In this document: positions 1-64,000 of the stretch, one piece after another
How the letters are laid out: the number at the start of each line of letters is the position of its first letter
Position numbering within the stretch: position 1 is the stretch's first letter
Source: Clostridia bacterium
GTDB taxonomy: Bacteria; Bacillota; Clostridia; Oscillospirales; CAG-272
Assembly: GCA_017462385.1 (NCBI GenBank)
Contig: JAFTRE010000030.1
Coordinates: 43,917-107,916, forward strand
Length of the DNA: 64,000 nucleotides
Reading direction: 5' to 3'
Made by a program: the position numbers and the translations under genes
The notes under the pieces: generated by a model
What the model was told of the DNA's origin: nothing
The model's input: the letters and a program-made list of their open reading frames with translations, nothing else
Database searches by the model: none

Positions 1-1380
1 CCTTATATAAATAAAACGCTTATGAGCCCGTGGTGGGCGCTTGGCGAATTTATATTGGCGGCGGTCGTTATCGCGCTGGACCTTGAGGTTCAGGGGGCGA
101 TGGCGTTCGTTTGGATTATTATTGCAAAGCTGATGCTGTGCAATGATGTGCTGTCACCTTTTGTGCCGTTTTGTCTGATGTGCGTTTTTTTGTCGGACTG
201 CTATGATTCGGCGGATATTTTCCTTCCTTATATATGGATGGCGGTGCCTGTGGTCGCCGCAATAGCCGTACACGCTATTGTGTACCGTCCACGGTGGCGC
301 CGCGGTTCTAATCTGTGGGGCAGTGTTGCGGTTGCGGTCGCGGTCACGCTGGGCGGCCTAGGCACTATTTCGCCCGAGGAATATTTTAACGGTACCTCAC
401 TATACTATGTCGGCTTTTTGGGACTCGGCATGGTGCTGGCATATCTTGCAACGAGATGTTATATACGCGAGCACCGCGGATACGATGTGTTCGACCATTT
501 CGCGGGCGCGCTTTACGCAATGGGACTGCTCGCCTGCTTTTCCGTTGCCTGCTTTTATGCGCGCGACTGGAGCACGTTTGTCGAGACTAAAAGCTTTATA
601 TATTTTCAGTGCAGTAACAATCTTGCGACCATGCTTATGATAGCAATGCCGTTTCCGTGTTATTTTGCCGCAAAAAAGACGCGGGTTCATTTGTTGGGAG
701 TTGCGGCTATATACGCAGGCGTCGTCATGTCGGGCTCGCGCGGCGGACTGCTCATGGGGACGGTAGAGCTGTTTATCTGCATACTGTATCTTTGCTATGC
801 CGATAAAAAGCTGTGGTATGTTCACGCGCTGGCTGGTGTCGCGCTGGCTGTCTTGGCATACTTCAATATTGATGACATATTGGCATTTTACAATATTGAA
901 AGCGTCGGCAGCTTTGTATCGCAGGAGGAGTCGCGGTACGGTCTGCTCGGCAGGACATGGGAGGATTTCCGTTCCAACTTTTTGTTTGGCAGAGGGCTCG
1001 GATATGTGGGCAACGAGGATATTTACAACCCGGTCAAGGGCGCTATGCACTGGTATCATATGATGATACCGCAGGTGATCGGGAGCTTGGGGATATGCGG
1101 CATTGCGGCGTATCTTTATCAGTTTATTATACGGGTTCATACGATCTTCCGCCGTCCGTCGGTGTATAAGCTGGTGCTCGGCGTGTCGTATGCGGGCCTG
1201 TTGCTTATGTCGCAGGTAAATCCGGGCGAATTTTGTCCCATACCGTATGCGCTTATTGGCGTTATGCTGTTTGTAATGGCGGAATTGCGGGACGAGGCAA
1301 GTGAGGCGGCGCGGCATGGGCGGCATAACGAAAAAGCTCAAAATAAGAAATTTTTTGTTGACAGCGGCATAGAGCCGTGA
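1..1380 (+). CDS. O-antigen ligase/Wzy-type polysaccharide polymerase, 5' end outside window
   Basis: Polytopic membrane protein with about ten hydrophobic segments and a large loop near residues 300-350 (FGRGLGYVG, then MHWYHMM), as in O-antigen ligase/Wzy polymerases that join repeat units at the outer face of the membrane. The reading frame is open to the first base of the window, and the first ATG (position 22) has no ribosome site, so the true start is probably upstream. The next three genes are CpsB, CpsC and CpsD, which supports a capsule or exopolysaccharide role. The sugar specificity cannot be read. The stop codon lies inside the spacer of the promoter for the next gene. The family is assigned from topology and context rather than a strong motif. 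Confidence 0.75.
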   Translation, partial: PYINKTLMSPWWALGEFILAAVVIALDLEVQGAMAFVWIIIAKLMLCNDVLSPFVPFCLMCVFLSDCYDSADIFLPYIWMAVPVVAAIAVHAIVYRPRWRRGSNLWGSVAVAVAVTLGGLGTISPEEYFNGTSLYYVGFLGLGMVLAYLATRCYIREHRGYDVFDHFAGALYAMGLLACFSVACFYARDWSTFVETKSFIYFQCSNNLATMLMIAMPFPCYFAAKKTRVHLLGVAAIYAGVVMSGSRGGLLMGTVELFICILYLCYADKKLWYVHALAGVALAVLAYFNIDDILAFYNIESVGSFVSQEESRYGLLGRTWEDFRSNFLFGRGLGYVGNEDIYNPVKGAMHWYHMMIPQVIGSLGICGIAAYLYQFIIRVHTIFRRPSVYKLVLGVSYAGLLLMSQVNPGEFCPIPYALIGVMLFVMAELRDEASEAARHGRHNEKAQNKKFFVDSGIEP

Positions 1381-1386
1381 TATAAT
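1358..1386 (+). promoter_or_regulatory. sigma-A promoter for cpsB-cpsC-cpsD
   Basis: TTGACA at 1358-1363, 17-nt spacer, TATAAT at 1381-1386: both boxes are perfect consensus. It overlaps the end of the polymerase gene, so cpsBCD can be transcribed independently of the upstream locus. Confidence 0.85.
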
Positions 1387-1398
1387 AACTAAGGTTTT

Positions 1399-1422
1399 TC
1401 TGCCGCCATTTTTGCGGGCAGA
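1399..1422 (+). other. hairpin in the cpsB leader
   Basis: TCTGCC at 1399-1404 pairs with GGCAGA at 1417-1422, with GC/GC pairs inside. It lies between the promoter (TATAAT ends at 1386) and the cpsB start at 1447. No long T-tract follows, so it reads as a leader stem-loop rather than a terminator. Confidence 0.5.
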
Positions 1423-1446
1423 CAAGAAAAATGACGGGATATATAA

Positions 1447-2166
1447 ATGATGTTTTATACGGATATTCATTGTCATATGCTGGGCGGCGTTGATGACGGT
1501 GCCCGAGATACAGCGCAAATGCTTGAAATGTTGGATGCCGCATATGAGAGCGGTACGCGAGCGATATGCCTGACGCCGCATTTCAATCCCGCATATTTCG
1601 GGGATACGAGCGCCGTCAGCGAGTCGGTTTTTGCGCAGTTGCATGAATATGCGTCGGAGCGTTATGCGGATATGCGGCTTTATCTCGGAAATGAGTTGTT
1701 TTATTACGATGGCTGTGTGAATGCGTTGGTTTCGGGCGCTTGCAGAACGCTCAACGGCACTCGTTATGTGCTGGTCGATTTTAATTTCGATACGCCCTTC
1801 TTGCGTATAAGAGCGGCACTGCGGGATCTGCTCAGCAGCGGATATATTCCGGTATTTGCTCATGTTGAACGGTATGAATGCATCAAGCCGCCTTTTCGCG
1901 AGCTTATGGAGCTTCGTGAAATGGGCATCAAGATACAGATAAATTCCACTTCTTTGTGCGGAGGGTGGGGGCGCGGCATTCAGAAAAAAACAGTCAAATT
2001 GCTCAAAAAGTACATTCCCGATGTGCTTGCTAGTGATGCTCACAGCACGGGAACACGCCACCCTCGACTTGACGAATGCGAGAGTATCGTCAGCGAGCTG
2101 TGCGGCAATGATTATGCTGATGCGATAATGCATACCGAGCCTTCCAAAATAATTGGTATTAATTAA
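1447..2166 (+). CDS. cpsB: CpsB/YwqE-type tyrosine-protein phosphatase (PHP family)
   Basis: Manganese-dependent phosphotyrosine phosphatase of the PHP superfamily, which in Gram-positive capsule loci removes phosphate from the tyrosine-rich tail of CpsD. Metal motifs are visible: DIHCHMLGGVDDGA near residues 6-19 (H8, H10), LTPHF near 43, AHVERY near 140 and SDAHS near 197. Its 239 residues fit the family. The start is preceded by GACGGGAT, a modest ribosome site, and two adjacent ATG codons make the exact start uncertain by one residue. cpsC follows after 13 bases. Function is by family and operon position. Confidence 0.92.
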   Translation: MMFYTDIHCHMLGGVDDGARDTAQMLEMLDAAYESGTRAICLTPHFNPAYFGDTSAVSESVFAQLHEYASERYADMRLYLGNELFYYDGCVNALVSGACRTLNGTRYVLVDFNFDTPFLRIRAALRDLLSSGYIPVFAHVERYECIKPPFRELMELREMGIKIQINSTSLCGGWGRGIQKKTVKLLKKYIPDVLASDAHSTGTRHPRLDECESIVSELCGNDYADAIMHTEPSKIIGIN

Positions 2167-2179
2167 GTGAGGTTAAAAA

Positions 2180-2968
2180 ATGGAACAAAACGAGTTTCGC
2201 AACGAGATTAATATTGCCGATCTGTGGGAAGTATTTACAGATCACATATGGCAAATAGTGCTGGCGGGCTTGCTGGTGTTTGCCCTGTTTACCGGATATT
2301 CGGTCATTACCTATCAGGCGGAGTATACGTCCACTGCTACTGTCTACCTGATCAGACAGAAAGATGAGGGATCTACATCCTCGAATATAACTTACAATGA
2401 CTTCAGCTTGGCGCTCAGCACAGTTAATGACTGTACGCGTACCTTCAAGAGCCACAAGGTGCTTGATCAGGTCATATCAAATCTCGGTATGTCCATATCG
2501 TACGAGCAGCTCAGCAGAATGATAACCATAACCAACCCCACCTCTACACGTTTTCTCGAGATATCGGTGACGACATACAGAGCCGACGATGCTAAGGAAA
2601 TAGTCGATATGCTGTGTTCTGTTGGAAGCGCGAGCATTATGGACGTTATGGGTATTGACCAGGTCAATCTGGTTGATGAGGGCACGGAGAGCAACGTCCC
2701 CTCCAATTCCATGATTACGCCGATGTGCTTTATTGTTGGACTTGCCGCGGCAGTTATTGTTTACGCTGTATATCTGCTTATATTTATGTTCAATGATAAA
2801 ATAAGCACACCCGACGATATCGAGAAATATTTCGGGCTGTCCGTGCTCGGACTTATTCCCAACGCCGTCGAGGCCTCGGGTCAGAAATACGGCAAGTACG
2901 GCAAGTATATCAAGTACGGAAAATATGGCGGTTCTTCGGCGCAAAATGGAGGTAATACTGCAAAATGA
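2180..2968 (+). CDS. cpsC: CpsC/YveK-type chain-length determinant, kinase modulator (Wzz family)
   Basis: Wzz-family membrane protein that sets polysaccharide chain length and activates the CpsD kinase. Two transmembrane segments (about residues 25-45 and 178-204) bracket an extracytoplasmic domain, and a cytoplasmic C-terminal part follows. Gram-positive members supply the activator half of a bacterial tyrosine kinase. Oddly, the C-terminal tail (about residues 234-250) is a run of Lys-Tyr-Gly units (KYGKYGKYIKYGKYGG); tyrosine clusters are normally on CpsD. The stop overlaps the cpsD start by four bases, indicating translational coupling. Confidence 0.9.
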   Translation: MEQNEFRNEINIADLWEVFTDHIWQIVLAGLLVFALFTGYSVITYQAEYTSTATVYLIRQKDEGSTSSNITYNDFSLALSTVNDCTRTFKSHKVLDQVISNLGMSISYEQLSRMITITNPTSTRFLEISVTTYRADDAKEIVDMLCSVGSASIMDVMGIDQVNLVDEGTESNVPSNSMITPMCFIVGLAAAVIVYAVYLLIFMFNDKISTPDDIEKYFGLSVLGLIPNAVEASGQKYGKYGKYIKYGKYGGSSAQNGGNTAK

Positions 2969-3666
2969 AACAGATAGAGCTGAAATACGAATTTTCCAAT
3001 GAATATTTTACAAGCGAAGCTTATAAGGCTCTGCGTACAAATGTTCAGTTTTGCGGTACGGATGTAAAAGTAATAGCCTTCACCTCCAGTGAGGCTCACG
3101 AGGGTAAGACCACCGTTTGTACAGAGTTGTCCAAGGCTTTCGCCGATGACGGTAAAAAGATACTTCTTATTGACGCGGATATGAGAAAATCGGTCATGGT
3201 CAGCCGTTATACTGAGCAGACAGGTATTATCGGACTTTCGCAGTTGCTGTCCGGCATGGCTTCGATTGAAGATGTCAAATATACCACAAAGGAAGGTTTT
3301 GACGTTATATTTGCGGGCAAGTATCCGCCCAATCCCGTCGAGTTGCTCGGAAGTAATGCTTTCCGCGAGTTCCTCGAGAGTCAGAAATCGAGTTACGATT
3401 ATATTTTTATCGACTGCCCTCCGCTCGGTATGGTTATCGACGGTGCGGTCATCGCGTCTGTTTGCGACAGCGCGGTCATAGTAATCAGTATTGATGTCGT
3501 AAAGCGCAAGGCGGTCGCCGCTGTTAAGTCCCAGTTTGAAAAATCAGGCTGCCGCATTCTCGGCGTCGTGCTCAACCATGTCGCAAAAAAGAGCGAGCGT
3601 TACTATAAAAAATATTACGGTAAATATCAGGGCTACGGCGTTTACGCCAAGAGCGATAAAGAATAA
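2965..3666 (+). CDS. cpsD: CpsD/CapB-type BY-kinase (capsule tyrosine kinase)
   Basis: Cytoplasmic ATP-dependent autokinase that controls polysaccharide assembly with CpsC. The P-loop AHEGKTT is at residues 44-50, the Walker A' motif LLIDADMRKS at 67-76, and Walker B FIDCPP near 152. The C-terminal tyrosine cluster (residues about 211-229, with RYYKKYYGKY) is the usual autophosphorylation site and the target of CpsB. Its 233 residues fit the family. A GGAGGTAAT ribosome site lies inside the end of cpsC. This is the last gene of the locus, followed by a strong terminator shared with the convergent hydrolase gene. Confidence 0.93.
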   Translation: MKQIELKYEFSNEYFTSEAYKALRTNVQFCGTDVKVIAFTSSEAHEGKTTVCTELSKAFADDGKKILLIDADMRKSVMVSRYTEQTGIIGLSQLLSGMASIEDVKYTTKEGFDVIFAGKYPPNPVELLGSNAFREFLESQKSSYDYIFIDCPPLGMVIDGAVIASVCDSAVIVISIDVVKRKAVAAVKSQFEKSGCRILGVVLNHVAKKSERYYKKYYGKYQGYGVYAKSDKE

Positions 3667-3676
3667 AAATATATCT

Positions 3677-3719
3677 GAAAAAACAATCCGCCGAATATAA
3701 TTTCAGCGGACTGTTTTTT
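3677..3719. terminator. bidirectional intrinsic terminator
   Basis: AAAAAACAATCCGC pairs with GCGGACTGTTTTTT (one G-T pair) around a loop rich in A and T. It has A-runs and T-runs on opposite sides, so it can serve cpsD (+) and the hydrolase gene (-). Confidence 0.85.
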
Positions 3720-3720
3720 A

Positions 3721-5346
3721 TTATTGTTCAATGTCAAACTCAAATTTGGTATGTTCAAAATACAGCGTGTTGTGCGCGACGGAGGTGCGGTCGGCGTCTG
3801 CCCAGTAATCGGCGGTGTTTGAGTGCGCGTTATAAGTGGGAAAGTTGGAGGATGAGACGTCGATGCGAAGCCGGTCGCCCTTTTGTAAGGTCCAGGCGAT
3901 CTGGTCGAGATCAAAGCACAGCGCCACGCGACTGCCGGGCGTGTAGCTGTCGCATAGGTCGGATATGGATACGATAGTGTCGCGGACACACCACGCCACG
4001 CCGTCACGAATTATGTCGGCGCGGACGAAAAAAGCAGTGTCGGGGCAGTCGGAGGACACCTCGAGCGTTGCGTGTATTTTGCCGTCCAGCGAGACGGGGG
4101 AGTTAAGGGGGGCACTGACAAAGCTGAGCACATCGGGACGGTGATCCGGGGCAGGCTGTGGCTGCATGCCGCCGTTGCCCGACTGGAAAACATTTGCACC
4201 GCCCGGAAAATGAGCGGGATGCTCGGGGTCGTATTTGTAGGACAGCGAGCCGACGACGGGTGTGGATTGCAGTGAGCCGCCATACGCAGGGCAGAGAGTA
4301 AGACGCGCGTTGGCGCGTTGGCCGAGATTTGGAGTACATATCCAGCCATCACCTGCACGGTAGTAGGTGGTTTGTCCTTTTTTGACGTGTGTCAGCGGGG
4401 TGCCGAGACGTATGTGGTCAAACCATTCCGCCTCAACGGCGGGGTGTTTTGAATCGGGGAAAAGCGATTCATGCTCGGGCGGTGTTTCCATCGAGTGCCA
4501 CCACGGCCCCATATACATAGCCGAAATTCGGCGAGCGTCCGGGTTGAGACGCTCCCAATAATCCAGCATGCCGCGGTAGTGTATGTCGTAAAATCCGCCG
4601 ACCAGAAGCAGAGGTATTTTTATCTCCTCGGGCGCGCGTGCAGCGTAGCGAAATCCCTCGTCTGTGTACCAAAAGTCATCGTCGGCGTGATTGTTGCGGA
4701 ATATATTTGTTATTTCGGGCAGAGATTCGCCGTAAACACGCTCGTCGAGCTTTGAAAGCGGGCGATGCTTTAGCTGTTCGTGCATGAGCGCGAATTTTTG
4801 CTTTGTGTTTATATGATTCCGCATAAAATAGCGCGCGATCCACAGTGTGTAAAGGTCATGCTTTGCGGTGTTGCGTTCGTAGCATATGTGAAATTGGTTA
4901 GCGGGCATAACGGCAAGCGCCGCCGCCTTGACATCGGGCGGATTTGTACCGATATAAGTCGAGTGTATATAGGATTTGTAGCTGGCACCGTAAAGATATA
5001 TTTCCCCATTGTAAAATGACTGCTGTCTTATCCAATCCAGCGTGTCGAGGCTGTCTGTGCGCTCGTATTTCATCATGTTACGGAACACACCCTCGCTTGA
5101 GCCCGACCCGCGGCAGTGTTGATTGACAACTATATAGCCACGTTCAAGAAAATCCGTGAACGGTGGCTTAAGGTATGACGGGTCAAACGGTGATCGGGAG
5201 ACGGGCGGCTCGTAGGGCGTGCGATGAAAGACCACAGGACGGCGCGCGCCTTGCTCGTAATGCTCAGGGAACATTGTTCGGGTATACAGCAAGGTGCCGT
5301 CCGATGCGCGCACCATTTCTTCGGTAAATTGCGGAATATATTTCAA
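3721..5346 (-). CDS. CocE/NonD family hydrolase (X-Pro dipeptidyl-peptidase-like)
   Basis: Serine hydrolase of the CocE/NonD (peptidase S15) family, which hydrolyses esters or proline-containing peptides. The nucleophile elbow YGASYKSY puts Ser at residue 122. The Asp is probably in GGFYDIHYRG and the His in GPWWHSME, and a C-terminal jelly-roll domain follows (about 330-541). No signal peptide, so it is likely cytoplasmic. The frame begins with TTG, preceded at good spacing by GGAGATC; the first internal ATG is ten residues in and lacks a comparable site, so TTG is preferred. Single gene with its own promoter; substrate unknown. Confidence 0.85.
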   Translation of the reverse strand: MKYIPQFTEEMVRASDGTLLYTRTMFPEHYEQGARRPVVFHRTPYEPPVSRSPFDPSYLKPPFTDFLERGYIVVNQHCRGSGSSEGVFRNMMKYERTDSLDTLDWIRQQSFYNGEIYLYGASYKSYIHSTYIGTNPPDVKAAALAVMPANQFHICYERNTAKHDLYTLWIARYFMRNHINTKQKFALMHEQLKHRPLSKLDERVYGESLPEITNIFRNNHADDDFWYTDEGFRYAARAPEEIKIPLLLVGGFYDIHYRGMLDYWERLNPDARRISAMYMGPWWHSMETPPEHESLFPDSKHPAVEAEWFDHIRLGTPLTHVKKGQTTYYRAGDGWICTPNLGQRANARLTLCPAYGGSLQSTPVVGSLSYKYDPEHPAHFPGGANVFQSGNGGMQPQPAPDHRPDVLSFVSAPLNSPVSLDGKIHATLEVSSDCPDTAFFVRADIIRDGVAWCVRDTIVSISDLCDSYTPGSRVALCFDLDQIAWTLQKGDRLRIDVSSSNFPTYNAHSNTADYWADADRTSVAHNTLYFEHTKFEFDIEQ

Positions 5347-5377
5347 AACAGATCTCCATTAGAATTTTTATTTCTAT

Positions 5378-5406
5378 ATTATACTACTGTTGCGTCGATT
5401 TTGCAA
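5378..5406 (-). promoter_or_regulatory. sigma-A promoter for the CocE-type hydrolase
   Basis: On the minus strand, TTGCAA (5401-5406), 17-nt spacer, TATAAT (5378-5383), 32 bases before the TTG start. Confidence 0.75.
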
Positions 5407-5539
5407 TGATTTGTGCATAAAAATTCAAAAAATTTATTACGGCAGTGTGATTGCGTTATAATTTAATGAAGTTGGGGTTGTTATAGACGAAATCACTTTA
5501 CATACAGCAATTTTTGTCTGTTTTTCGCCTATTTGTGTC

Positions 5540-5568
5540 TTGCAATCGGACAAATATTGTCATATAAT
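5540..5568 (+). promoter_or_regulatory. sigma-A promoter for the Gfo/Idh oxidoreductase
   Basis: TTGCAA at 5540-5545, 17-nt spacer, TATAAT at 5563-5568, 39 bases before the start codon. A second TATAAT at about 5456 has no clear -35 box. Confidence 0.75.
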
Positions 5569-5607
5569 ATTCTCAAAGACATATACCTTGAAAGGCAGGG
5601 GACTATT

Positions 5608-6666
5608 ATGAGCAATAAAAAGAAAGCCGCAGTTATCGGTTACGGAGGCATGGGCGGTTGGCATACCCGCTATCTTTTGCAGAGTGACGTTATCGAGCTG
5701 GCGGGAATTTATGATATAAAGCCCGAGCGGTGTGCGCTTGCCGAGCAAAACGGCATACACGCATACGATTCGCTCGAGCAGCTTCTTGCAGACGAGACGG
5801 TAGAGCTGGTAACCATTGCAACTCCCAATGAGCTTCACAAGCCGCTTGCCATCAAGGCGTTGGCGGCGGGCAAGAACGTCATTTCCGAGAAGCCTGTTAC
5901 GCTGTCAAGCGCTGATCTTGCCGACATGATCGCGGCGTCGAAAAAATACGGCAAGTTGTTTACCACGCACCAGAATCGCCGTTGGGACTGCGATTATCTT
6001 ATGATGAAGCAGGTGTATGCGTCGGGAGAGCTGGGCGAGGTCACCTCTGTTGAATCGCGCATTCACGGCTCTCGCGGTATCCCGGGTGACTGGCGCGGCA
6101 AAAAGGAGCACGGCGGCGGCATGATACTCGACTGGGGCGTGCACCTCATCGACCAGATGCTGGGAATTATTTATGACAAAAAGATACAGTCCATATACTG
6201 CCGTTGCTATCATATAACCAACTATGAGGTTGATGACGGCTTCCGTCTTGAGCTTTATTTTGAAGACGGACTGACCGCGCTGATCGAGGTCGGCACCAGC
6301 AACTTTATCTCGCTGCCGCGTTTCTATATGACGGGTACCAACGGCTCGGCTATGGTCAATGACTGGCGCGAGGACTGCCGCGTGGTCTGCTGTAAGAACT
6401 GGGATGAGAAAGATGTCGTTCCCGTTGTGACTGCGGCGGGTCTGACCAAGACCATGGCACCGCGCGATGAAAAGACTATTACCGAGAGCTTTGTCCGCAG
6501 ACCCGATTCGGACGTACATGACTTCTATCGCAATGTTTGTGCCGCAATTGACGGCAAGGAGACTCAGATAGTCACGCACGAGCAGCTCATGCGCGTAATG
6601 CGTGTGATGGAGGCGGCGTTTGAGTCGGACAGACTCGGCAGACCCGTGCAGTTTGAAGACAGATAA
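5608..6666 (+). CDS. Gfo/Idh/MocA family oxidoreductase
   Basis: NAD(P)-dependent sugar or inositol dehydrogenase. Rossmann motif GYGGMG at residues 11-16, family motif SEKPVTLS near residue 95, then the C-terminal alpha/beta substrate domain with GGGMILDWGVHLID near residues 170-183. The frame extends 25 codons further upstream, but that part overlaps the promoter. ATG 5608 has AAAGGCAGGGG just ahead of it and gives 352 residues, typical of the family. It stands alone in its transcript and is followed by a 639-base non-coding block. The substrate cannot be told. Confidence 0.9.
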   Translation: MSNKKKAAVIGYGGMGGWHTRYLLQSDVIELAGIYDIKPERCALAEQNGIHAYDSLEQLLADETVELVTIATPNELHKPLAIKALAAGKNVISEKPVTLSSADLADMIAASKKYGKLFTTHQNRRWDCDYLMMKQVYASGELGEVTSVESRIHGSRGIPGDWRGKKEHGGGMILDWGVHLIDQMLGIIYDKKIQSIYCRCYHITNYEVDDGFRLELYFEDGLTALIEVGTSNFISLPRFYMTGTNGSAMVNDWREDCRVVCCKNWDEKDVVPVVTAAGLTKTMAPRDEKTITESFVRRPDSDVHDFYRNVCAAIDGKETQIVTHEQLMRVMRVMEAAFESDRLGRPVQFEDR

Positions 6667-6697
6667 TTAATATTGATAAAATAAAGTTCGCCCGCCG

Positions 6698-6912
6698 ATA
6701 TGCGTGATGTCCTTAACGGACGATCACTCGTCGAGATAAATCCCTGACGGGATTTTCGATATGTTGCTTACGCAACTCGATATGCCTACGGCTCGATATG
6801 TTTGCTACGCAAACGAGGGATTTATCTCATATCGAATTGGCGCGAAGCGACAATATATCGAGTTCGAGCAAAGCGAGAACATATCGAGTCAACGTAGTTG
6901 ACATATCGACAG
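6698..6912. repeat. array of short unlike hairpins separated by TCGATAT/ATATCGA
   Basis: Eight small stem-loops follow one another: 6704-6727, 6739-6754, 6763-6776, 6784-6792, 6800-6814, 6837-6853, 6862-6880 and 6888-6902. Most stems are perfect and each has a different sequence, for example GTTGC/GCAAC, GTTTGC/GCAAAC and GTCAAC/GTTGAC, with loops of 3-5 nt. The spacers are TCGATAT on the left and its reverse complement ATATCGA on the right. A 13-bp inverted repeat (GAGATAAATCCCT at 6733-6745, AGGGATTTATCTC at 6816-6828) encloses hairpins 2-5. No protein is encoded. It resembles a non-autonomous repeat element more than a regulatory leader. Confidence 0.75.
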
Positions 6913-7008
6913 AATAAAAAAAGAGCAAAAATACACGCTTTGTTTTCATACACACGTTAGTGTTGCTTTTGAAAGTTGTGTCGCAGCAATAGAAGCCGTG
7001 TATTTTTC

Positions 7009-7035
7009 GTGCGCGGCTTCGGCTGCGCACTTTTT
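7009..7035 (+). terminator. rightward terminator-like hairpin
   Basis: GTGCGCGGC, loop TTCG, GCTGCGCAC, then TTTTTG. The stem has one internal mismatch. No plus-strand gene ends just before it, so it may belong to the repeat element. Confidence 0.45.
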
Positions 7036-7052
7036 GTTTGGAGGTGATAGTA

Positions 7053-7076
7053 ATGAACGCCAATGAATACATATAG
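7053..7076 (+). other. seven-codon ORF with a strong ribosome site, possibly an amber-interrupted remnant
   Basis: GGAGGTGAT stands eight bases before an ATG that encodes MNANEYI and then TAG. Past the TAG the same frame stays open for about 50 codons, with a basic stretch (LLRRKSKISRKE). The ribosome site is better than those of many real genes here. It could be a leader peptide, a decayed small gene or chance. No function can be proposed. Confidence 0.25.
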
Positions 7077-7145
7077 GGAACGCACGAAAAGCACGGCTCC
7101 GAATTGTTGCGACGCAAATCAAAAATATCACGTAAAGAGAACACA

Positions 7146-7169
7146 AAAAGCCCGCCGGTCTCGGCGGGC
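7146..7169 (-). terminator. leftward intrinsic terminator with no leftward gene before it
   Basis: GCCCGCCG at 7150-7157 pairs with CGGCGGGC at 7162-7169 around a 4-nt loop. The T-run (plus-strand AAAAA, 7145-7149) makes it a terminator for minus-strand transcription only. Confidence 0.55.
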
Positions 7170-7246
7170 AAACTTTATAAAAAGCACTTTTTGAGTAATT
7201 ACATTGCATTTTTTTGTATTTACTTGTAATTACCCTTTAAATGTTG

Positions 7247-7275
7247 TTGATTTGCTTGTTTTTAAGTGATAAAAT
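7247..7275 (+). promoter_or_regulatory. sigma-A promoter for the isomerase-like gene
   Basis: TTGATT at 7247-7252, 17-nt spacer, TAAAAT at 7270-7275, followed by a GGGAGAT ribosome site before ATG 7306. Confidence 0.65.
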
Positions 7276-7305
7276 ATTCGTACAATAAAAATTGGGAGAT
7301 AAAAA

Positions 7306-8124
7306 ATGAGAAAAACAGGTACGATCTTCAGACCCGTCAAGGGTAAAGACAACGCATATCTTGCCGAATACATACGTTCACTGGGTTTTGACTGCGTATT
7401 TACAGGCTACCCCAGTCCCGAAAAGGTGGAGGCGTTTGCCGAGACCTTTGCCCGTGCCGGGCTTTATTATGAGAGCATACACGCCCCTTTTCAGAACATG
7501 AACGATATCTGGGCGCATGGCGAGGAGGGAGAGGCCATGCTTGCCTGGCTGATGGCGTGCCTTGAGGACTGCAAGCGGCTGAATGTTCCCGTTATGGTAG
7601 TGCATTTGAGCAAGGGCATAACTCCACCGTCCGTCAACGATATAGGGCGCTCGCGCTGGGACAGACTTGTCGACGCGGCGGTAAAGGGTGGTGTTAAGAT
7701 AGCATTTGAAAACCAAAGATTTTTGGCAAACATTGCTTTTGTTATGGAGCTTTATAGGAATGTTCCCCAGGTAGGCTTTTGCTGGGACTGCGGACATGAG
7801 AACTGCTATACGACAAATATCGAATTTATGAAGCTGTTCGGCGACAGACTGATGTATACTCACATACATGACAACAACGGTATCGTTCACGGTGTGCTTG
7901 AAAACCAGACAGCCGACGATCTGCACCTTATCCCTTTTGACGGCAATTTGAATTATAACCGCTTTGCCGAGCATATCCGAAATTCCGGCTTTGACGGCAC
8001 TCTGACGTTGGAGCTGTGCGGCTACAACAAAAACGGCTATGACGAAAAATACACCGTCGAGCAGTTTCTTGCAAAAGCATATGATTCGGTGGCGAAGCTT
8101 GTCAAAATGTGTGACGGGGAATGA
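7306..8124 (+). CDS. sugar phosphate isomerase/epimerase-like TIM barrel
   Basis: AP endonuclease 2-type (xylose isomerase-like) TIM barrel of 272 residues. Metal-ligand signatures: SIHAPF near residue 58, VVHLSKG near 103, KIAFENQ near 131 (a Glu ligand), FCWDCGHE near 158 (Asp, His), THIHDNNG near 186 (His-x-His) and LTLELCGY near 228. Members isomerise or epimerise sugars, inositols or their phosphates. Start supported by GGGAGAT. It may act with the dehydrogenase upstream, as inositol or sugar pathways often pair these families, but the two are on separate transcripts. Substrate unknown. Confidence 0.85.
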   Translation: MRKTGTIFRPVKGKDNAYLAEYIRSLGFDCVFTGYPSPEKVEAFAETFARAGLYYESIHAPFQNMNDIWAHGEEGEAMLAWLMACLEDCKRLNVPVMVVHLSKGITPPSVNDIGRSRWDRLVDAAVKGGVKIAFENQRFLANIAFVMELYRNVPQVGFCWDCGHENCYTTNIEFMKLFGDRLMYTHIHDNNGIVHGVLENQTADDLHLIPFDGNLNYNRFAEHIRNSGFDGTLTLELCGYNKNGYDEKYTVEQFLAKAYDSVAKLVKMCDGE

Positions 8125-8136
8125 GCTGCAAATGTA

Positions 8137-8165
8137 TTGACGGCGGGACTTTTTGATGGTATAAT
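8137..8165 (+). promoter_or_regulatory. sigma-A promoter for the metallophosphoesterase and glmM
   Basis: TTGACG at 8137-8142, 17-nt spacer, TATAAT at 8160-8165. Confidence 0.8.
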
Positions 8166-8166
8166 A

Positions 8167-8195
8167 AAAGGTGGCATGAAAAACATGCCACCTTT
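8167..8195 (+). terminator. perfect 12-bp hairpin overlapping the expected transcription start
   Basis: AAAGGTGGCATG (8167-8178), loop AAAAA, CATGCCACCTTT (8184-8195). It may end the upstream isomerase transcript. Transcripts from the 8137 promoter would begin inside its 5' arm and so escape forming the full stem. Confidence 0.6.
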
Positions 8196-8215
8196 GAATT
8201 TTAATGGTGTTAAGC

Positions 8216-8989
8216 ATGAAAAATAAAACCGTAATGACCTTTTTCCGCGTTGGAGAGGGCGAGTGCCGCCTGCGCCTTACCGTCGCATCCGACCTGCATA
8301 ATTCGCCGTATGAAGATATACTGCCGCTGATACGCGAGGCGTGTCCCGATGCGATAGTCGTTCCCGGCGACCTTTGCGGCGCGTTGTGCGAAGCGAGTGA
8401 ACCCGGCGGCGAGGTGACGTCAAGGTATATAGAGGAATCCCGAAAAAACGATGTTGGCTTTGCTTTTATCGCAGAGGCGGCGAAAATTGCGCCCGTTTAT
8501 TGCTCGGTAGGCAACCATGAGGTCAGCGTATCCCCCTCAAATCGAGCGCGTTATACGCAAGCCGGCGCAGTATTGCTGGACAACAGCTATGTCAGGCTGG
8601 GCGATTTTTTGCTGGGCGGACTTACCACGGGTGGTGCGCACGGCTTGTGGCATAAGAGCAACGCCCCCGATCTTGCGTGGCTTGAAAGCTTTGCACGGCT
8701 TGACGGACGCAAAATATTGCTGTCCCATCACCCCGAGTATTGGGAACGGCATATAATAGGTATGGATATCTTTTTGACTGTATCGGGTCATGCGCATGGC
8801 GGACAGTGGCGCGCCTTCGGGCGCGGGCTTTTCGCGCCGGGGCAGGGGCTTTTCCCGCGATATACGTCGGGAGTGCACCGTCGCGGCGAGCAATATCTGG
8901 CGATCAGCCGCGGTTTGCGCAAGGAGACCGAGGTACCGCGCATCAACAACCCGCCTGAGCTTATCACTATTGATATAATGTACAATTAA
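8216..8989 (+). CDS. metallophosphoesterase
   Basis: Calcineurin-like phosphoesterase with the full motif set: SDLHN near residue 26, PGDL near 49, GNHE near 98, LSHHPEYW near 168 and SGHAHGGQ near 190. It would hold two metals and hydrolyse phosphomono- or diesters. There is no signal peptide, though YkuE-like relatives are membrane linked. The start is uncertain: ATG 8204 and ATG 8216 are both possible and neither has a clear ribosome site. It ends 13 bases before glmM and probably shares its transcript. Substrate unknown. Confidence 0.88.
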   Translation: MKNKTVMTFFRVGEGECRLRLTVASDLHNSPYEDILPLIREACPDAIVVPGDLCGALCEASEPGGEVTSRYIEESRKNDVGFAFIAEAAKIAPVYCSVGNHEVSVSPSNRARYTQAGAVLLDNSYVRLGDFLLGGLTTGGAHGLWHKSNAPDLAWLESFARLDGRKILLSHHPEYWERHIIGMDIFLTVSGHAHGGQWRAFGRGLFAPGQGLFPRYTSGVHRRGEQYLAISRGLRKETEVPRINNPPELITIDIMYN

Positions 8990-9002
8990 AATGGAGATGA
9001 CT

Positions 9003-10373
9003 ATGGGAAAATATTTCGGAACAGACGGCTTCAGAGGTGAGGCAAATGTTACTCTCACCGCCGACCACGCATATAAGATAGGCCGTTTTCTCGGCTGGTA
9101 TTACACAAAGCCGGACGGAAGTCCCGCGCGTATTGTTATCGGCAAGGATACAAGACGCTCCAGCTATATGTTCGAGTATGCCATAGCGGCGGGCATTGCC
9201 GCATCGGGCTCAGACGCATATCTGCTGCACGTTACCACAACGCCCAGTGTGTCTTATGTTACGAGGCTTGAAGAGTTTGATTGCGGTGTTATGATATCTG
9301 CGTCACACAATCCGTATTATGACAACGGTATCAAGCTGGTGGACTCGGGCGGAGTCAAGATGGATGACGAGACTATCGCAAAGATCGAGATGTATATTGA
9401 CGGCGATCTTGCGGGGCTGGGTATCGAGGGCGACGAGCTTCCGTTTGCAACGGGCGAGCATGTCGGCCGCAGTGTCGATCACGCGGCGGGCAGAAACCGC
9501 TATATAGGTTATCTTATCTCACTTGCCGCCGAGTCGTTCAAGAATTACCGCGTCGGTCTTGACTGTGCAAACGGCAGTGCATGGATGATAGCACGCAGTG
9601 TTTTTGAGGCGTTGGGAGCTAAGACTTATGTTATCAACGCCGAGCCGGACGGCAAAAATATCAACCGCGGCGCGGGCTCGACACATATTGACGCGCTCAA
9701 AAAATTTGTGGTCGAAAATAAGCTGGACGCCGGCTTTGCCTATGACGGCGACGCCGACCGCTGTATCGCGGTGGACGAAAACGGCAACGAAATAAACGGC
9801 GACCATATAATTTATATTTTTGGTAAGTCACTCAAGGAAAAGGGACAGCTTATCAATAATACTGTGGTCACCACGGTCATGTCCAACCTCGGGCTTTACC
9901 ATGCACTGGATGAGGCGGATATACGTTACGAGCAAACGGCGGTCGGAGATAAATATATTTATGCCAACATGGTGCAGAACGGGCATATTGTCGGCGGTGA
10001 GCAGTCGGGTCATGTGATACTCGGCAAGCTTGCCACTACGGGTGACGGTATACTCACCTCCATCAAGCTCATGGAGACTGTCGTTTCCAAAAAGACAACG
10101 CTCTCAAAGCTCGCAGAGCCTGTCGTTATCTTCCCGCAGATAACCAAGAATGTGCGCGTGGTCGATAAGAAAAAGGTCACCGAAAACGCCGAAGTGCTTG
10201 CAAAGGTGCAGGAGATAACCGATACACTGGGGAACGACGGCAGAATTTTGCTTCGCGAGAGCGGCACAGAGCCTGTTGTGCGAGTTATGGTGGAGGCTGA
10301 GAGCGCCGAGCGGTGCGAGAAGCTGGTGCAACAGGTGATAGATTTGATAATTGCGCGCAGACTTGATAAATAA
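9003..10373 (+). CDS. glmM: phosphoglucosamine mutase
   Basis: Interconverts glucosamine-6-phosphate and glucosamine-1-phosphate on the way to UDP-GlcNAc for cell wall. The phosphoserine loop SASHNP puts the catalytic Ser at residue 101. The magnesium loop is YDGDADR near residue 246, the sugar-binding loop GGEQSGH near 331, and the C-terminal phosphate loop RESGTEPVVRVM near 419. ATG 9003 is chosen because GGAGATG precedes it; an earlier in-frame ATG at 8991 overlaps that ribosome site. 456 residues, usual for the family. Confidence 0.95.
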   Translation: MGKYFGTDGFRGEANVTLTADHAYKIGRFLGWYYTKPDGSPARIVIGKDTRRSSYMFEYAIAAGIAASGSDAYLLHVTTTPSVSYVTRLEEFDCGVMISASHNPYYDNGIKLVDSGGVKMDDETIAKIEMYIDGDLAGLGIEGDELPFATGEHVGRSVDHAAGRNRYIGYLISLAAESFKNYRVGLDCANGSAWMIARSVFEALGAKTYVINAEPDGKNINRGAGSTHIDALKKFVVENKLDAGFAYDGDADRCIAVDENGNEINGDHIIYIFGKSLKEKGQLINNTVVTTVMSNLGLYHALDEADIRYEQTAVGDKYIYANMVQNGHIVGGEQSGHVILGKLATTGDGILTSIKLMETVVSKKTTLSKLAEPVVIFPQITKNVRVVDKKKVTENAEVLAKVQEITDTLGNDGRILLRESGTEPVVRVMVEAESAERCEKLVQQVIDLIIARRLDK

Positions 10374-10398
10374 ATTTTAAAAATGTTGTAAAATGCTG

Positions 10399-10427
10399 TT
10401 GCAAAAAGCCCCAAAAAGTGCTATACT
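10399..10427 (+). promoter_or_regulatory. sigma-A promoter upstream of the DUF1846 gene
   Basis: TTGCAA at 10399-10404, 17-nt spacer, TATACT at 10422-10427. Confidence 0.75.
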
Positions 10428-10441
10428 TAATAGGGCACAGA

Positions 10442-10478
10442 AAAAGCGGACCCCTTGAGGGGTTCGCTTTTGATTTTT
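10442..10478 (+). terminator. terminator-like hairpin between promoter and gene
   Basis: AAAAGCGGACCCC, loop TTGA, GGGGTTCGCTTTT (13 pairs, one G-T), then GATTTTTTG. It is a complete intrinsic terminator by shape but starts about 15 nt downstream of the 10399 promoter, so it would act on that promoter's RNA as well as on glmM read-through. Confidence 0.75.
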
Positions 10479-10502
10479 TGAGAGATATACCGGAGGCGGA
10501 AA

Positions 10503-11987
10503 ATGTTTAAAATAGGCTTTGATAATGATAAGTATATAAAACTTCAATCAGAGAAGATAAGAGAACGTATAGATCATTTCGGCGGCAAGCTGTATCTTGA
10601 ATTCGGCGGCAAGCTGTTTGACGATTTTCATGCGTCGCGCGTGCTGCCCGGTTTTGCACCCGACAGTAAGGTCAGAATGCTGATGGAGCTTCGGGACGAG
10701 GCGGAGATAGTTATTGTTATCAGCGCCGACGCCATTGAGAAAAATAAGCGCCGCGGTGACCTCGGTATCACATACGATCTTGACGTCCTGCGCCTTATCG
10801 ACGCTTTTCGCGGTATCGGACTTTATGTCGGCAGTGTCGTGCTGACACAGTATCGCGCTCAGCATAATGCCGAGAGATTTGCGAAAAAATTGCAGGCGTT
10901 GGGTATTGATGTTTACCATCATTATCCCATTCGGGACTATCCTTACAACATTCCCCTTATCGTCAGCGACGAGGGCTATGGCAAAAACGAATATATCAAG
11001 ACCTCGCGCTCGTTGGTGGTGGTTACCGCGCCCGGTCCCGGAAGCGGCAAGATGGCGACCTGCCTTTCCCAGCTTTATCATGAGCAAAAGCGGGGAGTTG
11101 CGGCGGGATACGCCAAATTTGAGACTTTCCCGATATGGAATCTGCCGCTCAAGCATCCGGTCAACCTCGCGTATGAGGCGGCTACTGCCGACCTTGACGA
11201 CGTCAACATGATTGACCCCTTCCACCTCGAAGCATACGGTGAGACAACTGTCAATTACAACCGCGATATCGAAATTTTCCCCGTGCTTCAGGCAATGCTC
11301 AATAAAATATACAATTCATGCCCCTACAAGAGCCCGACCGATATGGGCGTAAATATGGCGGGCTATGCCATAAGTGACGATGAGGTTTGCCGCGAGGCAT
11401 CCAAGCAGGAGATAGTTCGCCGCTATTACGCCACCTGTTGCGCACAGCGCCAAAGCATGGCGGAGACGGCGGAGGTATACAGGCTCGAAATGCTTATGAA
11501 CTCGCTCGGCATTTCGTCCGAGATACGCGGCTGTGTCGCCGCGGCGCTTTCTACCGCAGAGCGGACAGAGGGGCCGTCTGTGGCTATCGAGCTGCCCGAC
11601 GGAAGAATGGTTACGGGCAAAACGTCATCTCTGCTCGGTGCGTCCAGTGCGGCATTGCTAAATGCGCTCAAGGTGCTTGGCGGCATTGACGACAATATAC
11701 ATCTCATATCTCCCAGCATAATCGAGCCGATACAAAAGCTCAAAACGGGTCATATGGGCAACCACAACCCCCGCCTGCATACCGACGAGATACTCATCGC
11801 GCTGTCCATCTGCGCCGTTACAGACCCGACCGCCGCGCGTGCGCTGGCACAGCTTGAGGGACTGCGGGGCGGAGAGGCGCATTCCACCGTCATACTTTCA
11901 AGCGTCGACGCGGGCGTTTTCAAAAAGCTTGGTGTCAATCTCACCTGCGAGCCCGTTTATCAGACAAAAAAGCTGTATCATAAATAA
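10503..11987 (+). CDS. DUF1846 domain-containing protein
   Basis: Recognised as the UPF0371/DUF1846 family, about 500 residues, common in Firmicutes. The N-terminal region opens with KIGFDNDKY and LYLEFGGKLFDDFHASRV. A nucleotide-binding-like stretch TAPGPGSGKMATCLSQLYH lies near residues 177-195, where the P-loop-like GPGSGK is notable. The biochemical role is not established. Its start is well supported by CGGAGGCGG. Single-gene transcript with a promoter-hairpin leader and a terminator after it. Confidence 0.9.
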   Translation: MFKIGFDNDKYIKLQSEKIRERIDHFGGKLYLEFGGKLFDDFHASRVLPGFAPDSKVRMLMELRDEAEIVIVISADAIEKNKRRGDLGITYDLDVLRLIDAFRGIGLYVGSVVLTQYRAQHNAERFAKKLQALGIDVYHHYPIRDYPYNIPLIVSDEGYGKNEYIKTSRSLVVVTAPGPGSGKMATCLSQLYHEQKRGVAAGYAKFETFPIWNLPLKHPVNLAYEAATADLDDVNMIDPFHLEAYGETTVNYNRDIEIFPVLQAMLNKIYNSCPYKSPTDMGVNMAGYAISDDEVCREASKQEIVRRYYATCCAQRQSMAETAEVYRLEMLMNSLGISSEIRGCVAAALSTAERTEGPSVAIELPDGRMVTGKTSSLLGASSAALLNALKVLGGIDDNIHLISPSIIEPIQKLKTGHMGNHNPRLHTDEILIALSICAVTDPTAARALAQLEGLRGGEAHSTVILSSVDAGVFKKLGVNLTCEPVYQTKKLYHK

Positions 11988-11993
11988 ATCGGC

Positions 11994-12034
11994 GACTGCC
12001 GTGCGCGCAATCTGCGGCGGCAGTCGTTATTTTT
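11994..12034 (+). terminator. intrinsic terminator after the DUF1846 gene
   Basis: GACTGCCG (11994-12001) pairs with CGGCAGTC (12018-12025), followed by GTTATTTTT. Confidence 0.75.
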
Positions 12035-12095
12035 AGGTAACTTTAAGGTGTCGGGTGTATACTAAACCTGTAAATAAATGATAAGGAGGCAAACT

Positions 12096-12776
12096 ATGCG
12101 ACTTCTTATTGCCGAGGACGAGACCGAAATGGCACGCGCGCTGTGCGCGGTGCTTCGTCATCACAATTATTCGGTCGACACGGTGGATAACGGTACCGAC
12201 GCGCTCGATTGGGGGCGCTCGTCCAATTACGACGGTATAATACTTGATATAATGATGCCCGGTCTTGACGGGCTGGAGGTACTCCGCCGTCTGCGTGACG
12301 AGGGTATATCCACTCCCGTGCTTATGCTGACTGCAAAAAGTGAGCTGGACGATAAAATAACGGGGCTTGACGCGGGAGCGGACGACTATCTGTCCAAGCC
12401 CTTTGCAATGGGCGAGCTGCTCGCGCGCATTCGTGCCATGACACGCCGCCGCGAAAATTTCACCCCGAACATGCTTGCTTATGGTGATCTCTCGCTTGAC
12501 CGCGCGAGCTTTACGCTCTCTTGCAGAGAAAAAAGTGAGCGGCTTGGCAATCGCGAATATCAGATGATGGAAATGCTGATGGAAAGCCGCGGCAGAGTCA
12601 TTCCGACCGAGCTTTTTATGCAGCGCATCTGGGGATATGACACCGACGCCGAGATAAATGTGGTGTGGGTATATATCTCATATCTGCGCAAAAAGCTGGT
12701 GGCGCTCGGTTCGTCTGTTGAGATACGCGCGACGCGCGGTGTAGGCTACATGATAAGCGGGGGAGAGAGCAAATGA
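12096..12776 (+). CDS. OmpR/PhoB family response regulator
   Basis: Receiver domain with acidic pair E7/D8, phosphoacceptor D51 (LDIMMPG) and the conserved Lys in LSKPF near residue 102, then a winged-helix DNA-binding domain (about 130-224) ending RATRGVGYMI. It would be phosphorylated by the kinase encoded next. ATG 12096 is chosen for AAGGAGG at correct spacing; the frame opens six codons earlier. A TATACT at 12058 could be the -10 box, without a good -35, as expected for an activated promoter. The signal and targets are unknown. Confidence 0.95.
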   Translation: MRLLIAEDETEMARALCAVLRHHNYSVDTVDNGTDALDWGRSSNYDGIILDIMMPGLDGLEVLRRLRDEGISTPVLMLTAKSELDDKITGLDAGADDYLSKPFAMGELLARIRAMTRRRENFTPNMLAYGDLSLDRASFTLSCREKSERLGNREYQMMEMLMESRGRVIPTELFMQRIWGYDTDAEINVVWVYISYLRKKLVALGSSVEIRATRGVGYMISGGESK

Positions 12777-14032
12777 TAAAAAGACTGCGCCGCCGTTTCA
12801 TTCTTATTGCCATGCTGTCCTTTTTTGCGGTGCTGACCTTGCTTGTGGGTACCATCAATTTGGTCAACTTTGTTCAGACCGAAAGCAATATTGATGGCAT
12901 GCTGCACTTGCTCTCCGATAATCGCGGCATATTTTCGGGGGAAATGGGGGAGATAAAGGATATGCCCGTCCGCCACGGGCGCGAGGATAGATTCCCGGGC
13001 ACAGACGTGCACATCACGCCCGAAACGCCTTATGAAACGAGATATTTTGTGGTCGATCTGACAGCGAGCGGCGAGACGGCTCGCTGTGATACCTCGCACA
13101 TCGCGGCGATAGATGAGGCCGCTGCTGTGCAATATGCTCTGTCGGTGGTGGAGTCGGGACGCGATCGCGGACGAATGGGCGGGATATATCGCTATTACCG
13201 TGAGGATCGCCCTGATGGCGGCTGTACCGTCGTGTTTCTCGATTGCCGCGAGCAGATGTCGAGCCGCAGCGAATTGCTGATCAGCTCGATCATTATTGAG
13301 CTTGTCAGCCTGATCGCCGTGTTTTTGCCCGTATATTGGTTCTCAGGACGGGCGATTCGCCCTGTTGCCGAGAGCATCGAAAAGCAAAAGCGGTTTATCA
13401 CCGATGCATCTCACGAAATAAAGACTCCACTTGCCATAATTTCGGCAAACACAGAGGTGTTGAGCATGACCGAGGGCGACAACGAATGGCTTGACAGCAT
13501 CAAAAACCAGACCTCGCGGCTGGCGCGGCTTGTCGAGCGGCTTGTCATGCTTTCTCGATTGGACGAGACCAACCCGCCGCTCACGCTGGGGGATTTCTCG
13601 CTCAGCGACGCGGTTTATGATGCCGCATATCCATTTGGAACGCTTGCCGAGAATTGCGGCAAGCGCCTCGTGCTTGATATTGCGGCGGGACTGACGTATC
13701 ACGGCGACGAGGGCGCTATACGTCAGCTTGTGTCACTGCTGTGTGACAACGCCGTCAAATATTCGGATGAGAATGGCGAAATACGAGTGTCGCTCACGCC
13801 GCGCGGCAAGGGGTCGGTGCTTGAGGTCAGCAATGATTGCCGCAATTTTGATGTGTCCGAACTGCCGCACTTGTTTGACAGGTTTTATCGCGTTGACGAT
13901 TCGCGTTCGCGCAAAAGCGGTGGCTACGGCATAGGGCTTTCGGTCGCAAAAGCTATATGCGATGCCCACGGTGCTAAGATCATCGCCGCATACGACAGAT
14001 ATGGCAGAGTGATATTTACTGTTTATTTTTAA
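12773..14032 (+). CDS. sensor histidine kinase
   Basis: Membrane kinase with two transmembrane helices (about residues 9-30 and 166-190) around a 135-residue extracellular sensor. The H box FITDASHEIKTPLA puts the phosphorylated His at 214. The N box LLCDNAVKYSDE is near residue 322, and the G boxes RKSGGYGIGLS and the rest of the ATPase fold run to the end. A HAMP domain is not obvious. It overlaps the response regulator by four bases, so the pair forms one two-component system. The sensor part matches no family I can name. Confidence 0.93.
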   Translation: MIKRLRRRFILIAMLSFFAVLTLLVGTINLVNFVQTESNIDGMLHLLSDNRGIFSGEMGEIKDMPVRHGREDRFPGTDVHITPETPYETRYFVVDLTASGETARCDTSHIAAIDEAAAVQYALSVVESGRDRGRMGGIYRYYREDRPDGGCTVVFLDCREQMSSRSELLISSIIIELVSLIAVFLPVYWFSGRAIRPVAESIEKQKRFITDASHEIKTPLAIISANTEVLSMTEGDNEWLDSIKNQTSRLARLVERLVMLSRLDETNPPLTLGDFSLSDAVYDAAYPFGTLAENCGKRLVLDIAAGLTYHGDEGAIRQLVSLLCDNAVKYSDENGEIRVSLTPRGKGSVLEVSNDCRNFDVSELPHLFDRFYRVDDSRSRKSGGYGIGLSVAKAICDAHGAKIIAAYDRYGRVIFTVYF

Positions 14033-14044
14033 TAAATTATGTTT

Positions 14045-14070
14045 CGGGGCGTGCTTGGCACGCCCCGTTT
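14045..14070 (+). terminator. intrinsic terminator after the two-component operon
   Basis: CGGGGCGTGC (14045-14054), loop TTG, GCACGCCCCG (14058-14067), then TTT. The T-run is short and merges with the next promoter. Confidence 0.75.
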
Positions 14071-14097
14071 GTACTGTGGACAAAAATATGTTATAAT
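14069..14097 (+). promoter_or_regulatory. sigma-A-type promoter for the ECF sigma gene
   Basis: TTGTAC at 14069-14074, 17-nt spacer, TATAAT at 14092-14097. The -35 box overlaps the T-run of the preceding terminator. Confidence 0.6.
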
Positions 14098-14178
14098 TTT
14101 TATATATCCGCAACGCCGAGGGGACTTTTTCTGTATATTAGAGTGAAAGGCCTTTTAACTTAATACGGAGGACGCAAA

Positions 14179-14733
14179 ATGACAGACGAGCAGATAGTAA
14201 ATTTATACTGGGAGCGCTCAGAACAAGCGATACGAGAGACCGAAAAAGCATACGGCAGGTATTTTCACCATATCGCCCGTGGCATACTCGGCGATGATGA
14301 GGACGCCAAGGAGATTGTAAACGATACATACCTCAAGGCGTGGAACAGCATCCCGCCCGAGCGGCCGAATCCGTTGCGTGCCTTTCTCGGAAGAGTCACC
14401 CGTCAGCTTGCCATCAATCGCGTTGAGCTGAATTCGGCCCAAAAGCGTGGTGGCGGGGAATATGTGGCTGTTCTCGATGAGCTTGGCGAGTGCATCTCGG
14501 ATGGGGAAGAGGATATGTCCTCATCGCTCGCACTTCGCGAGGTGCTGAATCAATTTTTGCGTTCATTGCCGAATGAAGCAAGACGTGTTTTTATCAAGCG
14601 GTATTGGTACATGCTCTCTATACGTGATATTGCCGAAGAGTACGGTATGAGTGAGAGTCGGGTGAAATCACAGCTTATGCGTACACGTCAGAAACTGAGG
14701 ATCAAACTTGAACATGAGGGATTTGATGTATGA
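14179..14733 (+). CDS. ECF-type RNA polymerase sigma factor
   Basis: Sigma-70 family member of 184 residues with only regions 2 and 4. Region 2 spans about residues 25-90 (DAKEIVNDTYLKAWNSIPP). Region 4 spans about 130-180 (LPNEARRVFIKRYWY, IRDIAEEYGMSESRVKSQL), the helix-turn-helix for the -35 box. ATG 14179 follows a CGGAGGACG ribosome site. The stop overlaps the next gene by four bases, the usual layout for a sigma factor with its membrane-bound regulator. The regulon is unknown. Confidence 0.92.
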   Translation: MTDEQIVNLYWERSEQAIRETEKAYGRYFHHIARGILGDDEDAKEIVNDTYLKAWNSIPPERPNPLRAFLGRVTRQLAINRVELNSAQKRGGGEYVAVLDELGECISDGEEDMSSSLALREVLNQFLRSLPNEARRVFIKRYWYMLSIRDIAEEYGMSESRVKSQLMRTRQKLRIKLEHEGFDV

Positions 14734-15986
14734 AAAATAAAGATATTTTGGATGCCATGAATGATATCGATTTTGACATGGTCGAGGATGCGGAGCGTGC
14801 AAAGGCGGAAAAAAGCCGCAGAGCGGTATGGAGGCGGTGGGGGGCTGCTGCGGCATGTCTTTGCCTGGTGTGCGGAATGCTTGCCGCAATTGCAGTGCCT
14901 ATGCTCAGAGAGCCGTCCGTCGGAGACGGTGGCAAGGATTCCGAGGGCTTGTTGCTTCAAGGTGAGCTGTGGGTCGATACGCGCGAGAGAAACGGTAAAA
15001 AGGTAACTGCGTCCAACTACGAGGAAGGGGCGCTTGTCTGGCCGTGGTACTGTCGCGCCGTAAACGATCAATATTCGCATATGAAGTACAACGGCGCCGA
15101 ATACAATTCGCGCAATTATACGGGCGAGACGCTTTCCGATGAGTATGTGGGCAAAAAATTGGGCCGTTCCACGGCAATGGGATATGACATGTATGAAAAT
15201 GATAAGCTGCATACCTTAGGCTGTGCGGTCTACGAGATAAGCGGAGTTGACCCGGAGCGGCTTGTGGCGGTCAAGTATGACGGTCATGATGGGTACTATG
15301 TTTTTTTGAAGCGCGCGCGCGGGGATTACGGCACGCTCGGAGAGCTTATCGAAGCGCTGAATTTGACCGAGACGGTCGCTCTGACACGTGTATACATTGG
15401 AGATGAGTCTACTCAGTATGCTCTCAGCACCGAGGACAGCGCGGTATTGTGGGAGATATTCAATTCCTGCTCGGATGCTTTGATCTGGCCCGAATACAGT
15501 GGTGTAAATTACGGTACCGTTGTTTCTTTCTCGGTTACATCCGAGGCGTTGGGGGGGAACGGTCTGTCGTGGCGGGTCAACAGCGCGGGCTTTCTGATAA
15601 CAAATATCGAAAGTTACGTTTATTATTTTAACGTAGGAAAAGATGCCGTTTCAAAAATTGAACAATATGTTTTGGATCACAAATCCGAAACAGCACAGAC
15701 AAAAGTGTTCAACATTGTCGGAACTGTGACCGAGATCGGTGAGGATTATATTAAGATCGACGACTCTGTAATAATGAAGGATCCTGCCGACGGGATGGTG
15801 TTTACAGTCTATGCCAACGACATTCGCGTCAGCCGATACATTGACAGTGGCTTTTTGAAAGTCGGGCAGACGGTGATGATAGAGCACGGCGGAATATCTG
15901 CGGCGGCGCCGACCGAGGTGCACACTGCCACAGAGCTTTATGAAGCGATAATAACCGATTCGGGCCAGGCTTGGATACCCGAATAA
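14730..15986 (+). CDS. membrane-anchored protein coupled to the ECF sigma factor, probable anti-sigma or output protein
   Basis: 418 residues: a cytoplasmic head of about 32 residues with an acidic start (DAMNDIDFDMVEDAERAK), one transmembrane helix (about 33-53), then a long extracytoplasmic part. The C-terminal 90 residues (IVGTVTEIGEDYIKIDD, then VYANDIRV and VGQTVMIEHGG) resemble the small OB-like folds of DUF3221-type proteins. One-helix topology and tight coupling to sigma suggest an anti-sigma factor, but no zinc-binding HxxxCxxC motif is visible in the short head, so an RsgI-like or simple output role is also possible. Confidence 0.65.
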   Translation: MKNKDILDAMNDIDFDMVEDAERAKAEKSRRAVWRRWGAAAACLCLVCGMLAAIAVPMLREPSVGDGGKDSEGLLLQGELWVDTRERNGKKVTASNYEEGALVWPWYCRAVNDQYSHMKYNGAEYNSRNYTGETLSDEYVGKKLGRSTAMGYDMYENDKLHTLGCAVYEISGVDPERLVAVKYDGHDGYYVFLKRARGDYGTLGELIEALNLTETVALTRVYIGDESTQYALSTEDSAVLWEIFNSCSDALIWPEYSGVNYGTVVSFSVTSEALGGNGLSWRVNSAGFLITNIESYVYYFNVGKDAVSKIEQYVLDHKSETAQTKVFNIVGTVTEIGEDYIKIDDSVIMKDPADGMVFTVYANDIRVSRYIDSGFLKVGQTVMIEHGGISAAAPTEVHTATELYEAIITDSGQAWIPE

Positions 15987-15993
15987 ATGTCTG

Positions 15994-16021
15994 GGGCGAG
16001 ACCGAAGAAAAGGTCTCGCCC
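15994..16021 (+). terminator. hairpin after the sigma/anti-sigma operon
   Basis: GGGCGAGACC (15994-16003), 8-nt loop, GGTCTCGCCC (16012-16021). The following sequence is TCAAAATTTT, so the U-tract is weak. Confidence 0.6.
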
Positions 16022-16040
16022 TCAAAATTTTACAATCAAC

Positions 16041-16069
16041 TTGATTTTGAGTGCGGATTGTGCTATACT
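16041..16069 (+). promoter_or_regulatory. sigma-A promoter for the FAD oxidoreductase
   Basis: TTGATT at 16041-16046, 17-nt spacer, TATACT at 16064-16069. Confidence 0.7.
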
Positions 16070-16100
16070 TTGGGTAAAGTACAAAACAGGGGGTATCATT

Positions 16101-17405
16101 GTGAAAAATGTTCAGCTCTCGCTAAATGCTCCGATAGTTGCCGAGTATGATGTGGTCGTTTGCGGCGGCGGACCTGCCGGCTTTATCGCCGCGATCGCGG
16201 CGGCAAGAGGCGGCGCGTCGGTGGCGCTTATCGAGCAATACGGCTTTCTCGGCGGCACGGCAACTGCAGGGCTTGTCGCACCTATCAGCCGATTTAATTT
16301 CGGCGGCAGGCGTGTCATCGGTGGTATTCCGTGGGAATTTGTCGAGCGTCTCAAGGAGATCGGCAGCGCAATGGAGGAAAACCCTCCCGGAAACATTACA
16401 TATATGCCCGAAAAATATAAATTGACAGCCCAGCGAATGGTGCTTGAAGCGGGCGTCGAGCTGTATCTGCACTCGTATCTTGTCGGCTGCGTATGCGATG
16501 GCGGCAAAATTTCGCACGTTGTGCTTCATACAAAAAAAGGCGCGCAGGCTATAGGCGCGAAATATTTTATCGACTGTACGGGCGACGCAGATCTGGCATA
16601 TATGGCCAATGTTCCCATGCAACCTGCAAACAAGAGCGGGAAATTGCAGCCTGCCTCGCTTTGCTTCTGCATAGGTGGCGTGGATACTGCCAAAATGCCG
16701 CTCGCGCATCATAATCTGGATACCGAAAATCTGCACGACCTCGCGCTTCAAGCCGCGCTTCATGAGCTGGAGAAAACAGAGGATGTTCCGCTTTTCGGTG
16801 GCCCTTGGTATTGCAGTGTCATGGAGGAGGGCTATCTTATCGTCAATATGACGCGCATTAGTGCCGACATGACCGATAATAAAGAGGCAACACGCGCCGA
16901 ATGCGTACTTCACGAGGACGTCAATCGCTTAGTCGAGCTTTTGCGCCGTCACGTGCCCGAATACAAAAACGCATTTTTGATATCGACCGCGACACAGGTC
17001 GGCGTGCGCGAGACGAGACGCATTCTCGGCGCTCATACGCTGACGGGTGAGGAATATCTGAACGGAGTCGACTTTCCCGACGCCGTCTCGCGCGGCTGTC
17101 ACCCCATTGACATACACCACGGCGGTGACACGGGACAGAGATGCAGTTTTCTCAAATGTGCGGCGTATATTCCGTATCGCACGCTGTATTCGCCCGGCTT
17201 TGACAACCTGCTGGTGGCGGGAAGATGCTTTTCTGCGGACGAGGTGTCGTCGGCATCCGTGCGTGTTCAGGCGTCGGTCATGGGACTTGGACAGGCTGCA
17301 GGCGTCAGCGCCGCGATGTGCGCCAAAAACGGCGGCTCGGTTGCGGATGTCGATACGGACGCGCTCAGAGCAAGGCTTGTCGAGCTTGGCGCGGTGCTTG
17401 ATTGA
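16101..17405 (+). CDS. FAD-dependent oxidoreductase (FAD_oxidored family)
   Basis: Flavoprotein with an N-terminal dinucleotide fold (VVVCGGGPAGFIAAIAAARG, glycines 22-27; acidic end ALIEQ) and a C-terminal FAD closure VAGRCFSADEVSSASVRVQA followed by GLGQAAGVSAAMC. The start is GTG 16101, with AGGGGG before it. The longer open frame overlaps the upstream promoter and is rejected, leaving 434 residues. Relatives are annotated only as FAD-dependent oxidoreductases, sometimes linked to sugar or inositol catabolism. No signal peptide. Single-gene transcript; substrate unknown. Confidence 0.88.
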   Translation: MKNVQLSLNAPIVAEYDVVVCGGGPAGFIAAIAAARGGASVALIEQYGFLGGTATAGLVAPISRFNFGGRRVIGGIPWEFVERLKEIGSAMEENPPGNITYMPEKYKLTAQRMVLEAGVELYLHSYLVGCVCDGGKISHVVLHTKKGAQAIGAKYFIDCTGDADLAYMANVPMQPANKSGKLQPASLCFCIGGVDTAKMPLAHHNLDTENLHDLALQAALHELEKTEDVPLFGGPWYCSVMEEGYLIVNMTRISADMTDNKEATRAECVLHEDVNRLVELLRRHVPEYKNAFLISTATQVGVRETRRILGAHTLTGEEYLNGVDFPDAVSRGCHPIDIHHGGDTGQRCSFLKCAAYIPYRTLYSPGFDNLLVAGRCFSADEVSSASVRVQASVMGLGQAAGVSAAMCAKNGGSVADVDTDALRARLVELGAVLD

Positions 17406-17457
17406 CAAATAATGCGGTGCACGGGGCAATTCTGCATGATTTTTTTTGATATTTTTA

Positions 17458-17486
17458 TTGACAATTTAACTTTTATATGATATAAA
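17458..17486 (+). promoter_or_regulatory. sigma-A promoter P1 for the GLUG protein gene
   Basis: TTGACA at 17458-17463, 17-nt spacer, TATAAA at 17481-17486. A leader of about 200 nt would follow. Confidence 0.75.
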
Positions 17487-17522
17487 TATAAGTAAAAAAA
17501 TTTGAAAATTTTCCCCGAGAGG

Positions 17523-17550
17523 TTGCAATTTTCATGAGATCAAGTATAAT
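17523..17550 (+). promoter_or_regulatory. possible second promoter P2
   Basis: TTGCAA at 17523-17528, 16-nt spacer, TATAAT at 17545-17550. Weaker case than P1. Confidence 0.45.
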
Positions 17551-17553
17551 CTT

Positions 17554-17580
17554 GACAGACAGACAGACAGTAATACTGTC
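17554..17580 (+). repeat. GACA tetranucleotide run ending in a near-palindrome
   Basis: Four tandem GACA units plus G (17554-17570). The last one opens the near-palindrome GACAGTAATACTGTC (17566-17580). It could be a slippage-prone tract or an operator; it lies just below the P2 -10 box. Confidence 0.5.
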
Positions 17581-17606
17581 TCTTTTGGTGCGCTTAATAT
17601 AAAATT

Positions 17607-17655
17607 AAAGGTCGACCGTGGCGGGCAAATATTGTCCGCCCGCAGGTCGGCCTTT
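17607..17655 (+). other. two-tier stem-loop in the leader of the GLUG gene
   Basis: Outer stem AAAGGTCGACC (17607-17617) with GGTCGGCCTTT (17645-17655); inner stem GGCGGGC (17620-17626) with GTCCGCC (17634-17640). It is followed by TGTTATATG rather than a T-run and lies 37 bases before the start codon. Confidence 0.65.
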
Positions 17656-17691
17656 GTTATATGAAAAACTTAAATTTTATTTGGAGGTAAC

Positions 17692-19989
17692 ATGAAAAAA
17701 GGTTATTTGGTATTTGGGCTTGCTGTTGTGATGGCGGTGATAATGATCATCGGCATGGCGCTGACAACCGGCGCGGCGGACGGAGGCGCTTGTACAACAG
17801 AGGGCTGTACAGGCACCTACACAAACGGCTTCTGCTCCGCGGACAGCACGCATTATGAAGTGGCACAACAAGTCAGCGAAACACATCACCCCGAGCTGAA
17901 TAGCACCCACAACGGCTATTATGCCATCGAAAACGCGGGTCAGCTCTATTGGTTTGCGGCGCAGGTGGATTCTCGCGCCATTGGTAATGTTGAGACTATC
18001 AGCATGACGAGTAATTTTTCGAAGGCGACCTATTATACAGTTACGGTCAACGCAGTATTGACCGATAACATTACGGTTAATCAGAATGTACTGAATGCAA
18101 GCGGTAATCTGAACAGCGGTACTTTCAGAGAATGGACACCCATCGGTTATCGTAATTACGATACTTACTACATTGCCTTTTCCGGCATCTTTGACGGCAA
18201 TGGCAAGAGCATCAGCGGCTTGGTATATAATCACTATGGAACAGACATCAGGGTTGATAGCAGTGTTGGTTTGTTTTCTTACATCCACGGTGCTGCAACA
18301 ATCAAAAATACAACCATTGCCGATTCTTATTTTGCAGGTTCTGATCGTGTTGGAGCTTTTGCCGGATTTGCGGGAGAGCAACAGGATCAAAAGGTCGATC
18401 TCATCGAAAACTGTGTAAACAAAGCAACCGTCAAGGGATATCAAAACTGTGGCGGCATTGTAGGAAAAGGTTATCTTACAATTAACAACTGCCGAAATGA
18501 GGGTAAGGTGCTTGCATTTCATCAAGGCGGCGGAATTGCCGGTTTCACCGAATATGATACCGTTATTACCAACACCGTCAATACCGGCGATGTAGTTTGG
18601 GTGACCGAAAAGCTCTCTAAAATTGTACTGGGTGGCTTTGTCGGCTACGTAGGCGGCCGCAGCGCTTACAATGCTCTTCAAACATTCAAAAATTGTTATA
18701 ACACCGGTAATGTAATTATCAGCAGTAACCTTTCAAACAAATACAGTAACGAGGTTGGCGGTTTCTTTGGATATTGCGGAAATGCAAAGACTGTGGAAAA
18801 CTGCTACAATTATGGTACACTTCAAATAACCGGCACATACACCTCTTCCCAAATTGGCAGTTTTGCGGGTTCTATATATAATTCTACAGTTACCAACTGC
18901 TACTATAACACCACAGACGCAACATACGGAGCAGTCAATAATGCCGATTCAGACGGCATAACCGGAAAAGAGGCATCTGCATTTGCTTCAGGTGAGGTCT
19001 GCTATCTGCTCAACGGCTCAACGAGCGAGGGCGATCTTGTATGGTATCAGACCATTGGTACTCATACCACCCCTCAGTTCAGCGGAAAGACAGTTTATTA
19101 TGACGAAAGCGCAACACCGCAGTATTATAATGAAACGTCTGCTACGTCTGTTAAGTTTGTGGGCGCATCGATCACTGTCGGCCAGGATCTGACCATGAAT
19201 TATTACGTTGAGATATACGACAGCGAGCTGATTGCGAATATTGCAAGCATAGCAATGAGATTTACGAGAAACGGCAAGACCGAGCTTGTATATGCGGGCG
19301 AGCCTAACACTGACGGGCAGTATGTGTTCGCTTATGAGCATATCGCCCCCCAGTGCATGGGAGACCTTATTGACGCAGAGCTTGTGGTGGTTGACGGCGA
19401 GAATGCGACCGTTATTGCCTCTAAGATGGACTATAGCGTCAAGGAGAATGCCGCTCAGCTGTTGCAAATGTACCCCGATAATGCGGAGCTTGTCCAGCTT
19501 GTCACGGATATGCTTTACTACGGCGCGGCATCGCAGACATACAGAAATTACAACGCCGACGCGCTCGTAACCGCCAACGTAACAGGACTCGGTTCATCCT
19601 CCGCAGATACCGCAGTCCCCACGGCTACCGATATGGAGCTCAGTACCTCCACAGGAACTGCTAAGTTCACAGCGGCAGGCGTAAGATTCAGCAATGTGAA
19701 TAAGCTATACGTCAAGCTGAACACCATCGAGAACGTAACTCTTAAGGTAAACGGCAAGGATGTCACCCTGACGGATACCACATTCTACACCGACGCCATT
19801 TACGCAACAGGCTTTGATACGGTCTACACATTCGAGCTTTACGAGAACGGCACACTGGTTCAGACCCTGAAATACAGCGTCAAATCGTATGTTTACGTCA
19901 TGAAAGACAGCTCGAATACCGCAATGGCAGCGCTTGCAAAGGCACTGTATGCGTACGGAAAATCGGCAATAGCGTACTACAGTAACTGA
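17692..19989 (+). CDS. large secreted protein with GLUG-type repeats
   Basis: 765 residues with a signal peptide (residues 1 to about 29, ending GAA), a small Cys-rich patch (CTTEGCTGTYTNGFC) and then a repeat domain (about 60-440). The repeats have the form VGLFSYIHGAATIKN, VGAFAGFAGE and NCGGIVGKGYLTINNCRNEG, matching the GLUG beta-helical repeat of surface proteins. The last 290 residues form a separate domain rich in Tyr, Thr and Asn (MDYSVKENAAQLLQMY, TDMLYYGAASQTY, KALYAYGKSA) that I have no family name for. No LPxTG or transmembrane anchor is visible, so it is probably released or bound non-covalently. Excellent GGAGGTAA ribosome site. Function unknown, perhaps adhesion or glycan contact. 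Confidence 0.8.
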   Translation: MKKGYLVFGLAVVMAVIMIIGMALTTGAADGGACTTEGCTGTYTNGFCSADSTHYEVAQQVSETHHPELNSTHNGYYAIENAGQLYWFAAQVDSRAIGNVETISMTSNFSKATYYTVTVNAVLTDNITVNQNVLNASGNLNSGTFREWTPIGYRNYDTYYIAFSGIFDGNGKSISGLVYNHYGTDIRVDSSVGLFSYIHGAATIKNTTIADSYFAGSDRVGAFAGFAGEQQDQKVDLIENCVNKATVKGYQNCGGIVGKGYLTINNCRNEGKVLAFHQGGGIAGFTEYDTVITNTVNTGDVVWVTEKLSKIVLGGFVGYVGGRSAYNALQTFKNCYNTGNVIISSNLSNKYSNEVGGFFGYCGNAKTVENCYNYGTLQITGTYTSSQIGSFAGSIYNSTVTNCYYNTTDATYGAVNNADSDGITGKEASAFASGEVCYLLNGSTSEGDLVWYQTIGTHTTPQFSGKTVYYDESATPQYYNETSATSVKFVGASITVGQDLTMNYYVEIYDSELIANIASIAMRFTRNGKTELVYAGEPNTDGQYVFAYEHIAPQCMGDLIDAELVVVDGENATVIASKMDYSVKENAAQLLQMYPDNAELVQLVTDMLYYGAASQTYRNYNADALVTANVTGLGSSSADTAVPTATDMELSTSTGTAKFTAAGVRFSNVNKLYVKLNTIENVTLKVNGKDVTLTDTTFYTDAIYATGFDTVYTFELYENGTLVQTLKYSVKSYVYVMKDSSNTAMAALAKALYAYGKSAIAYYSN

Positions 19990-20004
19990 AAGGAGTGAGG
20001 ATAA

Positions 20005-20106
20005 ATGAAAACATATCAACAGCCCACCGTTGAAATCGTGCTCATATCCAAAACGGATATACTTTCAGACAGTCCCTTTAACGGAGACGATCAGATATTC
20101 TCCTAA
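20005..20106 (+). CDS. 33-residue ORF of unknown function
   Basis: It starts 15 bases after the GLUG protein stop, behind a very strong AAAGGAGTGAGG ribosome site. The product begins MKTYQQPTVEIVLISKTDIL and ends SDSPFNGDDQIFS. It is acidic toward its C-terminus and has no signal peptide or membrane segment. The lysine-x-tyrosine...proline-x-valine-glutamate opening looks like a class of tiny ORFs I have seen in gut anaerobes, but no function is known to me. The strong ribosome site and the terminator directly behind argue that it is real. Confidence 0.6.
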   Translation: MKTYQQPTVEIVLISKTDILSDSPFNGDDQIFS

Positions 20107-20113
20107 ATAGCAC

Positions 20114-20160
20114 AAAAAGCCTCCCCGCCGCGATCTTATCGCGGCGGGGAGGCGCTTTTA
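20114..20160. terminator. bidirectional intrinsic terminator
   Basis: GCCTCCCCGCCGCGAT (20119-20134), loop CTT, ATCGCGGCGGGGAGGC (20138-20153), a perfect 16-bp stem. AAAAA precedes and CGCTTTTA follows. It serves the GLUG operon and the convergent PHP gene. Confidence 0.9.
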
Positions 20161-21186
20161 TTATTTTATCTTTTCTTCGATATCGTCTGTAAAATAGGCA
20201 TTTGAATATGCGTGGTACCCCTTGGCGTCGCGCACTTCAATGCGGAAGTATTTACCGAATTTTTCGGGATCATAGCTGAATTCCGCTTCGGTAAACAGTC
20301 GCTCGCCCGCAGGATCGCGTTTCCATTGCGTGTGGCGTCCCTCGCTCATGAGCGTGATAAGAGCGGCGGGCGAGGTCTTGACAACTATTTTGCCGTCGCG
20401 CAACACAAGGCTGTGTATCTCGGGGCCGTCCGAGGCATAGCACTCGCCGCGTTCGTAAGCCGAGATAAGCGCATCGTAGGTCAACTCGGGTGCCTTTATC
20501 ATTGTCCAGGCGAGCAGGCTTGTGGCAGTGTTATGGTTGTCGTCGCCGCCGACGGGGACGGCGCGCCCGCCCGCGCGCAGATACTGCTCATAGTGCAGGG
20601 CAGTGTTGTCGTTGAGACGAATACAGCCGCCATTGATAAGCTCGATGGCGTGAATATGGCGCAGACCCGCGTAGTCGTTGAGATTTTGGAGCGACCACTG
20701 TGGGTGATTGTATGTAATGAGAAAACCGCCGCGGCTGATGGCATCAAGGTGCTCGTTTATCCAATCGATGTCGTATTCGGTGTGGTCGATGATGTCGTTG
20801 TCGTCCCAGACGCCGTGTTCATTTATCCATTGACGGGCATTACCCGCGCAGGAGGGATTGTCGCGGTAATAGTGTGGCATCATCACCTGATCCTGCGACT
20901 TTGCGATAAGATTGAAGTGGTAAACGGGCATTAAAAAGGCGGTGTGACCCTTTTCGTCCTTTTTGACGGCTATCTCAAAGCCGTGCAGTGCGATAAATTC
21001 GTCGTCGCACAGCTCCTTGTGCGGGATGAGCACCTCGTGGTCGGTGTAGCAGACGGCGCTATAGCCGCGGCTCTTGAAATATTCTTTGATCTCCTCGGGC
21101 GTTTGCTTGCCGTCGGAAATTGTGGAGTGGCAGTGCATATTGACCTTATAAAAGCGACCCGCTTCGGGTATGAGCTCGAGATACAT
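20161..21186 (-). CDS. PHP domain-containing protein
   Basis: 341-residue metal-dependent phosphoesterase-like protein. The first PHP motif is NMHCHSTISDGKQTPEE (H18, H20), the second YTDHE near residue 49, then LHGFEI near 68, ITYNHPQW near 157 and GGDDNHN near 220. PHP enzymes hydrolyse phosphate esters; the substrate of this stand-alone form is unknown. No signal peptide. Start supported by AAAGGAAA upstream. Single gene, own promoter, convergent with the GLUG operon. Confidence 0.88.
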   Translation of the reverse strand: MYLELIPEAGRFYKVNMHCHSTISDGKQTPEEIKEYFKSRGYSAVCYTDHEVLIPHKELCDDEFIALHGFEIAVKKDEKGHTAFLMPVYHFNLIAKSQDQVMMPHYYRDNPSCAGNARQWINEHGVWDDNDIIDHTEYDIDWINEHLDAISRGGFLITYNHPQWSLQNLNDYAGLRHIHAIELINGGCIRLNDNTALHYEQYLRAGGRAVPVGGDDNHNTATSLLAWTMIKAPELTYDALISAYERGECYASDGPEIHSLVLRDGKIVVKTSPAALITLMSEGRHTQWKRDPAGERLFTEAEFSYDPEKFGKYFRIEVRDAKGYHAYSNAYFTDDIEEKIK

Positions 21187-21224
21187 GGCGTGTTTCCTTT
21201 CGTCGGTTGGTATTTATTGTTTAA

Positions 21225-21253
21225 AGTATAGCATATCGTAAAGAGTTTGTCAA
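21225..21253 (-). promoter_or_regulatory. sigma-A promoter for the PHP gene
   Basis: On the minus strand, TTGACA (21248-21253), 17-nt spacer, TATACT (21225-21230). Confidence 0.8.
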
Positions 21254-21310
21254 TTATGGAAAGGTTTTGAGGCAAAAAATCAGTGTAAAAATTTTTAATT
21301 TTTTAAGTTG

Positions 21311-21332
21311 TTTTAAAGTTGGCGCTTTAAAA
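21311..21332 (+). promoter_or_regulatory. inverted repeat upstream of the VTC operon, possible operator
   Basis: TTTTAAAG (21311-21318) and CTTTAAAA (21325-21332), perfect 8-bp arms with a 6-base centre, 30 bases before the VTC start. It could be an operator or part of a promoter; no clear -35/-10 pair is seen here. Confidence 0.4.
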
Positions 21333-21361
21333 TGTAGCCATAAGATGAAAGGGGTGCGAAA

Positions 21362-22147
21362 ATGGCTAAATTTAAACATAATTTTAAGCGTATTGAGCAA
21401 AAATATTTGCTGAACGAGCGTCAGCTCGACATGCTGATGTCATCTCTCGCGCCGCTCACCGTTCCAGACGATTGGGGTGAGAGCCGTATTTGCAATATAT
21501 ATTACGACACTCCTGATTATCGCGTCGTACGCCGCTCGTTGGAAAAGCCCAAATATAAAGAAAAGCTTAGGCTGCGCACCTACGGCGAGCCGACGGGAGA
21601 GAGCGCCGCTTTTGTTGAGATAAAGAAAAAATACCGCGGCGTGGTATTCAAACGGCGAGTGGATATGCATTATGATGAGGCTGTTCGCTATCTCGACGGC
21701 GCGCCGCCGCCCGAGCGTTGCCAGATAACAAACGAGATAGACTGGTTTGTGTGCAGTAACCCCGGCTTGCGTCCCTCAATGCTCATTTCCTATTTTCGCA
21801 CCGCGCTTTACGCCGCCGACGACCCTGAGCTGCGCATCACGTTTGACCGCCATATCATGTGGCGAGCCGACCGACTCGATCTGCGTGAGGGCGTAGAGGG
21901 CAGGGAGCTGTTGGGCGAGGGCGAGTGCTTGATGGAAATAAAGATCCCCGGCGCTATGCCGCTGTGGCTCGCGGAACTACTTGACCGCTTCGGGATATAT
22001 CCCGTTTCGTTCTCGAAATACGGCAGAGCCTATTGTACCATGATCAGCGAGTCGCGGAGGGCAACAGTTGCAGTTCCGGGAGTAAGTAAAGTGACCGAGA
22101 TTGTTCGCGGCGAACGCGCGAGGCGGCGCGAGCGAGCGATATCTTAA
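21362..22147 (+). CDS. polyphosphate polymerase (VTC) domain protein
   Basis: 261-residue VTC domain of the tunnel-fold family (related to triphosphate tunnel enzymes and CYTH). Conserved basic and acidic residues of the tunnel are present: RIEQKYLL near residue 10, YYDTPDY near 47, KLRLRTYG near 68, FVEIKKKYRGVVFKRR near 82, LMEIKIPG near 196 and FSKYGRAY near 217. Eukaryotic VTC4 makes polyphosphate from ATP; bacterial stand-alone forms are untested as far as I know. First gene of a three-gene operon with a DUF4956 membrane protein and a carbohydrate-binding lipoprotein. AAAGGGG ribosome site. Confidence 0.88.
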   Translation: MAKFKHNFKRIEQKYLLNERQLDMLMSSLAPLTVPDDWGESRICNIYYDTPDYRVVRRSLEKPKYKEKLRLRTYGEPTGESAAFVEIKKKYRGVVFKRRVDMHYDEAVRYLDGAPPPERCQITNEIDWFVCSNPGLRPSMLISYFRTALYAADDPELRITFDRHIMWRADRLDLREGVEGRELLGEGECLMEIKIPGAMPLWLAELLDRFGIYPVSFSKYGRAYCTMISESRRATVAVPGVSKVTEIVRGERARRRERAIS

Positions 22148-22177
22148 ATAAATTTTTGAGGAGATCATATATTTATT

Positions 22178-22846
22178 ATGTTTGGAAGTATTATCGGCGT
22201 CGAAATGACGCTTCAAAGCTTTGCTATTTGTACGGCGGTATCAATCGTATTGGGGCTGTTGCTTGCATTTTGCTTTATGTTCCGCAGTCGCCGTCAAAGC
22301 CCGGGACTTATCGTGACATTTGCACTTTTGCCGCTGATAGTTCAGGTGGTCATTTCAATGGTCAATGGCAATATCGGTGTCGGTGTCGCGGTGGCGGGGG
22401 CGTTCAGTCTGGTACGATTCCGTTCGGCACCGGGCAGTGCTAAGGACATAATGGCGGTGTTTTCCTGCATGGCTGTAGGACTTGCGACGGGCATGGGATA
22501 TGTAGGAGTTGCGGTGATATCGGCGGTGCTGATAGGCGCGCTTTACATACTTTATAATCTGTGCCGTCTCGGCGAGACGCGCCGTGCCGCAAAGGTGCTC
22601 AAGATCACCATTCCCGAGGGGCTGGACTACAATGGAGTTTTTGACGATGCCTTTGAGCAGTACACTACGTCGCACCGACTTGACCGGGTCAAAACGTCCG
22701 GCATGGGCAGTCTTTATCAGCTTACATACAGTGTTGTTCTGCGCGACGAGCGGCTTGAAAAGGAATTTATCGATGTCATTCGTTGCAGAAACGGTAACCT
22801 TGAAATAAGCTGTAGCAGAGTGGAAAGTGGCGACGAGGAGCTTTGA
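22178..22846 (+). CDS. DUF4956 domain-containing membrane protein
   Basis: 222 residues with about four transmembrane helices in the first 130 (ICTAVSIVLGLLLAFCF near 18; VGVAVAGAFSLVRFRSAPGS near 67; MGYVGVAVISAVLIGALYI near 107), then a cytoplasmic domain of about 90 residues. The motif GAFSLVRFRSAPGSAKD is characteristic of DUF4956. The family usually lies next to VTC-domain genes, as here, suggesting a joint membrane complex, but its function is not established. A GAGGAGAT ribosome site lies rather far (about 12 bases) from the ATG. Confidence 0.9.
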   Translation: MFGSIIGVEMTLQSFAICTAVSIVLGLLLAFCFMFRSRRQSPGLIVTFALLPLIVQVVISMVNGNIGVGVAVAGAFSLVRFRSAPGSAKDIMAVFSCMAVGLATGMGYVGVAVISAVLIGALYILYNLCRLGETRRAAKVLKITIPEGLDYNGVFDDAFEQYTTSHRLDRVKTSGMGSLYQLTYSVVLRDERLEKEFIDVIRCRNGNLEISCSRVESGDEEL

Positions 22847-22859
22847 TGGAGGTTCTCAA

Positions 22860-24761
22860 ATGAGTAAAAATGCAAAAATATTATCAATTATATCTGTAAT
22901 TGTGATGTTGTCGATGATGCTTGCAGGTTGCAATATCGGTGCACCGAACGGTGACGGACCGAGCGGAGGCGACCTTCCGTTTGACGGTGATAATGGTGCG
23001 GACAACACCGCTACGGCGGCTGTTATGCCCGAGACCGAGCCCGCCGAGTCGGCGGTGGTCGGTGAGCCTGTCAGCGGCGCCAATTGCGAGATAACGCTTG
23101 AGGGCGACAGTATATCTGTCAAGGGCAACGGCGCTGTCGCCGAGGGCAGCACGGTCACAATCAGTGCGGCGGGCTCGTATTCCATAACGGGCAAGCTGGA
23201 CGACGGTCAGATAATCGTCAACACGACATCTGAGGAAAGCGTCAAGCTATACCTCAATGGAGTGGATATCCACTGTTCGAACAACGCTGCGATATACGTT
23301 GTCAGCGCGCCCAAAAAGGTGGTCATTTATACTCAAAAGGGTTCGGTCAATATTATCAGCGACGGCACGACCTATGATGTGGACACGACCGACAGTGATG
23401 CTCCGAACGCCGCTATTTTCAGCATGGAAGATCTCGACCTCGACGGCGAGGGCGAGCTGCACGTCACAGGCAATTACAACAAGGGCATTATGTCCAAGGA
23501 TGATATCAGTATCGAGGGCGGCAGTATTTATGTGCAGTCGGTGGATGACGGTATTCGCGGCAAGGATTCGGTCGAAATGACGGGCGGATACGTCGTGATC
23601 GACGCCGGCGCGGACGGTCTGCGTTCCAGCAATGACACCGACACCGAAAAGGGATATATCATAATTTCCGCCGGCGAGCTTTATATCGAGTCCGAGCAGG
23701 ACGGTATACAGGCCGAGACAGCGCTGACCATCGAGGGCGGAAGCGTGACTGTGGTCAGTGGCGGCGGTAGCGTCAACAGCTCATCGAGCAGCGGCAGTGG
23801 CGGCGGCTCGTGGGGCAACTGGGGCGGCGGCAATATACCGGGCGGTGGTTATTCTCCCGATTTCGGCAATGGAAAAACTTCTCCGAGTGGCGGAGGTGGA
23901 GGGCGCGGCGGAAGATCGGTGACGACCGAGCCTGTCAGCTTTTTCGGCGGGTATACAAGCACCACCACGTCCGACACGACCAGTGCAAAGGGCATTAAAG
24001 CGGCTACCGCGCTTACCATATCGGGCGGTACACTGTCGATAGATTCCTCTGATGACTCGCTTCACACCAATGGCACCATGACAATATCCGGCGGCAGTAT
24101 ATATGCCTCGTCGGGCGACGATGGCGTACACGCAGACGACACGCTGAACATCGACGGTGGCAATATCAAGATAGTCAAGAGCTATGAGGGACTCGAGGCG
24201 CAGACCATCAATATTTCAAACGGCGAGATGAATGTTGTCGCGTCAGACGACGGACTTAACGCCGCGGGCGGCAATGACGGTTCATCTATGAGCGGCAGAC
24301 CCGGTCAGAACGGATTTATGGGCGGCGGTGCCGCAGGTAGCGGAATCATCAATATTACGGGCGGTCAACTGACGGTTGACGCATCGGGTGACGGAATTGA
24401 TTCCAATGGTAGCATAACTATGAGCGGTGGCTCGGTTATAGTCTATGGGCCTACGGGAGGCGGCAACGGTACACTTGATTTCGACAGTCGTTTTAATATG
24501 AGTGGAGGTATACTGTTGGCAGTAGGCGGCTCGGATATGCCTCAATATCCTACGGTGAGCGGAAGTGTCAAGGTATTTACGGCAAATGTAAGCATTTCCG
24601 AGGGCAGTACTGTCAGCATTAAGAATGCGGAGGGCGAAGAGCTTATCAGCTTCACCGCACCCAAGCGCATCACGCTGGTAACGTATGCCGCCGAGGAACT
24701 TGATTCGGGGTGCTCGGTATGGTCGGGAGATTCTAAAATAGCCGATATGAAATCGAGATAA
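22860..24761 (+). CDS. carbohydrate-binding lipoprotein (Cthe_2159-like beta-helix)
   Basis: 633 residues. Lipoprotein signal with lipobox LAGC (Cys 24), then a spacer rich in Gly, Asp and Glu. The body is a right-handed beta-helix: repeated units such as DDGIRGKDSVEMTGG, SEQDGIQAETALTIEGG and GDDGVHADDTLNIDGG, as in the Cthe_2159 polygalacturonan/cellulose-binding family. A Gly/Ser-rich insertion (about 305-365) interrupts the helix. Start moved to ATG 22860 because GATGGAGG precedes it; the upstream GTG is inside the previous gene. Likely displayed on the cell surface, binding acidic glycan or calcium. Third gene of the VTC operon. Confidence 0.82.
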   Translation: MSKNAKILSIISVIVMLSMMLAGCNIGAPNGDGPSGGDLPFDGDNGADNTATAAVMPETEPAESAVVGEPVSGANCEITLEGDSISVKGNGAVAEGSTVTISAAGSYSITGKLDDGQIIVNTTSEESVKLYLNGVDIHCSNNAAIYVVSAPKKVVIYTQKGSVNIISDGTTYDVDTTDSDAPNAAIFSMEDLDLDGEGELHVTGNYNKGIMSKDDISIEGGSIYVQSVDDGIRGKDSVEMTGGYVVIDAGADGLRSSNDTDTEKGYIIISAGELYIESEQDGIQAETALTIEGGSVTVVSGGGSVNSSSSSGSGGGSWGNWGGGNIPGGGYSPDFGNGKTSPSGGGGGRGGRSVTTEPVSFFGGYTSTTTSDTTSAKGIKAATALTISGGTLSIDSSDDSLHTNGTMTISGGSIYASSGDDGVHADDTLNIDGGNIKIVKSYEGLEAQTINISNGEMNVVASDDGLNAAGGNDGSSMSGRPGQNGFMGGGAAGSGIINITGGQLTVDASGDGIDSNGSITMSGGSVIVYGPTGGGNGTLDFDSRFNMSGGILLAVGGSDMPQYPTVSGSVKVFTANVSISEGSTVSIKNAEGEELISFTAPKRITLVTYAAEELDSGCSVWSGDSKIADMKSR

Positions 24762-24766
24762 ATGTC

Positions 24767-24795
24767 TTGACTTTTGCAAATTGTTAATGTATCAT
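24767..24795 (+). promoter_or_regulatory. sigma-A promoter for the SecB-like gene
   Basis: TTGACT at 24767-24772, 17-nt spacer, TATCAT at 24790-24795. Confidence 0.65.
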
Positions 24796-24798
24796 ATA

Positions 24799-24832
24799 AA
24801 CAGCCGCGGACACCGAGGTGTCCGCGGCTGTT
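24799..24832 (+). other. perfect 16-bp hairpin at the start of the SecB-like transcript
   Basis: AACAGCCGCGGACACC, loop GA, GGTGTCCGCGGCTGTT. It begins a few bases after the -10 box and is not followed by a T-run. It may terminate the VTC operon or cap the 5' end of the next mRNA. Confidence 0.65.
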
Positions 24833-24866
24833 ATACAAATATATTACCGAGATCAAGGAGGTAAAA

Positions 24867-25274
24867 ATGTCTACAGTAACACTTAAAGGATATAACGCGA
24901 CTGAGTTTTCGTTCGCGAACAAGCTGCCGCACGGCACGCAGATAAAGCTGGGAAATAAGTATCAGTACAATGTCAAATATGCCGCGAACAACAACTGCGT
25001 CGGCGAGATGAATATAAAGGTATTTGACCGCGAGCGGGAGGATCAGTTTTTTCTCAATCTGACACTTCGCGGCGTTTTCGGCTTCGCGGAGGGCGCGGAA
25101 AAGGAGCAGGTGCACGTCGACAGCTACAAGACACTGTTTCCCTACGCTCGCGCACTGGTGACAACGCTGACAGCGAATGCAGGTATTCCTCCCATTATAA
25201 TTCCCGAGGCCGATATCGAGTCGCAAAGTATTTATCGGTTCGACCTGGGCGGTAACAAGCCGAAATCCACTTGA
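24867..25274 (+). CDS. SecB-like chaperone protein
   Basis: 135 residues with the layout of the SecB fold: beta-strand-rich N-terminal two thirds, then FLNLTLRGVFGFAEG, TLFPYARALVTTLTANAG and IPPIIIPEADI, where the LFPYAR helix motif is the SecB hallmark. SecB binds unfolded proteins; canonical SecB is a proteobacterial export chaperone, and Gram-positive relatives are less characterised. The start is ATG 24867 with AAGGAGGT; a longer frame runs back through the leader hairpin. It is followed 11 bases later by a sugar kinase, probably one transcript. No toxin-antitoxin genes adjoin, unlike TAC-type SecB. Confidence 0.75.
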   Translation: MSTVTLKGYNATEFSFANKLPHGTQIKLGNKYQYNVKYAANNNCVGEMNIKVFDREREDQFFLNLTLRGVFGFAEGAEKEQVHVDSYKTLFPYARALVTTLTANAGIPPIIIPEADIESQSIYRFDLGGNKPKST

Positions 25275-25285
25275 TGGGGGACGGT

Positions 25286-26788
25286 ATGAAAGACAAGCTT
25301 TGCGTTCTTTCACTTGACCTCGGTACGGGTGGCGTCAAGGCGTCGCTGGTGAGCGAGGACTGTAATATAATTTGCAACGGTTTTGCGTCGTATAAGACGT
25401 TTTGCGATGCTGACGGAAGACGCGAGCAGCGCCCCGATGACTGGTGGGGCGCCGTTGTCACAGCGGTGCGGCAGATGGTAAGCGAGGCTGATGCCGCGGA
25501 CGTGTCCGCCATAGCCGCCATTGCCATATCGGGTCACAGCATGGGGCGCGTGCCAGTCAATGCCAATGGAGAGTTGCTTGAGGAATATACGCCAATTTGG
25601 TCTGATTCGCGTGCACGTGCCGAGGCGGACGAGTTTTTCGGTAAGGTGTCATGGGAGGAGTGGTACCGTACCACGGGCAACGGCTCACCGCCGCCGCACT
25701 ATGCTGTGTTTAAGATAATGCGGTTGAAAAAACAGCATCGCGATATTTACGACCGCGCGGCGGCGTTTATCGGGACAAAGGATTATGTCAATATGCGCCT
25801 GTGCGGAGCTATCTGCTCCGACCGCTCGTATGCTACGGGCAGTGGTGTTTATGATCTTGTAAATGACGTCTGGCAGGACAGCTACATAGCGGCGAGCGGC
25901 ATCGATGCCTCCAAGCTGCCGAAACTATATAATTCCACCGATATCATCGGTCATGTGACGCGTGAGGCGGCGCAGACGCTTGGCATTCCTGCGGGAGTTC
26001 TCGTGGCGGCGGGTGGAGTTGACAACGGATGTATGGCGTTGGGCGCGGGCTGTGTCCGCGAGGGTGAGGCGTATTGCTCGCTTGGGAGCTCGTCATGGAT
26101 CGCGGCGGTGTCGCAAACGGTGGATGCGGATGTCAAGTCCAAGCCGTATATTTTCGGACATTGCATCCCGGGATTTAAGCTGACGCATGAGGGCATTTTC
26201 TCGTCGGGGACCTCGCACGACTGGGTGATAAACAATATGTTCTGCGGCTTTGCCGCAGAGGAGAGATATGCGAGATTTGACGAGCTGGCGGCGTCGGCGC
26301 CCGTTGGGGCTAACGGACTGCTGTTTTGTCCTGCGCTTGCGGGCGGCTCGTCGGCAGACCCATCGCCCGATATGAGAGGTTCGTTTATGCGGATGGACCT
26401 GTCGCACACGCGCGCGGATATTGCCCGCGCGACGCTTGAAGGCTTGGCGCTTCAGTTGCGGTATGTATCGGAGTGCATGATGAAAAATATCAAGTGCTTG
26501 ACGTTGACGGGCGGCGGCGCGCGCAGCAGCTTGTTGCGGCAGATATACGCAGATGTGTTCGATGTGCCGGTTGCGGTCACCGAAGTGACGAGACACACGG
26601 CGGCGCTTGGTGCCGCGGCGTTGGCGTTGGTGGGTATCGGAGCTTATGAAAATTTTGATTTTATAGGCACGGCGCTTGGTAATAAAAAATTGACATATCC
26701 TGATCATAAAAACGCAAAAAGATACGCAGAAACACAAAAGAATTTTGCTTGTGTGATGCAAATGGCAGGAGAGCTCGGCAAGGCGTGA
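25286..26788 (+). CDS. FGGY-family carbohydrate kinase (xylulokinase-like)
   Basis: 500-residue sugar kinase: N-terminal phosphate loop LSLDLGTGGVKASLV (residues about 8-22), catalytic Asp likely in GVDNGCMALGAG near 250, and C-terminal ATPase motif LTGGGARSSLLRQIYADVF near 412-430. The family phosphorylates xylulose, gluconate, ribulose or related sugars with ATP; the substrate cannot be assigned. ATG 25286 is chosen for ATGGGGG upstream; an earlier ATG overlaps the SecB-like stop. No sugar transport or regulator genes adjoin. Confidence 0.88.
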   Translation: MKDKLCVLSLDLGTGGVKASLVSEDCNIICNGFASYKTFCDADGRREQRPDDWWGAVVTAVRQMVSEADAADVSAIAAIAISGHSMGRVPVNANGELLEEYTPIWSDSRARAEADEFFGKVSWEEWYRTTGNGSPPPHYAVFKIMRLKKQHRDIYDRAAAFIGTKDYVNMRLCGAICSDRSYATGSGVYDLVNDVWQDSYIAASGIDASKLPKLYNSTDIIGHVTREAAQTLGIPAGVLVAAGGVDNGCMALGAGCVREGEAYCSLGSSSWIAAVSQTVDADVKSKPYIFGHCIPGFKLTHEGIFSSGTSHDWVINNMFCGFAAEERYARFDELAASAPVGANGLLFCPALAGGSSADPSPDMRGSFMRMDLSHTRADIARATLEGLALQLRYVSECMMKNIKCLTLTGGGARSSLLRQIYADVFDVPVAVTEVTRHTAALGAAALALVGIGAYENFDFIGTALGNKKLTYPDHKNAKRYAETQKNFACVMQMAGELGKA

Positions 26789-26810
26789 GCGCCTATTCAT
26801 ATTGTATAAA

Positions 26811-26851
26811 AGCAACCCCATCCGCCGGATTTTTCGGCGAATGGGGCTTTT
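26811..26851 (+). terminator. intrinsic terminator after the sugar kinase
   Basis: CCCCAT and CGCCG pair with CGGCG and ATGGGG (one internal mismatch), loop GATTTTT, followed by CTTTT. Confidence 0.75.
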
Positions 26852-26881
26852 GGTTTATAGGTTGAGAGTTTTTGAGGGAGT

Positions 26882-26913
26882 CTGAGGGAACTTTTTGAAA
26901 AAAGTTCCCTCAG
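26882..26913. repeat. perfect 15-bp inverted repeat
   Basis: CTGAGGGAACTTTTT (26882-26896), two bases, AAAAAGTTCCCTCAG (26899-26913). It sits in a low-complexity stretch that continues GCGGGGTACGGGGCAGAGCC and looks like a dispersed intergenic repeat. It also lies behind the leftward GDPD gene and could stop its transcription. Confidence 0.6.
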
Positions 26914-26949
26914 CGGGGTACGGGGCAGAGCCGCGTATATAATAAATAA

Positions 26950-27726
26950 TTACTTTCTCACACCTAACTCGCGTAGGTAGTCAATGACGGCGGCGGGGTC
27001 GTTGGAGGTGATGTTTTTGGCGTGATGCGCGAGGCAGTAATCGATCTGCTCGCGTGTGTCTCCGTTGAACATGAATATTTCAAGATCGCGCTGATCGCAG
27101 AACTTGACCCAGTCGTCCACGCTTGCCTCGCCCGATTTGAAGCGGGGCGAGTTGAACGATATGGAAATGCCCCAAGCGCGGTCAAATACGTGCTCGTAGT
27201 GCCGCTTCATAAAGATGGAGGGGAAAGCGAGCGTTTTGAATTCGGGGTATTTGTCCTGTATGTATAGCAGGGTGGGGGCGTCGCCCGCCTCGATGACGGT
27301 CTCGTCCACCAGATCGTATTCATGTACCATTTTTACGACCTTGTCAACGCATTCGGGACGGAAGTCCTTGATCTCGATTATCTGACCCAGATCGTAGCCC
27401 GCGCTCTTGACTAGATCAAGTGTTTCATTCAGCGTCGGCACGCGACAGCCGCGGTATTGTTCGCCGAACTTGATGCCCGCATCCAGCTTTTGTATTTCGT
27501 CAAAGGTCATAAAGCTGATAGCGCCCTCGCCATCGGTGGTGCGGTCGACAAGCGTGTCGTGCATGATGACAAGCTCGCCCGAGCGGCAGAGGTGAACGTC
27601 GTATTCCAGCACATCTACTTTAAGATCAAGTGCCTCACGAAAGGATACCAAAGTGTTTTCGGGGCGGGTATTTTTGGTGCCGCGGTGACCGGTAAGTTCA
27701 ATGAATTTACTTGTTTTGTCCCACAT
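26950..27726 (-). CDS. glycerophosphodiester phosphodiesterase family protein
   Basis: 258-residue GDPD TIM barrel. Catalytic signatures: TGHRGTKNTRPENT (His 15, then Arg and Glu), LEYDVHL (Glu-x-Asp) and IMHDTLVDRTT with the second catalytic His. It hydrolyses glycerophosphodiesters to glycerol-3-phosphate and an alcohol. There is no signal peptide, so it is likely cytoplasmic. Start supported by GGAGACACC. It lies 72 bases downstream of the leftward lipoprotein gene with no clear terminator between, so the two may be cotranscribed. Confidence 0.92.
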   Translation of the reverse strand: MWDKTSKFIELTGHRGTKNTRPENTLVSFREALDLKVDVLEYDVHLCRSGELVIMHDTLVDRTTDGEGAISFMTFDEIQKLDAGIKFGEQYRGCRVPTLNETLDLVKSAGYDLGQIIEIKDFRPECVDKVVKMVHEYDLVDETVIEAGDAPTLLYIQDKYPEFKTLAFPSIFMKRHYEHVFDRAWGISISFNSPRFKSGEASVDDWVKFCDQRDLEIFMFNGDTREQIDYCLAHHAKNITSNDPAAVIDYLRELGVRK

Positions 27727-27798
27727 GGTGGTGTCTCCTTTTGTTTTATGATTTAAGAATATTGAGCGTCTGCACGGCCTATGAATACATGTTTTATT

Positions 27799-29148
27799 TT
27801 AATTTTTCTTTATGACTTCAACTCGATAAATGACGCCGCCTGTCCAGGTGGAATTATTGCAGCCTATGATAAATTCACCATCGACAAGACTGATGTTTTC
27901 GGGTTCGACACCTGAGAGCTCTAAATCAATACGGGTGACCAGCTTGCCGTCCCAATCATATACCATAATGACGTTTTGGTTGTATTGGACGAAGTAAATG
28001 AAGTCATCGTCGCATTCCACGCCTTGAGTGGTGTAGCCGGTGGAATTGACATTGTATTGTTTTACGGTTTCAAAATTACTGTCGAGAATGGCAAAATCCT
28101 GGCCTCCGCTCAGTCCCACAACGTATTGACTGCGAGATTGGTTGTAGGCAATGGAGAATATTCTGTGACCTATATTGAAAGTCTTTTTGACAGCCATCGT
28201 ATCAGCGTCCAGTACGGTGAGAGTATAGCGATTGGGGGCATTGTGAGCTATGATAAGCTCGTTTGTATCGGGGTTGTAGCAAATATCATTTGTGTGGTCG
28301 GTAGGGAGGGATTCGCTGCGCGCAACCGGTTTCCAGTCCTTAACGGAATATTTATAAATATATGCATGTTGTGTATCGGTATTGGTGACCATTGCAAAAT
28401 AGCAATATGTACCGTCGGTACAACCGCCCTGCATTATACGATGACCGTCGACATTTGCAATGCTGAACAGCTTTTCTTCTTTTGTGATATAACTGTCTTC
28501 GCTGTTTATCAGGTCGGTCATCTCAAATTCAAACGGGCCTTGAACATCGTTCAACTCGCGAGGCAATACAAGCTGTCCGTCTGAGCAGTATTCGGGGTTG
28601 TTTATGTATTCGGAAATAAAGTAGTCAACCGCACGGGCGGTCAGCTTGTCGGTGGCACCGGCGATGAGCACCTGATTGTCCACGACGCGAATGATAAAAG
28701 TGCGGTCTGCGATACTGTCGATAAGTCCTTCACAGGCGGCACGGTTGGAGTCTCCAACGATGATTTCGGGGGCATGGTGATCGATGGTGGAGGTGTCCTT
28801 TGCCCAGTCGGAAGTGATGGCGGGGGTTACGCCGGTATTTTCCGAAATGGCTCGTAAAAGTGAAGACGCTGCCTGTTTTACAATGTTAGCAGCGTATTCA
28901 GCACGAATGACCGAATATTCGGTGGCATTGTTCAATACGATCCCGAGCATGGAGTCATCGAGCTGAGGCGTGGTATCGGCGGGCGTTGTTTGTGATGGAG
29001 GCATGGTGTCGGAGGGCGTTGTTTGAGAGGGAGTTGTGTCATCTGACGGGGAAGTGGTATCGGAAGAATCCGAAGTGTTCGGAGTACCGCAACAGCACAG
29101 CATGATGCAGCACACCAGTATCAGGGGGAGAATTGCTTTTTTGAACAT
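27799..29148 (-). CDS. lipoprotein with GH67-N-like domain and C-terminal beta-propeller-like region
   Basis: 449 residues. Signal with a Cys-rich lipobox (CCIMLCCC, Cys 18-20), a Ser/Thr/Pro/Asp linker (about 22-62), then a domain (about 70-190) with PEIIVGDSNRAACEG and NQVLIAGATDKLTARAVDYF, reminiscent of the alpha-glucuronidase N-terminal domain (GH67-N type). The last 240 residues hold repeated strand motifs (CYNPDTNELIIAHN, IAYNQSRSQYVVGLS, VECDDDFIYFVQYN), like a beta-propeller. The start is placed at ATG 29148 (AGGAGCC before it), discarding 29 upstream codons. Probably a surface glycan-sensing or glycan-binding protein; no enzymatic claim. Confidence 0.7.
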   Translation of the reverse strand: MFKKAILPLILVCCIMLCCCGTPNTSDSSDTTSPSDDTTPSQTTPSDTMPPSQTTPADTTPQLDDSMLGIVLNNATEYSVIRAEYAANIVKQAASSLLRAISENTGVTPAITSDWAKDTSTIDHHAPEIIVGDSNRAACEGLIDSIADRTFIIRVVDNQVLIAGATDKLTARAVDYFISEYINNPEYCSDGQLVLPRELNDVQGPFEFEMTDLINSEDSYITKEEKLFSIANVDGHRIMQGGCTDGTYCYFAMVTNTDTQHAYIYKYSVKDWKPVARSESLPTDHTNDICYNPDTNELIIAHNAPNRYTLTVLDADTMAVKKTFNIGHRIFSIAYNQSRSQYVVGLSGGQDFAILDSNFETVKQYNVNSTGYTTQGVECDDDFIYFVQYNQNVIMVYDWDGKLVTRIDLELSGVEPENISLVDGEFIIGCNNSTWTGGVIYRVEVIKKN

Positions 29149-29179
29149 GGTTTGGCTCCTTGAAAATATAATTATATTA

Positions 29180-29208
29180 ATTTTATCATAAACCCATCCA
29201 AAATGCAA
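29180..29208 (-). promoter_or_regulatory. sigma-A promoter for the lipoprotein
   Basis: On the minus strand, TTGCAT (29203-29208), 17-nt spacer, TAAAAT (29180-29185). Confidence 0.6.
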
Positions 29209-29253
29209 CACAATAACAGTGCAAAACGCAAACAAAATATTTGCATTAAACCC

Positions 29254-29282
29254 TTGACAGCCGGAAGTTAATATGATAAAAT
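29254..29282 (+). promoter_or_regulatory. sigma-A promoter of the pyrimidine operon
   Basis: TTGACA at 29254-29259, 17-nt spacer, TAAAAT at 29277-29282, only about 30 bases before the pyrC start. The leader is too short for a PyrR-type antiterminator/terminator pair. Confidence 0.8.
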
Positions 29283-29317
29283 ATATAAAACAATTTAAGT
29301 TAAGAGGAAGTATTCAA

Positions 29318-30589
29318 ATGAGCCTGCTGCTCAAAGGAGCTTTTGTTTATGATAATGGCCGGTTTGTCGTCCGCGATGTTATGTTGGACGATTTGTCTGT
29401 CTTCTCTTTCGGGGGCAGTGTTACCGACGTTGCAATTGACTTGACCGGTAAATATATATTCCCCGGCTTTGCCGATGCTCATGTGCATCTTCGCGAGCCG
29501 GGATTTTTGTATAAGGAAACGGTGGCAAGCGGCACCGCCGCGGCGGCCGCGGGCGGTTATACTGCCGTCTGCTCCATGCCCAATCTCGTGCCGTCTCCCG
29601 ATTGTGTCGAAAATCTCGGCGTTCAGCTTGATGCCATACGCCGCTCGGCGCGGGTACGAGTCTATCCTTACGGCACTATTACGGTTGGTTCTAAGGGCGA
29701 GCGGCTTTCCGACATGGCGGGTATGGCGGCGGACGCTGTCGCGTTTACGGATGACGGAGTTGGTACTACGCCCGAGATAATGGCGGCGGCGCTCAAAGTG
29801 GCGTCGGGGCTTGGCAAGGTGGTCGCCTCACACTGCGAGGATGTCGCGCTTCGCGGCGGTGCGCATATAGCTGCATCTCCCGTTGCCGAAAGCTACGGTA
29901 TTCGAGGCATTGACGGCGAGAGCGAATATGTTCAGCTTTACCGCGAGCTGGAGCAGGTAGCCCGTGTCGGCGGCGCGTATCATATGTGCCATCTCAGCCG
30001 TGCCAAGAGCGTTGAACTGATAAGACAAGCCAAGCGCGATGGACTTGATGTTACCTGTGAGACAGGCCCGCATTATATTGCACTTGATTGGAATGATATT
30101 ACCTCGGATGACGGAAAATATAAAATGAATCCGCCGCTGGCATCCCCCTCCGACCGCGAGGCGGTCATCGAGGGTATCGTCGACGGCACGATAGATATGA
30201 TAGCAACCGACCATGCCCCCCACTCGGCAGAGGAAAAGGGCAAGGGACTGGCAGGCAGTATGATGGGAGTTGTCGGACTTGAAACGGCGTTCCCCGTATG
30301 CTATACAACACTGGTGGAGAAGGGCATTATCAGCCTTGAAAAACTGGTGTATATGATGAGCGGCGCGGCGCGCGAGCGGTTTTCGCTTGCAAAGGCCGGA
30401 GTCGACGTCGGAGATTTTACAGTGTTTGATCCGGGTGCCGACTATCGAGTCGACCCGATGAAATTTTTGTCCATGGGCAAAAGCACGCCCTTCGAAGGAG
30501 CCGAAGTCAGAGGTGAATGCCTTATGACGGTCCTCGAGGGACGGATAATTTATATGAATGAGAGGATGAAACAAAATGCCAAAGCGTAA
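29318..30589 (+). CDS. pyrC: dihydroorotase
   Basis: Cyclises carbamoyl-aspartate to dihydroorotate. Zinc motif DAHVHLREPG (His 55, His 57), CHLSRAKS near residue 225 and ATDHAPHSAEEKG near 297; 423 residues, class I type. The start is ATG 29318 (AGAGGAAG before it); fifteen extra upstream codons overlap the promoter. It overlaps carB by 14 bases. First gene of the pyrC-carB-pyrK-pyrD-pyrF-pyrE-pyrB operon. Confidence 0.95.
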   Translation: MSLLLKGAFVYDNGRFVVRDVMLDDLSVFSFGGSVTDVAIDLTGKYIFPGFADAHVHLREPGFLYKETVASGTAAAAAGGYTAVCSMPNLVPSPDCVENLGVQLDAIRRSARVRVYPYGTITVGSKGERLSDMAGMAADAVAFTDDGVGTTPEIMAAALKVASGLGKVVASHCEDVALRGGAHIAASPVAESYGIRGIDGESEYVQLYRELEQVARVGGAYHMCHLSRAKSVELIRQAKRDGLDVTCETGPHYIALDWNDITSDDGKYKMNPPLASPSDREAVIEGIVDGTIDMIATDHAPHSAEEKGKGLAGSMMGVVGLETAFPVCYTTLVEKGIISLEKLVYMMSGAARERFSLAKAGVDVGDFTVFDPGADYRVDPMKFLSMGKSTPFEGAEVRGECLMTVLEGRIIYMNERMKQNAKA

Positions 30590-33500
30590 TGACCTCAAGA
30601 AGATCTTGATAATAGGCTCGGGTCCTATTGTCATCGGACAGGCGGCAGAGTTTGACTATGCCGGCACACAGGCGTGTATCGCACTCCGTGAGGAGGGCTA
30701 TGAGGTGGTACTGGTAAACTCCAACCCCGCCACCATTATGACCGATACCACTATTGCCGACAAAATTTACATGGAGCCGCTGACATTGGAGTTTATAGCG
30801 AGAATTCTGCGCTATGAGCGTCCCGACGCGATACTTCCCGGTATCGGCGGTCAGACGGGACTTAACCTTGCCATGCAGCTCGAGAAAAAGGGCGTTCTGC
30901 GTGAGTGCCACGTAGAGCTTCTGGGAACTCCCTGCGAGAGCATCGAGAGAGCGGAGGACAGAGATCTGTTCAAGCAGCTGTGCCTCGATATCGGCGAGCC
31001 TGTAATTCCGTCCAAAATAGTATATTCCGCCGAGGAGGCATTTGCCGCGGCGGAGGAGATAGGCTATCCCGTAGTGCTTCGTCCCGCGTTTACGCTGGGT
31101 GGACGTGGCGGTGCGTTTGCAGATGATCGTGCCGACATGGAGGAGCATATCGTAAATGCGCTCAATACCTCTCCCGTGCATCAGGTTCTGATAGAGAAGA
31201 GCGTAAAGGGCTATAAGGAAATAGAATTTGAAGTTATGCGCGACTCGACAGACCGCGCCATCACCATTTGTGGCATGGAAAACGTCGACCCTGTCGGCGT
31301 TCATACCGGCGACAGCATTGTTGTGGCGCCCATTATGTCGCTTAACGATCATGATTTCAATATGCTGAAAAACAGCGCGCTCAAAATCATTCGCGCGCTC
31401 AAGATAGAGGGCGGCTGTAATGTTCAGTTCGCACTCAACCCCGTGACCTCCGAGTATTATCTCATCGAGGTCAACCCCCGCGTTTCGCGTTCGTCCGCGC
31501 TTGCATCCAAGGCGAGCGGATATCCGATCGCGCGCGTTACCGCAAAGATCGGCGTCGGCATGACGCTCGACGAGATCGAGGTCGCAGGCACAACGGCTAA
31601 CTTTGAGCCCGATCTTGACTATGTTGTCGCAAAGATTCCGCGTTTCCCGTTCGATAAATTCCAGAATGTTGAGAACACGCTGGGAACGCAGATGAAAGCA
31701 ACCGGCGAGGTCATGGGTATCGGTGCAAATCTCGAGGAGGCAATGCTCAAGGCTTGCCGCTCGCTGGAGATCGGTGTTTGCCATTTGCACAAAAAGAAGT
31801 TTGACGCTATGCGTACTCGCGAGATATACGATTATCTGCGCCGCTTCAGAGACGATACCGTGTTCGCGGTCATGGAGCTGCTTCGCCGCGGCGAGAGCAT
31901 CGAGCATCTGCATGAGGTAACCATGATCACCGAGCTGTTCCTCGAGTCCTTCAAGAGAATAGTCGATATGGAGAGCAAACTGGCCGATAATCAGGGCGAC
32001 ATGGCGGCTCTTACAGAGGCTAAAAAGCTGGGCTTCTCGGACAAGTATATAGCAAAGCTGTGGGGAGAGAACGAGAACGACGTTTTCGCGCGCCGCAAGG
32101 CAGCGGGGCTATTCCCGGCATTCCGCATGGTCGATACCGCACATGTTAATGCGTATATTCCTTACTTCTATTCCTCTTACACCGGTGAGGGGCAGTCGAT
32201 AGTAACCGATAAAAAGAAAGTCGTTGTGCTCGGCGCAGGCCCGATACGTATCGGTCAGGGCGTTGAGTTTGACTATTCCACCGTTCACGCCGTCAACACC
32301 ATCCGCGCAATGGGCTATGAAGCCATTATCATAAACAACAACCCCGAGACCGTTTCCACCGACTATACCACTTCGGACAAGCTGTATTTCGATCCGCTGA
32401 CCGAGGAGGATGTCTGCAATATCGCGGCGCTCGAGTCGCCTTACGGTATTATTGCTTCTCTTGGCGGTCAGACCGCGATCAACCTCGCCGCAGGGCTTGA
32501 GGCACGCGGACTTAAGATCATCGGTACAGACGTTGCCGCCATTGAGCGCGCAGAGAACCGCGATGCTTTCGAGCATATACTCAAGCAGCTTAACATTCCT
32601 CAGCCCGCCGGCCGTGCCGTCACCGATATTGAGGAGGGCGTCAGAACGGCAGCAGAGATAGGCTATCCCGTGCTTGTCCGTCCCTCTTACGTTCTTGGCG
32701 GACGTGCTATGCAGATCGTCGGCGACGAGCAGGCTCTGCGCCATTATCTGCGCAATGCCGTTGAGATAGACGAGGATCGCCCCGTGCTTGTTGACAAGTA
32801 TATCATGGGCAAGGAGCTGGAGGTCGATGCCGTTTGCGACGGACAGGACGTGTTCGTCTGCGGTATCATGGAGCTGGTCGAGCGCACGGGTATCCACTCG
32901 GGTGACAGTATCAGCGTTTACCCCACTTTCTCAGTCTCCGACCACGCCCGCGGAAAGATACTTGAATATTCCAAGCAGCTCGGTCGCGGAATCGGCATTG
33001 TCGGTCTGTTCAATATTCAGTTTATAGTTGATAAAAACGATGATGTTTATATCATTGAAGTAAACCCGCGCTCCTCGCGTACCGTTCCGTTCCTGTCCAA
33101 GGCGACAGGCTATCCGATAGCCGATATCGCCACCGCCGCAATCCTCGGTAAGACGCTCAAGGAGCAGGGAATATTCATGCTGTATCCCGACGAGAGAGAA
33201 AGATGGTACGTCAAGGTGCCCGCATTCTCGTTTGCAAAGATACACGGCATCGACGCTTACCTCTCGCCCGAGATGAAGTCTACGGGTGAAGCGATCGGCT
33301 ACGATAACAAGCTCAACCGCGCAATGTATAAGGCGCTCATCGCAGCAGGCACCAATGTTGTAAACTACGGAACAGTGCTTGTCACGATCTCGGATGAGGA
33401 TAAGCCCGAGGCTCTGCCCATCATTCGCCGCTTCTACGATCTCGGCTTCAATATCGAAGCAACGCCGGGCACTGCCAAGTATCTCAAGGAGCATGGCATA

Positions 33501-33752
33501 CGCACCCGCGTCCGCCGCAAGATAAGCGACGGCTCGGACGAAATGCTGGAGTCCATCAGAAACGGTTACGTCACCTACGTTATCAACACGCGTGACAGAG
33601 GCGCATCGTTTGATCAGCTCAGCGACGGCTATGAGATCCGCCGCTGTGCGGTAGAGAACAATGTCGCACTGTTCTCTGCGCTTGACACTGTACGTGTGCT
33701 GCTTGACGCACTGGAGGAGACAACCTTCCGCGTCTCGACCATAAATGAGTGA
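30576..33752 (+). CDS. carB: carbamoyl-phosphate synthase large subunit
   Basis: 1058 residues, full length. Makes carbamoyl phosphate from bicarbonate, ammonia and two ATP. Two homologous synthetase halves: IIGSGPIVIGQAAEFDYAG near residue 11 and VLGAGPIRIGQGVEFDYST near 550, each followed by an ATP-grasp domain (GGRGGAFAD; GGRAMQIV); the C-terminal MGS-like allosteric domain starts at about 935. It normally needs the CarA glutaminase subunit, which is not in this operon or window. The start overlaps pyrC. Confidence 0.97.
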   Translation: MPKRNDLKKILIIGSGPIVIGQAAEFDYAGTQACIALREEGYEVVLVNSNPATIMTDTTIADKIYMEPLTLEFIARILRYERPDAILPGIGGQTGLNLAMQLEKKGVLRECHVELLGTPCESIERAEDRDLFKQLCLDIGEPVIPSKIVYSAEEAFAAAEEIGYPVVLRPAFTLGGRGGAFADDRADMEEHIVNALNTSPVHQVLIEKSVKGYKEIEFEVMRDSTDRAITICGMENVDPVGVHTGDSIVVAPIMSLNDHDFNMLKNSALKIIRALKIEGGCNVQFALNPVTSEYYLIEVNPRVSRSSALASKASGYPIARVTAKIGVGMTLDEIEVAGTTANFEPDLDYVVAKIPRFPFDKFQNVENTLGTQMKATGEVMGIGANLEEAMLKACRSLEIGVCHLHKKKFDAMRTREIYDYLRRFRDDTVFAVMELLRRGESIEHLHEVTMITELFLESFKRIVDMESKLADNQGDMAALTEAKKLGFSDKYIAKLWGENENDVFARRKAAGLFPAFRMVDTAHVNAYIPYFYSSYTGEGQSIVTDKKKVVVLGAGPIRIGQGVEFDYSTVHAVNTIRAMGYEAIIINNNPETVSTDYTTSDKLYFDPLTEEDVCNIAALESPYGIIASLGGQTAINLAAGLEARGLKIIGTDVAAIERAENRDAFEHILKQLNIPQPAGRAVTDIEEGVRTAAEIGYPVLVRPSYVLGGRAMQIVGDEQALRHYLRNAVEIDEDRPVLVDKYIMGKELEVDAVCDGQDVFVCGIMELVERTGIHSGDSISVYPTFSVSDHARGKILEYSKQLGRGIGIVGLFNIQFIVDKNDDVYIIEVNPRSSRTVPFLSKATGYPIADIATAAILGKTLKEQGIFMLYPDERERWYVKVPAFSFAKIHGIDAYLSPEMKSTGEAIGYDNKLNRAMYKALIAAGTNVVNYGTVLVTISDEDKPEALPIIRRFYDLGFNIEATPGTAKYLKEHGIRTRVRRKISDGSDEMLESIRNGYVTYVINTRDRGASFDQLSDGYEIRRCAVENNVALFSALDTVRVLLDALEETTFRVSTINE

Positions 33753-33754
33753 TC

Positions 33755-34486
33755 ATGAATCAGACGATATTTGAGATAAAACAAAATGTACGCATAGCCG
33801 ACAACACCTATAAAATGGTGTTGTCGGGCGATACCTCCGATATCTGCCGCCCCGGCACATTTGTAAACATCAAGCTGGAGGGCAAATATCTGCGACGCCC
33901 AATCTCGGTATGCGACGCCGTTGAGGGCGAGCTGACGCTTATATATAAGACGGTCGGAGAGGGAACAGAGCAAATGTCCAGCATGGGGGCGGGCGTACAG
34001 CTCGACCTGCTCACAGGGCTGGGTAACGGCTATGATATCTCTAAGTGCGGCGAGCGTCCGTTGCTGATAGGCGGCGGCGTCGGCGTACCTCCTCTTTATA
34101 TGCTGTGCAGAAAGCTGCGCGAGGCGGGCAGAGAGGTAACTGTCATTCTCGGCTTCAACCGTGCGAGCGAGGTATTTTATGAGCAAGAGTTCAAGGGGCT
34201 CGGCGCCCGCGTTATAATTGCTACTGCCGACGGCTCACTGGGAGTAAAGGGCTTTGTTACCGACGCTATGGCGGGTGTTGACTACACTTACTTCTATACA
34301 TGCGGTCCTATGCCTATGTTTCGTGCTATTGAAGCCGCTGCTACAACAAGCGGACAGTACAGCTTTGAGGAACGCATGGGCTGTGGCTTTGGCGCTTGCA
34401 TGGGTTGCTCCTGTAAAACAAAGTACGGCAACAAGCGCATCTGCCGCGACGGTCCTGTACTGGAAAGAGAGGAGATCATATGGTAA
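33755..34486 (+). CDS. pyrK: dihydroorotate dehydrogenase B, electron transfer subunit
   Basis: 243-residue ferredoxin-reductase-like subunit that passes electrons from PyrD to NAD through FAD and a 2Fe-2S cluster. The FAD site is around YLRRPISVCD (near residue 46), the NAD fold LLIGGGVGVPPLYML near 103-117, and the cluster ligands are in RMGCGFGACMGCSCK and RICRDGPV at the C-terminus. A GTG six bases earlier overlaps the carB stop and is an alternative start; neither has a strong ribosome site, so coupled translation is likely. It overlaps pyrD by seven bases. Confidence 0.93.
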   Translation: MNQTIFEIKQNVRIADNTYKMVLSGDTSDICRPGTFVNIKLEGKYLRRPISVCDAVEGELTLIYKTVGEGTEQMSSMGAGVQLDLLTGLGNGYDISKCGERPLLIGGGVGVPPLYMLCRKLREAGREVTVILGFNRASEVFYEQEFKGLGARVIIATADGSLGVKGFVTDAMAGVDYTYFYTCGPMPMFRAIEAAATTSGQYSFEERMGCGFGACMGCSCKTKYGNKRICRDGPVLEREEIIW

Positions 34487-35391
34487 ACACTAAAGTTGTG
34501 CTGTCGGGCATCGAGCTCGACAATCCGATCATCCCCGCGTCCGGCACATTCGGTTATGGATACGAGTTCGCAGAATGGTATGATATAAATTGCCTCGGTA
34601 CATTTTCGTTCAAGGGCACGACGCGTGACGCGCGCTTCGGCAATCCCACACCGCGAATTGCGGAGTGCACGGCAGGCATGATAAATGCTGTCGGTCTTCA
34701 AAATCCGGGCGTGGACGCAGTCATCTCGCGCGAGCTGCCAAAGCTTAAAGAATGCTTTCATAAGCCGGTTATGGCAAATGTTAGCGGCTTTTCGATCGAG
34801 GATTATGCCTATACCTGCGAGAAGCTGGACAAAGAGGCGCAGGTGGGCTGGCTGGAGGTCAATATTTCATGTCCCAACGTTCACGGCGGCGGCATGAGCT
34901 TCGGTACATCTCCCGAGGCGGCGGCAGAGGTTACCCGCGCTGTTAAGGCAGTAACCACCAAGCCCGTTTATATCAAGCTGTCCCCCAATGTGACCGATAT
35001 TGTGTCCATCGCAAAGGCTTGCGAGGAGGCGGGCGCGGATGGTATCAGCATGATAAACACACTTATGGGTATGCGCATAGATCTCCATCGCAAAAAGCCC
35101 GTAATTGCCAACCGCTCGGGTGGTTTTTCGGGTCCCGCCATCAAACCGGTTGCACTTTCAATGGTCTACCGCGTTTATGAAGCAGTTAACATCCCGATAA
35201 TAGGTATGGGCGGTATCTCGAGCGCCGAGGATGTGCTCGAAATGATGCTGGCAGGCGCGACGGCGGTCGAAGTCGGCGCGGCTAACCTTATCGACCCGAT
35301 GGCAAGTAAAAATATTATTGATGACCTGCCGCGCGTTATGGAAAAATACCGCGTGAGCAGTCTGAGTGAAATTATAGGAGGAGCACACTGA
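34480..35391 (+). CDS. pyrD: dihydroorotate dehydrogenase B (NAD+), catalytic subunit
   Basis: 303-residue FMN TIM barrel of class 1B, oxidising dihydroorotate to orotate together with PyrK. Signatures: [12 protein letters not shown] near residue 20, [15 protein letters not shown] near 45, [13 protein letters not shown] near 130 with the active-site Cys, and [17 protein letters not shown] near 235-251. AGAGGAGATC ribosome site. The stop overlaps the pyrF start by one base. Confidence 0.96.
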
Positions 35392-36089
35392 TGGGTAAGG
35401 ATGTAATCATCGCACTCGATTTTGACAGCAAGGCAAAAACTCTTGCATTTCTCGATCAGTTTACCGGCAAAAAGCCGTTTGTTAAAATAGGAATGGAGCT
35501 TTATTATGCAGAGGGGCCCGATATCGTTCGTGAGATAAAGGCGCGCGGACACAAGATCTTTCTTGACCTCAAGCTTCATGATATTCCGAACACAGTTAAA
35601 AAGGCAATGGCAGTTCTCTCGGGGCTTGACGTTGACATGACCAACCTGCACGCCGCAGGTACTGTTCGTATGATGCAGGCGGCGCTTGAGGGACTTACCC
35701 GTCCGGATGGCACACGTCCTCTGCTTATCGCAGTTACACAGCTGACTTCCACCGATCAGGAGAGCATGGAAAACGATCTTTTGATCAAGCAGCCCATCGC
35801 CGACGTTGTTATGCATTACGCATCCTGCGCAGCAAAGGCAGGACTTGACGGTGTTGTTTGCTCGCCGCTGGAAGCAGGCGTTGTGCATGATAAGTGCGGC
35901 AAGAATTTCTTGACCGTGACTCCCGGTGTCCGTTTCGCAGACGGCGATATCGGCGACCAGAAGAGAGTCATGACTCCCGCCGAGGCTAAGAAGATAGGCT
36001 CGGATTATATCGTTGTCGGCAGACCCATTACGGCGGCCGCAGATCCCGTAGCGGCATATGAGCGCTGCGTGGCTGAATTTGTGGATTAA
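35391..36089 (+). CDS. pyrF: orotidine 5'-phosphate decarboxylase
   Basis: 232 residues. Converts OMP to UMP. The catalytic motif [10 protein letters not shown] (Asp 59, Lys 61, Asp 64) is intact, with ALDFDS at the start of the barrel and VTPGVRF and VVGRPIT as phosphate-binding loops near residues 180 and 206. Excellent GGAGGAG ribosome site. The TGATG junction with pyrD indicates coupling. Followed by a short GC-rich hairpin before pyrE. Confidence 0.96.
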
Positions 36090-36096
36090 TAAAATG

Positions 36097-36120
36097 TAGG
36101 GCGGGGGCTTGCTCCCGCCG
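36097..36120 (+). repeat. REP-like GC hairpin between pyrF and pyrE
   Basis: TAGGGCGGGGGCTTGCTCCC continues to a CCGCCG end; GGCGGG (36100-36105) pairs with CCCGCC (36114-36119). No T-run follows. It resembles dispersed intergenic GGGCGGGG repeats of gut Firmicutes and may modulate pyrE mRNA. Confidence 0.5.
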
Positions 36121-36144
36121 AAAAATAAATTATAGGAGACAATA

Positions 36145-36801
36145 ATGGAAAGTTACAAGAGAGAATTTATACAGTTTCTTGAGGGCGCGGGCGTTCTGAA
36201 GTTTGGCGACTTTACCGCAAAGAGCGGCCGCAAGATACCGTACTTTATAAATGCCGGCGACATCAAGACAGGCGACCAGATAGCAAAGCTGGGCGAGTTT
36301 TACGCAAAGGCGTATCTCGAAAAGGTAGGCAACCGCCGTACCGTGCTTTACGGCCCCGCTTACAAGGGCATCTCCATCGCCGTTTCTTCTTCCATCGCGC
36401 TGTCCAAGGAGGGACTTGACGTGCCCTTCTTCTTCAACCGCAAGGAGGCAAAGGATCATGGCGAGGGCGGCGTTTTCGTCGGCTATGTTCCAAAGTCGGG
36501 CGAGGAGGTCGTCATAGTTGAGGACGTTATCACAGCAGGTACGGCTATCCGCGAGAGCATGGCTATCCTCGGAGGACTTGAGGGAGTTAAGGTCGCCGCA
36601 ACCTTTGTTATGGTAGACAGAAAGGAAAAGGGCAAGACCGAAAAGTCCGCTATGGCAGAGGTAGAGGAGGAATTCGGGTTCCCGGTATACTCGGTAGTCG
36701 ATGTTTACGACATCATCGAATATCTCGAGGAGGATGCCAAAAACGCCGAGAATGTTGAGCGCATAAAGAACTATCTTGCAGTCAATGGGGCAAAGGCATA
36801 A
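36145..36801 (+). CDS. pyrE: orotate phosphoribosyltransferase
   Basis: 218 residues. Joins orotate and PRPP to give OMP. The PRPP motif VVIVEDVITAGTAIRE (near residues 128-143) is canonical, and YGPAYKGISIA near 71-81 forms the catalytic loop region. Strong TAGGAGAC ribosome site. It follows pyrF after 55 bases and precedes pyrB after 91 bases, probably all one transcript. Confidence 0.96.
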   Translation: MESYKREFIQFLEGAGVLKFGDFTAKSGRKIPYFINAGDIKTGDQIAKLGEFYAKAYLEKVGNRRTVLYGPAYKGISIAVSSSIALSKEGLDVPFFFNRKEAKDHGEGGVFVGYVPKSGEEVVIVEDVITAGTAIRESMAILGGLEGVKVAATFVMVDRKEKGKTEKSAMAEVEEEFGFPVYSVVDVYDIIEYLEEDAKNAENVERIKNYLAVNGAKA

Positions 36802-36892
36802 GCTTGCATGTCCATCACAAAAACAAAAATTAAATTGTTTTAAAGTAATAAATTTTTGAATCGCAAAGTAAAATAAAGGTGCATTCGTAAAA

Positions 36893-37957
36893 ATGAAAGA
36901 CTTGATAAATATTCTTGATCTGAGCATTTCCGATATTGACGAGCTGATAAAGGTGGCTACCGATATCAAGGCTCACCCCACAAAATACGCCGATGCTTGC
37001 CGCGGAAAAACGCTCGCAACGCTGTTCTTTGAGCCGTCCACCCGTACCCGTCTCAGCTTTGAGGCGGCTATGTACGGACTCGGCGGAAATGTTCTGGGCT
37101 TTGCCGACGGCGGCAGAATGAGTTCGGCATCAAAAGGCGAGACGGTGTCTGACACCGCCCGTATTGTCAGCATTTACGCCGATATAATTGCCATGCGTCA
37201 CCATATCGAGGGTGCGCCCTTGGCGGCGGGACTTGCCGCACGCGTGCCCGTCATAAACGCGGGCGACGGCGGTCACTTCCACCCCACGCAGACGCTTGCC
37301 GATCTGCTTACAATCAGCTCCGAATGCGGCAGACTGAACAATTTGACCATTGGTATTTGCGGCGACCTCAAATACGGCAGAACGGTACACTCGCTCATCG
37401 CCGCAATGAGCAGATATCAAAACATACGCTTCATTCTCATCTCTCCCGCATCTCTTGCACTTCCCGAGTATGTTATTCGCGAGATGAATGCCGCAGGAAT
37501 TGAGTATGTCCAGACCACCTCGCTGACCAAGTACATGAGCGAGCTGGATGTGCTTTACATGACCCGCGTTCAAAAGGAAAGATTTGACGCAGATGAGCTG
37601 GCTCAGGACGACGGTGAGGGCTACATACTTAACAACGAAACGCTGTCTACTGCCAAGCCCGAGATGCGCATACTGCATCCGCTGCCGCGCGTGGACGAGA
37701 TTGCAGTCGAGGTCGACCGCGACCCGCGAGCAAAATATTTCGAGCAGGCAGAGTACGGTAAGTTTATCAGAATGGCACTGATTTTGCGTCTGCTTTATTC
37801 CTCCGGAAAGGACGAGAGTATAAAGACACTTAAAGCCGAGACCAAATGCCCCAATGACCGCTGTATTGTGGCTGTTGAGCCCGAAATAGAGCGTCATGCT
37901 TATCTCGCTCCCGATGGCAAGCTGCGCTGTCTGTATTGTGACGCGGCGCTTGAATGA
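36893..37957 (+). CDS. pyrB: aspartate carbamoyltransferase with C-terminal PyrI-like zinc tail
   Basis: 354 residues. Residues 1 to about 310 are a normal catalytic chain making carbamoyl-aspartate: FFEPSTRTRLSFEAAM near residue 45, KGETVSDTARI near 80, HPTQTLADL near 130 and HPLPRVDEIAVEVD near 262. The last 36 residues hold Cys 319, 324, 346 and 349 in a C-x4-C-x21-C-x2-C pattern (CPNDRC ... CLYC), matching the zinc domain of the regulatory chain PyrI, whose nucleotide-binding domain is absent. The ribosome site is weak. Last gene of the pyr operon. Confidence 0.93.
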   Translation: MKDLINILDLSISDIDELIKVATDIKAHPTKYADACRGKTLATLFFEPSTRTRLSFEAAMYGLGGNVLGFADGGRMSSASKGETVSDTARIVSIYADIIAMRHHIEGAPLAAGLAARVPVINAGDGGHFHPTQTLADLLTISSECGRLNNLTIGICGDLKYGRTVHSLIAAMSRYQNIRFILISPASLALPEYVIREMNAAGIEYVQTTSLTKYMSELDVLYMTRVQKERFDADELAQDDGEGYILNNETLSTAKPEMRILHPLPRVDEIAVEVDRDPRAKYFEQAEYGKFIRMALILRLLYSSGKDESIKTLKAETKCPNDRCIVAVEPEIERHAYLAPDGKLRCLYCDAALE

Positions 37958-37983
37958 TGAAAGGCAAGGCTTAATATTTTATC

Positions 37984-39405
37984 ATGGCTCATTCTATAAC
38001 CCAAAAAACCGATATGACCGAGGGGCCTCTGCTCGGTAAAATAATACGCTATTCAATACCTCTTATCGCCACGGGTATGCTTCAGCTGCTTTACAATGCG
38101 GCGGATACCATAGTCGCGGGGCGTTATGCTCCGAACGGTGAGGCGGCGCTCGGCGCAGTCGGCTCATGCGGCGCGCTGATAAACCTGATAGTCAACCTGT
38201 TTATGGGACTTTCGGTCGGCGCGGGCGTTTGCGTGGCTCATGATTACGGCGCGCGTAAATTCGACGATGTCCGCAGAACGGTACATACCGCCGTGCCCAC
38301 CGCAGCTATTCTCGGCGTTATCGTTTCGGTGTTTGGCTTCTTTATGTCCGAAACACTGCTCAAGTGGACGGGAGTGCAGGGAAATATACTGCAAGAGGCG
38401 GTGCCTTATATGAAGGCGTATATGCTGGGCATGCCGGCCAGTATGGTGTACAATTATTGTGCCACAATGCTTCGCTCAAAAGGCGACACCAAGCATCCGC
38501 TTATATTTCTTTCAATATCGGGTATAGCTAATATTTTGCTCAACCTGCTCATGGTGATCGTGTTCAAAATGGGCGCGGTGGGCGTAGGTATAGCAACGGC
38601 GGTGTCCACGTGGCTCTCCATGTTTCTTATCATTGGTTTTATGCTTCGCAGCAAGGGTAGTATGAAGCTGGAATTCAAGCTGATGAGATTTCATAAGGAT
38701 AAATTCTTTGCAATGCTGCGCTTCGGTATTCCCGCAGGACTTCAGGGCTGTGTGTTCTCGCTTTCTAATGTTCTTATTCAGTCCTCCATCAATATGCTTG
38801 ATGCGGGATGCGATTTTGTAGTGGCGGGCAATGCCGCCGCGGCGAATATCGATGGCTTCATTTACATTGCAATGAACTCCATTTACCATGCCGCACTGAC
38901 ATTTGTCGGTCAGAACGTGGGCGCTAAAAAATATCACCGTATCGGCCGGATCATGGGCGCGTGTGCCGCGACGGTTGGAGTTATCGGCATTACGATGAGC
39001 GCCGCAGCCGTCATATTCGGGCGTCCGTTGCTGTCGCTTTACGCTCCCGGAAACGAGAATGCCATAGCATTCGGTATGATACGCATGAGTATTGTAAGTG
39101 CAACATATTTTTTGTGCGGCTTTATGGAGCTGGGGTGCGGAGTCATGCGCGGGCTTGGAAACTCTTTGGTGCCCATGATCGTTTCGGTGGTGGGCTCGTG
39201 TGCTTTCCGGATCGTGTGGATATACACTGTCTTCGCCGCTTTCCCCACGGCGCAGGTGCTGTATCTTTCGTATCCCTTTTCATGGTTGCTTACGGCTGTT
39301 GCACATTTTATATGCAGTGCAATATACCTGCGTATCATCAAAAAACGGGACGCCCTGCTTAATGTCGAGCAGGACGGAGCCAAGCAGGCCGTTGCGGCTG
39401 AATAA
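37984..39405 (+). CDS. MATE family efflux transporter
   Basis: 473 residues, twelve predicted transmembrane helices in two six-helix halves, typical of MATE drug/cation antiporters. It opens with MTEGPLLGKIIRYSIPLIA; the family motif IVAGRYAPNGEAALGAVGSC lies near residue 45 and FVVAGNAAAANIDGF near 278. Starts 26 bases after pyrB with no clear terminator or good ribosome site, so it may be read through from the pyr operon. Substrate unknown. Confidence 0.92.
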   Translation: MAHSITQKTDMTEGPLLGKIIRYSIPLIATGMLQLLYNAADTIVAGRYAPNGEAALGAVGSCGALINLIVNLFMGLSVGAGVCVAHDYGARKFDDVRRTVHTAVPTAAILGVIVSVFGFFMSETLLKWTGVQGNILQEAVPYMKAYMLGMPASMVYNYCATMLRSKGDTKHPLIFLSISGIANILLNLLMVIVFKMGAVGVGIATAVSTWLSMFLIIGFMLRSKGSMKLEFKLMRFHKDKFFAMLRFGIPAGLQGCVFSLSNVLIQSSINMLDAGCDFVVAGNAAAANIDGFIYIAMNSIYHAALTFVGQNVGAKKYHRIGRIMGACAATVGVIGITMSAAAVIFGRPLLSLYAPGNENAIAFGMIRMSIVSATYFLCGFMELGCGVMRGLGNSLVPMIVSVVGSCAFRIVWIYTVFAAFPTAQVLYLSYPFSWLLTAVAHFICSAIYLRIIKKRDALLNVEQDGAKQAVAAE

Positions 39406-39427
39406 AATATAACGGAGGTAATTTGTT

Positions 39428-39850
39428 ATGCCGATTTGTAAAAAGTGCGGAGCGGAATATGCCGAGGACGCACAAAGCTGTCCTGTCTGCGGCGAGTCTC
39501 TTGAAAAAAAGCAAGGTATGCCGTTTGAGGTCGATGCGGACAGCAAAATATATGCCATACTGTCTTATATAGGCGTTTTGGTGCTTATCCCGATACTTTG
39601 CGCAAAGCAATCTCGCTTTGTAAGGTTCCATGCCAACCAAGGCCTTGTGTTGTTTATTTGCGAGCTGATCGCCGCGGCCGTGTCAGCTATACTGTGGTGG
39701 ATACCCGTTGTCGGTCAAATTCTCGGACTGGTGATAGGTTTGCCGCTCTATCTTGTGACGGTCGTTTTCATGGTGATAGGCATTATCAATGCCTATGGAG
39801 GCAAGCAAAAAGAGCTTCCGCTTATCGGACAGCTGACATTATTGAAATAA
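39428..39850 (+). CDS. zinc-ribbon membrane protein (DUF4870-like)
   Basis: 140 residues: an N-terminal zinc ribbon (CKKCGAEY then CPVCGESL, residues 4-24), then two or three transmembrane segments with AILSYIGVLVLIPILC, FVRFHANQGLVLFICEL and WWIPVVGQILGLVIGLPLYL. The histidine-containing FHANQ motif is typical of DUF4870-like membrane proteins of unknown role. Clear GGAGGTAA ribosome site. It may be cotranscribed with the MATE gene 22 bases upstream. Confidence 0.8.
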   Translation: MPICKKCGAEYAEDAQSCPVCGESLEKKQGMPFEVDADSKIYAILSYIGVLVLIPILCAKQSRFVRFHANQGLVLFICELIAAAVSAILWWIPVVGQILGLVIGLPLYLVTVVFMVIGIINAYGGKQKELPLIGQLTLLK

Positions 39851-39854
39851 TAAC

Positions 39855-39884
39855 AAAAAAGCCGGCGCGTGCGTCGGCTTTTTT
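39855..39884 (+). terminator. intrinsic terminator
   Basis: AAAAAAGCCGGCGC pairs with GCGTCGGCTTTTTT (one G-T pair) around GT. Confidence 0.85.
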
Positions 39885-39908
39885 AGCCATTATATATGTA
39901 AAAAAGAC

Positions 39909-39937
39909 TTGACATTTTGCTAATTGAGTGATATAAT
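39909..39937 (+). promoter_or_regulatory. sigma-A promoter for the antiporter
   Basis: TTGACA at 39909-39914, 17-nt spacer, TATAAT at 39932-39937: perfect consensus. Confidence 0.88.
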
Positions 39938-39987
39938 TTGCTACATATTAATATACATTTATAAATGGGTGGAAAAGGAAAGGTTCT

Positions 39988-40986
39988 ATGGAATATGTAT
40001 GGTTAATAGGTGGGTTTATCTTACTCATCGTAGGTGCGGACGTCTTTGTTGAGGGTAGCTCAAATATTGCTAAACTGCTCAAGATACCGTCCATTATTAT
40101 CGGTCTGACTGTCGTAGCTTTCGGTACAAGTATGCCCGAGGCATCGGTAAGTATAAATGCGGCGATAGCAGGCTCAAACAGTATTGCGGTCAGCAATGTT
40201 GTAGGCTCGAATATTTTTAATTTGCTCGTAGTGCTTGGTGCCAGTGCTCTTATCTTGCCCGTACACACTAATGCGACTGCTGTAAAAAAGGAAATTCCGT
40301 ATTCTATTATACTGGCAGTTGTGCTCGGTATACTGCTGTGCTTCGGCGTGTCCTTTGCTGAGGTTGTGCTCCCCGAAATAAGCTTCTTTGAAAAGATCTC
40401 CGGCGCGACATTTACACTCGGACGCATCGGCGGTGCAGTACTGCTCGTCCTGTTTGCACTCTATATGTATTGGCAGATAGGCGGCGCGCTGAAGGCAAGA
40501 AAGTCGGGCGAGATAGAAGAGCTTCCCGAAGAAAAGAAAATGGCTCCCTTTATGGCTGTTGAGCTTGTAATCGTCGGTCTTGTGGGAATCATTTACGGCG
40601 GCGACCTTGTAGTTGATAATGCATGTATAATAGCTGAGAAATTCGGCATGAGCGAGACCTTTATCGGTCTTTCCATTGTTGCTATCGGCACATCGCTCCC
40701 CGAGCTTGTTACCTCGATGGTAGCCGCAAGAAAAGGTGAAAGCGACTTGGCGCTTGGCAATGTTATCGGCTCAAACATTTTCAACATTGTATTTATACTC
40801 GGATTCAGTGCAGTCCTCGCGCCTATGACCGTTGACATTCTTACTATCTGCGATATTATCGTTTTGGTAGCTGTCAGCATTGTTGGCTGGCTGTTTGCGA
40901 AGAGCAAGCAGATCGTGTCACGTCTCGAGGGCGGCATAATGCTACTGATGTATGTTGTTTATTTCGTATATATTCTTTTGAGATAA
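39988..40986 (+). CDS. calcium/sodium antiporter (CaCA family, YrbG-like)
   Basis: 332 residues, about ten transmembrane helices in two inverted halves. The alpha repeats are clear: VVAFGTSMPEASVSI with VVGSNIFNLL (about residues 45-80) and VAIGTSLPELVTSM with VIGSNIFNIV (about 230-270), which line the ion pathway of Na/Ca exchangers. AAAGG ribosome site. Own promoter and terminator, hence monocistronic. Ion specificity is inferred from the family. Confidence 0.93.
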   Translation: MEYVWLIGGFILLIVGADVFVEGSSNIAKLLKIPSIIIGLTVVAFGTSMPEASVSINAAIAGSNSIAVSNVVGSNIFNLLVVLGASALILPVHTNATAVKKEIPYSIILAVVLGILLCFGVSFAEVVLPEISFFEKISGATFTLGRIGGAVLLVLFALYMYWQIGGALKARKSGEIEELPEEKKMAPFMAVELVIVGLVGIIYGGDLVVDNACIIAEKFGMSETFIGLSIVAIGTSLPELVTSMVAARKGESDLALGNVIGSNIFNIVFILGFSAVLAPMTVDILTICDIIVLVAVSIVGWLFAKSKQIVSRLEGGIMLLMYVVYFVYILLR

Positions 40987-40992
40987 CCAAAT

Positions 40993-41022
40993 AAAAAATC
41001 CGACGCATGCGTCGGATTTTTT
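40993..41022. terminator. perfectly palindromic bidirectional terminator
   Basis: AAAAAATCCGACGCA and TGCGTCGGATTTTTT form a 30-base perfect palindrome between the convergent antiporter and DUF4358 genes. Confidence 0.88.
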
Positions 41023-41036
41023 ATTTGATTGGATTA

Positions 41037-41534
41037 TTATTTAAGAGCCGCCTCGACTGCCTCAAAGGCGAGCGCCTTGTCGGTGTCCGTCAGCATGGTG
41101 TAGACAACGTAATTGCCGAAGATGCGAACCTCGGCGCCCTCCATTTTGGGGTGCTCGGAGGCGATGTAGTTTGCCTGCGCGACCCAGCGATCCTTAGATT
41201 TAGCGATATAATTTTCACAAAGCTTTTTCATGTTTTCGGCTTCTCCGTCCTTGACATGGAAGATACCGAACTGATTGATATTTGTGCTGGTTGCGGACAT
41301 TTGTATGACGTACTCATTTACGATAGCTTCGGCACCCTCAAAGTAAAAGGTGAGATAATCACTGTCGGGGGCGTAGTAGCCGTCGGGAACGGGCACTTTG
41401 GCTTGAATTGCAGAGTCGATGGTGCTGACCGCAACATCGTCGCGGTAATTTGCTCCTCCGCAGGAGGTAAGAGCGGTAAGCGCGAGAACTGCAAGCAGCA
41501 GGGCGGAAATGGCGCGGGGGATGTATTTTTTCAT
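41037..41534 (-). CDS. DUF4358 domain-containing lipoprotein
   Basis: 165 residues. Signal with lipobox ALTSC (Cys 25) after a 20-residue hydrophobic core, then the DUF4358 domain (about 40-165) with SDYLTFYFEGAEAIVNEYVI and EVRIFGNYVVYTMLTD. The family is of unknown function and common in Clostridia beside SGNH/GDSL hydrolase genes, as here. The start is the second ATG (41534), with ACGGAG at correct spacing. Last gene of a leftward three-gene group. Confidence 0.85.
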   Translation of the reverse strand: MKKYIPRAISALLLAVLALTALTSCGGANYRDDVAVSTIDSAIQAKVPVPDGYYAPDSDYLTFYFEGAEAIVNEYVIQMSATSTNINQFGIFHVKDGEAENMKKLCENYIAKSKDRWVAQANYIASEHPKMEGAEVRIFGNYVVYTMLTDTDKALAFEAVEAALK

Positions 41535-41555
41535 GATGAAATTCTCCGTTTTCAT

Positions 41556-42455
41556 TTAATTTTTGGGGTAGCCGTGTGTGCGGATATATTGGAGCACGGC
41601 GTTAAAGCCGCGTTCGAGCAGATGCAAGCCGTCTCCGTTCTGATAGCTTTGGAACAGATAGCCGTCGGTATCTTTCAGCGTGGGGTTGGTGTGCAGATAT
41701 TTGAGTCCGTATTCCTCGGCGAGCTGCTCTATCCATTGGTTGGCAAGGTCGATCTTTTCGTTTGTGATGTCGCGCAGCTCGTTGTTGGTTGCAACGGGGT
41801 AAATGGATTGAAGCATTATTTTTGTTTCGGGAGATGCCGCCACTATATCGTCGAGCAACAGGCGGTAATACTTTTTAAATTCAGTCTCGCCGCAATAGGG
41901 AACACCGTAATTTATGCCCAGCGTTATTACCATATATTCGGGTTTTGCTTTCGCCGCCGCGTCTGCGACCGTTAATTCCTCGCCCGTTTCGGGGTAGACT
42001 ATCTTATATGTTGCAACGAGGGCGTTGAGCGAATATGTTCCGCTGGCGGGCGTCCAGACCTGAGTTGTATTTTTGCCGCCCGACAGCATTCCGTAAGCCT
42101 TAAGACCATATGTCGTGCTGTCGCCGACGAAAATGATTTTATTGATATATTCCTGGCCGTAATCTTCGGTCTCGCCGAGGCGGGCGGGAGAAACGGGAGC
42201 GTAGACTTCTGTCGAGGAAGAATCCTCGCCTCCGGGTGTGGAGGTGTCCTCGGGCGGGGGCGTGGATGAGTCGACCGGGGGCGGCTCGGGGTCGTCAGCT
42301 TTCGCCGCGCGAACGCGCGCGGAGACCGACGCGAGCACTACCAGCTCTACCAGACAGATTATTATAAGCAGGGCGATGACAGCAAGTGCCGTATAAGCAA
42401 GCTTGAGGGCGCGTCCGCTCGAGCCGCGGGGGACGTCCCGATAATATTTTCGCAT
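41556..42455 (-). CDS. membrane-anchored SGNH/GDSL hydrolase
   Basis: 299 residues: an N-terminal transmembrane anchor (about residues 18-38), a Pro/Ser/Thr/Asp/Glu-rich linker, then an extracytoplasmic SGNH esterase domain (about 105-299). Catalytic blocks: IIFVGDSTTYG (Ser), MVITLGINYGVP (block III with Asn) and NGDGLHLLERG (Asp and His). Likely removes or transfers acyl groups on cell-surface polysaccharide. The start has CGAGGT 8 bases ahead. Between a DUF4358 lipoprotein and a small membrane protein; no MBOAT acyltransferase is in the window. Confidence 0.87.
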   Translation of the reverse strand: MRKYYRDVPRGSSGRALKLAYTALAVIALLIIICLVELVVLASVSARVRAAKADDPEPPPVDSSTPPPEDTSTPGGEDSSSTEVYAPVSPARLGETEDYGQEYINKIIFVGDSTTYGLKAYGMLSGGKNTTQVWTPASGTYSLNALVATYKIVYPETGEELTVADAAAKAKPEYMVITLGINYGVPYCGETEFKKYYRLLLDDIVAASPETKIMLQSIYPVATNNELRDITNEKIDLANQWIEQLAEEYGLKYLHTNPTLKDTDGYLFQSYQNGDGLHLLERGFNAVLQYIRTHGYPKN

Positions 42456-42484
42456 TGTTTTTTACCTCGTATGATATTGCAGGA

Positions 42485-42913
42485 TCAGTCTTTTTTAAAG
42501 ACGGACTTGTATTCCTCCTCTTTTTCGCGGCGGCGACGTGCTTGAGCGCGATTTAGCGAGAGGACGGCAAGTATTATAGCGTAAACGATGTAATATATGA
42601 GCATTCCCATAAGCTCTCCGGCGCCTTCCAGCTCGGCGGGCATGAGCATGAACAGCCAAAAGCCGAGGCCCGTTATGATCGCGTGCAGTGCGATGCGGAC
42701 GGGGCGGGAGGGCTTGTCCGCTCGGACGAGCGCGTTTGCGGCGGCGAACACCAGTGCAAACACAAACGACATAGCTGTTCTGAATGCCGAGAGCGTACCG
42801 CCGGATTCGGCGGAGCCGCCGTAGATCGCGTAGATCAGCAGGGCAAACGGCACGGTTAGAACAGTGAAATATATACACGCCGGTATGACGATGTTTTTGA
42901 CAAAATCCTTCAT
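42485..42913 (-). CDS. four-helix membrane protein (DUF3021-like)
   Basis: 142 residues with four transmembrane helices (about residues 5-28, 38-60, 70-90, 98-118) and a charged C-terminal tail (RRRREKEEEYKS). Size and topology resemble DUF3021, but I see no diagnostic motif. ATG 42913 is preferred over 42949 because AAAGGAA precedes it. First gene of the leftward group; its promoter is in the AT-rich region to its right. Confidence 0.6.
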   Translation of the reverse strand: MKDFVKNIVIPACIYFTVLTVPFALLIYAIYGGSAESGGTLSAFRTAMSFVFALVFAAANALVRADKPSRPVRIALHAIITGLGFWLFMLMPAELEGAGELMGMLIYYIVYAIILAVLSLNRAQARRRREKEEEYKSVFKKD

Positions 42914-42977
42914 GGGGGCATTCCTTTGTTTTTCGGGCGCAGACGCCATAATATTTTATATATTATATATTAACATA

Positions 42978-43002
42978 TTTTGTCTCGCTTTGCAAGACAA
43001 AA
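42978..43002. repeat. imperfect inverted repeat
   Basis: TTTTGTCTCGC, loop TTT, GCAAGACAAAA; ten of eleven positions pair. It sits near the expected promoter of the leftward membrane operon and could be an operator or a leader hairpin. Confidence 0.4.
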
Positions 43003-43170
43003 AACAAGTATTTCTCATTTTATGAAGAATTTTTGATGCGGCGCAAGGTGTTGGCGCGCGGATGGCTAAATATTTTTCGTCGAGATTAGTATTTATTTAA
43101 TTCAACGCTCTATACAGTTAATAAATTTGTATTATTTATTAAAATATTCATTCAAATATTCATTTTTGAC

Positions 43171-43199
43171 TTGACTTTAGCGGTGCGCGATTGTATAAT
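43171..43199 (+). promoter_or_regulatory. sigma-A promoter of the nusB operon
   Basis: TTGACT at 43171-43176, 17-nt spacer, TATAAT at 43194-43199. Confidence 0.82.
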
Positions 43200-43248
43200 A
43201 GAATATCATGGAGTAATAGCGTCGATAGACTTTGCGAAAGGAATACAC

Positions 43249-43671
43249 ATGACAAGAAGAGAAGCAAGAGAGGCAGTTTTCGGACTGCTGTTTGAAACAG
43301 ATTTTCACCCCTCCGACCCCGCCGAGGATATATTCGAGGTGTCCTGCGACAACCGCGAGATAGGTGAGGACGGCTATGTGCGCGCCGCATATTTCGGAGT
43401 GATCGAGCACATGGATGAGATAGACGCCATCATAGCCGAGCATTCACGCGGCTGGAAGACATACCGTATGTCGGGCATGTCGCGCGCGGCCATGCGGCTG
43501 TGCATCTGGGAGATGCTGTACGGCGACAATATCCCCGCGCCCGTTTCCATCAATGAGGCGGTCGAGCTGATAAAGAAATTTGATGACGCAAAGGCGCGCC
43601 CTTTTGTCAACGGGGTGCTCAACGCTGTCAAGAAAACTATAGAAAACCGCAAAAACGAAAGCAATGGATAA
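43249..43671 (+). CDS. nusB: transcription antitermination factor NusB
   Basis: 140-residue all-helical RNA-binding protein acting with NusE (S10) at boxA of rRNA operons. It opens TRREAREAVFGLLFETDF, and the C-terminal half has SRAAMRLCIWEML, PVSINEAVELIKKFDD and FVNGVLNAV, the family signature. The start is ATG 43249 (GAAAGGAA), not the upstream frame that runs through the promoter. It overlaps the next gene by eight bases; first gene of a long housekeeping operon. Confidence 0.95.
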   Translation: MTRREAREAVFGLLFETDFHPSDPAEDIFEVSCDNREIGEDGYVRAAYFGVIEHMDEIDAIIAEHSRGWKTYRMSGMSRAAMRLCIWEMLYGDNIPAPVSINEAVELIKKFDDAKARPFVNGVLNAVKKTIENRKNESNG

Positions 43672-44626
43672 GCTGTGCTACGTCGGTATTGACACCAGCA
43701 ACTATACCACCTCGGCGGCGATATGCGACGAGCGCGGTAACGTGCTCGCCAACCTCAAGCGTCCATTGCCGGTAGCCGAGGGCGGATGCGGTCTGCGTCA
43801 GAGCGACGCTTTGTTTGCCCACGTTAAAAACCTGCCCTCGCTCATGCAGGAGCTTGGTGAGCGGCTTGACGGCTACCGTGTTGCGGCGGTCGGAGTGTCT
43901 GCTCGCCCGAGGGATGTCGAGGGCTCGTATATGCCGTGCTTTCTCGCGGGTGAGGCGGCTGCCGCGGCGTTTGCCGCCGGACGGGATGTGCCCGTCTACA
44001 GCTTTTCGCACCAGAGCGGACATATCATGGCGGCGGCGTATTCATCGGGCGAGTCGGAAAAGCTACTTTCTGCACCCTTTTGCGCCTTTCATGTGTCGGG
44101 AGGGACGACCGAGATAGTTCGCGTCGAGCCGAGGACTGCCGGCTTTGATGTTACTCTGCTGGGCGGAACGCGCGACCTCAACGCGGGACAGGCTATCGAC
44201 CGAGTGGGCGTTGCCATGGGACTGAAATTCCCGTGCGGTCCCGAGCTTGAGCGTCTGGCGCTGGCGAACACAGCCAAGATTCCCAAACCCAAAATTTGTG
44301 TTGATGGACTCGAATGCAATCTTTCGGGTCTTGAAAATCTGGCGCGCGGACTGTATCAAAAAGAGGGTAGTGCCGAGCTTTGCGCGGCGTATGTTCTGCG
44401 CTTTGTCGGTGAGACATTGAGAGCACTCACTCGCAATTTGCGCGAGAGATATGAGGGCGTGAGCGTGCTGTTCGCGGGCGGCGTCATGAGTAATTCAATC
44501 ATTAAAAATATGCTTGGCGGCGAGGGAAATGTTTATTTTTCCGAGCCTGCTTTTTCCGCCGATAATGCGGCTGGGGTCTCGCTTTTGTGCCGTGCCGCGC
44601 GCCTCGCGGGAGGTGAGCGGGTATGA
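43664..44626 (+). CDS. TsaD-like (Kae1/Qri7 family, peptidase M22) paralog
   Basis: 320-residue ASKHA-fold protein. It begins VGIDTSNYTTSAAI and has the metal-type motif SHQSGHIMAA (His-x3-His) near residue 112, FHVSGGTTEIVRVE near 145, DLNAGQAIDRVGVAMGL near 171 and FSADNAAG near 300. TsaD makes the t6A modification of tRNA. This copy, placed between nusB and xseA as in many Clostridia, is a divergent paralog whose role is not established; a true tsaD is expected elsewhere. It overlaps both neighbours. Confidence 0.82.
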   Translation: MDKLCYVGIDTSNYTTSAAICDERGNVLANLKRPLPVAEGGCGLRQSDALFAHVKNLPSLMQELGERLDGYRVAAVGVSARPRDVEGSYMPCFLAGEAAAAAFAAGRDVPVYSFSHQSGHIMAAAYSSGESEKLLSAPFCAFHVSGGTTEIVRVEPRTAGFDVTLLGGTRDLNAGQAIDRVGVAMGLKFPCGPELERLALANTAKIPKPKICVDGLECNLSGLENLARGLYQKEGSAELCAAYVLRFVGETLRALTRNLRERYEGVSVLFAGGVMSNSIIKNMLGGEGNVYFSEPAFSADNAAGVSLLCRAARLAGGERV

Positions 44627-45843
44627 CGGACGAGCGCAGAATGTTCAGCGTAACGCAGGTCAATGAGTACATCAAAATGCTCATCGACGGTGCGCCCGCG
44701 CTGTCGCATATTATGATACGTGGCGAGATATCAAATTTTAAAAATCATTACGCGACGGGACACTTTTACTTCACTCTCAAGGACGAATCAAGCGCGATGA
44801 AGGCTGTCATGTTCCGCAGCTCTGCTCAACGGCTGGGCTTTGTGCCGCAGGACGGCATGAAGGTCATAGTCGCGGGGCGGGTGTCGGTGTTCCCGCGTGA
44901 CGGCGTGTATCAGATATATGCCGAGGATATACAGCCCGACGGCGTCGGGGCACTGTATTTTGCCTTTGAGCAGCTTAAAAACAAGCTGGAATCGGAGGGG
45001 CTGTTCGATCCCGCACGCAAGCGGGCGATAGTTCGTTTCCCGAAAAAAATAGGTATCGTTACCTCGCCTACGGGCGCGGCGATACGGGATATGATAAATA
45101 TTATCACACGTCGGTATCCTGCGGTGCAGCTTTATATCTACCCCGCGCAGGTACAGGGGCCGTCGGCCCCGGCTACGCTGTGCGCGGGAATTGAGTTTTT
45201 CAATACCGCACTGCCCGTTGACACTATAATCATCGGCCGCGGCGGCGGTTCGCTGGAGGATCTTTGGGCTTTTAATAACGAAAAGCTGGCTCGCTATGTT
45301 GCGGCATCAAATATCCCCGTCATATCGGCGGTTGGACATGAGGTGGACTTCACCATTTGCGATTTTGCCGCCGACCTGCGGGCACCTACGCCGTCAGCCG
45401 CGGCGGAGCTTGCAGTGCCCGACAGAGCAGAGCTGAGTCAGCGTGTTTCGGCGCTGTCATCACGTCTCGGCTCGGCGCTCGAGCGCGGCGTTGCCGAAAA
45501 AAGGCGGAGGCTGGATGCGCTTGCCGCGTCGAGAATATTGAGTGACCCGATGAGGTTTGTTGACGATAAAAAGATGACGGTAGCAAGTCTCGGCGAGCGG
45601 CTTGACGGTGCGGCGGGGCGTGTTTGCGAGACCGGCCAAAGAGAGCTGTCGGCGCGCGCGGCACAGCTTGGCGCGCTGAACCCGTTCGCGGTGCTGACGC
45701 GCGGATATTCGGCGATGTTTATTGACGGATGTGCGGTCAAATCTGTAAAGCAGTTGTCCGCGGGCGAGAGGGTAAAGCTTCGCTTGAGTGACGGCGAGGC
45801 GGAGGCTGACATCACAAATACAAAAGAATTTGGGAATTTATAA
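44623..45843 (+). CDS. xseA: exodeoxyribonuclease VII large subunit
   Basis: 406 residues. Degrades single-stranded DNA with XseB. An N-terminal OB fold (about 1-100, SHIMIRGEISNFKNH ... GHFYFTLKDE) precedes the catalytic domain with KKIGIVTSPTGAAIRD near residue 142, IIGRGGGSLEDLWAFN near 206 and PVISAVGHEVDFTICDFAADLRAP near 232, then a C-terminal coiled coil. Overlaps xseB by one base. Confidence 0.96.
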   Translation: MTDERRMFSVTQVNEYIKMLIDGAPALSHIMIRGEISNFKNHYATGHFYFTLKDESSAMKAVMFRSSAQRLGFVPQDGMKVIVAGRVSVFPRDGVYQIYAEDIQPDGVGALYFAFEQLKNKLESEGLFDPARKRAIVRFPKKIGIVTSPTGAAIRDMINIITRRYPAVQLYIYPAQVQGPSAPATLCAGIEFFNTALPVDTIIIGRGGGSLEDLWAFNNEKLARYVAASNIPVISAVGHEVDFTICDFAADLRAPTPSAAAELAVPDRAELSQRVSALSSRLGSALERGVAEKRRRLDALAASRILSDPMRFVDDKKMTVASLGERLDGAAGRVCETGQRELSARAAQLGALNPFAVLTRGYSAMFIDGCAVKSVKQLSAGERVKLRLSDGEAEADITNTKEFGNL

Positions 45844-46076
45844 TGGAAAATATGAGCTTTGAGCAGTCTCTTGCGAGACTGGACGAAATAGTAAAACTGC
45901 TTGAGAGCGGTAATGCGCCGCTGGAGGAGTCCATGAAGCTTTATGAAGAGGGCATCGCGCTTGTGCGGCGGTGTAACGGCGAGCTTGAACGGACGGAAGC
46001 AAAAATAAAACTTCTTCAAAGCGGCGAGAACGGCAAAATGACTGTCGTCGATTTTGATGCGGAGGAGGCAAATTGA
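45843..46076 (+). CDS. xseB: exodeoxyribonuclease VII small subunit
   Basis: 77 residues, helical hairpin: SFEQSLARLDEIVKLLESG, then LEESMKLYEEGIALVRRC, the family pattern. It binds the XseA coiled coil to form the active nuclease. The start overlaps the xseA stop (TAATG), so the two are coupled. Confidence 0.94.
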   Translation: MENMSFEQSLARLDEIVKLLESGNAPLEESMKLYEEGIALVRRCNGELERTEAKIKLLQSGENGKMTVVDFDAEEAN

Positions 46077-46077
46077 G

Positions 46078-46983
46078 ATGCGAAATGAGCTTACGAAAAA
46101 CGATGTTATAAAAATGCTGGATGAGGACGGCAGGCTGGTGGAAAAGGCGCTGCACGGTTATCTCGCGGCAAACGATATACACCTGCAGGTGTTGCTTGAT
46201 GCAGAGCGCTACAGCATTTTCGCGGGCGGCAAGCGGATTCGCCCCTCGCTGGTGCTTGAGTTTTGCCGACTTTTCGGCGGTGAGGTCAAGGCGGCACTGC
46301 CGTTTGCCTGCGCGGTCGAAATGATACACACCTATTCTCTCATACACGACGATCTGCCCTGCATGGATGACGACGAGCTGCGCCGCGGTCGCCCTACCTG
46401 TCACCGTCAGTTCGGAGAAGCAAACGCGCTTCTTGCGGGCGATGCACTGCTGACATATGCTTTTGAGATCACCGCGCAGAACAAGCATGTTACCGACCTT
46501 TGCGCAACAGAGGCGGTGGTGGCGCTTGCCAAGGCGGCGGGAAGTCTCGGTATGGTCGGCGGACAGGTCATAGACCTTATCGGAGAGACCAAGCCACTCG
46601 ATTTCACAACGCTCCTGCGTCTGCACAGACTTAAAACGGGCGCTATGATAAAGGTGTCGGCACTGCTCGGCTGTATGGCGGCAGGGCTCGGAAAGGGCGA
46701 TATGAAGTCGCTGGCGGCGACGGATTACGCCGAAAAAATAGGACTTGTATTCCAAATAATTGATGATATACTTGACGTCACGGGCGATGAAAAAATGCTC
46801 GGCAAGGCGTGCGGCAACGATGCGGCGCACAACAAGACCACGTTTATGACGTATTTCAGCCCTGAGGACGCACGCAAATATGCGGGCGAGCTTACCGATC
46901 GCGCCGTTGCGTCCATTCACAAATACCCCGGCAGTGAGCGGCTTTGCGCGCTTGCATACTTTCTGCTTGACAGAGAGTATTGA
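46078..46983 (+). CDS. ispA: polyprenyl (farnesyl/geranylgeranyl) diphosphate synthase
   Basis: 301 residues. Condenses IPP with allylic diphosphates to build farnesyl or longer chains. First Asp-rich motif DDLPCMDDDELRRGRPT (Asp 91, 92), second FQIIDDILDVTGD near residue 220, substrate motif GGKRIRP at 50-56. The start at 46078 follows GGAGGCAAATTG; an earlier in-frame ATG overlaps xseB. Product chain length cannot be fixed from sequence, though the operon position matches farnesyl synthases. Overlaps tlyA by one base. Confidence 0.93.
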   Translation: MRNELTKNDVIKMLDEDGRLVEKALHGYLAANDIHLQVLLDAERYSIFAGGKRIRPSLVLEFCRLFGGEVKAALPFACAVEMIHTYSLIHDDLPCMDDDELRRGRPTCHRQFGEANALLAGDALLTYAFEITAQNKHVTDLCATEAVVALAKAAGSLGMVGGQVIDLIGETKPLDFTTLLRLHRLKTGAMIKVSALLGCMAAGLGKGDMKSLAATDYAEKIGLVFQIIDDILDVTGDEKMLGKACGNDAAHNKTTFMTYFSPEDARKYAGELTDRAVASIHKYPGSERLCALAYFLLDREY

Positions 46984-47765
46984 TGAGAGCAGATGTTTTT
47001 CTCGTTTCGCATGCGCACGCGCGCAGTCGCGAGGCGGCAAAGCGGTTGATCGAGGCGGGACGGGTTAGCATCGATGGCGTAAAGGTGGCCAAAGCCGCCG
47101 CCGATGTCGATGAGAATACAGCGCACGAGGTCAGTGTGATAGAAACGGACGAATTCGTCAGCCGCGGCGGTTATAAGCTTGAGGCGGCGCTGGACGCTTT
47201 CGGTATCAGTGTCGCCGGAATGCGCGCGGTGGATATCGGCGCGTCGACGGGCGGATTTACCGATTGCTTGCTCCGACGTGGCGCGAGCGCTGTGTATGCC
47301 GCCGATTCGGGGCATGACCAGCTTGACGCGGCATTGCGAGAGGATGCAAGGGTAGTCAATATCGAGGGCTTCAACGCCCGCCGCCTTTGCGAGGGCGAGC
47401 GTGGCGGCATCGAGGCGGGACTTGATATTGCCGTTATGGATGTGTCATTTATTTCGCAGACGTATATTTTGCCCGGTATTCCGAATGTGTTGCGCGAGGG
47501 CGGAGTGCTCATCAGCCTTATCAAGCCACAGTTCGAGGCGGGCAGGGGTGCTGTCGGAAAGGGCGGCATCGTAAAACACAAGCAAGACAGGCTGGCAGCC
47601 GTGCGGCGCGTTATGGATTGCGCGGCGGCGAGCGGCTTTGGATATATAGGGCTTATTACCTCGCCCATCACGGGTGGGGACGGAAATGTCGAATACCTGC
47701 TTGCCGCTCGGTGTGGCGGCGGGACGGATTTTCCCGATGCTCGGGACATCCAAAAACTGATATAG
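46983..47765 (+). CDS. tlyA: TlyA family rRNA (cytidine-2'-O)-methyltransferase
   Basis: 260 residues. An N-terminal S4 RNA-binding domain (about 1-60: RADVFLVSHAHARSREAAKR) and a Rossmann FtsJ-type methyltransferase with the SAM motif AVDIGASTGGFTDCLLRRGA near residue 82. Family members methylate ribose of 16S/23S rRNA; older names call them hemolysin A. The TGATG junction with ispA gives the start. Confidence 0.93.
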   Translation: MRADVFLVSHAHARSREAAKRLIEAGRVSIDGVKVAKAAADVDENTAHEVSVIETDEFVSRGGYKLEAALDAFGISVAGMRAVDIGASTGGFTDCLLRRGASAVYAADSGHDQLDAALREDARVVNIEGFNARRLCEGERGGIEAGLDIAVMDVSFISQTYILPGIPNVLREGGVLISLIKPQFEAGRGAVGKGGIVKHKQDRLAAVRRVMDCAAASGFGYIGLITSPITGGDGNVEYLLAARCGGGTDFPDARDIQKLI

Positions 47766-47775
47766 GGAGGTCATC

Positions 47776-48657
47776 GTGAACAAAATAAAACATGTCGCCA
47801 TCATAACAAATTATAATATAACCGAAAAGGCATTGGCGGCTGTTTCGGTGGCGGAAAAATTCATAAAATTCGGTTGTGAAATACTTATCGCGGGCTCAGC
47901 GAAGGAGCGCCTCGGACGTATGCGCAGACTGCGCCGAGAATATGTCTTTTTACCTCTCGAGGAGGTATATTCGAGAGCGGACATACTTGTAGTGCTCGGC
48001 GGCGACGGCTCGATACTTGAGGCGGCGCGCCGTGCGGCGATCACAAAAACGCCCATTCTCGGTATCAATCTCGGCCGGCTCGGCTATATGGCGGAGCTGG
48101 AGATGGATGAGCTGAGACTGATATCGCGGCTGTTTGACGGTAGCTTTTCGATAGACGAGCGAAGCATGCTGGGCGTTACCATGATAGATAACAAGGGTCA
48201 GAAAAAGCTGTCGTCATTTGCGCTTAACGATGCGGTTGTGTCGGGCGGTTCGGTGGCAAGAATGGTAGATATCGAACTTTTGGCGGGTAGCGAGCATGTC
48301 ACTACCTATCGCGCCGACGGGCTTATCATAGCAACGCCGACGGGCTCGACGGCGTATTCAATGTCTGCGGGAGGCGCAATATGCGATCCGGCGCTCAACT
48401 GCTTTTGCGTGACTCCCATTTGTCCGCATTCGCTGGCGGCGCGCCCCCTTATTTTCCCCGACAGCGCGACACTGGAGGTGCGAAATATTTGCGACAGAGA
48501 AAAAAATCTGTTTCTTACCATTGATGGGCGCACCAATTACGAGCTGTTCCGCGGAGAGGTAGTTCGCATAACAAAATCCGATAAGACCACCCGCCTTATA
48601 ACATTGCGCGACAGAAGCTTTTACGGAACGTTGCGTCACAAAATGGTAAACGGCTAA
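47776..48657 (+). CDS. nadK: NAD kinase
   Basis: 293 residues. Phosphorylates NAD to NADP. The GGDG motif is at residues 75-78 (LVVLGGDGSILEAAR), with the second motif ATPTGSTAYSMSAGGAI near 187. The start is GTG with GGGAGG eight bases upstream. Fourth-from-last gene of the conserved nusB-recN cluster, directly before argR. Confidence 0.96.
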   Translation: MNKIKHVAIITNYNITEKALAAVSVAEKFIKFGCEILIAGSAKERLGRMRRLRREYVFLPLEEVYSRADILVVLGGDGSILEAARRAAITKTPILGINLGRLGYMAELEMDELRLISRLFDGSFSIDERSMLGVTMIDNKGQKKLSSFALNDAVVSGGSVARMVDIELLAGSEHVTTYRADGLIIATPTGSTAYSMSAGGAICDPALNCFCVTPICPHSLAARPLIFPDSATLEVRNICDREKNLFLTIDGRTNYELFRGEVVRITKSDKTTRLITLRDRSFYGTLRHKMVNG

Positions 48658-48681
48658 ACAAGAAAGGCATGGAGATATATA

Positions 48682-49137
48682 ATGAAAGCAACAAGACAGC
48701 AGGCGATACTGCGGCTTGTATCTGAGGAAACGATACAAACGCAGGATGAGTTGATCGCTCGCCTTGGCGAGATGGGATATTGTGTAACTCAGGCTACGGT
48801 ATCGCGCGACATTCGCCAGCTAAAGCTGACCAAAGTGCCTACGGGGCAGGGGACTTACAGATATATGGTTCCGAACAGTGTGTCGGGGCAGCATGTCACG
48901 AAAATAAACGAAACGTTGCTCGCGGCAGTTACAAAAACCGACCATGTCGGAAATATAGTGGTCATAACCACATATCCCGGAATGGCGCAGGCGGTAGCGG
49001 CGGGCGTTGATCAGTCAAAAACGTCGGATATCCTGGGCTGTGTTGCGGGCGACGATACTATTATCGTTATCACTCGTTCGGAGCAGGCGGCGTGCGAATT
49101 TTGCGCTGACTTTGTTCCCGACAAGCTGCGAGGCTGA
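48682..49137 (+). CDS. argR: arginine repressor ArgR/AhrC
   Basis: 151 residues. An N-terminal winged helix (RQQAILRLVSEETIQTQDEL, ATVSRDIRQLKL) and a C-terminal hexamerisation/arginine-binding domain with VITTYPGMAQAVAAGVDQ and GCVAGDDTIIVITRS, where the GDDT motif binds L-arginine. It represses arginine synthesis genes at ARG boxes; none is obvious nearby. Position before recN is typical for Firmicutes. Confidence 0.96.
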   Translation: MKATRQQAILRLVSEETIQTQDELIARLGEMGYCVTQATVSRDIRQLKLTKVPTGQGTYRYMVPNSVSGQHVTKINETLLAAVTKTDHVGNIVVITTYPGMAQAVAAGVDQSKTSDILGCVAGDDTIIVITRSEQAACEFCADFVPDKLRG

Positions 49138-49145
49138 GGCGATAT

Positions 49146-50807
49146 ATGCTCAGATCTTTACAGATAAGAAATATTGCCGTAATAAAGTCGGCGGATATCG
49201 AGCTTGGCGACGCTTTTACAGTGCTTACGGGCGAGACGGGTGCGGGCAAGTCGATAATAATTGACAGTATTTCACTGCTTCTCGGCAGTCGCGCACCGCG
49301 TGAGCTGATACGCTCGGGCGAGAGCCGCGCAACGGTTACCGCACTTTTTGAGGGCGTAGGCGCTGGAACGCTCGAGTTGCTCGAGAGCTACGGCGTGGTG
49401 TGCGAGGACGGAAGTGTATTGCTCAGCCGAACCGTTTCGTCAGACGGGCGCTCTACAGCGCATGCCAACGGACAGTCGGTAACGCAGGCGATGCTGCGCG
49501 AGATCGGGCGGACACTGATAACGATTCACGGTCAGCACGACAATCAGCGCCTGATGCAGAAAGCATATCATATTCGCTTGCTGGACGCTTATGCGGGGCT
49601 TGACGGGCGCCTTGCCGAATACCGCGAGGTATATGAGCGGTTGCGATCTCAGCGGTCCGAGCTTGAAGCGCTGAAGCGGGACGAGGCGGAAAAAATACGC
49701 CTGCGAGATATTCTTGAATACCAGATAAAAGAGATCGATGCGGCTCGCTTGCGTGCAGGCGAGGAGGAGGAGCTGAGCACCGAGCGCCTGCGACTCCAGA
49801 GCATTGAAAAAATAAAAAAGCAGACCGATTTTGCTTATCGGGCACTGCACGGAAGTGACAAGGGCTCGGTAACACTTCTACTCGATCGCGCGGGCGCGGC
49901 GCTGTCGCAGATATCGGGTGTTATTCCCGAGGCGGCGGAGCTTGCCGAGCGGCTGGCGAGCTGCCGATATGAGGTGGAGGATATCGCCATGACGGCGCGC
50001 GGTTTTGCCGACGACACCGATGGCGATCCCACCGCGCGTCTGGATAAAATAGAGAGCAGACTTGACACAATATCACGTCTCGAGCGCAAATACGGCTCGG
50101 ATATCGCCGCTGTGCGTGCTTTCCGCGACGATGCCGCGGCGCGGCTTGACGCGCTTGACAATATCGACGCGCGAGCCGATGAGCTTGAAGACAGCATTAA
50201 AAAGCTGGAGGCGCAGGCACGTGCGCTTGCCGAAAAATTGACCGAGCGTCGGGCAATGTGCGCGAAAGAAGCGGCGGCGCGAGTTTGCGATACACTGTCG
50301 TATCTCGATATGCCGGGCGTCAAGTTTGAGATAGCCGTCAGAGCGACCGAGCTGTGCGCCGACGGCGCCGACGAGGTCGAGTTTATGATAGCCGCAAATC
50401 CTGGTGAGCCTGCGGTGCCGCTTGCGAAGACCGCGTCGGGCGGCGAGCTGTCGAGAGTCATGCTGGCGCTCAAATGCGTGTTGTCCGAAAACGACGGCAT
50501 CGACACCATGATATTCGATGAGGTTGATGCGGGAATTTCGGGAAAGACATCCCGCAAGGTCGGTGTCAAGCTGAGCGAGCTGTCCAGGAGCGCACAGGTG
50601 CTGTGCGTAACGCATTCGGCTCAGATAGCCTCGCTTGCAGACGACCATTTGCTCATATCCAAGTCCGAGGTGGACGGGCGCGCCGAAACAGGCGTGCGTG
50701 CTATCGAGGGCGAGGCGAGAGTAGATGAGATCGCCCGAATACTTGGCGGCATAAATATCACCGAAACACAGCGCGATGCCGCAAGGGAGTTGATGAAGCA
50801 TGAATAA
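49146..50807 (+). CDS. recN: DNA repair protein RecN
   Basis: 553-residue SMC-like ATPase for double-strand break repair. Walker A GETGAGKS at residues 29-36, long central coiled coils (about 155-370), signature KTASGGELSRVMLALK near 428 and Walker B DTMIFDEVDAGISG near 455, all intact. Weak ribosome site (GAGGCG); overlaps the next gene by eight bases. Last of the conserved cluster. Confidence 0.96.
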   Translation: MLRSLQIRNIAVIKSADIELGDAFTVLTGETGAGKSIIIDSISLLLGSRAPRELIRSGESRATVTALFEGVGAGTLELLESYGVVCEDGSVLLSRTVSSDGRSTAHANGQSVTQAMLREIGRTLITIHGQHDNQRLMQKAYHIRLLDAYAGLDGRLAEYREVYERLRSQRSELEALKRDEAEKIRLRDILEYQIKEIDAARLRAGEEEELSTERLRLQSIEKIKKQTDFAYRALHGSDKGSVTLLLDRAGAALSQISGVIPEAAELAERLASCRYEVEDIAMTARGFADDTDGDPTARLDKIESRLDTISRLERKYGSDIAAVRAFRDDAAARLDALDNIDARADELEDSIKKLEAQARALAEKLTERRAMCAKEAAARVCDTLSYLDMPGVKFEIAVRATELCADGADEVEFMIAANPGEPAVPLAKTASGGELSRVMLALKCVLSENDGIDTMIFDEVDAGISGKTSRKVGVKLSELSRSAQVLCVTHSAQIASLADDHLLISKSEVDGRAETGVRAIEGEARVDEIARILGGINITETQRDAARELMKHE

Positions 50808-51270
50808 AACAAATGCAATGCGCCGTCTTGATACGGCAAAAATAAAGTACGAAATTTGTGAGTACGTCCCCGACGAGAGCGACCTGTCGGGCGTGCATGT
50901 AGCAGAGCAAATAGGCAAGCCGCCCGAGATAGTTTTCAAAACGCTCGCCGCGCGGGGAGACAAAACCGGCATCGTGGTATTTTGTATTCCATGTGCCAAA
51001 GAGCTTGACATGAAGGCAGCGGCAGCGGCCAGCAGAAACAAAAGCATAGAGCTGCTTCACGTTAAGGACCTGCTCGCGGCTACGGGCTATATCCGCGGCG
51101 GTGTATCGCCTATCGGCATGAAAAAAAGCTACCCGACTTACATTGATGCATCGGCACAGGATCACGAGGAAATTACCCTGAGTGCGGGTATGAAGGGGGC
51201 TCAACTCCTTCTTAACAGCGCAGAGATAATAAAGTTCCTCGGCGCCACGGTGTGTCCTATCACACGATGA
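50800..51270 (+). CDS. ybaK: Cys-tRNA(Pro) deacylase, YbaK/EbsC family
   Basis: 156 residues of the YbaK editing fold. It hydrolyses Cys wrongly attached to tRNA-Pro. Conserved elements: a strand with GKPPEIVFKTLAARGD (catalytic Lys near residue 48), VVFCIPCAKELDMKAAA, and GGVSPIGMKKSYPTYID near 104-120. The start overlaps recN, so it is part of the same transcript. The family assignment is firm; exact substrate is by homology. Confidence 0.92.
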   Translation: MNKTNAMRRLDTAKIKYEICEYVPDESDLSGVHVAEQIGKPPEIVFKTLAARGDKTGIVVFCIPCAKELDMKAAAAASRNKSIELLHVKDLLAATGYIRGGVSPIGMKKSYPTYIDASAQDHEEITLSAGMKGAQLLLNSAEIIKFLGATVCPITR

Positions 51271-51365
51271 TGCGTATCACAATAAAAGAATAATATTTTA
51301 TTTGACAAACAATAAATTCGGCAGCGTGATGCGCTTGCCGTGAAAGAAAGAAACGGAAAAGACTT

Positions 51366-53117
51366 ATGCAAAACATCAAAAAACTTATTGCCGAGGCTGT
51401 GGCGCGGTGTGCCGCCGCCGCATTCCCGGGAAGTGAGCTGACAGCGGAGGCTGCTGTGGGCATGCTTGAATACCCTCCCGATTCAACACTTGGCGACCTG
51501 GCACTTCCTTGCTTCAAACTGAGCAAGACGCTTCGCCGCTCACCTGTCCAGATTGCGCAGGCGATAGCAGACGGGCTTGGCGCAGAAGCCGATAACAATG
51601 GCAGTCCCATAGGAGCGGTCAGCGCTGTCAACGGTTATCTCAATATTAAAATTTCGGATAAATATCTTGTCGGCGCTGTACTGCCCGAGATACTCGAAAA
51701 GCGAGAAAAATACGGCGCGCCGCAGGGCTATGAGGGTAAAAAAATAGTCCTTGACTATTGCTCCCCCAACCTTGCAAAGCCTTTCCATATAGGCCACTTG
51801 GGCACGACGGTCATCGGGCATTCGCTCAAGATGCTGTTTGAGTTTGCGGGGGCAGAGTGCGTGGGCATCAACTACGTCGGCGACTGGGGAACCCAGTTCG
51901 GCAAGATGATAGTCGCCTATAAAAAATGGGGTGACCGCGAGGCGGTAGAGCGGGGCGGCATGGACGCGCTGGTCGAGCTTTATGTTAAGATAAACAATGC
52001 CATTTCGGGCAACGAGGAGCAGGGAATTCCCGCCGATCCCGCACTTGCGGATGAGGCTCGCGCCGAGTTCCACAAGCTTGAGCTGGGAGACGAAGAGAAT
52101 TTGGCGCTGTGGCGCTGGTTTGTTGAACTGTCCAGCAATGCTAACCAAAAAATACTGGATATGCTGGGCGTCACCTTTGATTCTCACAAGGGCGAGAGCT
52201 TTTATACCGATAAAATGCCCGCGCAGGTCGAAAAACTGCGCGAGCTGGGGCTGCTTAAGGTAGATGACGGCGCTTCCATCGTCGACCTGTCGGAATACGA
52301 TATGCCGCCCTGCCTCATACTCAAGCGCGACGGTTCGACGTTGTACCCCACCCGCGACATCGCGGCGGCGGTCTACAGAAAACAGACCTACGATTTTGAT
52401 AAATGCGTTTACGTCACCTCGGCGGGTCAGAGCCTGCACTTCGCACAGTGGTTCAAGGTGGTGGAGCTGATGGGATATGACTGGGCGGACGGACTTGTTC
52501 ACGTCCCCTACGGCACTGTCAGCATCAACGGCTCCAAACTGGCTACCAGAACGGGTAACGTCATATTGCTTCGCGACCTGTTTGCTCTGGCGGTGGACAA
52601 GGTCAAGGCTATCATGGACGAAAAGAGCCCCGATCTTGCCAATCGCGACGAGGCGGCGGAGGCTGTCGGCGTCGGTGCTATCGTGTTCTATTACCTGTCG
52701 GGCAGCAGAATAAGAGATATCAACTTCATGCTGGAGGACGCGCTCAGCTTTGACGGAAATACGGGTCCTTACGTTCAGTATACCTACGCCCGCACCTGCT
52801 CGGTGCTGGAAAAGGCAGGCGAGGTGCCCGCGTGCGAGCTTAAGATAAGTGCTCCCGAGGAAAGCGACTTGCTTAAGGTTCTGTGCCGCTTCCGCGAGAG
52901 AGCCGAGGCGGCGCTCAATGACTACGAACCGTTCTATATAACACGCTTTATTCTCGATGTGGCGGCGGCGTTCAACCGTTTCTATCACAACTGCCGCATT
53001 CTGGGCGAGCAGGACGAGGCTGTCCGCGCCACCAGAATAAAGCTGACCGAGGCGACCAATATCGTGCTCGGACGCGCATTCGGACTTATCTGTCTGAAAA
53101 AAATGTCAAAAATTTAA
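51366..53117 (+). CDS. argS: arginyl-tRNA synthetase
   Basis: 583-residue class I synthetase. N-terminal tRNA-binding domain (about 1-100), HIGH motif at residues 141-144 (KPFHIGHLGT), the family's unusual KMSKS equivalent around SKLATRTGNVILL near 392, and a C-terminal helical anticodon-binding domain (about 455-583). GGAAAAG ribosome site. A 95-base gap upstream holds TTGACA at 51302 but no good -10 box. Confidence 0.97.
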   Translation: MQNIKKLIAEAVARCAAAAFPGSELTAEAAVGMLEYPPDSTLGDLALPCFKLSKTLRRSPVQIAQAIADGLGAEADNNGSPIGAVSAVNGYLNIKISDKYLVGAVLPEILEKREKYGAPQGYEGKKIVLDYCSPNLAKPFHIGHLGTTVIGHSLKMLFEFAGAECVGINYVGDWGTQFGKMIVAYKKWGDREAVERGGMDALVELYVKINNAISGNEEQGIPADPALADEARAEFHKLELGDEENLALWRWFVELSSNANQKILDMLGVTFDSHKGESFYTDKMPAQVEKLRELGLLKVDDGASIVDLSEYDMPPCLILKRDGSTLYPTRDIAAAVYRKQTYDFDKCVYVTSAGQSLHFAQWFKVVELMGYDWADGLVHVPYGTVSINGSKLATRTGNVILLRDLFALAVDKVKAIMDEKSPDLANRDEAAEAVGVGAIVFYYLSGSRIRDINFMLEDALSFDGNTGPYVQYTYARTCSVLEKAGEVPACELKISAPEESDLLKVLCRFRERAEAALNDYEPFYITRFILDVAAAFNRFYHNCRILGEQDEAVRATRIKLTEATNIVLGRAFGLICLKKMSKI

Positions 53118-53139
53118 TTTAAATAGAGGTACAATTACT

Positions 53140-53868
53140 ATGTCCGGACACAGCAAATGGGCTAACATCAAACACAAAAAAGAAAAAACAGACCGTCAGC
53201 GCGCCAGCGTGTTTACCAAGATCGGTAAAGAGATCACCATCGCGGTAAAAGCGGGAGGCGGCGATCCTACATCAAACTCCAAGTTGCGCGATCTTATCGC
53301 AAAGGCAAAGGCGAACAATGTCCCCAACAATAATATCGAGCGTTGCATTAAAAAGGCAATGGGCGCGGACAGTGCAAACTATGAAAAGGTAACTTACGAG
53401 GGCTACGGCCCTTGCGGTATCGCAGTCATTGTTGAGGCGACCACCGATAACCGCAACCGCACTGCAGGCGAGGTCCGTCACTTCTTTGATAAATTCGGCG
53501 GTAACATGGGTCAGGTAGGCTGCGTGGGTTATCTGTTCGCAGACAAGGGCGTTATCATTATTCTCCGCGAGGAGGTAAAGGATGAGGACGCGCTCATGGA
53601 AACCGCACTTGAAGCCGGCGCGGCTGATTTCGTTTCCGACGAGGAAATGTTCGAGATCTACACCGAGGTGGACGATCTTTATTCGGTCAAGGAAGCACTC
53701 GAGGCGGCAGGATACACGATCGAGTCCGCAGAGGAGGATAAGATCCCCTCGACATACGTTACGCTTGAGAACGAGGATGACATCAAGCATATGAATCTGC
53801 TGCTTGAAAACCTCGAGGATAACGATGACGTTATGAACGTCTACCACAACTGGGAAAATTGCGATTGA
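53140..53868 (+). CDS. yebC: YebC/PmpR family DNA-binding regulatory protein
   Basis: 242 residues, with the standard opening SGHSKWANIKHKKEKTD and NVPNNNIERCIKKAMG near residue 66. Family members are described as transcription regulators and, more recently, as factors for translation at proline stretches. Shares a transcript with argS (22-base gap). Followed by a strong terminator. Confidence 0.96.
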   Translation: MSGHSKWANIKHKKEKTDRQRASVFTKIGKEITIAVKAGGGDPTSNSKLRDLIAKAKANNVPNNNIERCIKKAMGADSANYEKVTYEGYGPCGIAVIVEATTDNRNRTAGEVRHFFDKFGGNMGQVGCVGYLFADKGVIIILREEVKDEDALMETALEAGAADFVSDEEMFEIYTEVDDLYSVKEALEAAGYTIESAEEDKIPSTYVTLENEDDIKHMNLLLENLEDNDDVMNVYHNWENCD

Positions 53869-53877
53869 TCATTTGCA

Positions 53878-53913
53878 GATACAAAAAGCCGACGGATGTC
53901 GGCTTTTTGTATC
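53878..53913. terminator. intrinsic terminator with 16-bp perfect stem
   Basis: GATACAAAAAGCCGAC, loop GGAT, GTCGGCTTTTTGTATC. It starts nine bases after the yebC stop. Confidence 0.9.
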
Positions 53914-53940
53914 AAAAAATAAAAATATGCTGTCGCCCCC

Positions 53941-53969
53941 TTGATTATTCTCGTAATACGGGATATAAT
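53941..53969 (+). promoter_or_regulatory. sigma-A promoter for the flippase gene
   Basis: TTGATT at 53941-53946, 17-nt spacer, TATAAT at 53964-53969. Confidence 0.75.
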
Positions 53970-53998
53970 TATATAGATAAATAACGCGTGGTGTGACA

Positions 53999-55417
53999 AT
54001 GAACAAATATAAAAAATTACTTTCCGACACAGTGATACTCGGCATCGGCACGTTTGCCTCAAAGGCGCTCGTTCTGCTCATGATGCCGCTTTATACAGAC
54101 TGCCTCTCACCGTCTCAGTACGGCACGGCAGACCTCATATCCCAGACCGCCAACCTGCTTATCCCTCTCGCCTGTGCAGGTGTTTGCGACGGTCTTTTTC
54201 GCTTTACACTGGATTCGGGCGCGGACAAACCGTCTGTATTCCGCACGAGCGTGCGCATGCTTCTTATCTCGACGCTCATCTTTTTGGTACTCTCGCCCAT
54301 TCTTTTGGCGATAGATTACTTTTCAAGCTACGCATGGCTTGTCATCGCTTATGTGCTGGCGGCGAATCTGCATTCTGTTTGCGCGCAATATGTGCGCGCC
54401 TGTGACCGACCAAAGCTTTTTGCCCTGCAGGGAATACTCAATACCGCAACCGTCATATCGCTCAATCTGCTGTTTTTGCTGGTGTTCGATATGGGCGTGC
54501 TCGGGTACGTTCTTTCGGTGGTGCTCGCCGACACGGCGGTCAGCATATTTCTCATTATTGTGGCAAAGCTGTACCGAGACCTTTCCGTCGGTAAATTTTC
54601 GGGCGAGCTTGCCCGCCGTCTTGTGCGTTACAGTCTGCCCATGATACCGACCACTATTTTCTGGTGGATAACCAATGTTTCCGACAGATATATCGTTACA
54701 TGGATGTGCGGAGACGCCGTCAACGGCATTTACAGCGCGGCGTACAAAATACCGACGCTGATAACGCTTTTGTGCTCGGTTTTTTATGAGGCATGGCAGT
54801 TTTCCGCCGTTAAGGATGCCGAACAGAAGACCAAGTCAAGCTTTTTCGGGCAGGTGTTCGGTTACTATTCAAGCCTCATGTTCATGGGCGGCGCAGCGGT
54901 CGTACTGTTGTTGCGCGTATTCGTCAATATACTTTTTGCGGACACCTATGCGGGTGCGTGGGAATATATTCCCATGCTGACGGCGGCCGCGGTCTTTTCG
55001 GCGCTGACCACATTTATGGGCAGCGTTTATCTGGTAAAGAAAAAAAGCATGATGTCGTTTTTGACTTCAATGCTTGGCGCGGTGCTCAACATCGGACTTA
55101 ACTTTGCGCTCATACCCTTTATGGGTGCGCAGGGAGCGGCGGTCGCGACGGCATTCAGCTATTTTGTGGTGTTTGTTGTCAGAACTGTGACGGCACAGCG
55201 GCAGGTAAGCTTTCCGATAAACTATGTGCGGCTGGGTGTCAATATAATTTTGCTTGTAGCCGAATGCACGGTGGCGATACTTGCGCCTGCTTACTGGTAT
55301 GTTTACGCCGGTGGTATAGCACTTGTTCTGTTGGTTATTAATGCGTACACGCTTGTGCACTTTGTCAAGGGTACGCTTGCCCAGCTTCGCCGTCGCGGAC
55401 GCACGACGGATAAATGA
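53999..55417 (+). CDS. polysaccharide biosynthesis flippase (MVF/Wzx-like)
   Basis: 472 residues, 12-14 transmembrane helices, of the MOP superfamily that flips lipid-linked oligosaccharides. Typical elements: KKLLSDTVILGIGTFASKALVLLMMP near the start, PMIPTTIFWWITNVSDRYIV near residue 220, and YKIPTLITLLCSVFYEAWQF near 248. No strong ribosome site; ATG 53999 is preferred over GTG 53993. It is outside the 1-3666 glycan locus, so the substrate is unknown. Confidence 0.9.
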   Translation: MNKYKKLLSDTVILGIGTFASKALVLLMMPLYTDCLSPSQYGTADLISQTANLLIPLACAGVCDGLFRFTLDSGADKPSVFRTSVRMLLISTLIFLVLSPILLAIDYFSSYAWLVIAYVLAANLHSVCAQYVRACDRPKLFALQGILNTATVISLNLLFLLVFDMGVLGYVLSVVLADTAVSIFLIIVAKLYRDLSVGKFSGELARRLVRYSLPMIPTTIFWWITNVSDRYIVTWMCGDAVNGIYSAAYKIPTLITLLCSVFYEAWQFSAVKDAEQKTKSSFFGQVFGYYSSLMFMGGAAVVLLLRVFVNILFADTYAGAWEYIPMLTAAAVFSALTTFMGSVYLVKKKSMMSFLTSMLGAVLNIGLNFALIPFMGAQGAAVATAFSYFVVFVVRTVTAQRQVSFPINYVRLGVNIILLVAECTVAILAPAYWYVYAGGIALVLLVINAYTLVHFVKGTLAQLRRRGRTTDK

Positions 55418-55438
55418 AAGTGAGCTTTGTTTAGGTTT

Positions 55439-56680
55439 ATGAACGAAAAATATCAATTCACAAAATTCGCGTGTTACGCCAATAATATTTCAATGTCTGT
55501 GGTGGCAAATCTGTCGCCGTTGCTGTTTTTGACATTTCGCGAGCAGTATGGGCTGTCATATTCACTGCTGGGGCTGTTGGTTTTGGTAAACTATTTTACC
55601 CAGCTATCTATAGACCTTGTTTTTTCCTTTTTCTCGCACCGCTTCAATATTGCGAAGGTCGTGCGAATAACGCCGCTGATAACGCTGATTGGCCTTGTTG
55701 TGTACGCAGTGCCGTCGATGTTTTTTCCACAGGCGGCATATGCATTTATTATTGTGGGAACGGTCATATTTTCTTCGGCGGCGGGGCTTTCCGAGGTGCT
55801 GACAAGTCCCGTTATTGCCGCGATACCGGCGGAGAATCCCGACAGGGAAATGAGCAAGCTTCATTCGGTGTACGCCTGGGGAGTGGTGTTTGTCGTCATT
55901 ATAAGCACAGTGTTTTTGACCATATTTGGCAGTCAAAATTGGCAATATCTCGCGCTTATGTGGACAGTCATACCGCTCACGGCGCTTATACTATTTTCCC
56001 GGGCGGCTATTCCTCCGCTTGCGACTCCCGAGAGGGCAGCAAAGGCAGCGGGTATATTCCGCGATAAACGCATGATACTGTGCGTGGCGACTATTTTTCT
56101 CGGAGGCGCTGCCGAGTGTACCATGTCGCAGTGGAGCTCGGGTTACATAGAAAGTGCACTGGGACTGCCCAAGGTTTACGGCGATGTTTTCGGTGTGGCG
56201 ATGTTCGCGCTGATGATGGGTATCGGCAGAACGCTGTATGCAAAATGCGGAAAGCGTATATATCCCATACTGTTTGGTGGATTTGTAGGCGCGATAGCGT
56301 GCTATGTTGTTGCGGCGCTGTCGGGCAGTGCGATAGTGGGTTTGATCGCTTGCGCGCTGACGGGTTTTTGCACCTCCATGCTGTGGCCCGGAAGCCTTAT
56401 TATGATGGAGGATATTTTGCCGTCAGTAGGTGTTGCTGCGTATGCGCTCATGGCGGCTGGCGGTGACATGGGAGCCTCGCTCGGTCCGCAGATAGTCGGT
56501 ATCATAGCCGATGCCGCGGCGCAGAATTCGGCGCTGGTCTCGCTTGCCGAGTCACTTGCGCTCGCACCCGATCAGCTTGGAATGAGAATAGGAATGCTGG
56601 TGGCGGCGCTGTTTGCGGTTATCGGCGTGGCGTTGATTACGGTTATGTGGAAATGCTTTGCGCCGAAACGGGAGAAATAA
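55439..56680 (+). CDS. MFS transporter
   Basis: 413 residues with twelve predicted transmembrane helices of the major facilitator superfamily. The loop between helices 2 and 3 has FSFFSHRFNIAKVVR, a degenerate form of the family motif. The start is ATG 55439; a TTG 12 bases earlier is possible. A GNAT acetyltransferase gene follows after two bases, so these are cotranscribed. Substrate unknown. Confidence 0.88.
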   Translation: MNEKYQFTKFACYANNISMSVVANLSPLLFLTFREQYGLSYSLLGLLVLVNYFTQLSIDLVFSFFSHRFNIAKVVRITPLITLIGLVVYAVPSMFFPQAAYAFIIVGTVIFSSAAGLSEVLTSPVIAAIPAENPDREMSKLHSVYAWGVVFVVIISTVFLTIFGSQNWQYLALMWTVIPLTALILFSRAAIPPLATPERAAKAAGIFRDKRMILCVATIFLGGAAECTMSQWSSGYIESALGLPKVYGDVFGVAMFALMMGIGRTLYAKCGKRIYPILFGGFVGAIACYVVAALSGSAIVGLIACALTGFCTSMLWPGSLIMMEDILPSVGVAAYALMAAGGDMGASLGPQIVGIIADAAAQNSALVSLAESLALAPDQLGMRIGMLVAALFAVIGVALITVMWKCFAPKREK

Positions 56681-56682
56681 TT

Positions 56683-57186
56683 ATGGAGTTCAGAAGAGCA
56701 ACGGCAGGGGACCTTGTGTGTATCCGCGAAATGTTTTCGCACTTGGTACAGCATATGAAGCGCGACGGTATACATATCTGGGATGATGTTTATCCTAATG
56801 AAGTGCTTGCCGAGGACGTGGAACTGGGGCGGCTTTATGTCTTGCTTGACGGCGGGACGGCGGTATCGGCGTTTGCTTTGTGCGAGGATTGCTCGGGGCA
56901 GGGCGCCGTGGATTGGCGCGATAATGACGCGCGGGCTTGGTATCTGTTCAGACTCGGCGTTAATGTTGATTATTTGCGTCGCGGCATCGGCGGTGTCATG
57001 ATAGGCAAAGCCGTGGAGCTGACACGGGAGCTGGGCGGGCAATATTTGCGGCTGTTTGTTGTCGATTGCAACAAGCCCGCGATAGATATGTATCTTAAAT
57101 ACGGCTTTTGGCAGGTCGAGGGAGCATATGATCAGGTTATTGATGGCAGAGAGTTGCATGAATTCGGATTTGAGATAAATGCGTAA
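56683..57186 (+). CDS. GNAT family N-acetyltransferase
   Basis: 167 residues with the acetyl-CoA fold: EFRRATAGDLVCIREMF at the N-terminus, and LGVNVDYLRRGIGGVMIGKA (motif A, about residues 91-110), where R-R-G-I-G binds the pyrophosphate of CoA; then LRLFVVDCNKPAIDMYLKYGF near 125. Acetyl acceptor unknown. GGGAG ribosome site. Last gene of the transporter operon. Confidence 0.92.
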   Translation: MEFRRATAGDLVCIREMFSHLVQHMKRDGIHIWDDVYPNEVLAEDVELGRLYVLLDGGTAVSAFALCEDCSGQGAVDWRDNDARAWYLFRLGVNVDYLRRGIGGVMIGKAVELTRELGGQYLRLFVVDCNKPAIDMYLKYGFWQVEGAYDQVIDGRELHEFGFEINA

Positions 57187-57225
57187 CAACAAGGGCAGAG
57201 AATTTTCTTCTCTGCCTTTGTTGTT
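57185..57225. terminator. bidirectional intrinsic terminator
   Basis: AACAACAAGGGCAGAGAA, loop TTTTC, TTCTCTGCCTTTGTTGTT, 18 pairs with one G-T. It overlaps the last base of the GNAT stop and the stop of the convergent regulator gene. Confidence 0.85.
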
Positions 57226-58024
57226 ATATGAACATTGCGGATATGGCTTTTGCCCAGCCGAGCAGGGGAGGGACGTTTTCGTCGAGCAGACGAAGTATCT
57301 CGGCTCGGTTTAGATCGGTCAGCGCGTGGGCGGTAAAAAGCTTTCCGACAGCGTCGGTCTTGCCGACTGCGATCATTGCACGCGCATTGTCGCCGAGGGC
57401 AAAATATTTGCCGATCGCCAGTGCGCCGAACGAAAAGCCGCCAACGGAAAGTGCTCCGCATGATACTATACCGACCGCAATTGCGCCTATGGAGATAAGT
57501 CCGAGTGAGATCGAGCCGACGGACATGAGTCCGAGCGAGAAGCACCCCAGTGCTATCAAGCCGAGCGACAGCAGTCCGACAGAAACGATGCCGCATGACA
57601 GCAGTCCGAGCGAGAATATACCGTGTGCCCGAAGACCGACGGCGAATACGCCGCGCGCACGAATACCTATGGCGAAAAACGCTCGTGCGTCCCGACCTAT
57701 GTGGTAAAGCGGCATACCGCACAGCATTTTTTCGCTTTTGCGTTCGCGGCATTGCTTTTTGAGCGTTGAATGTATGTTCTTCAGAACTGATGTGACGGTA
57801 TCTGCGCTTTTGCCCGATTTGTCGGTGCAGTCGTCGCACAGCAGGTAGTCCATCGAACAGTCAAACAGCTTGCCGAGGCGAATGAGCTTTTCGGTCTCGG
57901 GGTACGCGATATCCGATTCCCATTTGCTGACGGATTGACGGGAAACCTCGAGTATATCAGCGAGCTGTTCTTGCGTGTAGTTGTTTTGCTTGCGTAAATT
58001 TGTAAGTTTTTCACCGAATGTCAT
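57224..58024 (-). CDS. XRE-type HTH regulator with a Gly-x4 pentapeptide solenoid
   Basis: 266 residues. A Cro/C1 helix-turn-helix (about 6-62: LTNLRKQNNYTQEQLADILE, VSRQSVSKWESD) is followed by a short linker. Then from about residue 116 to 205 come consecutive pentapeptides of the form G-x-hydrophobic-Ser/Ala-aliphatic, with Gly at 120, 125, 130 and so on to 205, eighteen in a row. The end (about 220-266) is amphipathic. The repeats may form a beta-solenoid or associate with membrane; the ligand is unknown. The start has AAAGGAG upstream; a 21-codon extension is rejected. Single leftward gene. Confidence 0.85.
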   Translation of the reverse strand: MTFGEKLTNLRKQNNYTQEQLADILEVSRQSVSKWESDIAYPETEKLIRLGKLFDCSMDYLLCDDCTDKSGKSADTVTSVLKNIHSTLKKQCRERKSEKMLCGMPLYHIGRDARAFFAIGIRARGVFAVGLRAHGIFSLGLLSCGIVSVGLLSLGLIALGCFSLGLMSVGSISLGLISIGAIAVGIVSCGALSVGGFSFGALAIGKYFALGDNARAMIAVGKTDAVGKLFTAHALTDLNRAEILRLLDENVPPLLGWAKAISAMFI

Positions 58025-58054
58025 GTCAGTGCTCCTTTGTGATTTGATGGCTGT

Positions 58055-58063
58055 ATTATAGCA
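58055..58063 (-). promoter_or_regulatory. extended -10 promoter for the HTH regulator
   Basis: On the minus strand TGCTATAAT, an extended -10 box, 30 bases before the start. No -35 box at the normal distance (TTGATA is 21 nt away). Confidence 0.5.
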
Positions 58064-58140
58064 CTCAACGGCGGCAAAGTCTATCAACTTGGGGTTTTTA
58101 AATGTAAACTTTGAGTTGCGATGGCAGTACAGTGCCCGAA

Positions 58141-58166
58141 AAACAAATCAAGGATGCCGAAAGGCA
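58141..58166 (-). repeat. extra copy of the 3' half of the tRNA-Ala terminator
   Basis: 26 bases identical to 58286-58311, which form most of the terminator behind tRNA-Ala. The two copies flank the 110-bp repeat element. Confidence 0.85.
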
Positions 58167-58276
58167 CGGGGATTCTGAACCCAGTTTTGCGGCTGTGTTT
58201 ATCCGATGCCCTTATACATTACACGCCGCCGCAAAACGACATACGCGCTCCGCGCAATGCAGGGTTCATCGTCGTG
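58167..58276 (-). repeat. tRNA-linked 110-bp repeat, copy A
   Basis: Reverse complement of copy B (58813-58922) with only scattered substitutions, same length. Contains CGCGC/GCGCG and GTTTTGCGGC/GCCGCAAAAC stems. Lies directly downstream of tRNA-Ala in its direction of transcription. ORFs through it are not conserved in frame; no gene assigned. Confidence 0.85.
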
Positions 58277-58285
58277 ATACTCGCG

Positions 58286-58325
58286 AAACAAATCAAGGAT
58301 GCCGAAAGGCATCCTTGATTTGTTT
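58286..58325 (-). terminator. terminator of the tRNA-Val/tRNA-Ala operon
   Basis: AAACAAATCAAGGATGCC, GAAA loop, GGCATCCTTGATTTGTTT, a perfect 18-bp stem whose end touches the final A of the tRNA-Ala CCA. Confidence 0.88.
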
Positions 58326-58400
58326 GGTGGAGCATAGGGGATTCGAACCCCTGACCCCAACACTGCCAGTGTTGTGCGCTCCCAACTGCGCTAATGCCCC
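58325..58400 (-). tRNA. tRNA-Ala (anticodon GGC)
   Basis: 76 bases with encoded CCA. Acceptor GGGGCAT pairs with ATGCTCC (one G-T); anticodon stem CAACA/TGTTG with loop CTGGCAG gives anticodon GGC; T-arm AGGGG TTCGAAT CCCCT. Seven bases downstream of tRNA-Val on the same strand. Confidence 0.92.
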
Positions 58401-58407
58401 TTTGAAT

Positions 58408-58484
58408 TGGTGGAGACAGTGGGGCTCGAACCTACGACCTCACGGATGTGAACCGTGCGCTCTGACCAACTGAGCTATGCCTCC
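58408..58484 (-). tRNA. tRNA-Val (anticodon CAC)
   Basis: 77 bases with encoded CCA. Acceptor GGAGGCA/TGTCTCC (one G-T); D-arm GCTC...GAGC; anticodon stem CACGG/CCGTG with loop TTCACAT, anticodon CAC. The T-stem GTAGG/CCCAC has an A-C mismatch at its middle pair. Confidence 0.88.
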
Positions 58485-58521
58485 GAGTGGACGTATCCGA
58501 ACTTTCCGTCTACGCTCATGT

Positions 58522-58550
58522 ATTATATCACAATCATAATGTAATTGCAA
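58522..58550 (-). promoter_or_regulatory. sigma-A promoter of the tRNA-Val/tRNA-Ala operon
   Basis: On the minus strand TTGCAA (58545-58550), 17-nt spacer, TATAAT (58522-58527). Confidence 0.8.
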
Positions 58551-58639
58551 GAGCAATTTCAAAAAAAGTGAAAAAAGTTGGTCGGATCGTTGTAGCGATA
58601 ACAAAATAGCAATGAATTTAAAAATTTTCAAAAAAGGTA

Positions 58640-58668
58640 TTGACAATTTCATTAAATAGAGATATAAT
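58640..58668 (+). promoter_or_regulatory. sigma-A promoter of the CAT-anticodon tRNA
   Basis: TTGACA at 58640-58645, 17-nt spacer, TATAAT at 58663-58668, perfect consensus. Confidence 0.88.
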
Positions 58669-58685
58669 ATTTAAGTCGATTGAGC

Positions 58686-58762
58686 GGGCCATTAGCTCAG
58701 TTGGTTAGAGCTACCGGCTCATAACCGGTCGGTCTGGGGTTCGAGTCCCTGATGGCCCACCA
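58686..58762 (+). tRNA. tRNA with CAT anticodon (elongator Met or Ile2)
   Basis: 77 bases with CCA. Acceptor GGGCCAT/ATGGCCC fully paired; anticodon stem CCGG/CCGG with loop CTCATAA; T-arm TGGGG TTCGAGT CCCTG. Position 1 pairs, so it is not an initiator. C4-G69 and C5-G68 are features known as TilS determinants of tRNA-Ile2, so lysidine-modified Ile2 is at least as likely as Met. Confidence 0.88.
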
Positions 58763-58805
58763 AAGCAAAAGGGGAACGCCAAGCGTTCCCCTTTTGCTTT
58801 GGTGG
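58757..58805 (+). terminator. 23-bp terminator fused to the tRNA 3' end
   Basis: CCACCAAAGC...GAACGC (58757-58779), loop CAA, GCGTTCCCC...TTTGGTGG (58783-58805). The stem begins inside the CCACCA of the tRNA. Confidence 0.85.
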
Positions 58806-58812
58806 CACATTT

Positions 58813-58922
58813 CACGACGATGAGCCCCGCATCGCGCGGAGCGCGTATGTTGTTTTGCGGCGGCGTGCAATGTATAAGGGCATCGGATAAACACAGCCGC
58901 AAAACTGGGTTCAGAGTCCCCG
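58813..58922 (+). repeat. tRNA-linked 110-bp repeat, copy B
   Basis: Starts CACGACGATGAGCCCC and ends GGTTCAGAGTCCCCG. Internal stems: CGCGC/GCGCG (58833-58845) and GTTTTGCGGC (58852-58861) with GCCGCAAAAC (58896-58905). Lies just after the tRNA terminator, same relative orientation as copy A has to tRNA-Ala. Confidence 0.85.
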
Positions 58923-58930
58923 ATGACAAA

Positions 58931-59015
58931 AACGCCAAGCGTTCCCCTTTTGCTTTGGTAGCACATTCACGACGATAAACCCCGCATCGCGCGGAGCGCG
59001 TATGTTGTTTTGCGG
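58931..59015 (+). repeat. truncated tandem duplicate of terminator half plus repeat (copy C)
   Basis: Repeats 58775-58860 with few changes and one deleted T: first the 3' half of the tRNA terminator, then the first 48 bases of the 110-bp element (58968-59015), ending at GTTTTGCGG. The ribosome site of the next gene follows within 20 bases. Confidence 0.85.
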
Positions 59016-59041
59016 TGTATATATTTATACAGGAGCTGTCT

Positions 59042-60181
59042 ATGATAATAAAAAACAATCTTCAGTCTTTCATACAAACTAACATGCCTATTGTACTTAA
59101 TACGCTCCGCGAGCTTTGTGCCATCCCCGCACCGTCTCATTTTGAGAGGGAGCGCGCGGAATACTGCAAGTCTTGGTTGGAGTCTGCGGGCGCGCAGGGC
59201 GTGTACATCGACGAAGCGCTCAATGTGGTGTATCCTATAAACTGCGAGGAAAGTGACAGCATAACCGTTTTCGTTGCGCACACAGATACCGTTTTCCCTG
59301 ATACCGAACCAATGCCGTATTTCGACGACGGAGAAAAGATACATTGCCCCGGCGTCGGTGATGACACGGCAAGCGTTTGCGTGCTTTTGACATTGGCTAA
59401 ATACTTTACCGAGAATAAACTGACACCGCCGCGCGGCATCATGTTCGTATGCAATTCCGGAGAGGAGGGCTTAGGCAATCTCAAGGGAACACGCAAAATT
59501 TTTGAGGACTATGAGGGCCGTATCGCGCAGTTCATTTCGCTTGACAGCAACCTGACCGTTATAAACGATTCTTGCGCGGGCTCGCATCGTTACGAGGTCG
59601 AGGTACTGACCGACGGCGGACATTCTTATCAGAATTTCGGCAATGCAAATGCCATTTGCGAGCTTTCGAAGATAGTCGCCGCCATATACGGCATCGAGGT
59701 GCCGCAAAAAGAGGGAAGTCGAACTACTTATAATGTCGGCAGTATTTTGGGCGGAACTTCGGTAAACACTATTGCCCAAAGTGCCAAAATGCTGTGCGAA
59801 TATCGCTCGAACGACCGCGAATGTCTTGCCTTTATGCAAAATAAATTTGAAGCTATTTTTGAGGGCGCGAGATCTGAGCGTGTGCGCGTGAATGTCAATA
59901 AAATCGGCGATCGCCCTTGCAGTAATATAGATGATGCCAAACTCGAGAAGCTTCGGTGCGCGGTCAAGCCAATAATAGAGGACGTGATAAAAGCCCCCGT
60001 TGCATTCAAGGTTGCGTCGACCGACTGCAATATCCCGCTTTCACTCGGTATTCCCGCACTGTGTATTGGTGTTTATACGGGGGACGGAATGCACACCCGC
60101 GAGGAGTGGATGGACAAGGCATCGCTCATACCGGGACTTGAAATTGCCGTCAGGGTGGCAACAACGCTTACCGAGGTATAA
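59042..60181 (+). CDS. M20 family metallopeptidase
   Basis: 379 residues. Two-zinc aminoacyl peptidase fold: FVAHTDTVFPD near residue 80 (His-x-Asp), GVGDDTASVCVLLTLA near 109 with the bridging Asp, CNSGEEGLGNLKG near 141 with the catalytic Glu pair, and a dimerisation domain around residues 190-290 (HRYEVEVLTDGGHS). Relatives are tripeptidases and carboxypeptidases. ATG 59042 has AGGAG at correct spacing. No own promoter is seen, so it may depend on read-through from the repeat region. Confidence 0.9.
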   Translation: MIIKNNLQSFIQTNMPIVLNTLRELCAIPAPSHFERERAEYCKSWLESAGAQGVYIDEALNVVYPINCEESDSITVFVAHTDTVFPDTEPMPYFDDGEKIHCPGVGDDTASVCVLLTLAKYFTENKLTPPRGIMFVCNSGEEGLGNLKGTRKIFEDYEGRIAQFISLDSNLTVINDSCAGSHRYEVEVLTDGGHSYQNFGNANAICELSKIVAAIYGIEVPQKEGSRTTYNVGSILGGTSVNTIAQSAKMLCEYRSNDRECLAFMQNKFEAIFEGARSERVRVNVNKIGDRPCSNIDDAKLEKLRCAVKPIIEDVIKAPVAFKVASTDCNIPLSLGIPALCIGVYTGDGMHTREEWMDKASLIPGLEIAVRVATTLTEV

Positions 60182-60182
60182 A

Positions 60183-60824
60183 ATGACAACATTAATTCTT
60201 ATTCGTCACGGCGAAAGTGAAGCCAATAATATGGGAATATACGCGGGTCATCTTGATGTGGACCTGCATCCAAACGGACTTGCACAAGCAAAGCTGACGG
60301 CGCAAAGGATAGTCAGCGAATATACAGTGGACAAGGTGTATTCCAGCGATCTTCGCCGTGCGTTCAAAACAGCACAATGTGTCGCCGATCTGATAGGCGT
60401 GGAGGTCATCCCCGAGCGTGACCTGCGTGAGAACCGGGCAGGCGAATGGGAGGGCGTCAGATTTGACGAGCTGGAAAAACGCTTTCCCGAGGATCACTAT
60501 ATGTGGATACATGACATTGGAAATCACCGTTGTACCGGCGGCGAGAGCTCTCGCGAGCTCGGCGCACGCGTTACGGCGGCACTTGAGCGCATAGCGCGCG
60601 AGAATGACGGCAAGACCGTCGTCATCGGAACGCATGCCACACCTATACGCGCTGCACAGTGCCTGCTCTCGGGACGACCTATAGAAGACATGAAAGATAT
60701 TCCGTGGGTGACGAATGCGTCATTTTCGGAGTACAGATATGATGCGGGCAAATGGAGCATAGTCAGGGTAGGGGAGGACGCTCACCTTACCGAGCTTAGA
60801 TCAAAATTGCCGCCCAATGCATAA
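60183..60824 (+). CDS. histidine phosphatase family protein (phosphoglycerate mutase-like)
   Basis: 213 residues. The catalytic LIRHGESEANN gives phosphohistidine near residue 10; SSDLRRAFKTAQ near 55, ENRAGEWEGV near 84 with the acid Glu, and IGTHATPIRA near 148 with the second His. Acts on small phosphorylated metabolites; substrate unknown. The long upstream frame (to 60000) is a shadow of the peptidase gene. Start ATG 60183 overlaps nothing and has GAGG before it. The terminator stem includes the last codons. Confidence 0.88.
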   Translation: MTTLILIRHGESEANNMGIYAGHLDVDLHPNGLAQAKLTAQRIVSEYTVDKVYSSDLRRAFKTAQCVADLIGVEVIPERDLRENRAGEWEGVRFDELEKRFPEDHYMWIHDIGNHRCTGGESSRELGARVTAALERIARENDGKTVVIGTHATPIRAAQCLLSGRPIEDMKDIPWVTNASFSEYRYDAGKWSIVRVGEDAHLTELRSKLPPNA

Positions 60825-60860
60825 CAAAAAGCCCCCGCGGGGGCTTTTTGTTATGCATTG
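60815..60860. terminator. 46-base perfect palindromic terminator overlapping the stop codon
   Basis: CAATGCATAACAAAAAGCCC continues to CC, then GC centre, and the exact mirror image to 60860. The TAA stop lies inside the 5' arm, and a T-run is in the 3' arm. Confidence 0.9.
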
Positions 60861-60923
60861 GATCAAGTAAGCAGACGTAAAAAAGAAAAAATAAGAGAAA
60901 TCTCCCGAATATCGCAAAACCTC

Positions 60924-60952
60924 TTGCAAAAAAAAGGATTTTGTTATATAAT
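60924..60952 (+). promoter_or_regulatory. sigma-A promoter of guaB
   Basis: TTGCAA at 60924-60929, 17-nt spacer, TATAAT at 60947-60952. No guanine riboswitch-like leader is visible in the 37 bases before the start. Confidence 0.78.
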
Positions 60953-60988
60953 AATATAAATATTATTATCTTTACTACGGAGGCTAAA

Positions 60989-62497
60989 ATGGCTTTTTAT
61001 TACAATGAACCATCGCATACCTTCAGCGAATATCTGCTTATTCCGGGATATACATCCGAGGAGTGCATCCCGTCCAACGTTTCTTTGCGTACACCGCTTT
61101 GCAAGTACAGAAAGGGTGAGGAAGAATCTCCCATCAGCTTGAATATTCCCATGGTGTCTGCTATCATGCAATCGGTTTCCGATGATAAGCTGGCTGTGGC
61201 GCTGGCGCGCGAGGGCGGATTGTCTTTTATTTACGGCTCTCAGTCTATAGAGGCTGAAGCGGCTATGGTTGCTCGCGTCAAGGCTTATAAGGCGGGTTTT
61301 GTCGTCAGCGATTCCAACCTGCGTCCCGATGACACTTTGGCAGACGTGCTCGCCATCGTCGAGCGCAACGGTCACAATACTGTCGCCATTACCGATGACG
61401 GCACAGCAAACGGTGTGCTTCTCGGTATTGTTACCGGCCGTGACTACCGCGTATCTCGTATGCCCACCGATATGAAGGTGTCCGAGTTTATGACGCCCCT
61501 TGAGAAGCTGATCATCGCTCCCGAGACCACAACTCTTAAGGAAGCTAACGATATTATTTGGGATCATAAGCTCAATCAGCTGCCTATAGTTGATGATAAC
61601 GGCAGACTTATGTACCTTGTTTTCCGCAAGGATTACGCTCAGCACAAGGGCAACCCACAGGAAATGCTTGATAACAAAAAGCGTTATATGGTTGGCGCGG
61701 GCATCAACTCCCGCGACTATGCAGAGCGTGTTCCTGCGTTGGTCGAGGCAGGCGCCGATGTGCTGTGTATCGACTCTTCCGAGGGCTATACCTGCTGGCA
61801 GGCAAAGACCATTGCATGGATACGCGAGCATTACGGCGACAGTGTAAAAATAGGTGCGGGTAATGTTGTTGATCGCGACGGTTTTCTGTTTTTGGTCAAG
61901 GCGGGTGCTGACTTTGTTAAGGTTGGTATCGGTGGCGGCTCTATTTGTATCACCCGAGAGACTAAGGGTATCGGTCGCGGACAAGCTACCGCGCTTATCG
62001 ATGTCGCAGCGGCTCGTGATGAGTATTATAAAGAGACCGGTATTTATGTTCCGATCTGCTCCGACGGTGGTATCGTCCACGATTACCACATGACGCTCGC
62101 GCTTGCAATGGGCGCAGACTTTATGATGCTGGGACGTTACTTTGCCCGTTTCGATGAGTCGCCCACAAACAAGGTAATGGTCAACGGCGCTTACATGAAG
62201 GAGTACTGGGGTGAGGGTTCTAACCGCGCTCGCAACTGGCAGCGCTATGACCTCGGCGGTTCCTCTAAGTTCAGCTTTGAGGAAGGCGTTGATTCTTACG
62301 TCACATATGCGGGTCCTCTGCATGATAACGTGGAGGCGTCACTGTACAAAGTCAAATCCACCATGTGCAACTGCGGCGTGACCACCATTCCCGATCTGCA
62401 AAAGAACGCGCGCCTGACACTGGTGTCCGCTACCAGCATCGTCGAGGGCGGATATCACGACGTTGTTCTTAAGTCGACAAGCACAAATATGAGATAA
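60989..62497 (+). CDS. guaB: IMP dehydrogenase
   Basis: 502 residues. Oxidises IMP to XMP with NAD, first step to GMP. TIM barrel with a pair of CBS domains inserted at about residues 100-220 ([40 protein letters not shown]). The catalytic loop reads [19 protein letters not shown], with the catalytic Cys; canonical enzymes have GPGSICTTR, so the loop is slightly divergent. The flap region is [16 protein letters not shown]. The start is ATG 60989 (CGGAGG), the longer frame running through the promoter. Confidence 0.93.
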
Positions 62498-62527
62498 ATC
62501 TATCATTATATATAATAGGGGTATATT

Positions 62528-63679
62528 ATGGCAAACACCAAATGGGTTGCCGGTTGGGGTGCGTCCATATCTGTTGTGGCGCAGAACCATGCCGACTATA
62601 TTAAGGATCAGACTTTCCGTTATGTTATTTTCCCCACTATGGATGGCGAGGCACTTCGCCTGCATCTGTCCAATCAGTACGGCACTGAGCCTGTAACTGT
62701 TGATAAAATGTATGTTGCCCGCCGCACAAAAGGCGAGTACGTCGATACCGCCACCAATGTCCGCGTGACCTTCGGCGGCTGTGACAGCGTTACTATCCCT
62801 GCGGGCGAGGCTGTGGTCAGTGATGCTGTCGGATATTCCGTTAAAGCGGGCGAGGAGTTTGCGGTCAGTATGTACTTCGCCGGATTGACACAGCTCGTCA
62901 CGGGTCACTCCAATAACGGTTACTACATAAAGAAATATTACGGCAAGGGTGATTGGGCGGCTGACGAGTGTGTCCCGCTTGAGGAGTACGGCGAGAACGG
63001 TCCCTATATTCTGCTCAATACCATCGATTTTCTGACAAGTGATGATTGCAGTGCCATTATAGCGTTTGGCGACTCCATTACCGCTCAGCCATGGCCGGAT
63101 TGTTTGGCGCACCGTATTTTTGATAACGGTATACGCAACCGCGCTGTTATCCGTAAGGGTATCGGTGGCAGCAGAATTCTGCGCGACTATCGGTTCCGTA
63201 TTAAAAAGCATTGGGGCGAGAGGGGTATCAACAGATTTGAGCGTGATATTTGTCAGGCGGGCGTTGACCGTGTCTTTGTACTTCACGGGATCAATGACCT
63301 GATACATCCGGGCGTGAATAATCGTCTGTGCCCTATGACCGAGTTGCCTGATTCTGCCGAAATGATAGAGCAGGGCTACAAGAAATATATCGAGATCGCG
63401 CGTAAGCACGGTAAGAAGATATATCTTGCCACAATTTTGCCGTGCCCTCGTTGCATGAACGACGATGGTGCTCGCGAAAAGACTCGTTGCGAGGTCAACG
63501 AGTGGATACGCACTACCGATCTTATCGACGGCGTTATTGATTTCGAGAAGGCTGTATGGGACGAGAACGACCACAAGCAGATTAAAGCCGAATATGATAG
63601 CGGCGATCATCTGCATCCAAGCTTTGCGGGCGCGGAATGCATGGCAAATTCTATCCCGATGGAATACATTACCGACTAA
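62528..63679 (+). CDS. SGNH/GDSL hydrolase (carbohydrate esterase-like)
   Basis: 383 residues, no signal peptide. A beta-sandwich N-terminal part (about 20-160, with LHLSNQYGTEPVTVDKMYVA) precedes the SGNH esterase domain: IIAFGDSITAQPWPD near residue 177 (Ser), RKGIGGSRIL near 210 (Gly), VFVLHGINDLIHPG near 247 (Asn) and SGDHLHPSFAGAE near 357 (Asp, His). This two-domain layout is that of cytoplasmic or secreted sugar O-deacetylases. AGGGG ribosome site, 30 bases after guaB, so possibly cotranscribed. Confidence 0.88.
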   Translation: MANTKWVAGWGASISVVAQNHADYIKDQTFRYVIFPTMDGEALRLHLSNQYGTEPVTVDKMYVARRTKGEYVDTATNVRVTFGGCDSVTIPAGEAVVSDAVGYSVKAGEEFAVSMYFAGLTQLVTGHSNNGYYIKKYYGKGDWAADECVPLEEYGENGPYILLNTIDFLTSDDCSAIIAFGDSITAQPWPDCLAHRIFDNGIRNRAVIRKGIGGSRILRDYRFRIKKHWGERGINRFERDICQAGVDRVFVLHGINDLIHPGVNNRLCPMTELPDSAEMIEQGYKKYIEIARKHGKKIYLATILPCPRCMNDDGAREKTRCEVNEWIRTTDLIDGVIDFEKAVWDENDHKQIKAEYDSGDHLHPSFAGAECMANSIPMEYITD

Positions 63680-63688
63680 ATATGAAAG

Positions 63689-63722
63689 ATCCTCCCCGAT
63701 ATGTCGGGGAGGATAAATTTTT
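63689..63722 (+). terminator. intrinsic terminator after the SGNH gene
   Basis: ATCCTCCCCGA, loop TATG, TCGGGGAGGAT, then AAATTTTTTT. Confidence 0.88.
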
Positions 63723-63745
63723 TTAAACTTTTTTGAAAAAAGGGG

Positions 63746-63774
63746 TTGACAAACTCGTGATAAAGTGGTATTAT
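63746..63774 (+). promoter_or_regulatory. rRNA-operon-like promoter P1
   Basis: TTGACA at 63746-63751, 17-nt spacer, TATTAT at 63769-63774, followed by AACAGGGCTGTCC. Confidence 0.78.
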
Positions 63775-63881
63775 AACAGGGCTGTCCAAAAGACGGCTTT
63801 AAGATAGTCTTTACACTTGTCAAAGGGAAGAAAAAAGTATAAAAAGTTTGAAAAAAAACTTAAAAAACTTTAAAAAACCTC

Positions 63882-63910
63882 TTGACAAAGTGAAAGACAA
63901 GTGGTATAAT
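63882..63910 (+). promoter_or_regulatory. rRNA-operon-like promoter P2
   Basis: TTGACA at 63882-63887, 17-nt spacer, TATAAT at 63905-63910, perfect consensus, followed by ATACAGGCTGTCCACG. Confidence 0.85.
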
Positions 63911-64000
63911 ATACAGGCTGTCCACGAGAGGGGCGGCGGGAGAGCGAACGGCTCTGCCCTTTGATCCTTGAAAATTGAACAACACATCATGTAGAAATAC
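63911..64000 (+). ncRNA. probable rRNA operon leader, 16S gene beyond the window
   Basis: Contains a hairpin AGAGC/GCTCT near 63942-63956 and then TTTGATCCTTGAAAATTGAA, the kind of sequence seen just before 16S rRNA in Clostridia. No 16S sequence is inside the window, so the call rests on the promoters and leader. Confidence 0.6.

Follow-up and report, generated by a model that had tools for sequence, protein, structure and literature searches.

A family of worded DNA mini-hairpin arrays in Clostridia and its candidate four-helix protein partner

In a 64,000-nucleotide stretch of a Clostridia bacterium contig (JAFTRE010000030.1; hereafter the window), eight short stem-loops are strung on a recurring 7-nt word. 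We conclude that this array is very probably a gene-less copy of a family of hairpin-array elements. The full explanation we propose, with a probability of about 0.6, is that the array is a non-autonomous copy of a mobile DNA element with a four-helix protein as its partner. The core of the element is two inverted arms, each of 3-4 short hairpins split by a 7-nt word, here KCGATAT. The protein would bind an arm and read the word between hairpins with GNA or GNNA loops in single-stranded or extruded DNA. The resulting complex would assist copying or insertion of the element; where a word family has a promoter adjoining arm B, it may also regulate the protein's own gene. A sister element's protein would move, or would once have moved, gene-less copies in trans.

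Architecture of the array

Direct reading of positions 6695-6909 bore out the eight stem-loops in 215 bases (6702-6902) that a sequence-only reading of this DNA had described, joined by 7-nt linkers. The array sits between open reading frames (ORFs) at 5533-6666 and 7306-8124, both on the forward strand. Its parts are listed here by position in the window.

6695-6909, no strand assigned: whole array, a convergent two-armed element without a gene, delimited by direct reading, the inverted repeat and family members
6702-6727, no strand assigned: hp0, a large imperfect outer hairpin beyond arm A, preceded by the variant linker CCGATAT at 6695-6701
6731-6814, forward strand: arm A, with linkers TCGAGAT at 6731 and TCGATAT at 6756, 6777 and 6793
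6738-6755, 6763-6776, 6784-6792 and 6800-6814, forward strand: arm A hairpins A1, A2, A3 and A4, in slots conserved in a 16-element alignment
6733-6745, forward strand: left half of a 13-bp inverted repeat, comprising the linker end and the 5' half of A1; its long-range pairing is kept in relatives
6816-6828, reverse strand: centre segment, the right half of the 13-bp inverted repeat; its long-range pairing is kept in relatives
6829-6909, reverse strand: arm B, with linkers ATATCGA at 6829, 6855, 6881 and 6903; a C at 6910 lies beyond the outer edge
6836-6854, 6862-6880 and 6888-6902, reverse strand: arm B hairpins B3, B2 and B1

Several details of the earlier description needed adjustment. 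The linkers had been given as exactly TCGATAT or ATATCGA, which is true of seven of the nine; the outermost two on the left are variants (CCGATAT and TCGAGAT). The spacer, called constant, varies over the whole class, in which about 20 words occur. The 13-bp inverted repeat exists and is 100% complementary, but what lies inside it is three complete hairpins and the greater part of a fourth rather than four. As for the statement that most stems are internally perfect, the outer hairpin is imperfect, B3 has one G.A mismatch and B2 a tandem GA/GA mismatch.

The 215 bases fold with z = -8.6 under DNA parameters and -5.0 under RNA parameters, and none of 200 shuffles was as good. In the lowest-energy single-strand fold, A1, A3, A4, B3, B1 and the outer hairpin form locally, while arm A pairs with arm B via the linkers and the A2 and B2 stems. 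No Rfam family rose above its cutoff at the array, and an Rfam scan of positions 6400-7400 returned no rRNA; the array is not inside a 23S rRNA gene. Because neither the ORF list nor tblastn placed a four-helix ORF near it, we call the array gene-less. A second, unrelated repeat directly adjoins it at 6964-7040, built around a GC-rich hairpin followed by T's; it matches 7 to 8 other places in the same genome (75-92%).

For covariation we aligned 16 convergent elements, picked for their clean two-armed form. They share the slots B1-B2-B3, the centre segment and A4-A3-A2-A1, and many have the additional outer hairpin hp0 beyond A1. Pairing holds in 90.8% of cells across these paralogues; two-sided changes number 137, compared with 43.8 in shuffles, and are seen in 31 of 39 pairs, which upholds the proposal that structure, not primary sequence, is preserved. 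The covariation score is 0.578, compared with 0.221 when shuffled and at most 0.139 when slid; paralogues and near-copies are not independent, and permutation and Fisher numbers here and below are not exact probabilities. Further pair types were not above shuffles in this stem test (69/500 as high). The centre copies the linker end and half of A1, allowing a long-range pairing with A1 that is kept in 91.6% of cells in the 16 elements; its further pair types, too, were not above shuffles (255/500 as high).

Smaller regularities recur in the family. A TC/TC double mismatch is present in 29 of 69 imperfect hairpins, the window's instance being 6862-6880, and at the B edge TCGATAT is preceded by G in 15 of 17 cases, matched in the window by the C at 6910 after ATATCGA. 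Some arm pairs are divergent, and some arms stand alone.

Copies, sister words and Gut-1

The window's own genome (an assembly of 1.76 Mb, 83% complete) contains 51 matches to TCGATAT-N8-24-TCGATAT against one for the reversed control pattern. Together with the stem covariation, this runs counter to a single copy, the outcome that the sequence-only reading had named as telling against it. In the window and 12 fetched array regions of this genome, TCGATAT copies flank 50 segments, of which 48 form hairpins with at least three outer pairs, compared with 245 of 10,000 shuffled segments (2.5%); there are 35 distinct stems.

Triple matches to KCGATAT occur in 13 of 39 genomes, the own genome included, and 10 of the 13 have at least two; reversed controls gave zero. 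Of the two remaining genomes in its genus, one has a single match and the other has none. At the corresponding locus in G001 and G002, also of this genus, the upstream gene is present and the fetched sequence contains no KCGATAT word, but the alignment ends near the gene end and the comparison therefore carries little weight. Two or more hairpins between TCGATAT words were found in at least 51 genome-contig loci (51 of 120 among the stretches listed). Among these listed stretches, the titles are all of Clostridia type (Clostridia, Oscillospiraceae, Ruminococcaceae, Ruminococcus, Christensenella) and many of the contigs come from ruminant guts. Arrays are also present in 7 of 112 viral stretches (L086, L091, L096, L152, L171, L173 and L186), which include two pairs of near-identical contigs. 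In one Christensenella MAG (L242, 505-1445), a KCGATAT arm lies inside a tandem duplication of ~396 bp.

KCGATAT is one word of many. A word-blind detector, which seeks hairpins joined by an identical linker, recovered from the same loci KCGATAT together with ATGAATT, GTGAAGT, GCTAAAT, ACATCAT and others; one set of linker counts comes from loci chosen by TCGATAT. Arms built on other words again have about four hairpins, the same centre appears in L231 and L264, and gene-bearing loci use about 20 linker words. Elements of different words can be neighbours: a KCGATAT element adjoins ATGAATT arrays in L077 (1968-2364) and a complete GCTAAAT element in L264 (2717-3165).

One sister word leads to a described motif, Gut-1 (Rfam RF01706), which the passages cited propose as a noncoding RNA of the human gut only (Weinberg et al. 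2010, PMC2864571). Gut-1 models one arm of the sister group with the word RTGAAAT: its three hairpins, split by 7-nt aUGAAAU/GUGAAAU, are one arm of the same architecture. It is present in 23 of 39 relatives, with 20 copies in the own genome, and it matches arms in four-helix gene loci and both strands of one array. The window shares with it a row of hairpins with conserved 7-nt linkers, of a different word, and scores 12.2 bits against it (cutoff 50; E 8.7), in register over 6729-6804. The passages cited describe one arm as RNA, without an inverted second arm, other words, gene or mobility. The claim that no known family has this design thus gives way for the RTGAAAT sister group and stands for the window, which is below the cutoff; the match to a described family that was to count against the array exists for that sister group only.

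The four-helix gene beside fuller copies

Fuller copies adjoin a gene whose product of ~115 aa belongs to the four-helix-bundle family PF05635/TIGR02436 ('23S rRNA IVP'); the related PDB entries 2rld and 2gsc each list five chains. Among the listed clusters of genes near arrays, the four-helix one alone stood at 0-25 bases from arrays throughout its 6 loci. By tblastn the gene lies beside KCGATAT arms in 8 loci; in L055 it stands between two arms. Directly downstream of that two-armed element is a lysine riboswitch (4936-5108). In the own genome, the first 28 codons of the gene remain beside an array (L038), and two PF05635 genes accompany arrays with the words ATGAAAT and ATGATAT (L420, L545); no intact PF05635 gene with KCGATAT was found in this 83% complete assembly. 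Most fetched KCGATAT arrays have no four-helix gene nearby, and a 40% relative of the protein (L305) has no recorded arm.

A protein profile was used to fetch 156 gene loci (30, plus 26 new, plus 100 by place), which are not all matches. An array lies within 600 bp of the gene in 75 of them by a strict test and in 79 by a strict or relaxed test, leaving 77 in which neither test detected one; the strict detector recovered 6 of the 8 known KCGATAT gene loci. As controls, 1 of 820 shuffles gave an array, and flanks of the same size gave none at 30 RAYT loci and none at 21 other loci. Among 81 array-positive gene loci, 6 of them chosen by their arrays, the array is upstream only in 67, on both sides in 10 and downstream only in 4. 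Near-perfect sigma-70-like promoters (0-1 mismatch) lie within 75 nt upstream in 28 of the 81 and in none of 810 shuffles, and the start codon is often 15-21 nt from the outer linker in loci of the TCGATAT and ATGAATT types.

The limits of homology outline the unit. Of 73 pairs of similar gene loci in which neither end of the homology runs off the locus, 54 lose it between -20 and +5 nt from the stop codon; it begins 190-300 nt upstream of the gene in 45 and extends more than 60 nt past the stop in 9; the gene-bearing unit is therefore about 0.6 kb. Across 39 genomes, which are not independent, PF05635 co-occurs with KCGATAT arrays (Fisher p = 0.00044, rho 0.64) and with Gut-1 arrays (Fisher p = 0.0011, rho 0.75).

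The linker word follows the protein. In 79 of the 81 loci (protein of at least 100 aa), protein identity and word mismatches correlate at r = -0.433, a value reached in 0 of 2000 permutations. The signal holds below 70% identity (r = -0.292, 0/2000) and is absent below 50% (278/2000). In 35 of 79 cases the nearest neighbour below 80% identity has the same word; 500 permutations gave a mean of 4.6 and a maximum of 15. The correlation shows a single inherited unit and fits recognition of the word by the protein without proving it; shared descent as one unit explains the link without recognition.

Many gene loci lie downstream of tRNA genes. A tRNA gene, of 16 isotypes in all, ends within 600 bp upstream on the same strand in 71 of 156 loci and on the opposite strand in none; in 7 of 156 a tRNA lies within 600 bp downstream. 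Controls gave 0/51. KCGATAT array loci gave 0/105, so the window's word type shows no tRNA preference. In a rough tree of 152 of the 156 loci (at least 90 aa, few columns), one part of 134 rows contains 73 of the 74 rows with an array and every one of the 38 with only a tRNA, and 38 of the 77 array-less gene loci (within L409-L564) are still downstream of tRNA genes. Elsewhere in the phylum the four-helix family has neither array (0/30) nor tRNA (0/30), and the link therefore belongs to one group. Close relatives (e.g. L416, L453, L475 and L504) belong to different families within the order. Such spread could also arise from errors in MAG binning, and because homology between L416 and L475 reaches both flanks, wrong binning is possible there.

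Fuller copies resemble 23S rRNA intervening sequences, as described in the passages cited, in being small elements with a PF05635-type (S23/IVP) gene beside RNA genes, here tRNA genes (PMC4990558); unlike these, they lie outside 23S rRNA and have worded hairpin arrays. In a paper on CRISPR clustering, a figure legend names 23S rRNA IVP as one of the domains associated with CRISPR arrays (PMC10910872), and hairpin arrays might have been taken there for CRISPR-like repeats.

DNA or RNA, movement and rival explanations

The loops carry a strand signature. Among 453 perfect distinct hairpins of all words, 401 have a C-G closing pair. GNA accounts for 147 of 258 triloops and GNNA for 100 of 170 tetraloops on the strand where the reverse word is read; the other strand has none of either. 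In DNA, the loop forms d(C-GNA-G) and d(C-GNNA-G) have unusual stability, while RNA GNRA loops need a purine at the third position. Here the third base of GNNA is a purine in 51 and a pyrimidine in 49. Folding energy favours the same strand under DNA (129 v 19) and RNA (118 v 34) parameters, and energy alone is therefore undecisive. Since loop polarity flips with the arm, a symmetric DNA element fits better than one transcript, and DNA hairpins are favoured over RNA. Flip-flop inversion of the loops, suggested by one pair of copies in L077, is not general; loop polarity is one-sided.

We think it unlikely that the arrays are instead a structured noncoding RNA or mRNA leader, with selection on the transcript and a four-helix protein that may bind RNA. 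Rfam lists Gut-1 as an sRNA, arms that match it lie in gene loci, the array has a strong RNA fold (z = -5.0), and the outer linker at 15-21 nt from the start codon suggests that the array may be in a leader. Yet the arms are favoured on opposite strands, so that any one transcript has one arm disfavoured. The absence of a purine preference (51:49), the match of Gut-1 to both strands of one array and the promoters within 75 nt upstream in 28 of 81 loci also argue against it.

Returning to a mobile DNA element, comparisons of related sites are consistent with movement. The same phage in two metagenomes (L322/L323) has an array just after a gene, and ten relatives (L324-L333) show none in the bases compared; L334/L335 have an array in the space separating two phage genes, which in L336 is a short gap. 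In L238, two copies share 213 bp (97.7%) in unrelated flanks, and two copies in L077 share 194 bp (97.4%). Homologous phage array copies are identical pairs, and few independent insertions are therefore seen. No target-site duplication was found, no catalytic gene was found within the element, and edges are blurred where homologous phage loci lack the array. Of the roles proposed from the sequence, a non-autonomous mobile element has the best support, from copies that are multiple, patchy among relatives and absent from phage homologues, from the two ~213-bp copies in unrelated flanks and from fuller copies with a gene; recombination substrate and structured RNA stay on the list.

Two further features neighbour phage arrays. 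A second inserted repeat of another type (cccctcagtc...ggggagcc) follows position 4711 of L322, and a similar stretch occurs elsewhere in L324. In L086 the adjacent gene, which we take to be an HUH-type replication gene, was considered as a partner; ten relatives lack the array, making it a chance neighbour.

Single-strand hairpins are the substrate of Y1 (HUH) enzymes, which speaks for a REP/REPIN-like repeat moved by a RAYT or other Y1 (HUH) transposase; we nevertheless regard this as the least probable reading. In the passages cited, REP, BIME and REPIN sequences are, like the arrays, short palindromes lying between genes, each hairpin having a conserved tag next to it, and often form inverted pairs (PMC3733652). 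The arrays differ in being rows of unlike hairpins, each flanked by a 7-nt word, KCGATAT or related, rather than by GTAG or CGTC at the hairpin foot, and in having no RAYT association. Across the 39 genomes, arrays are unrelated to Y1_Tnp (p = 0.46 and 1) and to RAYT-type genes (p = 0.7 and 0.17), and the own genome has no RAYT match at E <= 0.001, a threshold at which searches for PF01797-type genes and reverse transcriptases may miss distant forms. The flanks of 5 RAYT loci held no array, nor did the detector find one in 30, and a relaxed scan of whole RAYT loci found arrays in 2 of 30. A RAYT/Y1 partner, suggested by weak PF01797 matches in array genomes, was set aside when a profile built from seven proteins showed no link.

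Very improbable, too, is a retro-mechanism like that of diversity-generating retroelements (DGRs), with a reverse transcriptase in trans, even though the DGR protein Avd shares the four-helix fold. DGR targets are the nearest experimental parallel: according to the passages cited, they need a DNA hairpin with free stem sequence and a GRNA loop (PMC3240598). They differ in having one hairpin, a reverse transcriptase and no linker word. Array-bearing G000 (the own genome, 83% complete), G012, G013, G016 and G026 have no PF00078 match, and reverse transcriptases show no association with arrays across the 39 genomes (p = 0.25 and 1), so we rejected them as partners. We give equally little credence to a resident regulatory site, an operator or terminator of the four-helix gene now spread by recombination only, with gene-less arrays as relics. 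A promoter adjoins arm B in several word families, most arrays listed are intergenic and the phage copies leave few independent insertions, all as such a site would have it. Against it stand the paired copies of ~213 bp in unrelated flanks (L238) and ~194 bp (L077), similar proteins in different families and arrays in phage contigs.

Already known are one sister-group arm, in Rfam, and tagged mobile palindromes; the whole system is undescribed in the literature searched, as the open-licence PMC papers yielded nothing on worded hairpin arrays with PF05635 genes. Tentatively, and at odds we put below even, these are a new class of mobile element in which a four-helix protein would recognise rows of 7-nt-worded DNA mini-hairpins and spread them, both next to tRNA genes and in gene-less form, while the element itself lacks a transposase, reverse transcriptase or integrase. 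Word and protein would have co-diverged into about twenty specificities, with Gut-1, and possibly rRNA intervening sequences, as parts or cousins. Three loose ends would then be tied: the orphan motif Gut-1, the widespread 23S rRNA IVP/TIGR02436 proteins and the hairpin arrays of gut Clostridia. The words are a natural series of protein-site pairs in which recognition is testable. If the DNA reading is true, one genome is under selection for numerous DNA hairpins, extruded or single-stranded, and the system offers a clue to the movement of IVP-coding elements. The four-helix protein may recognise the arrays, which would give that protein family a partner.
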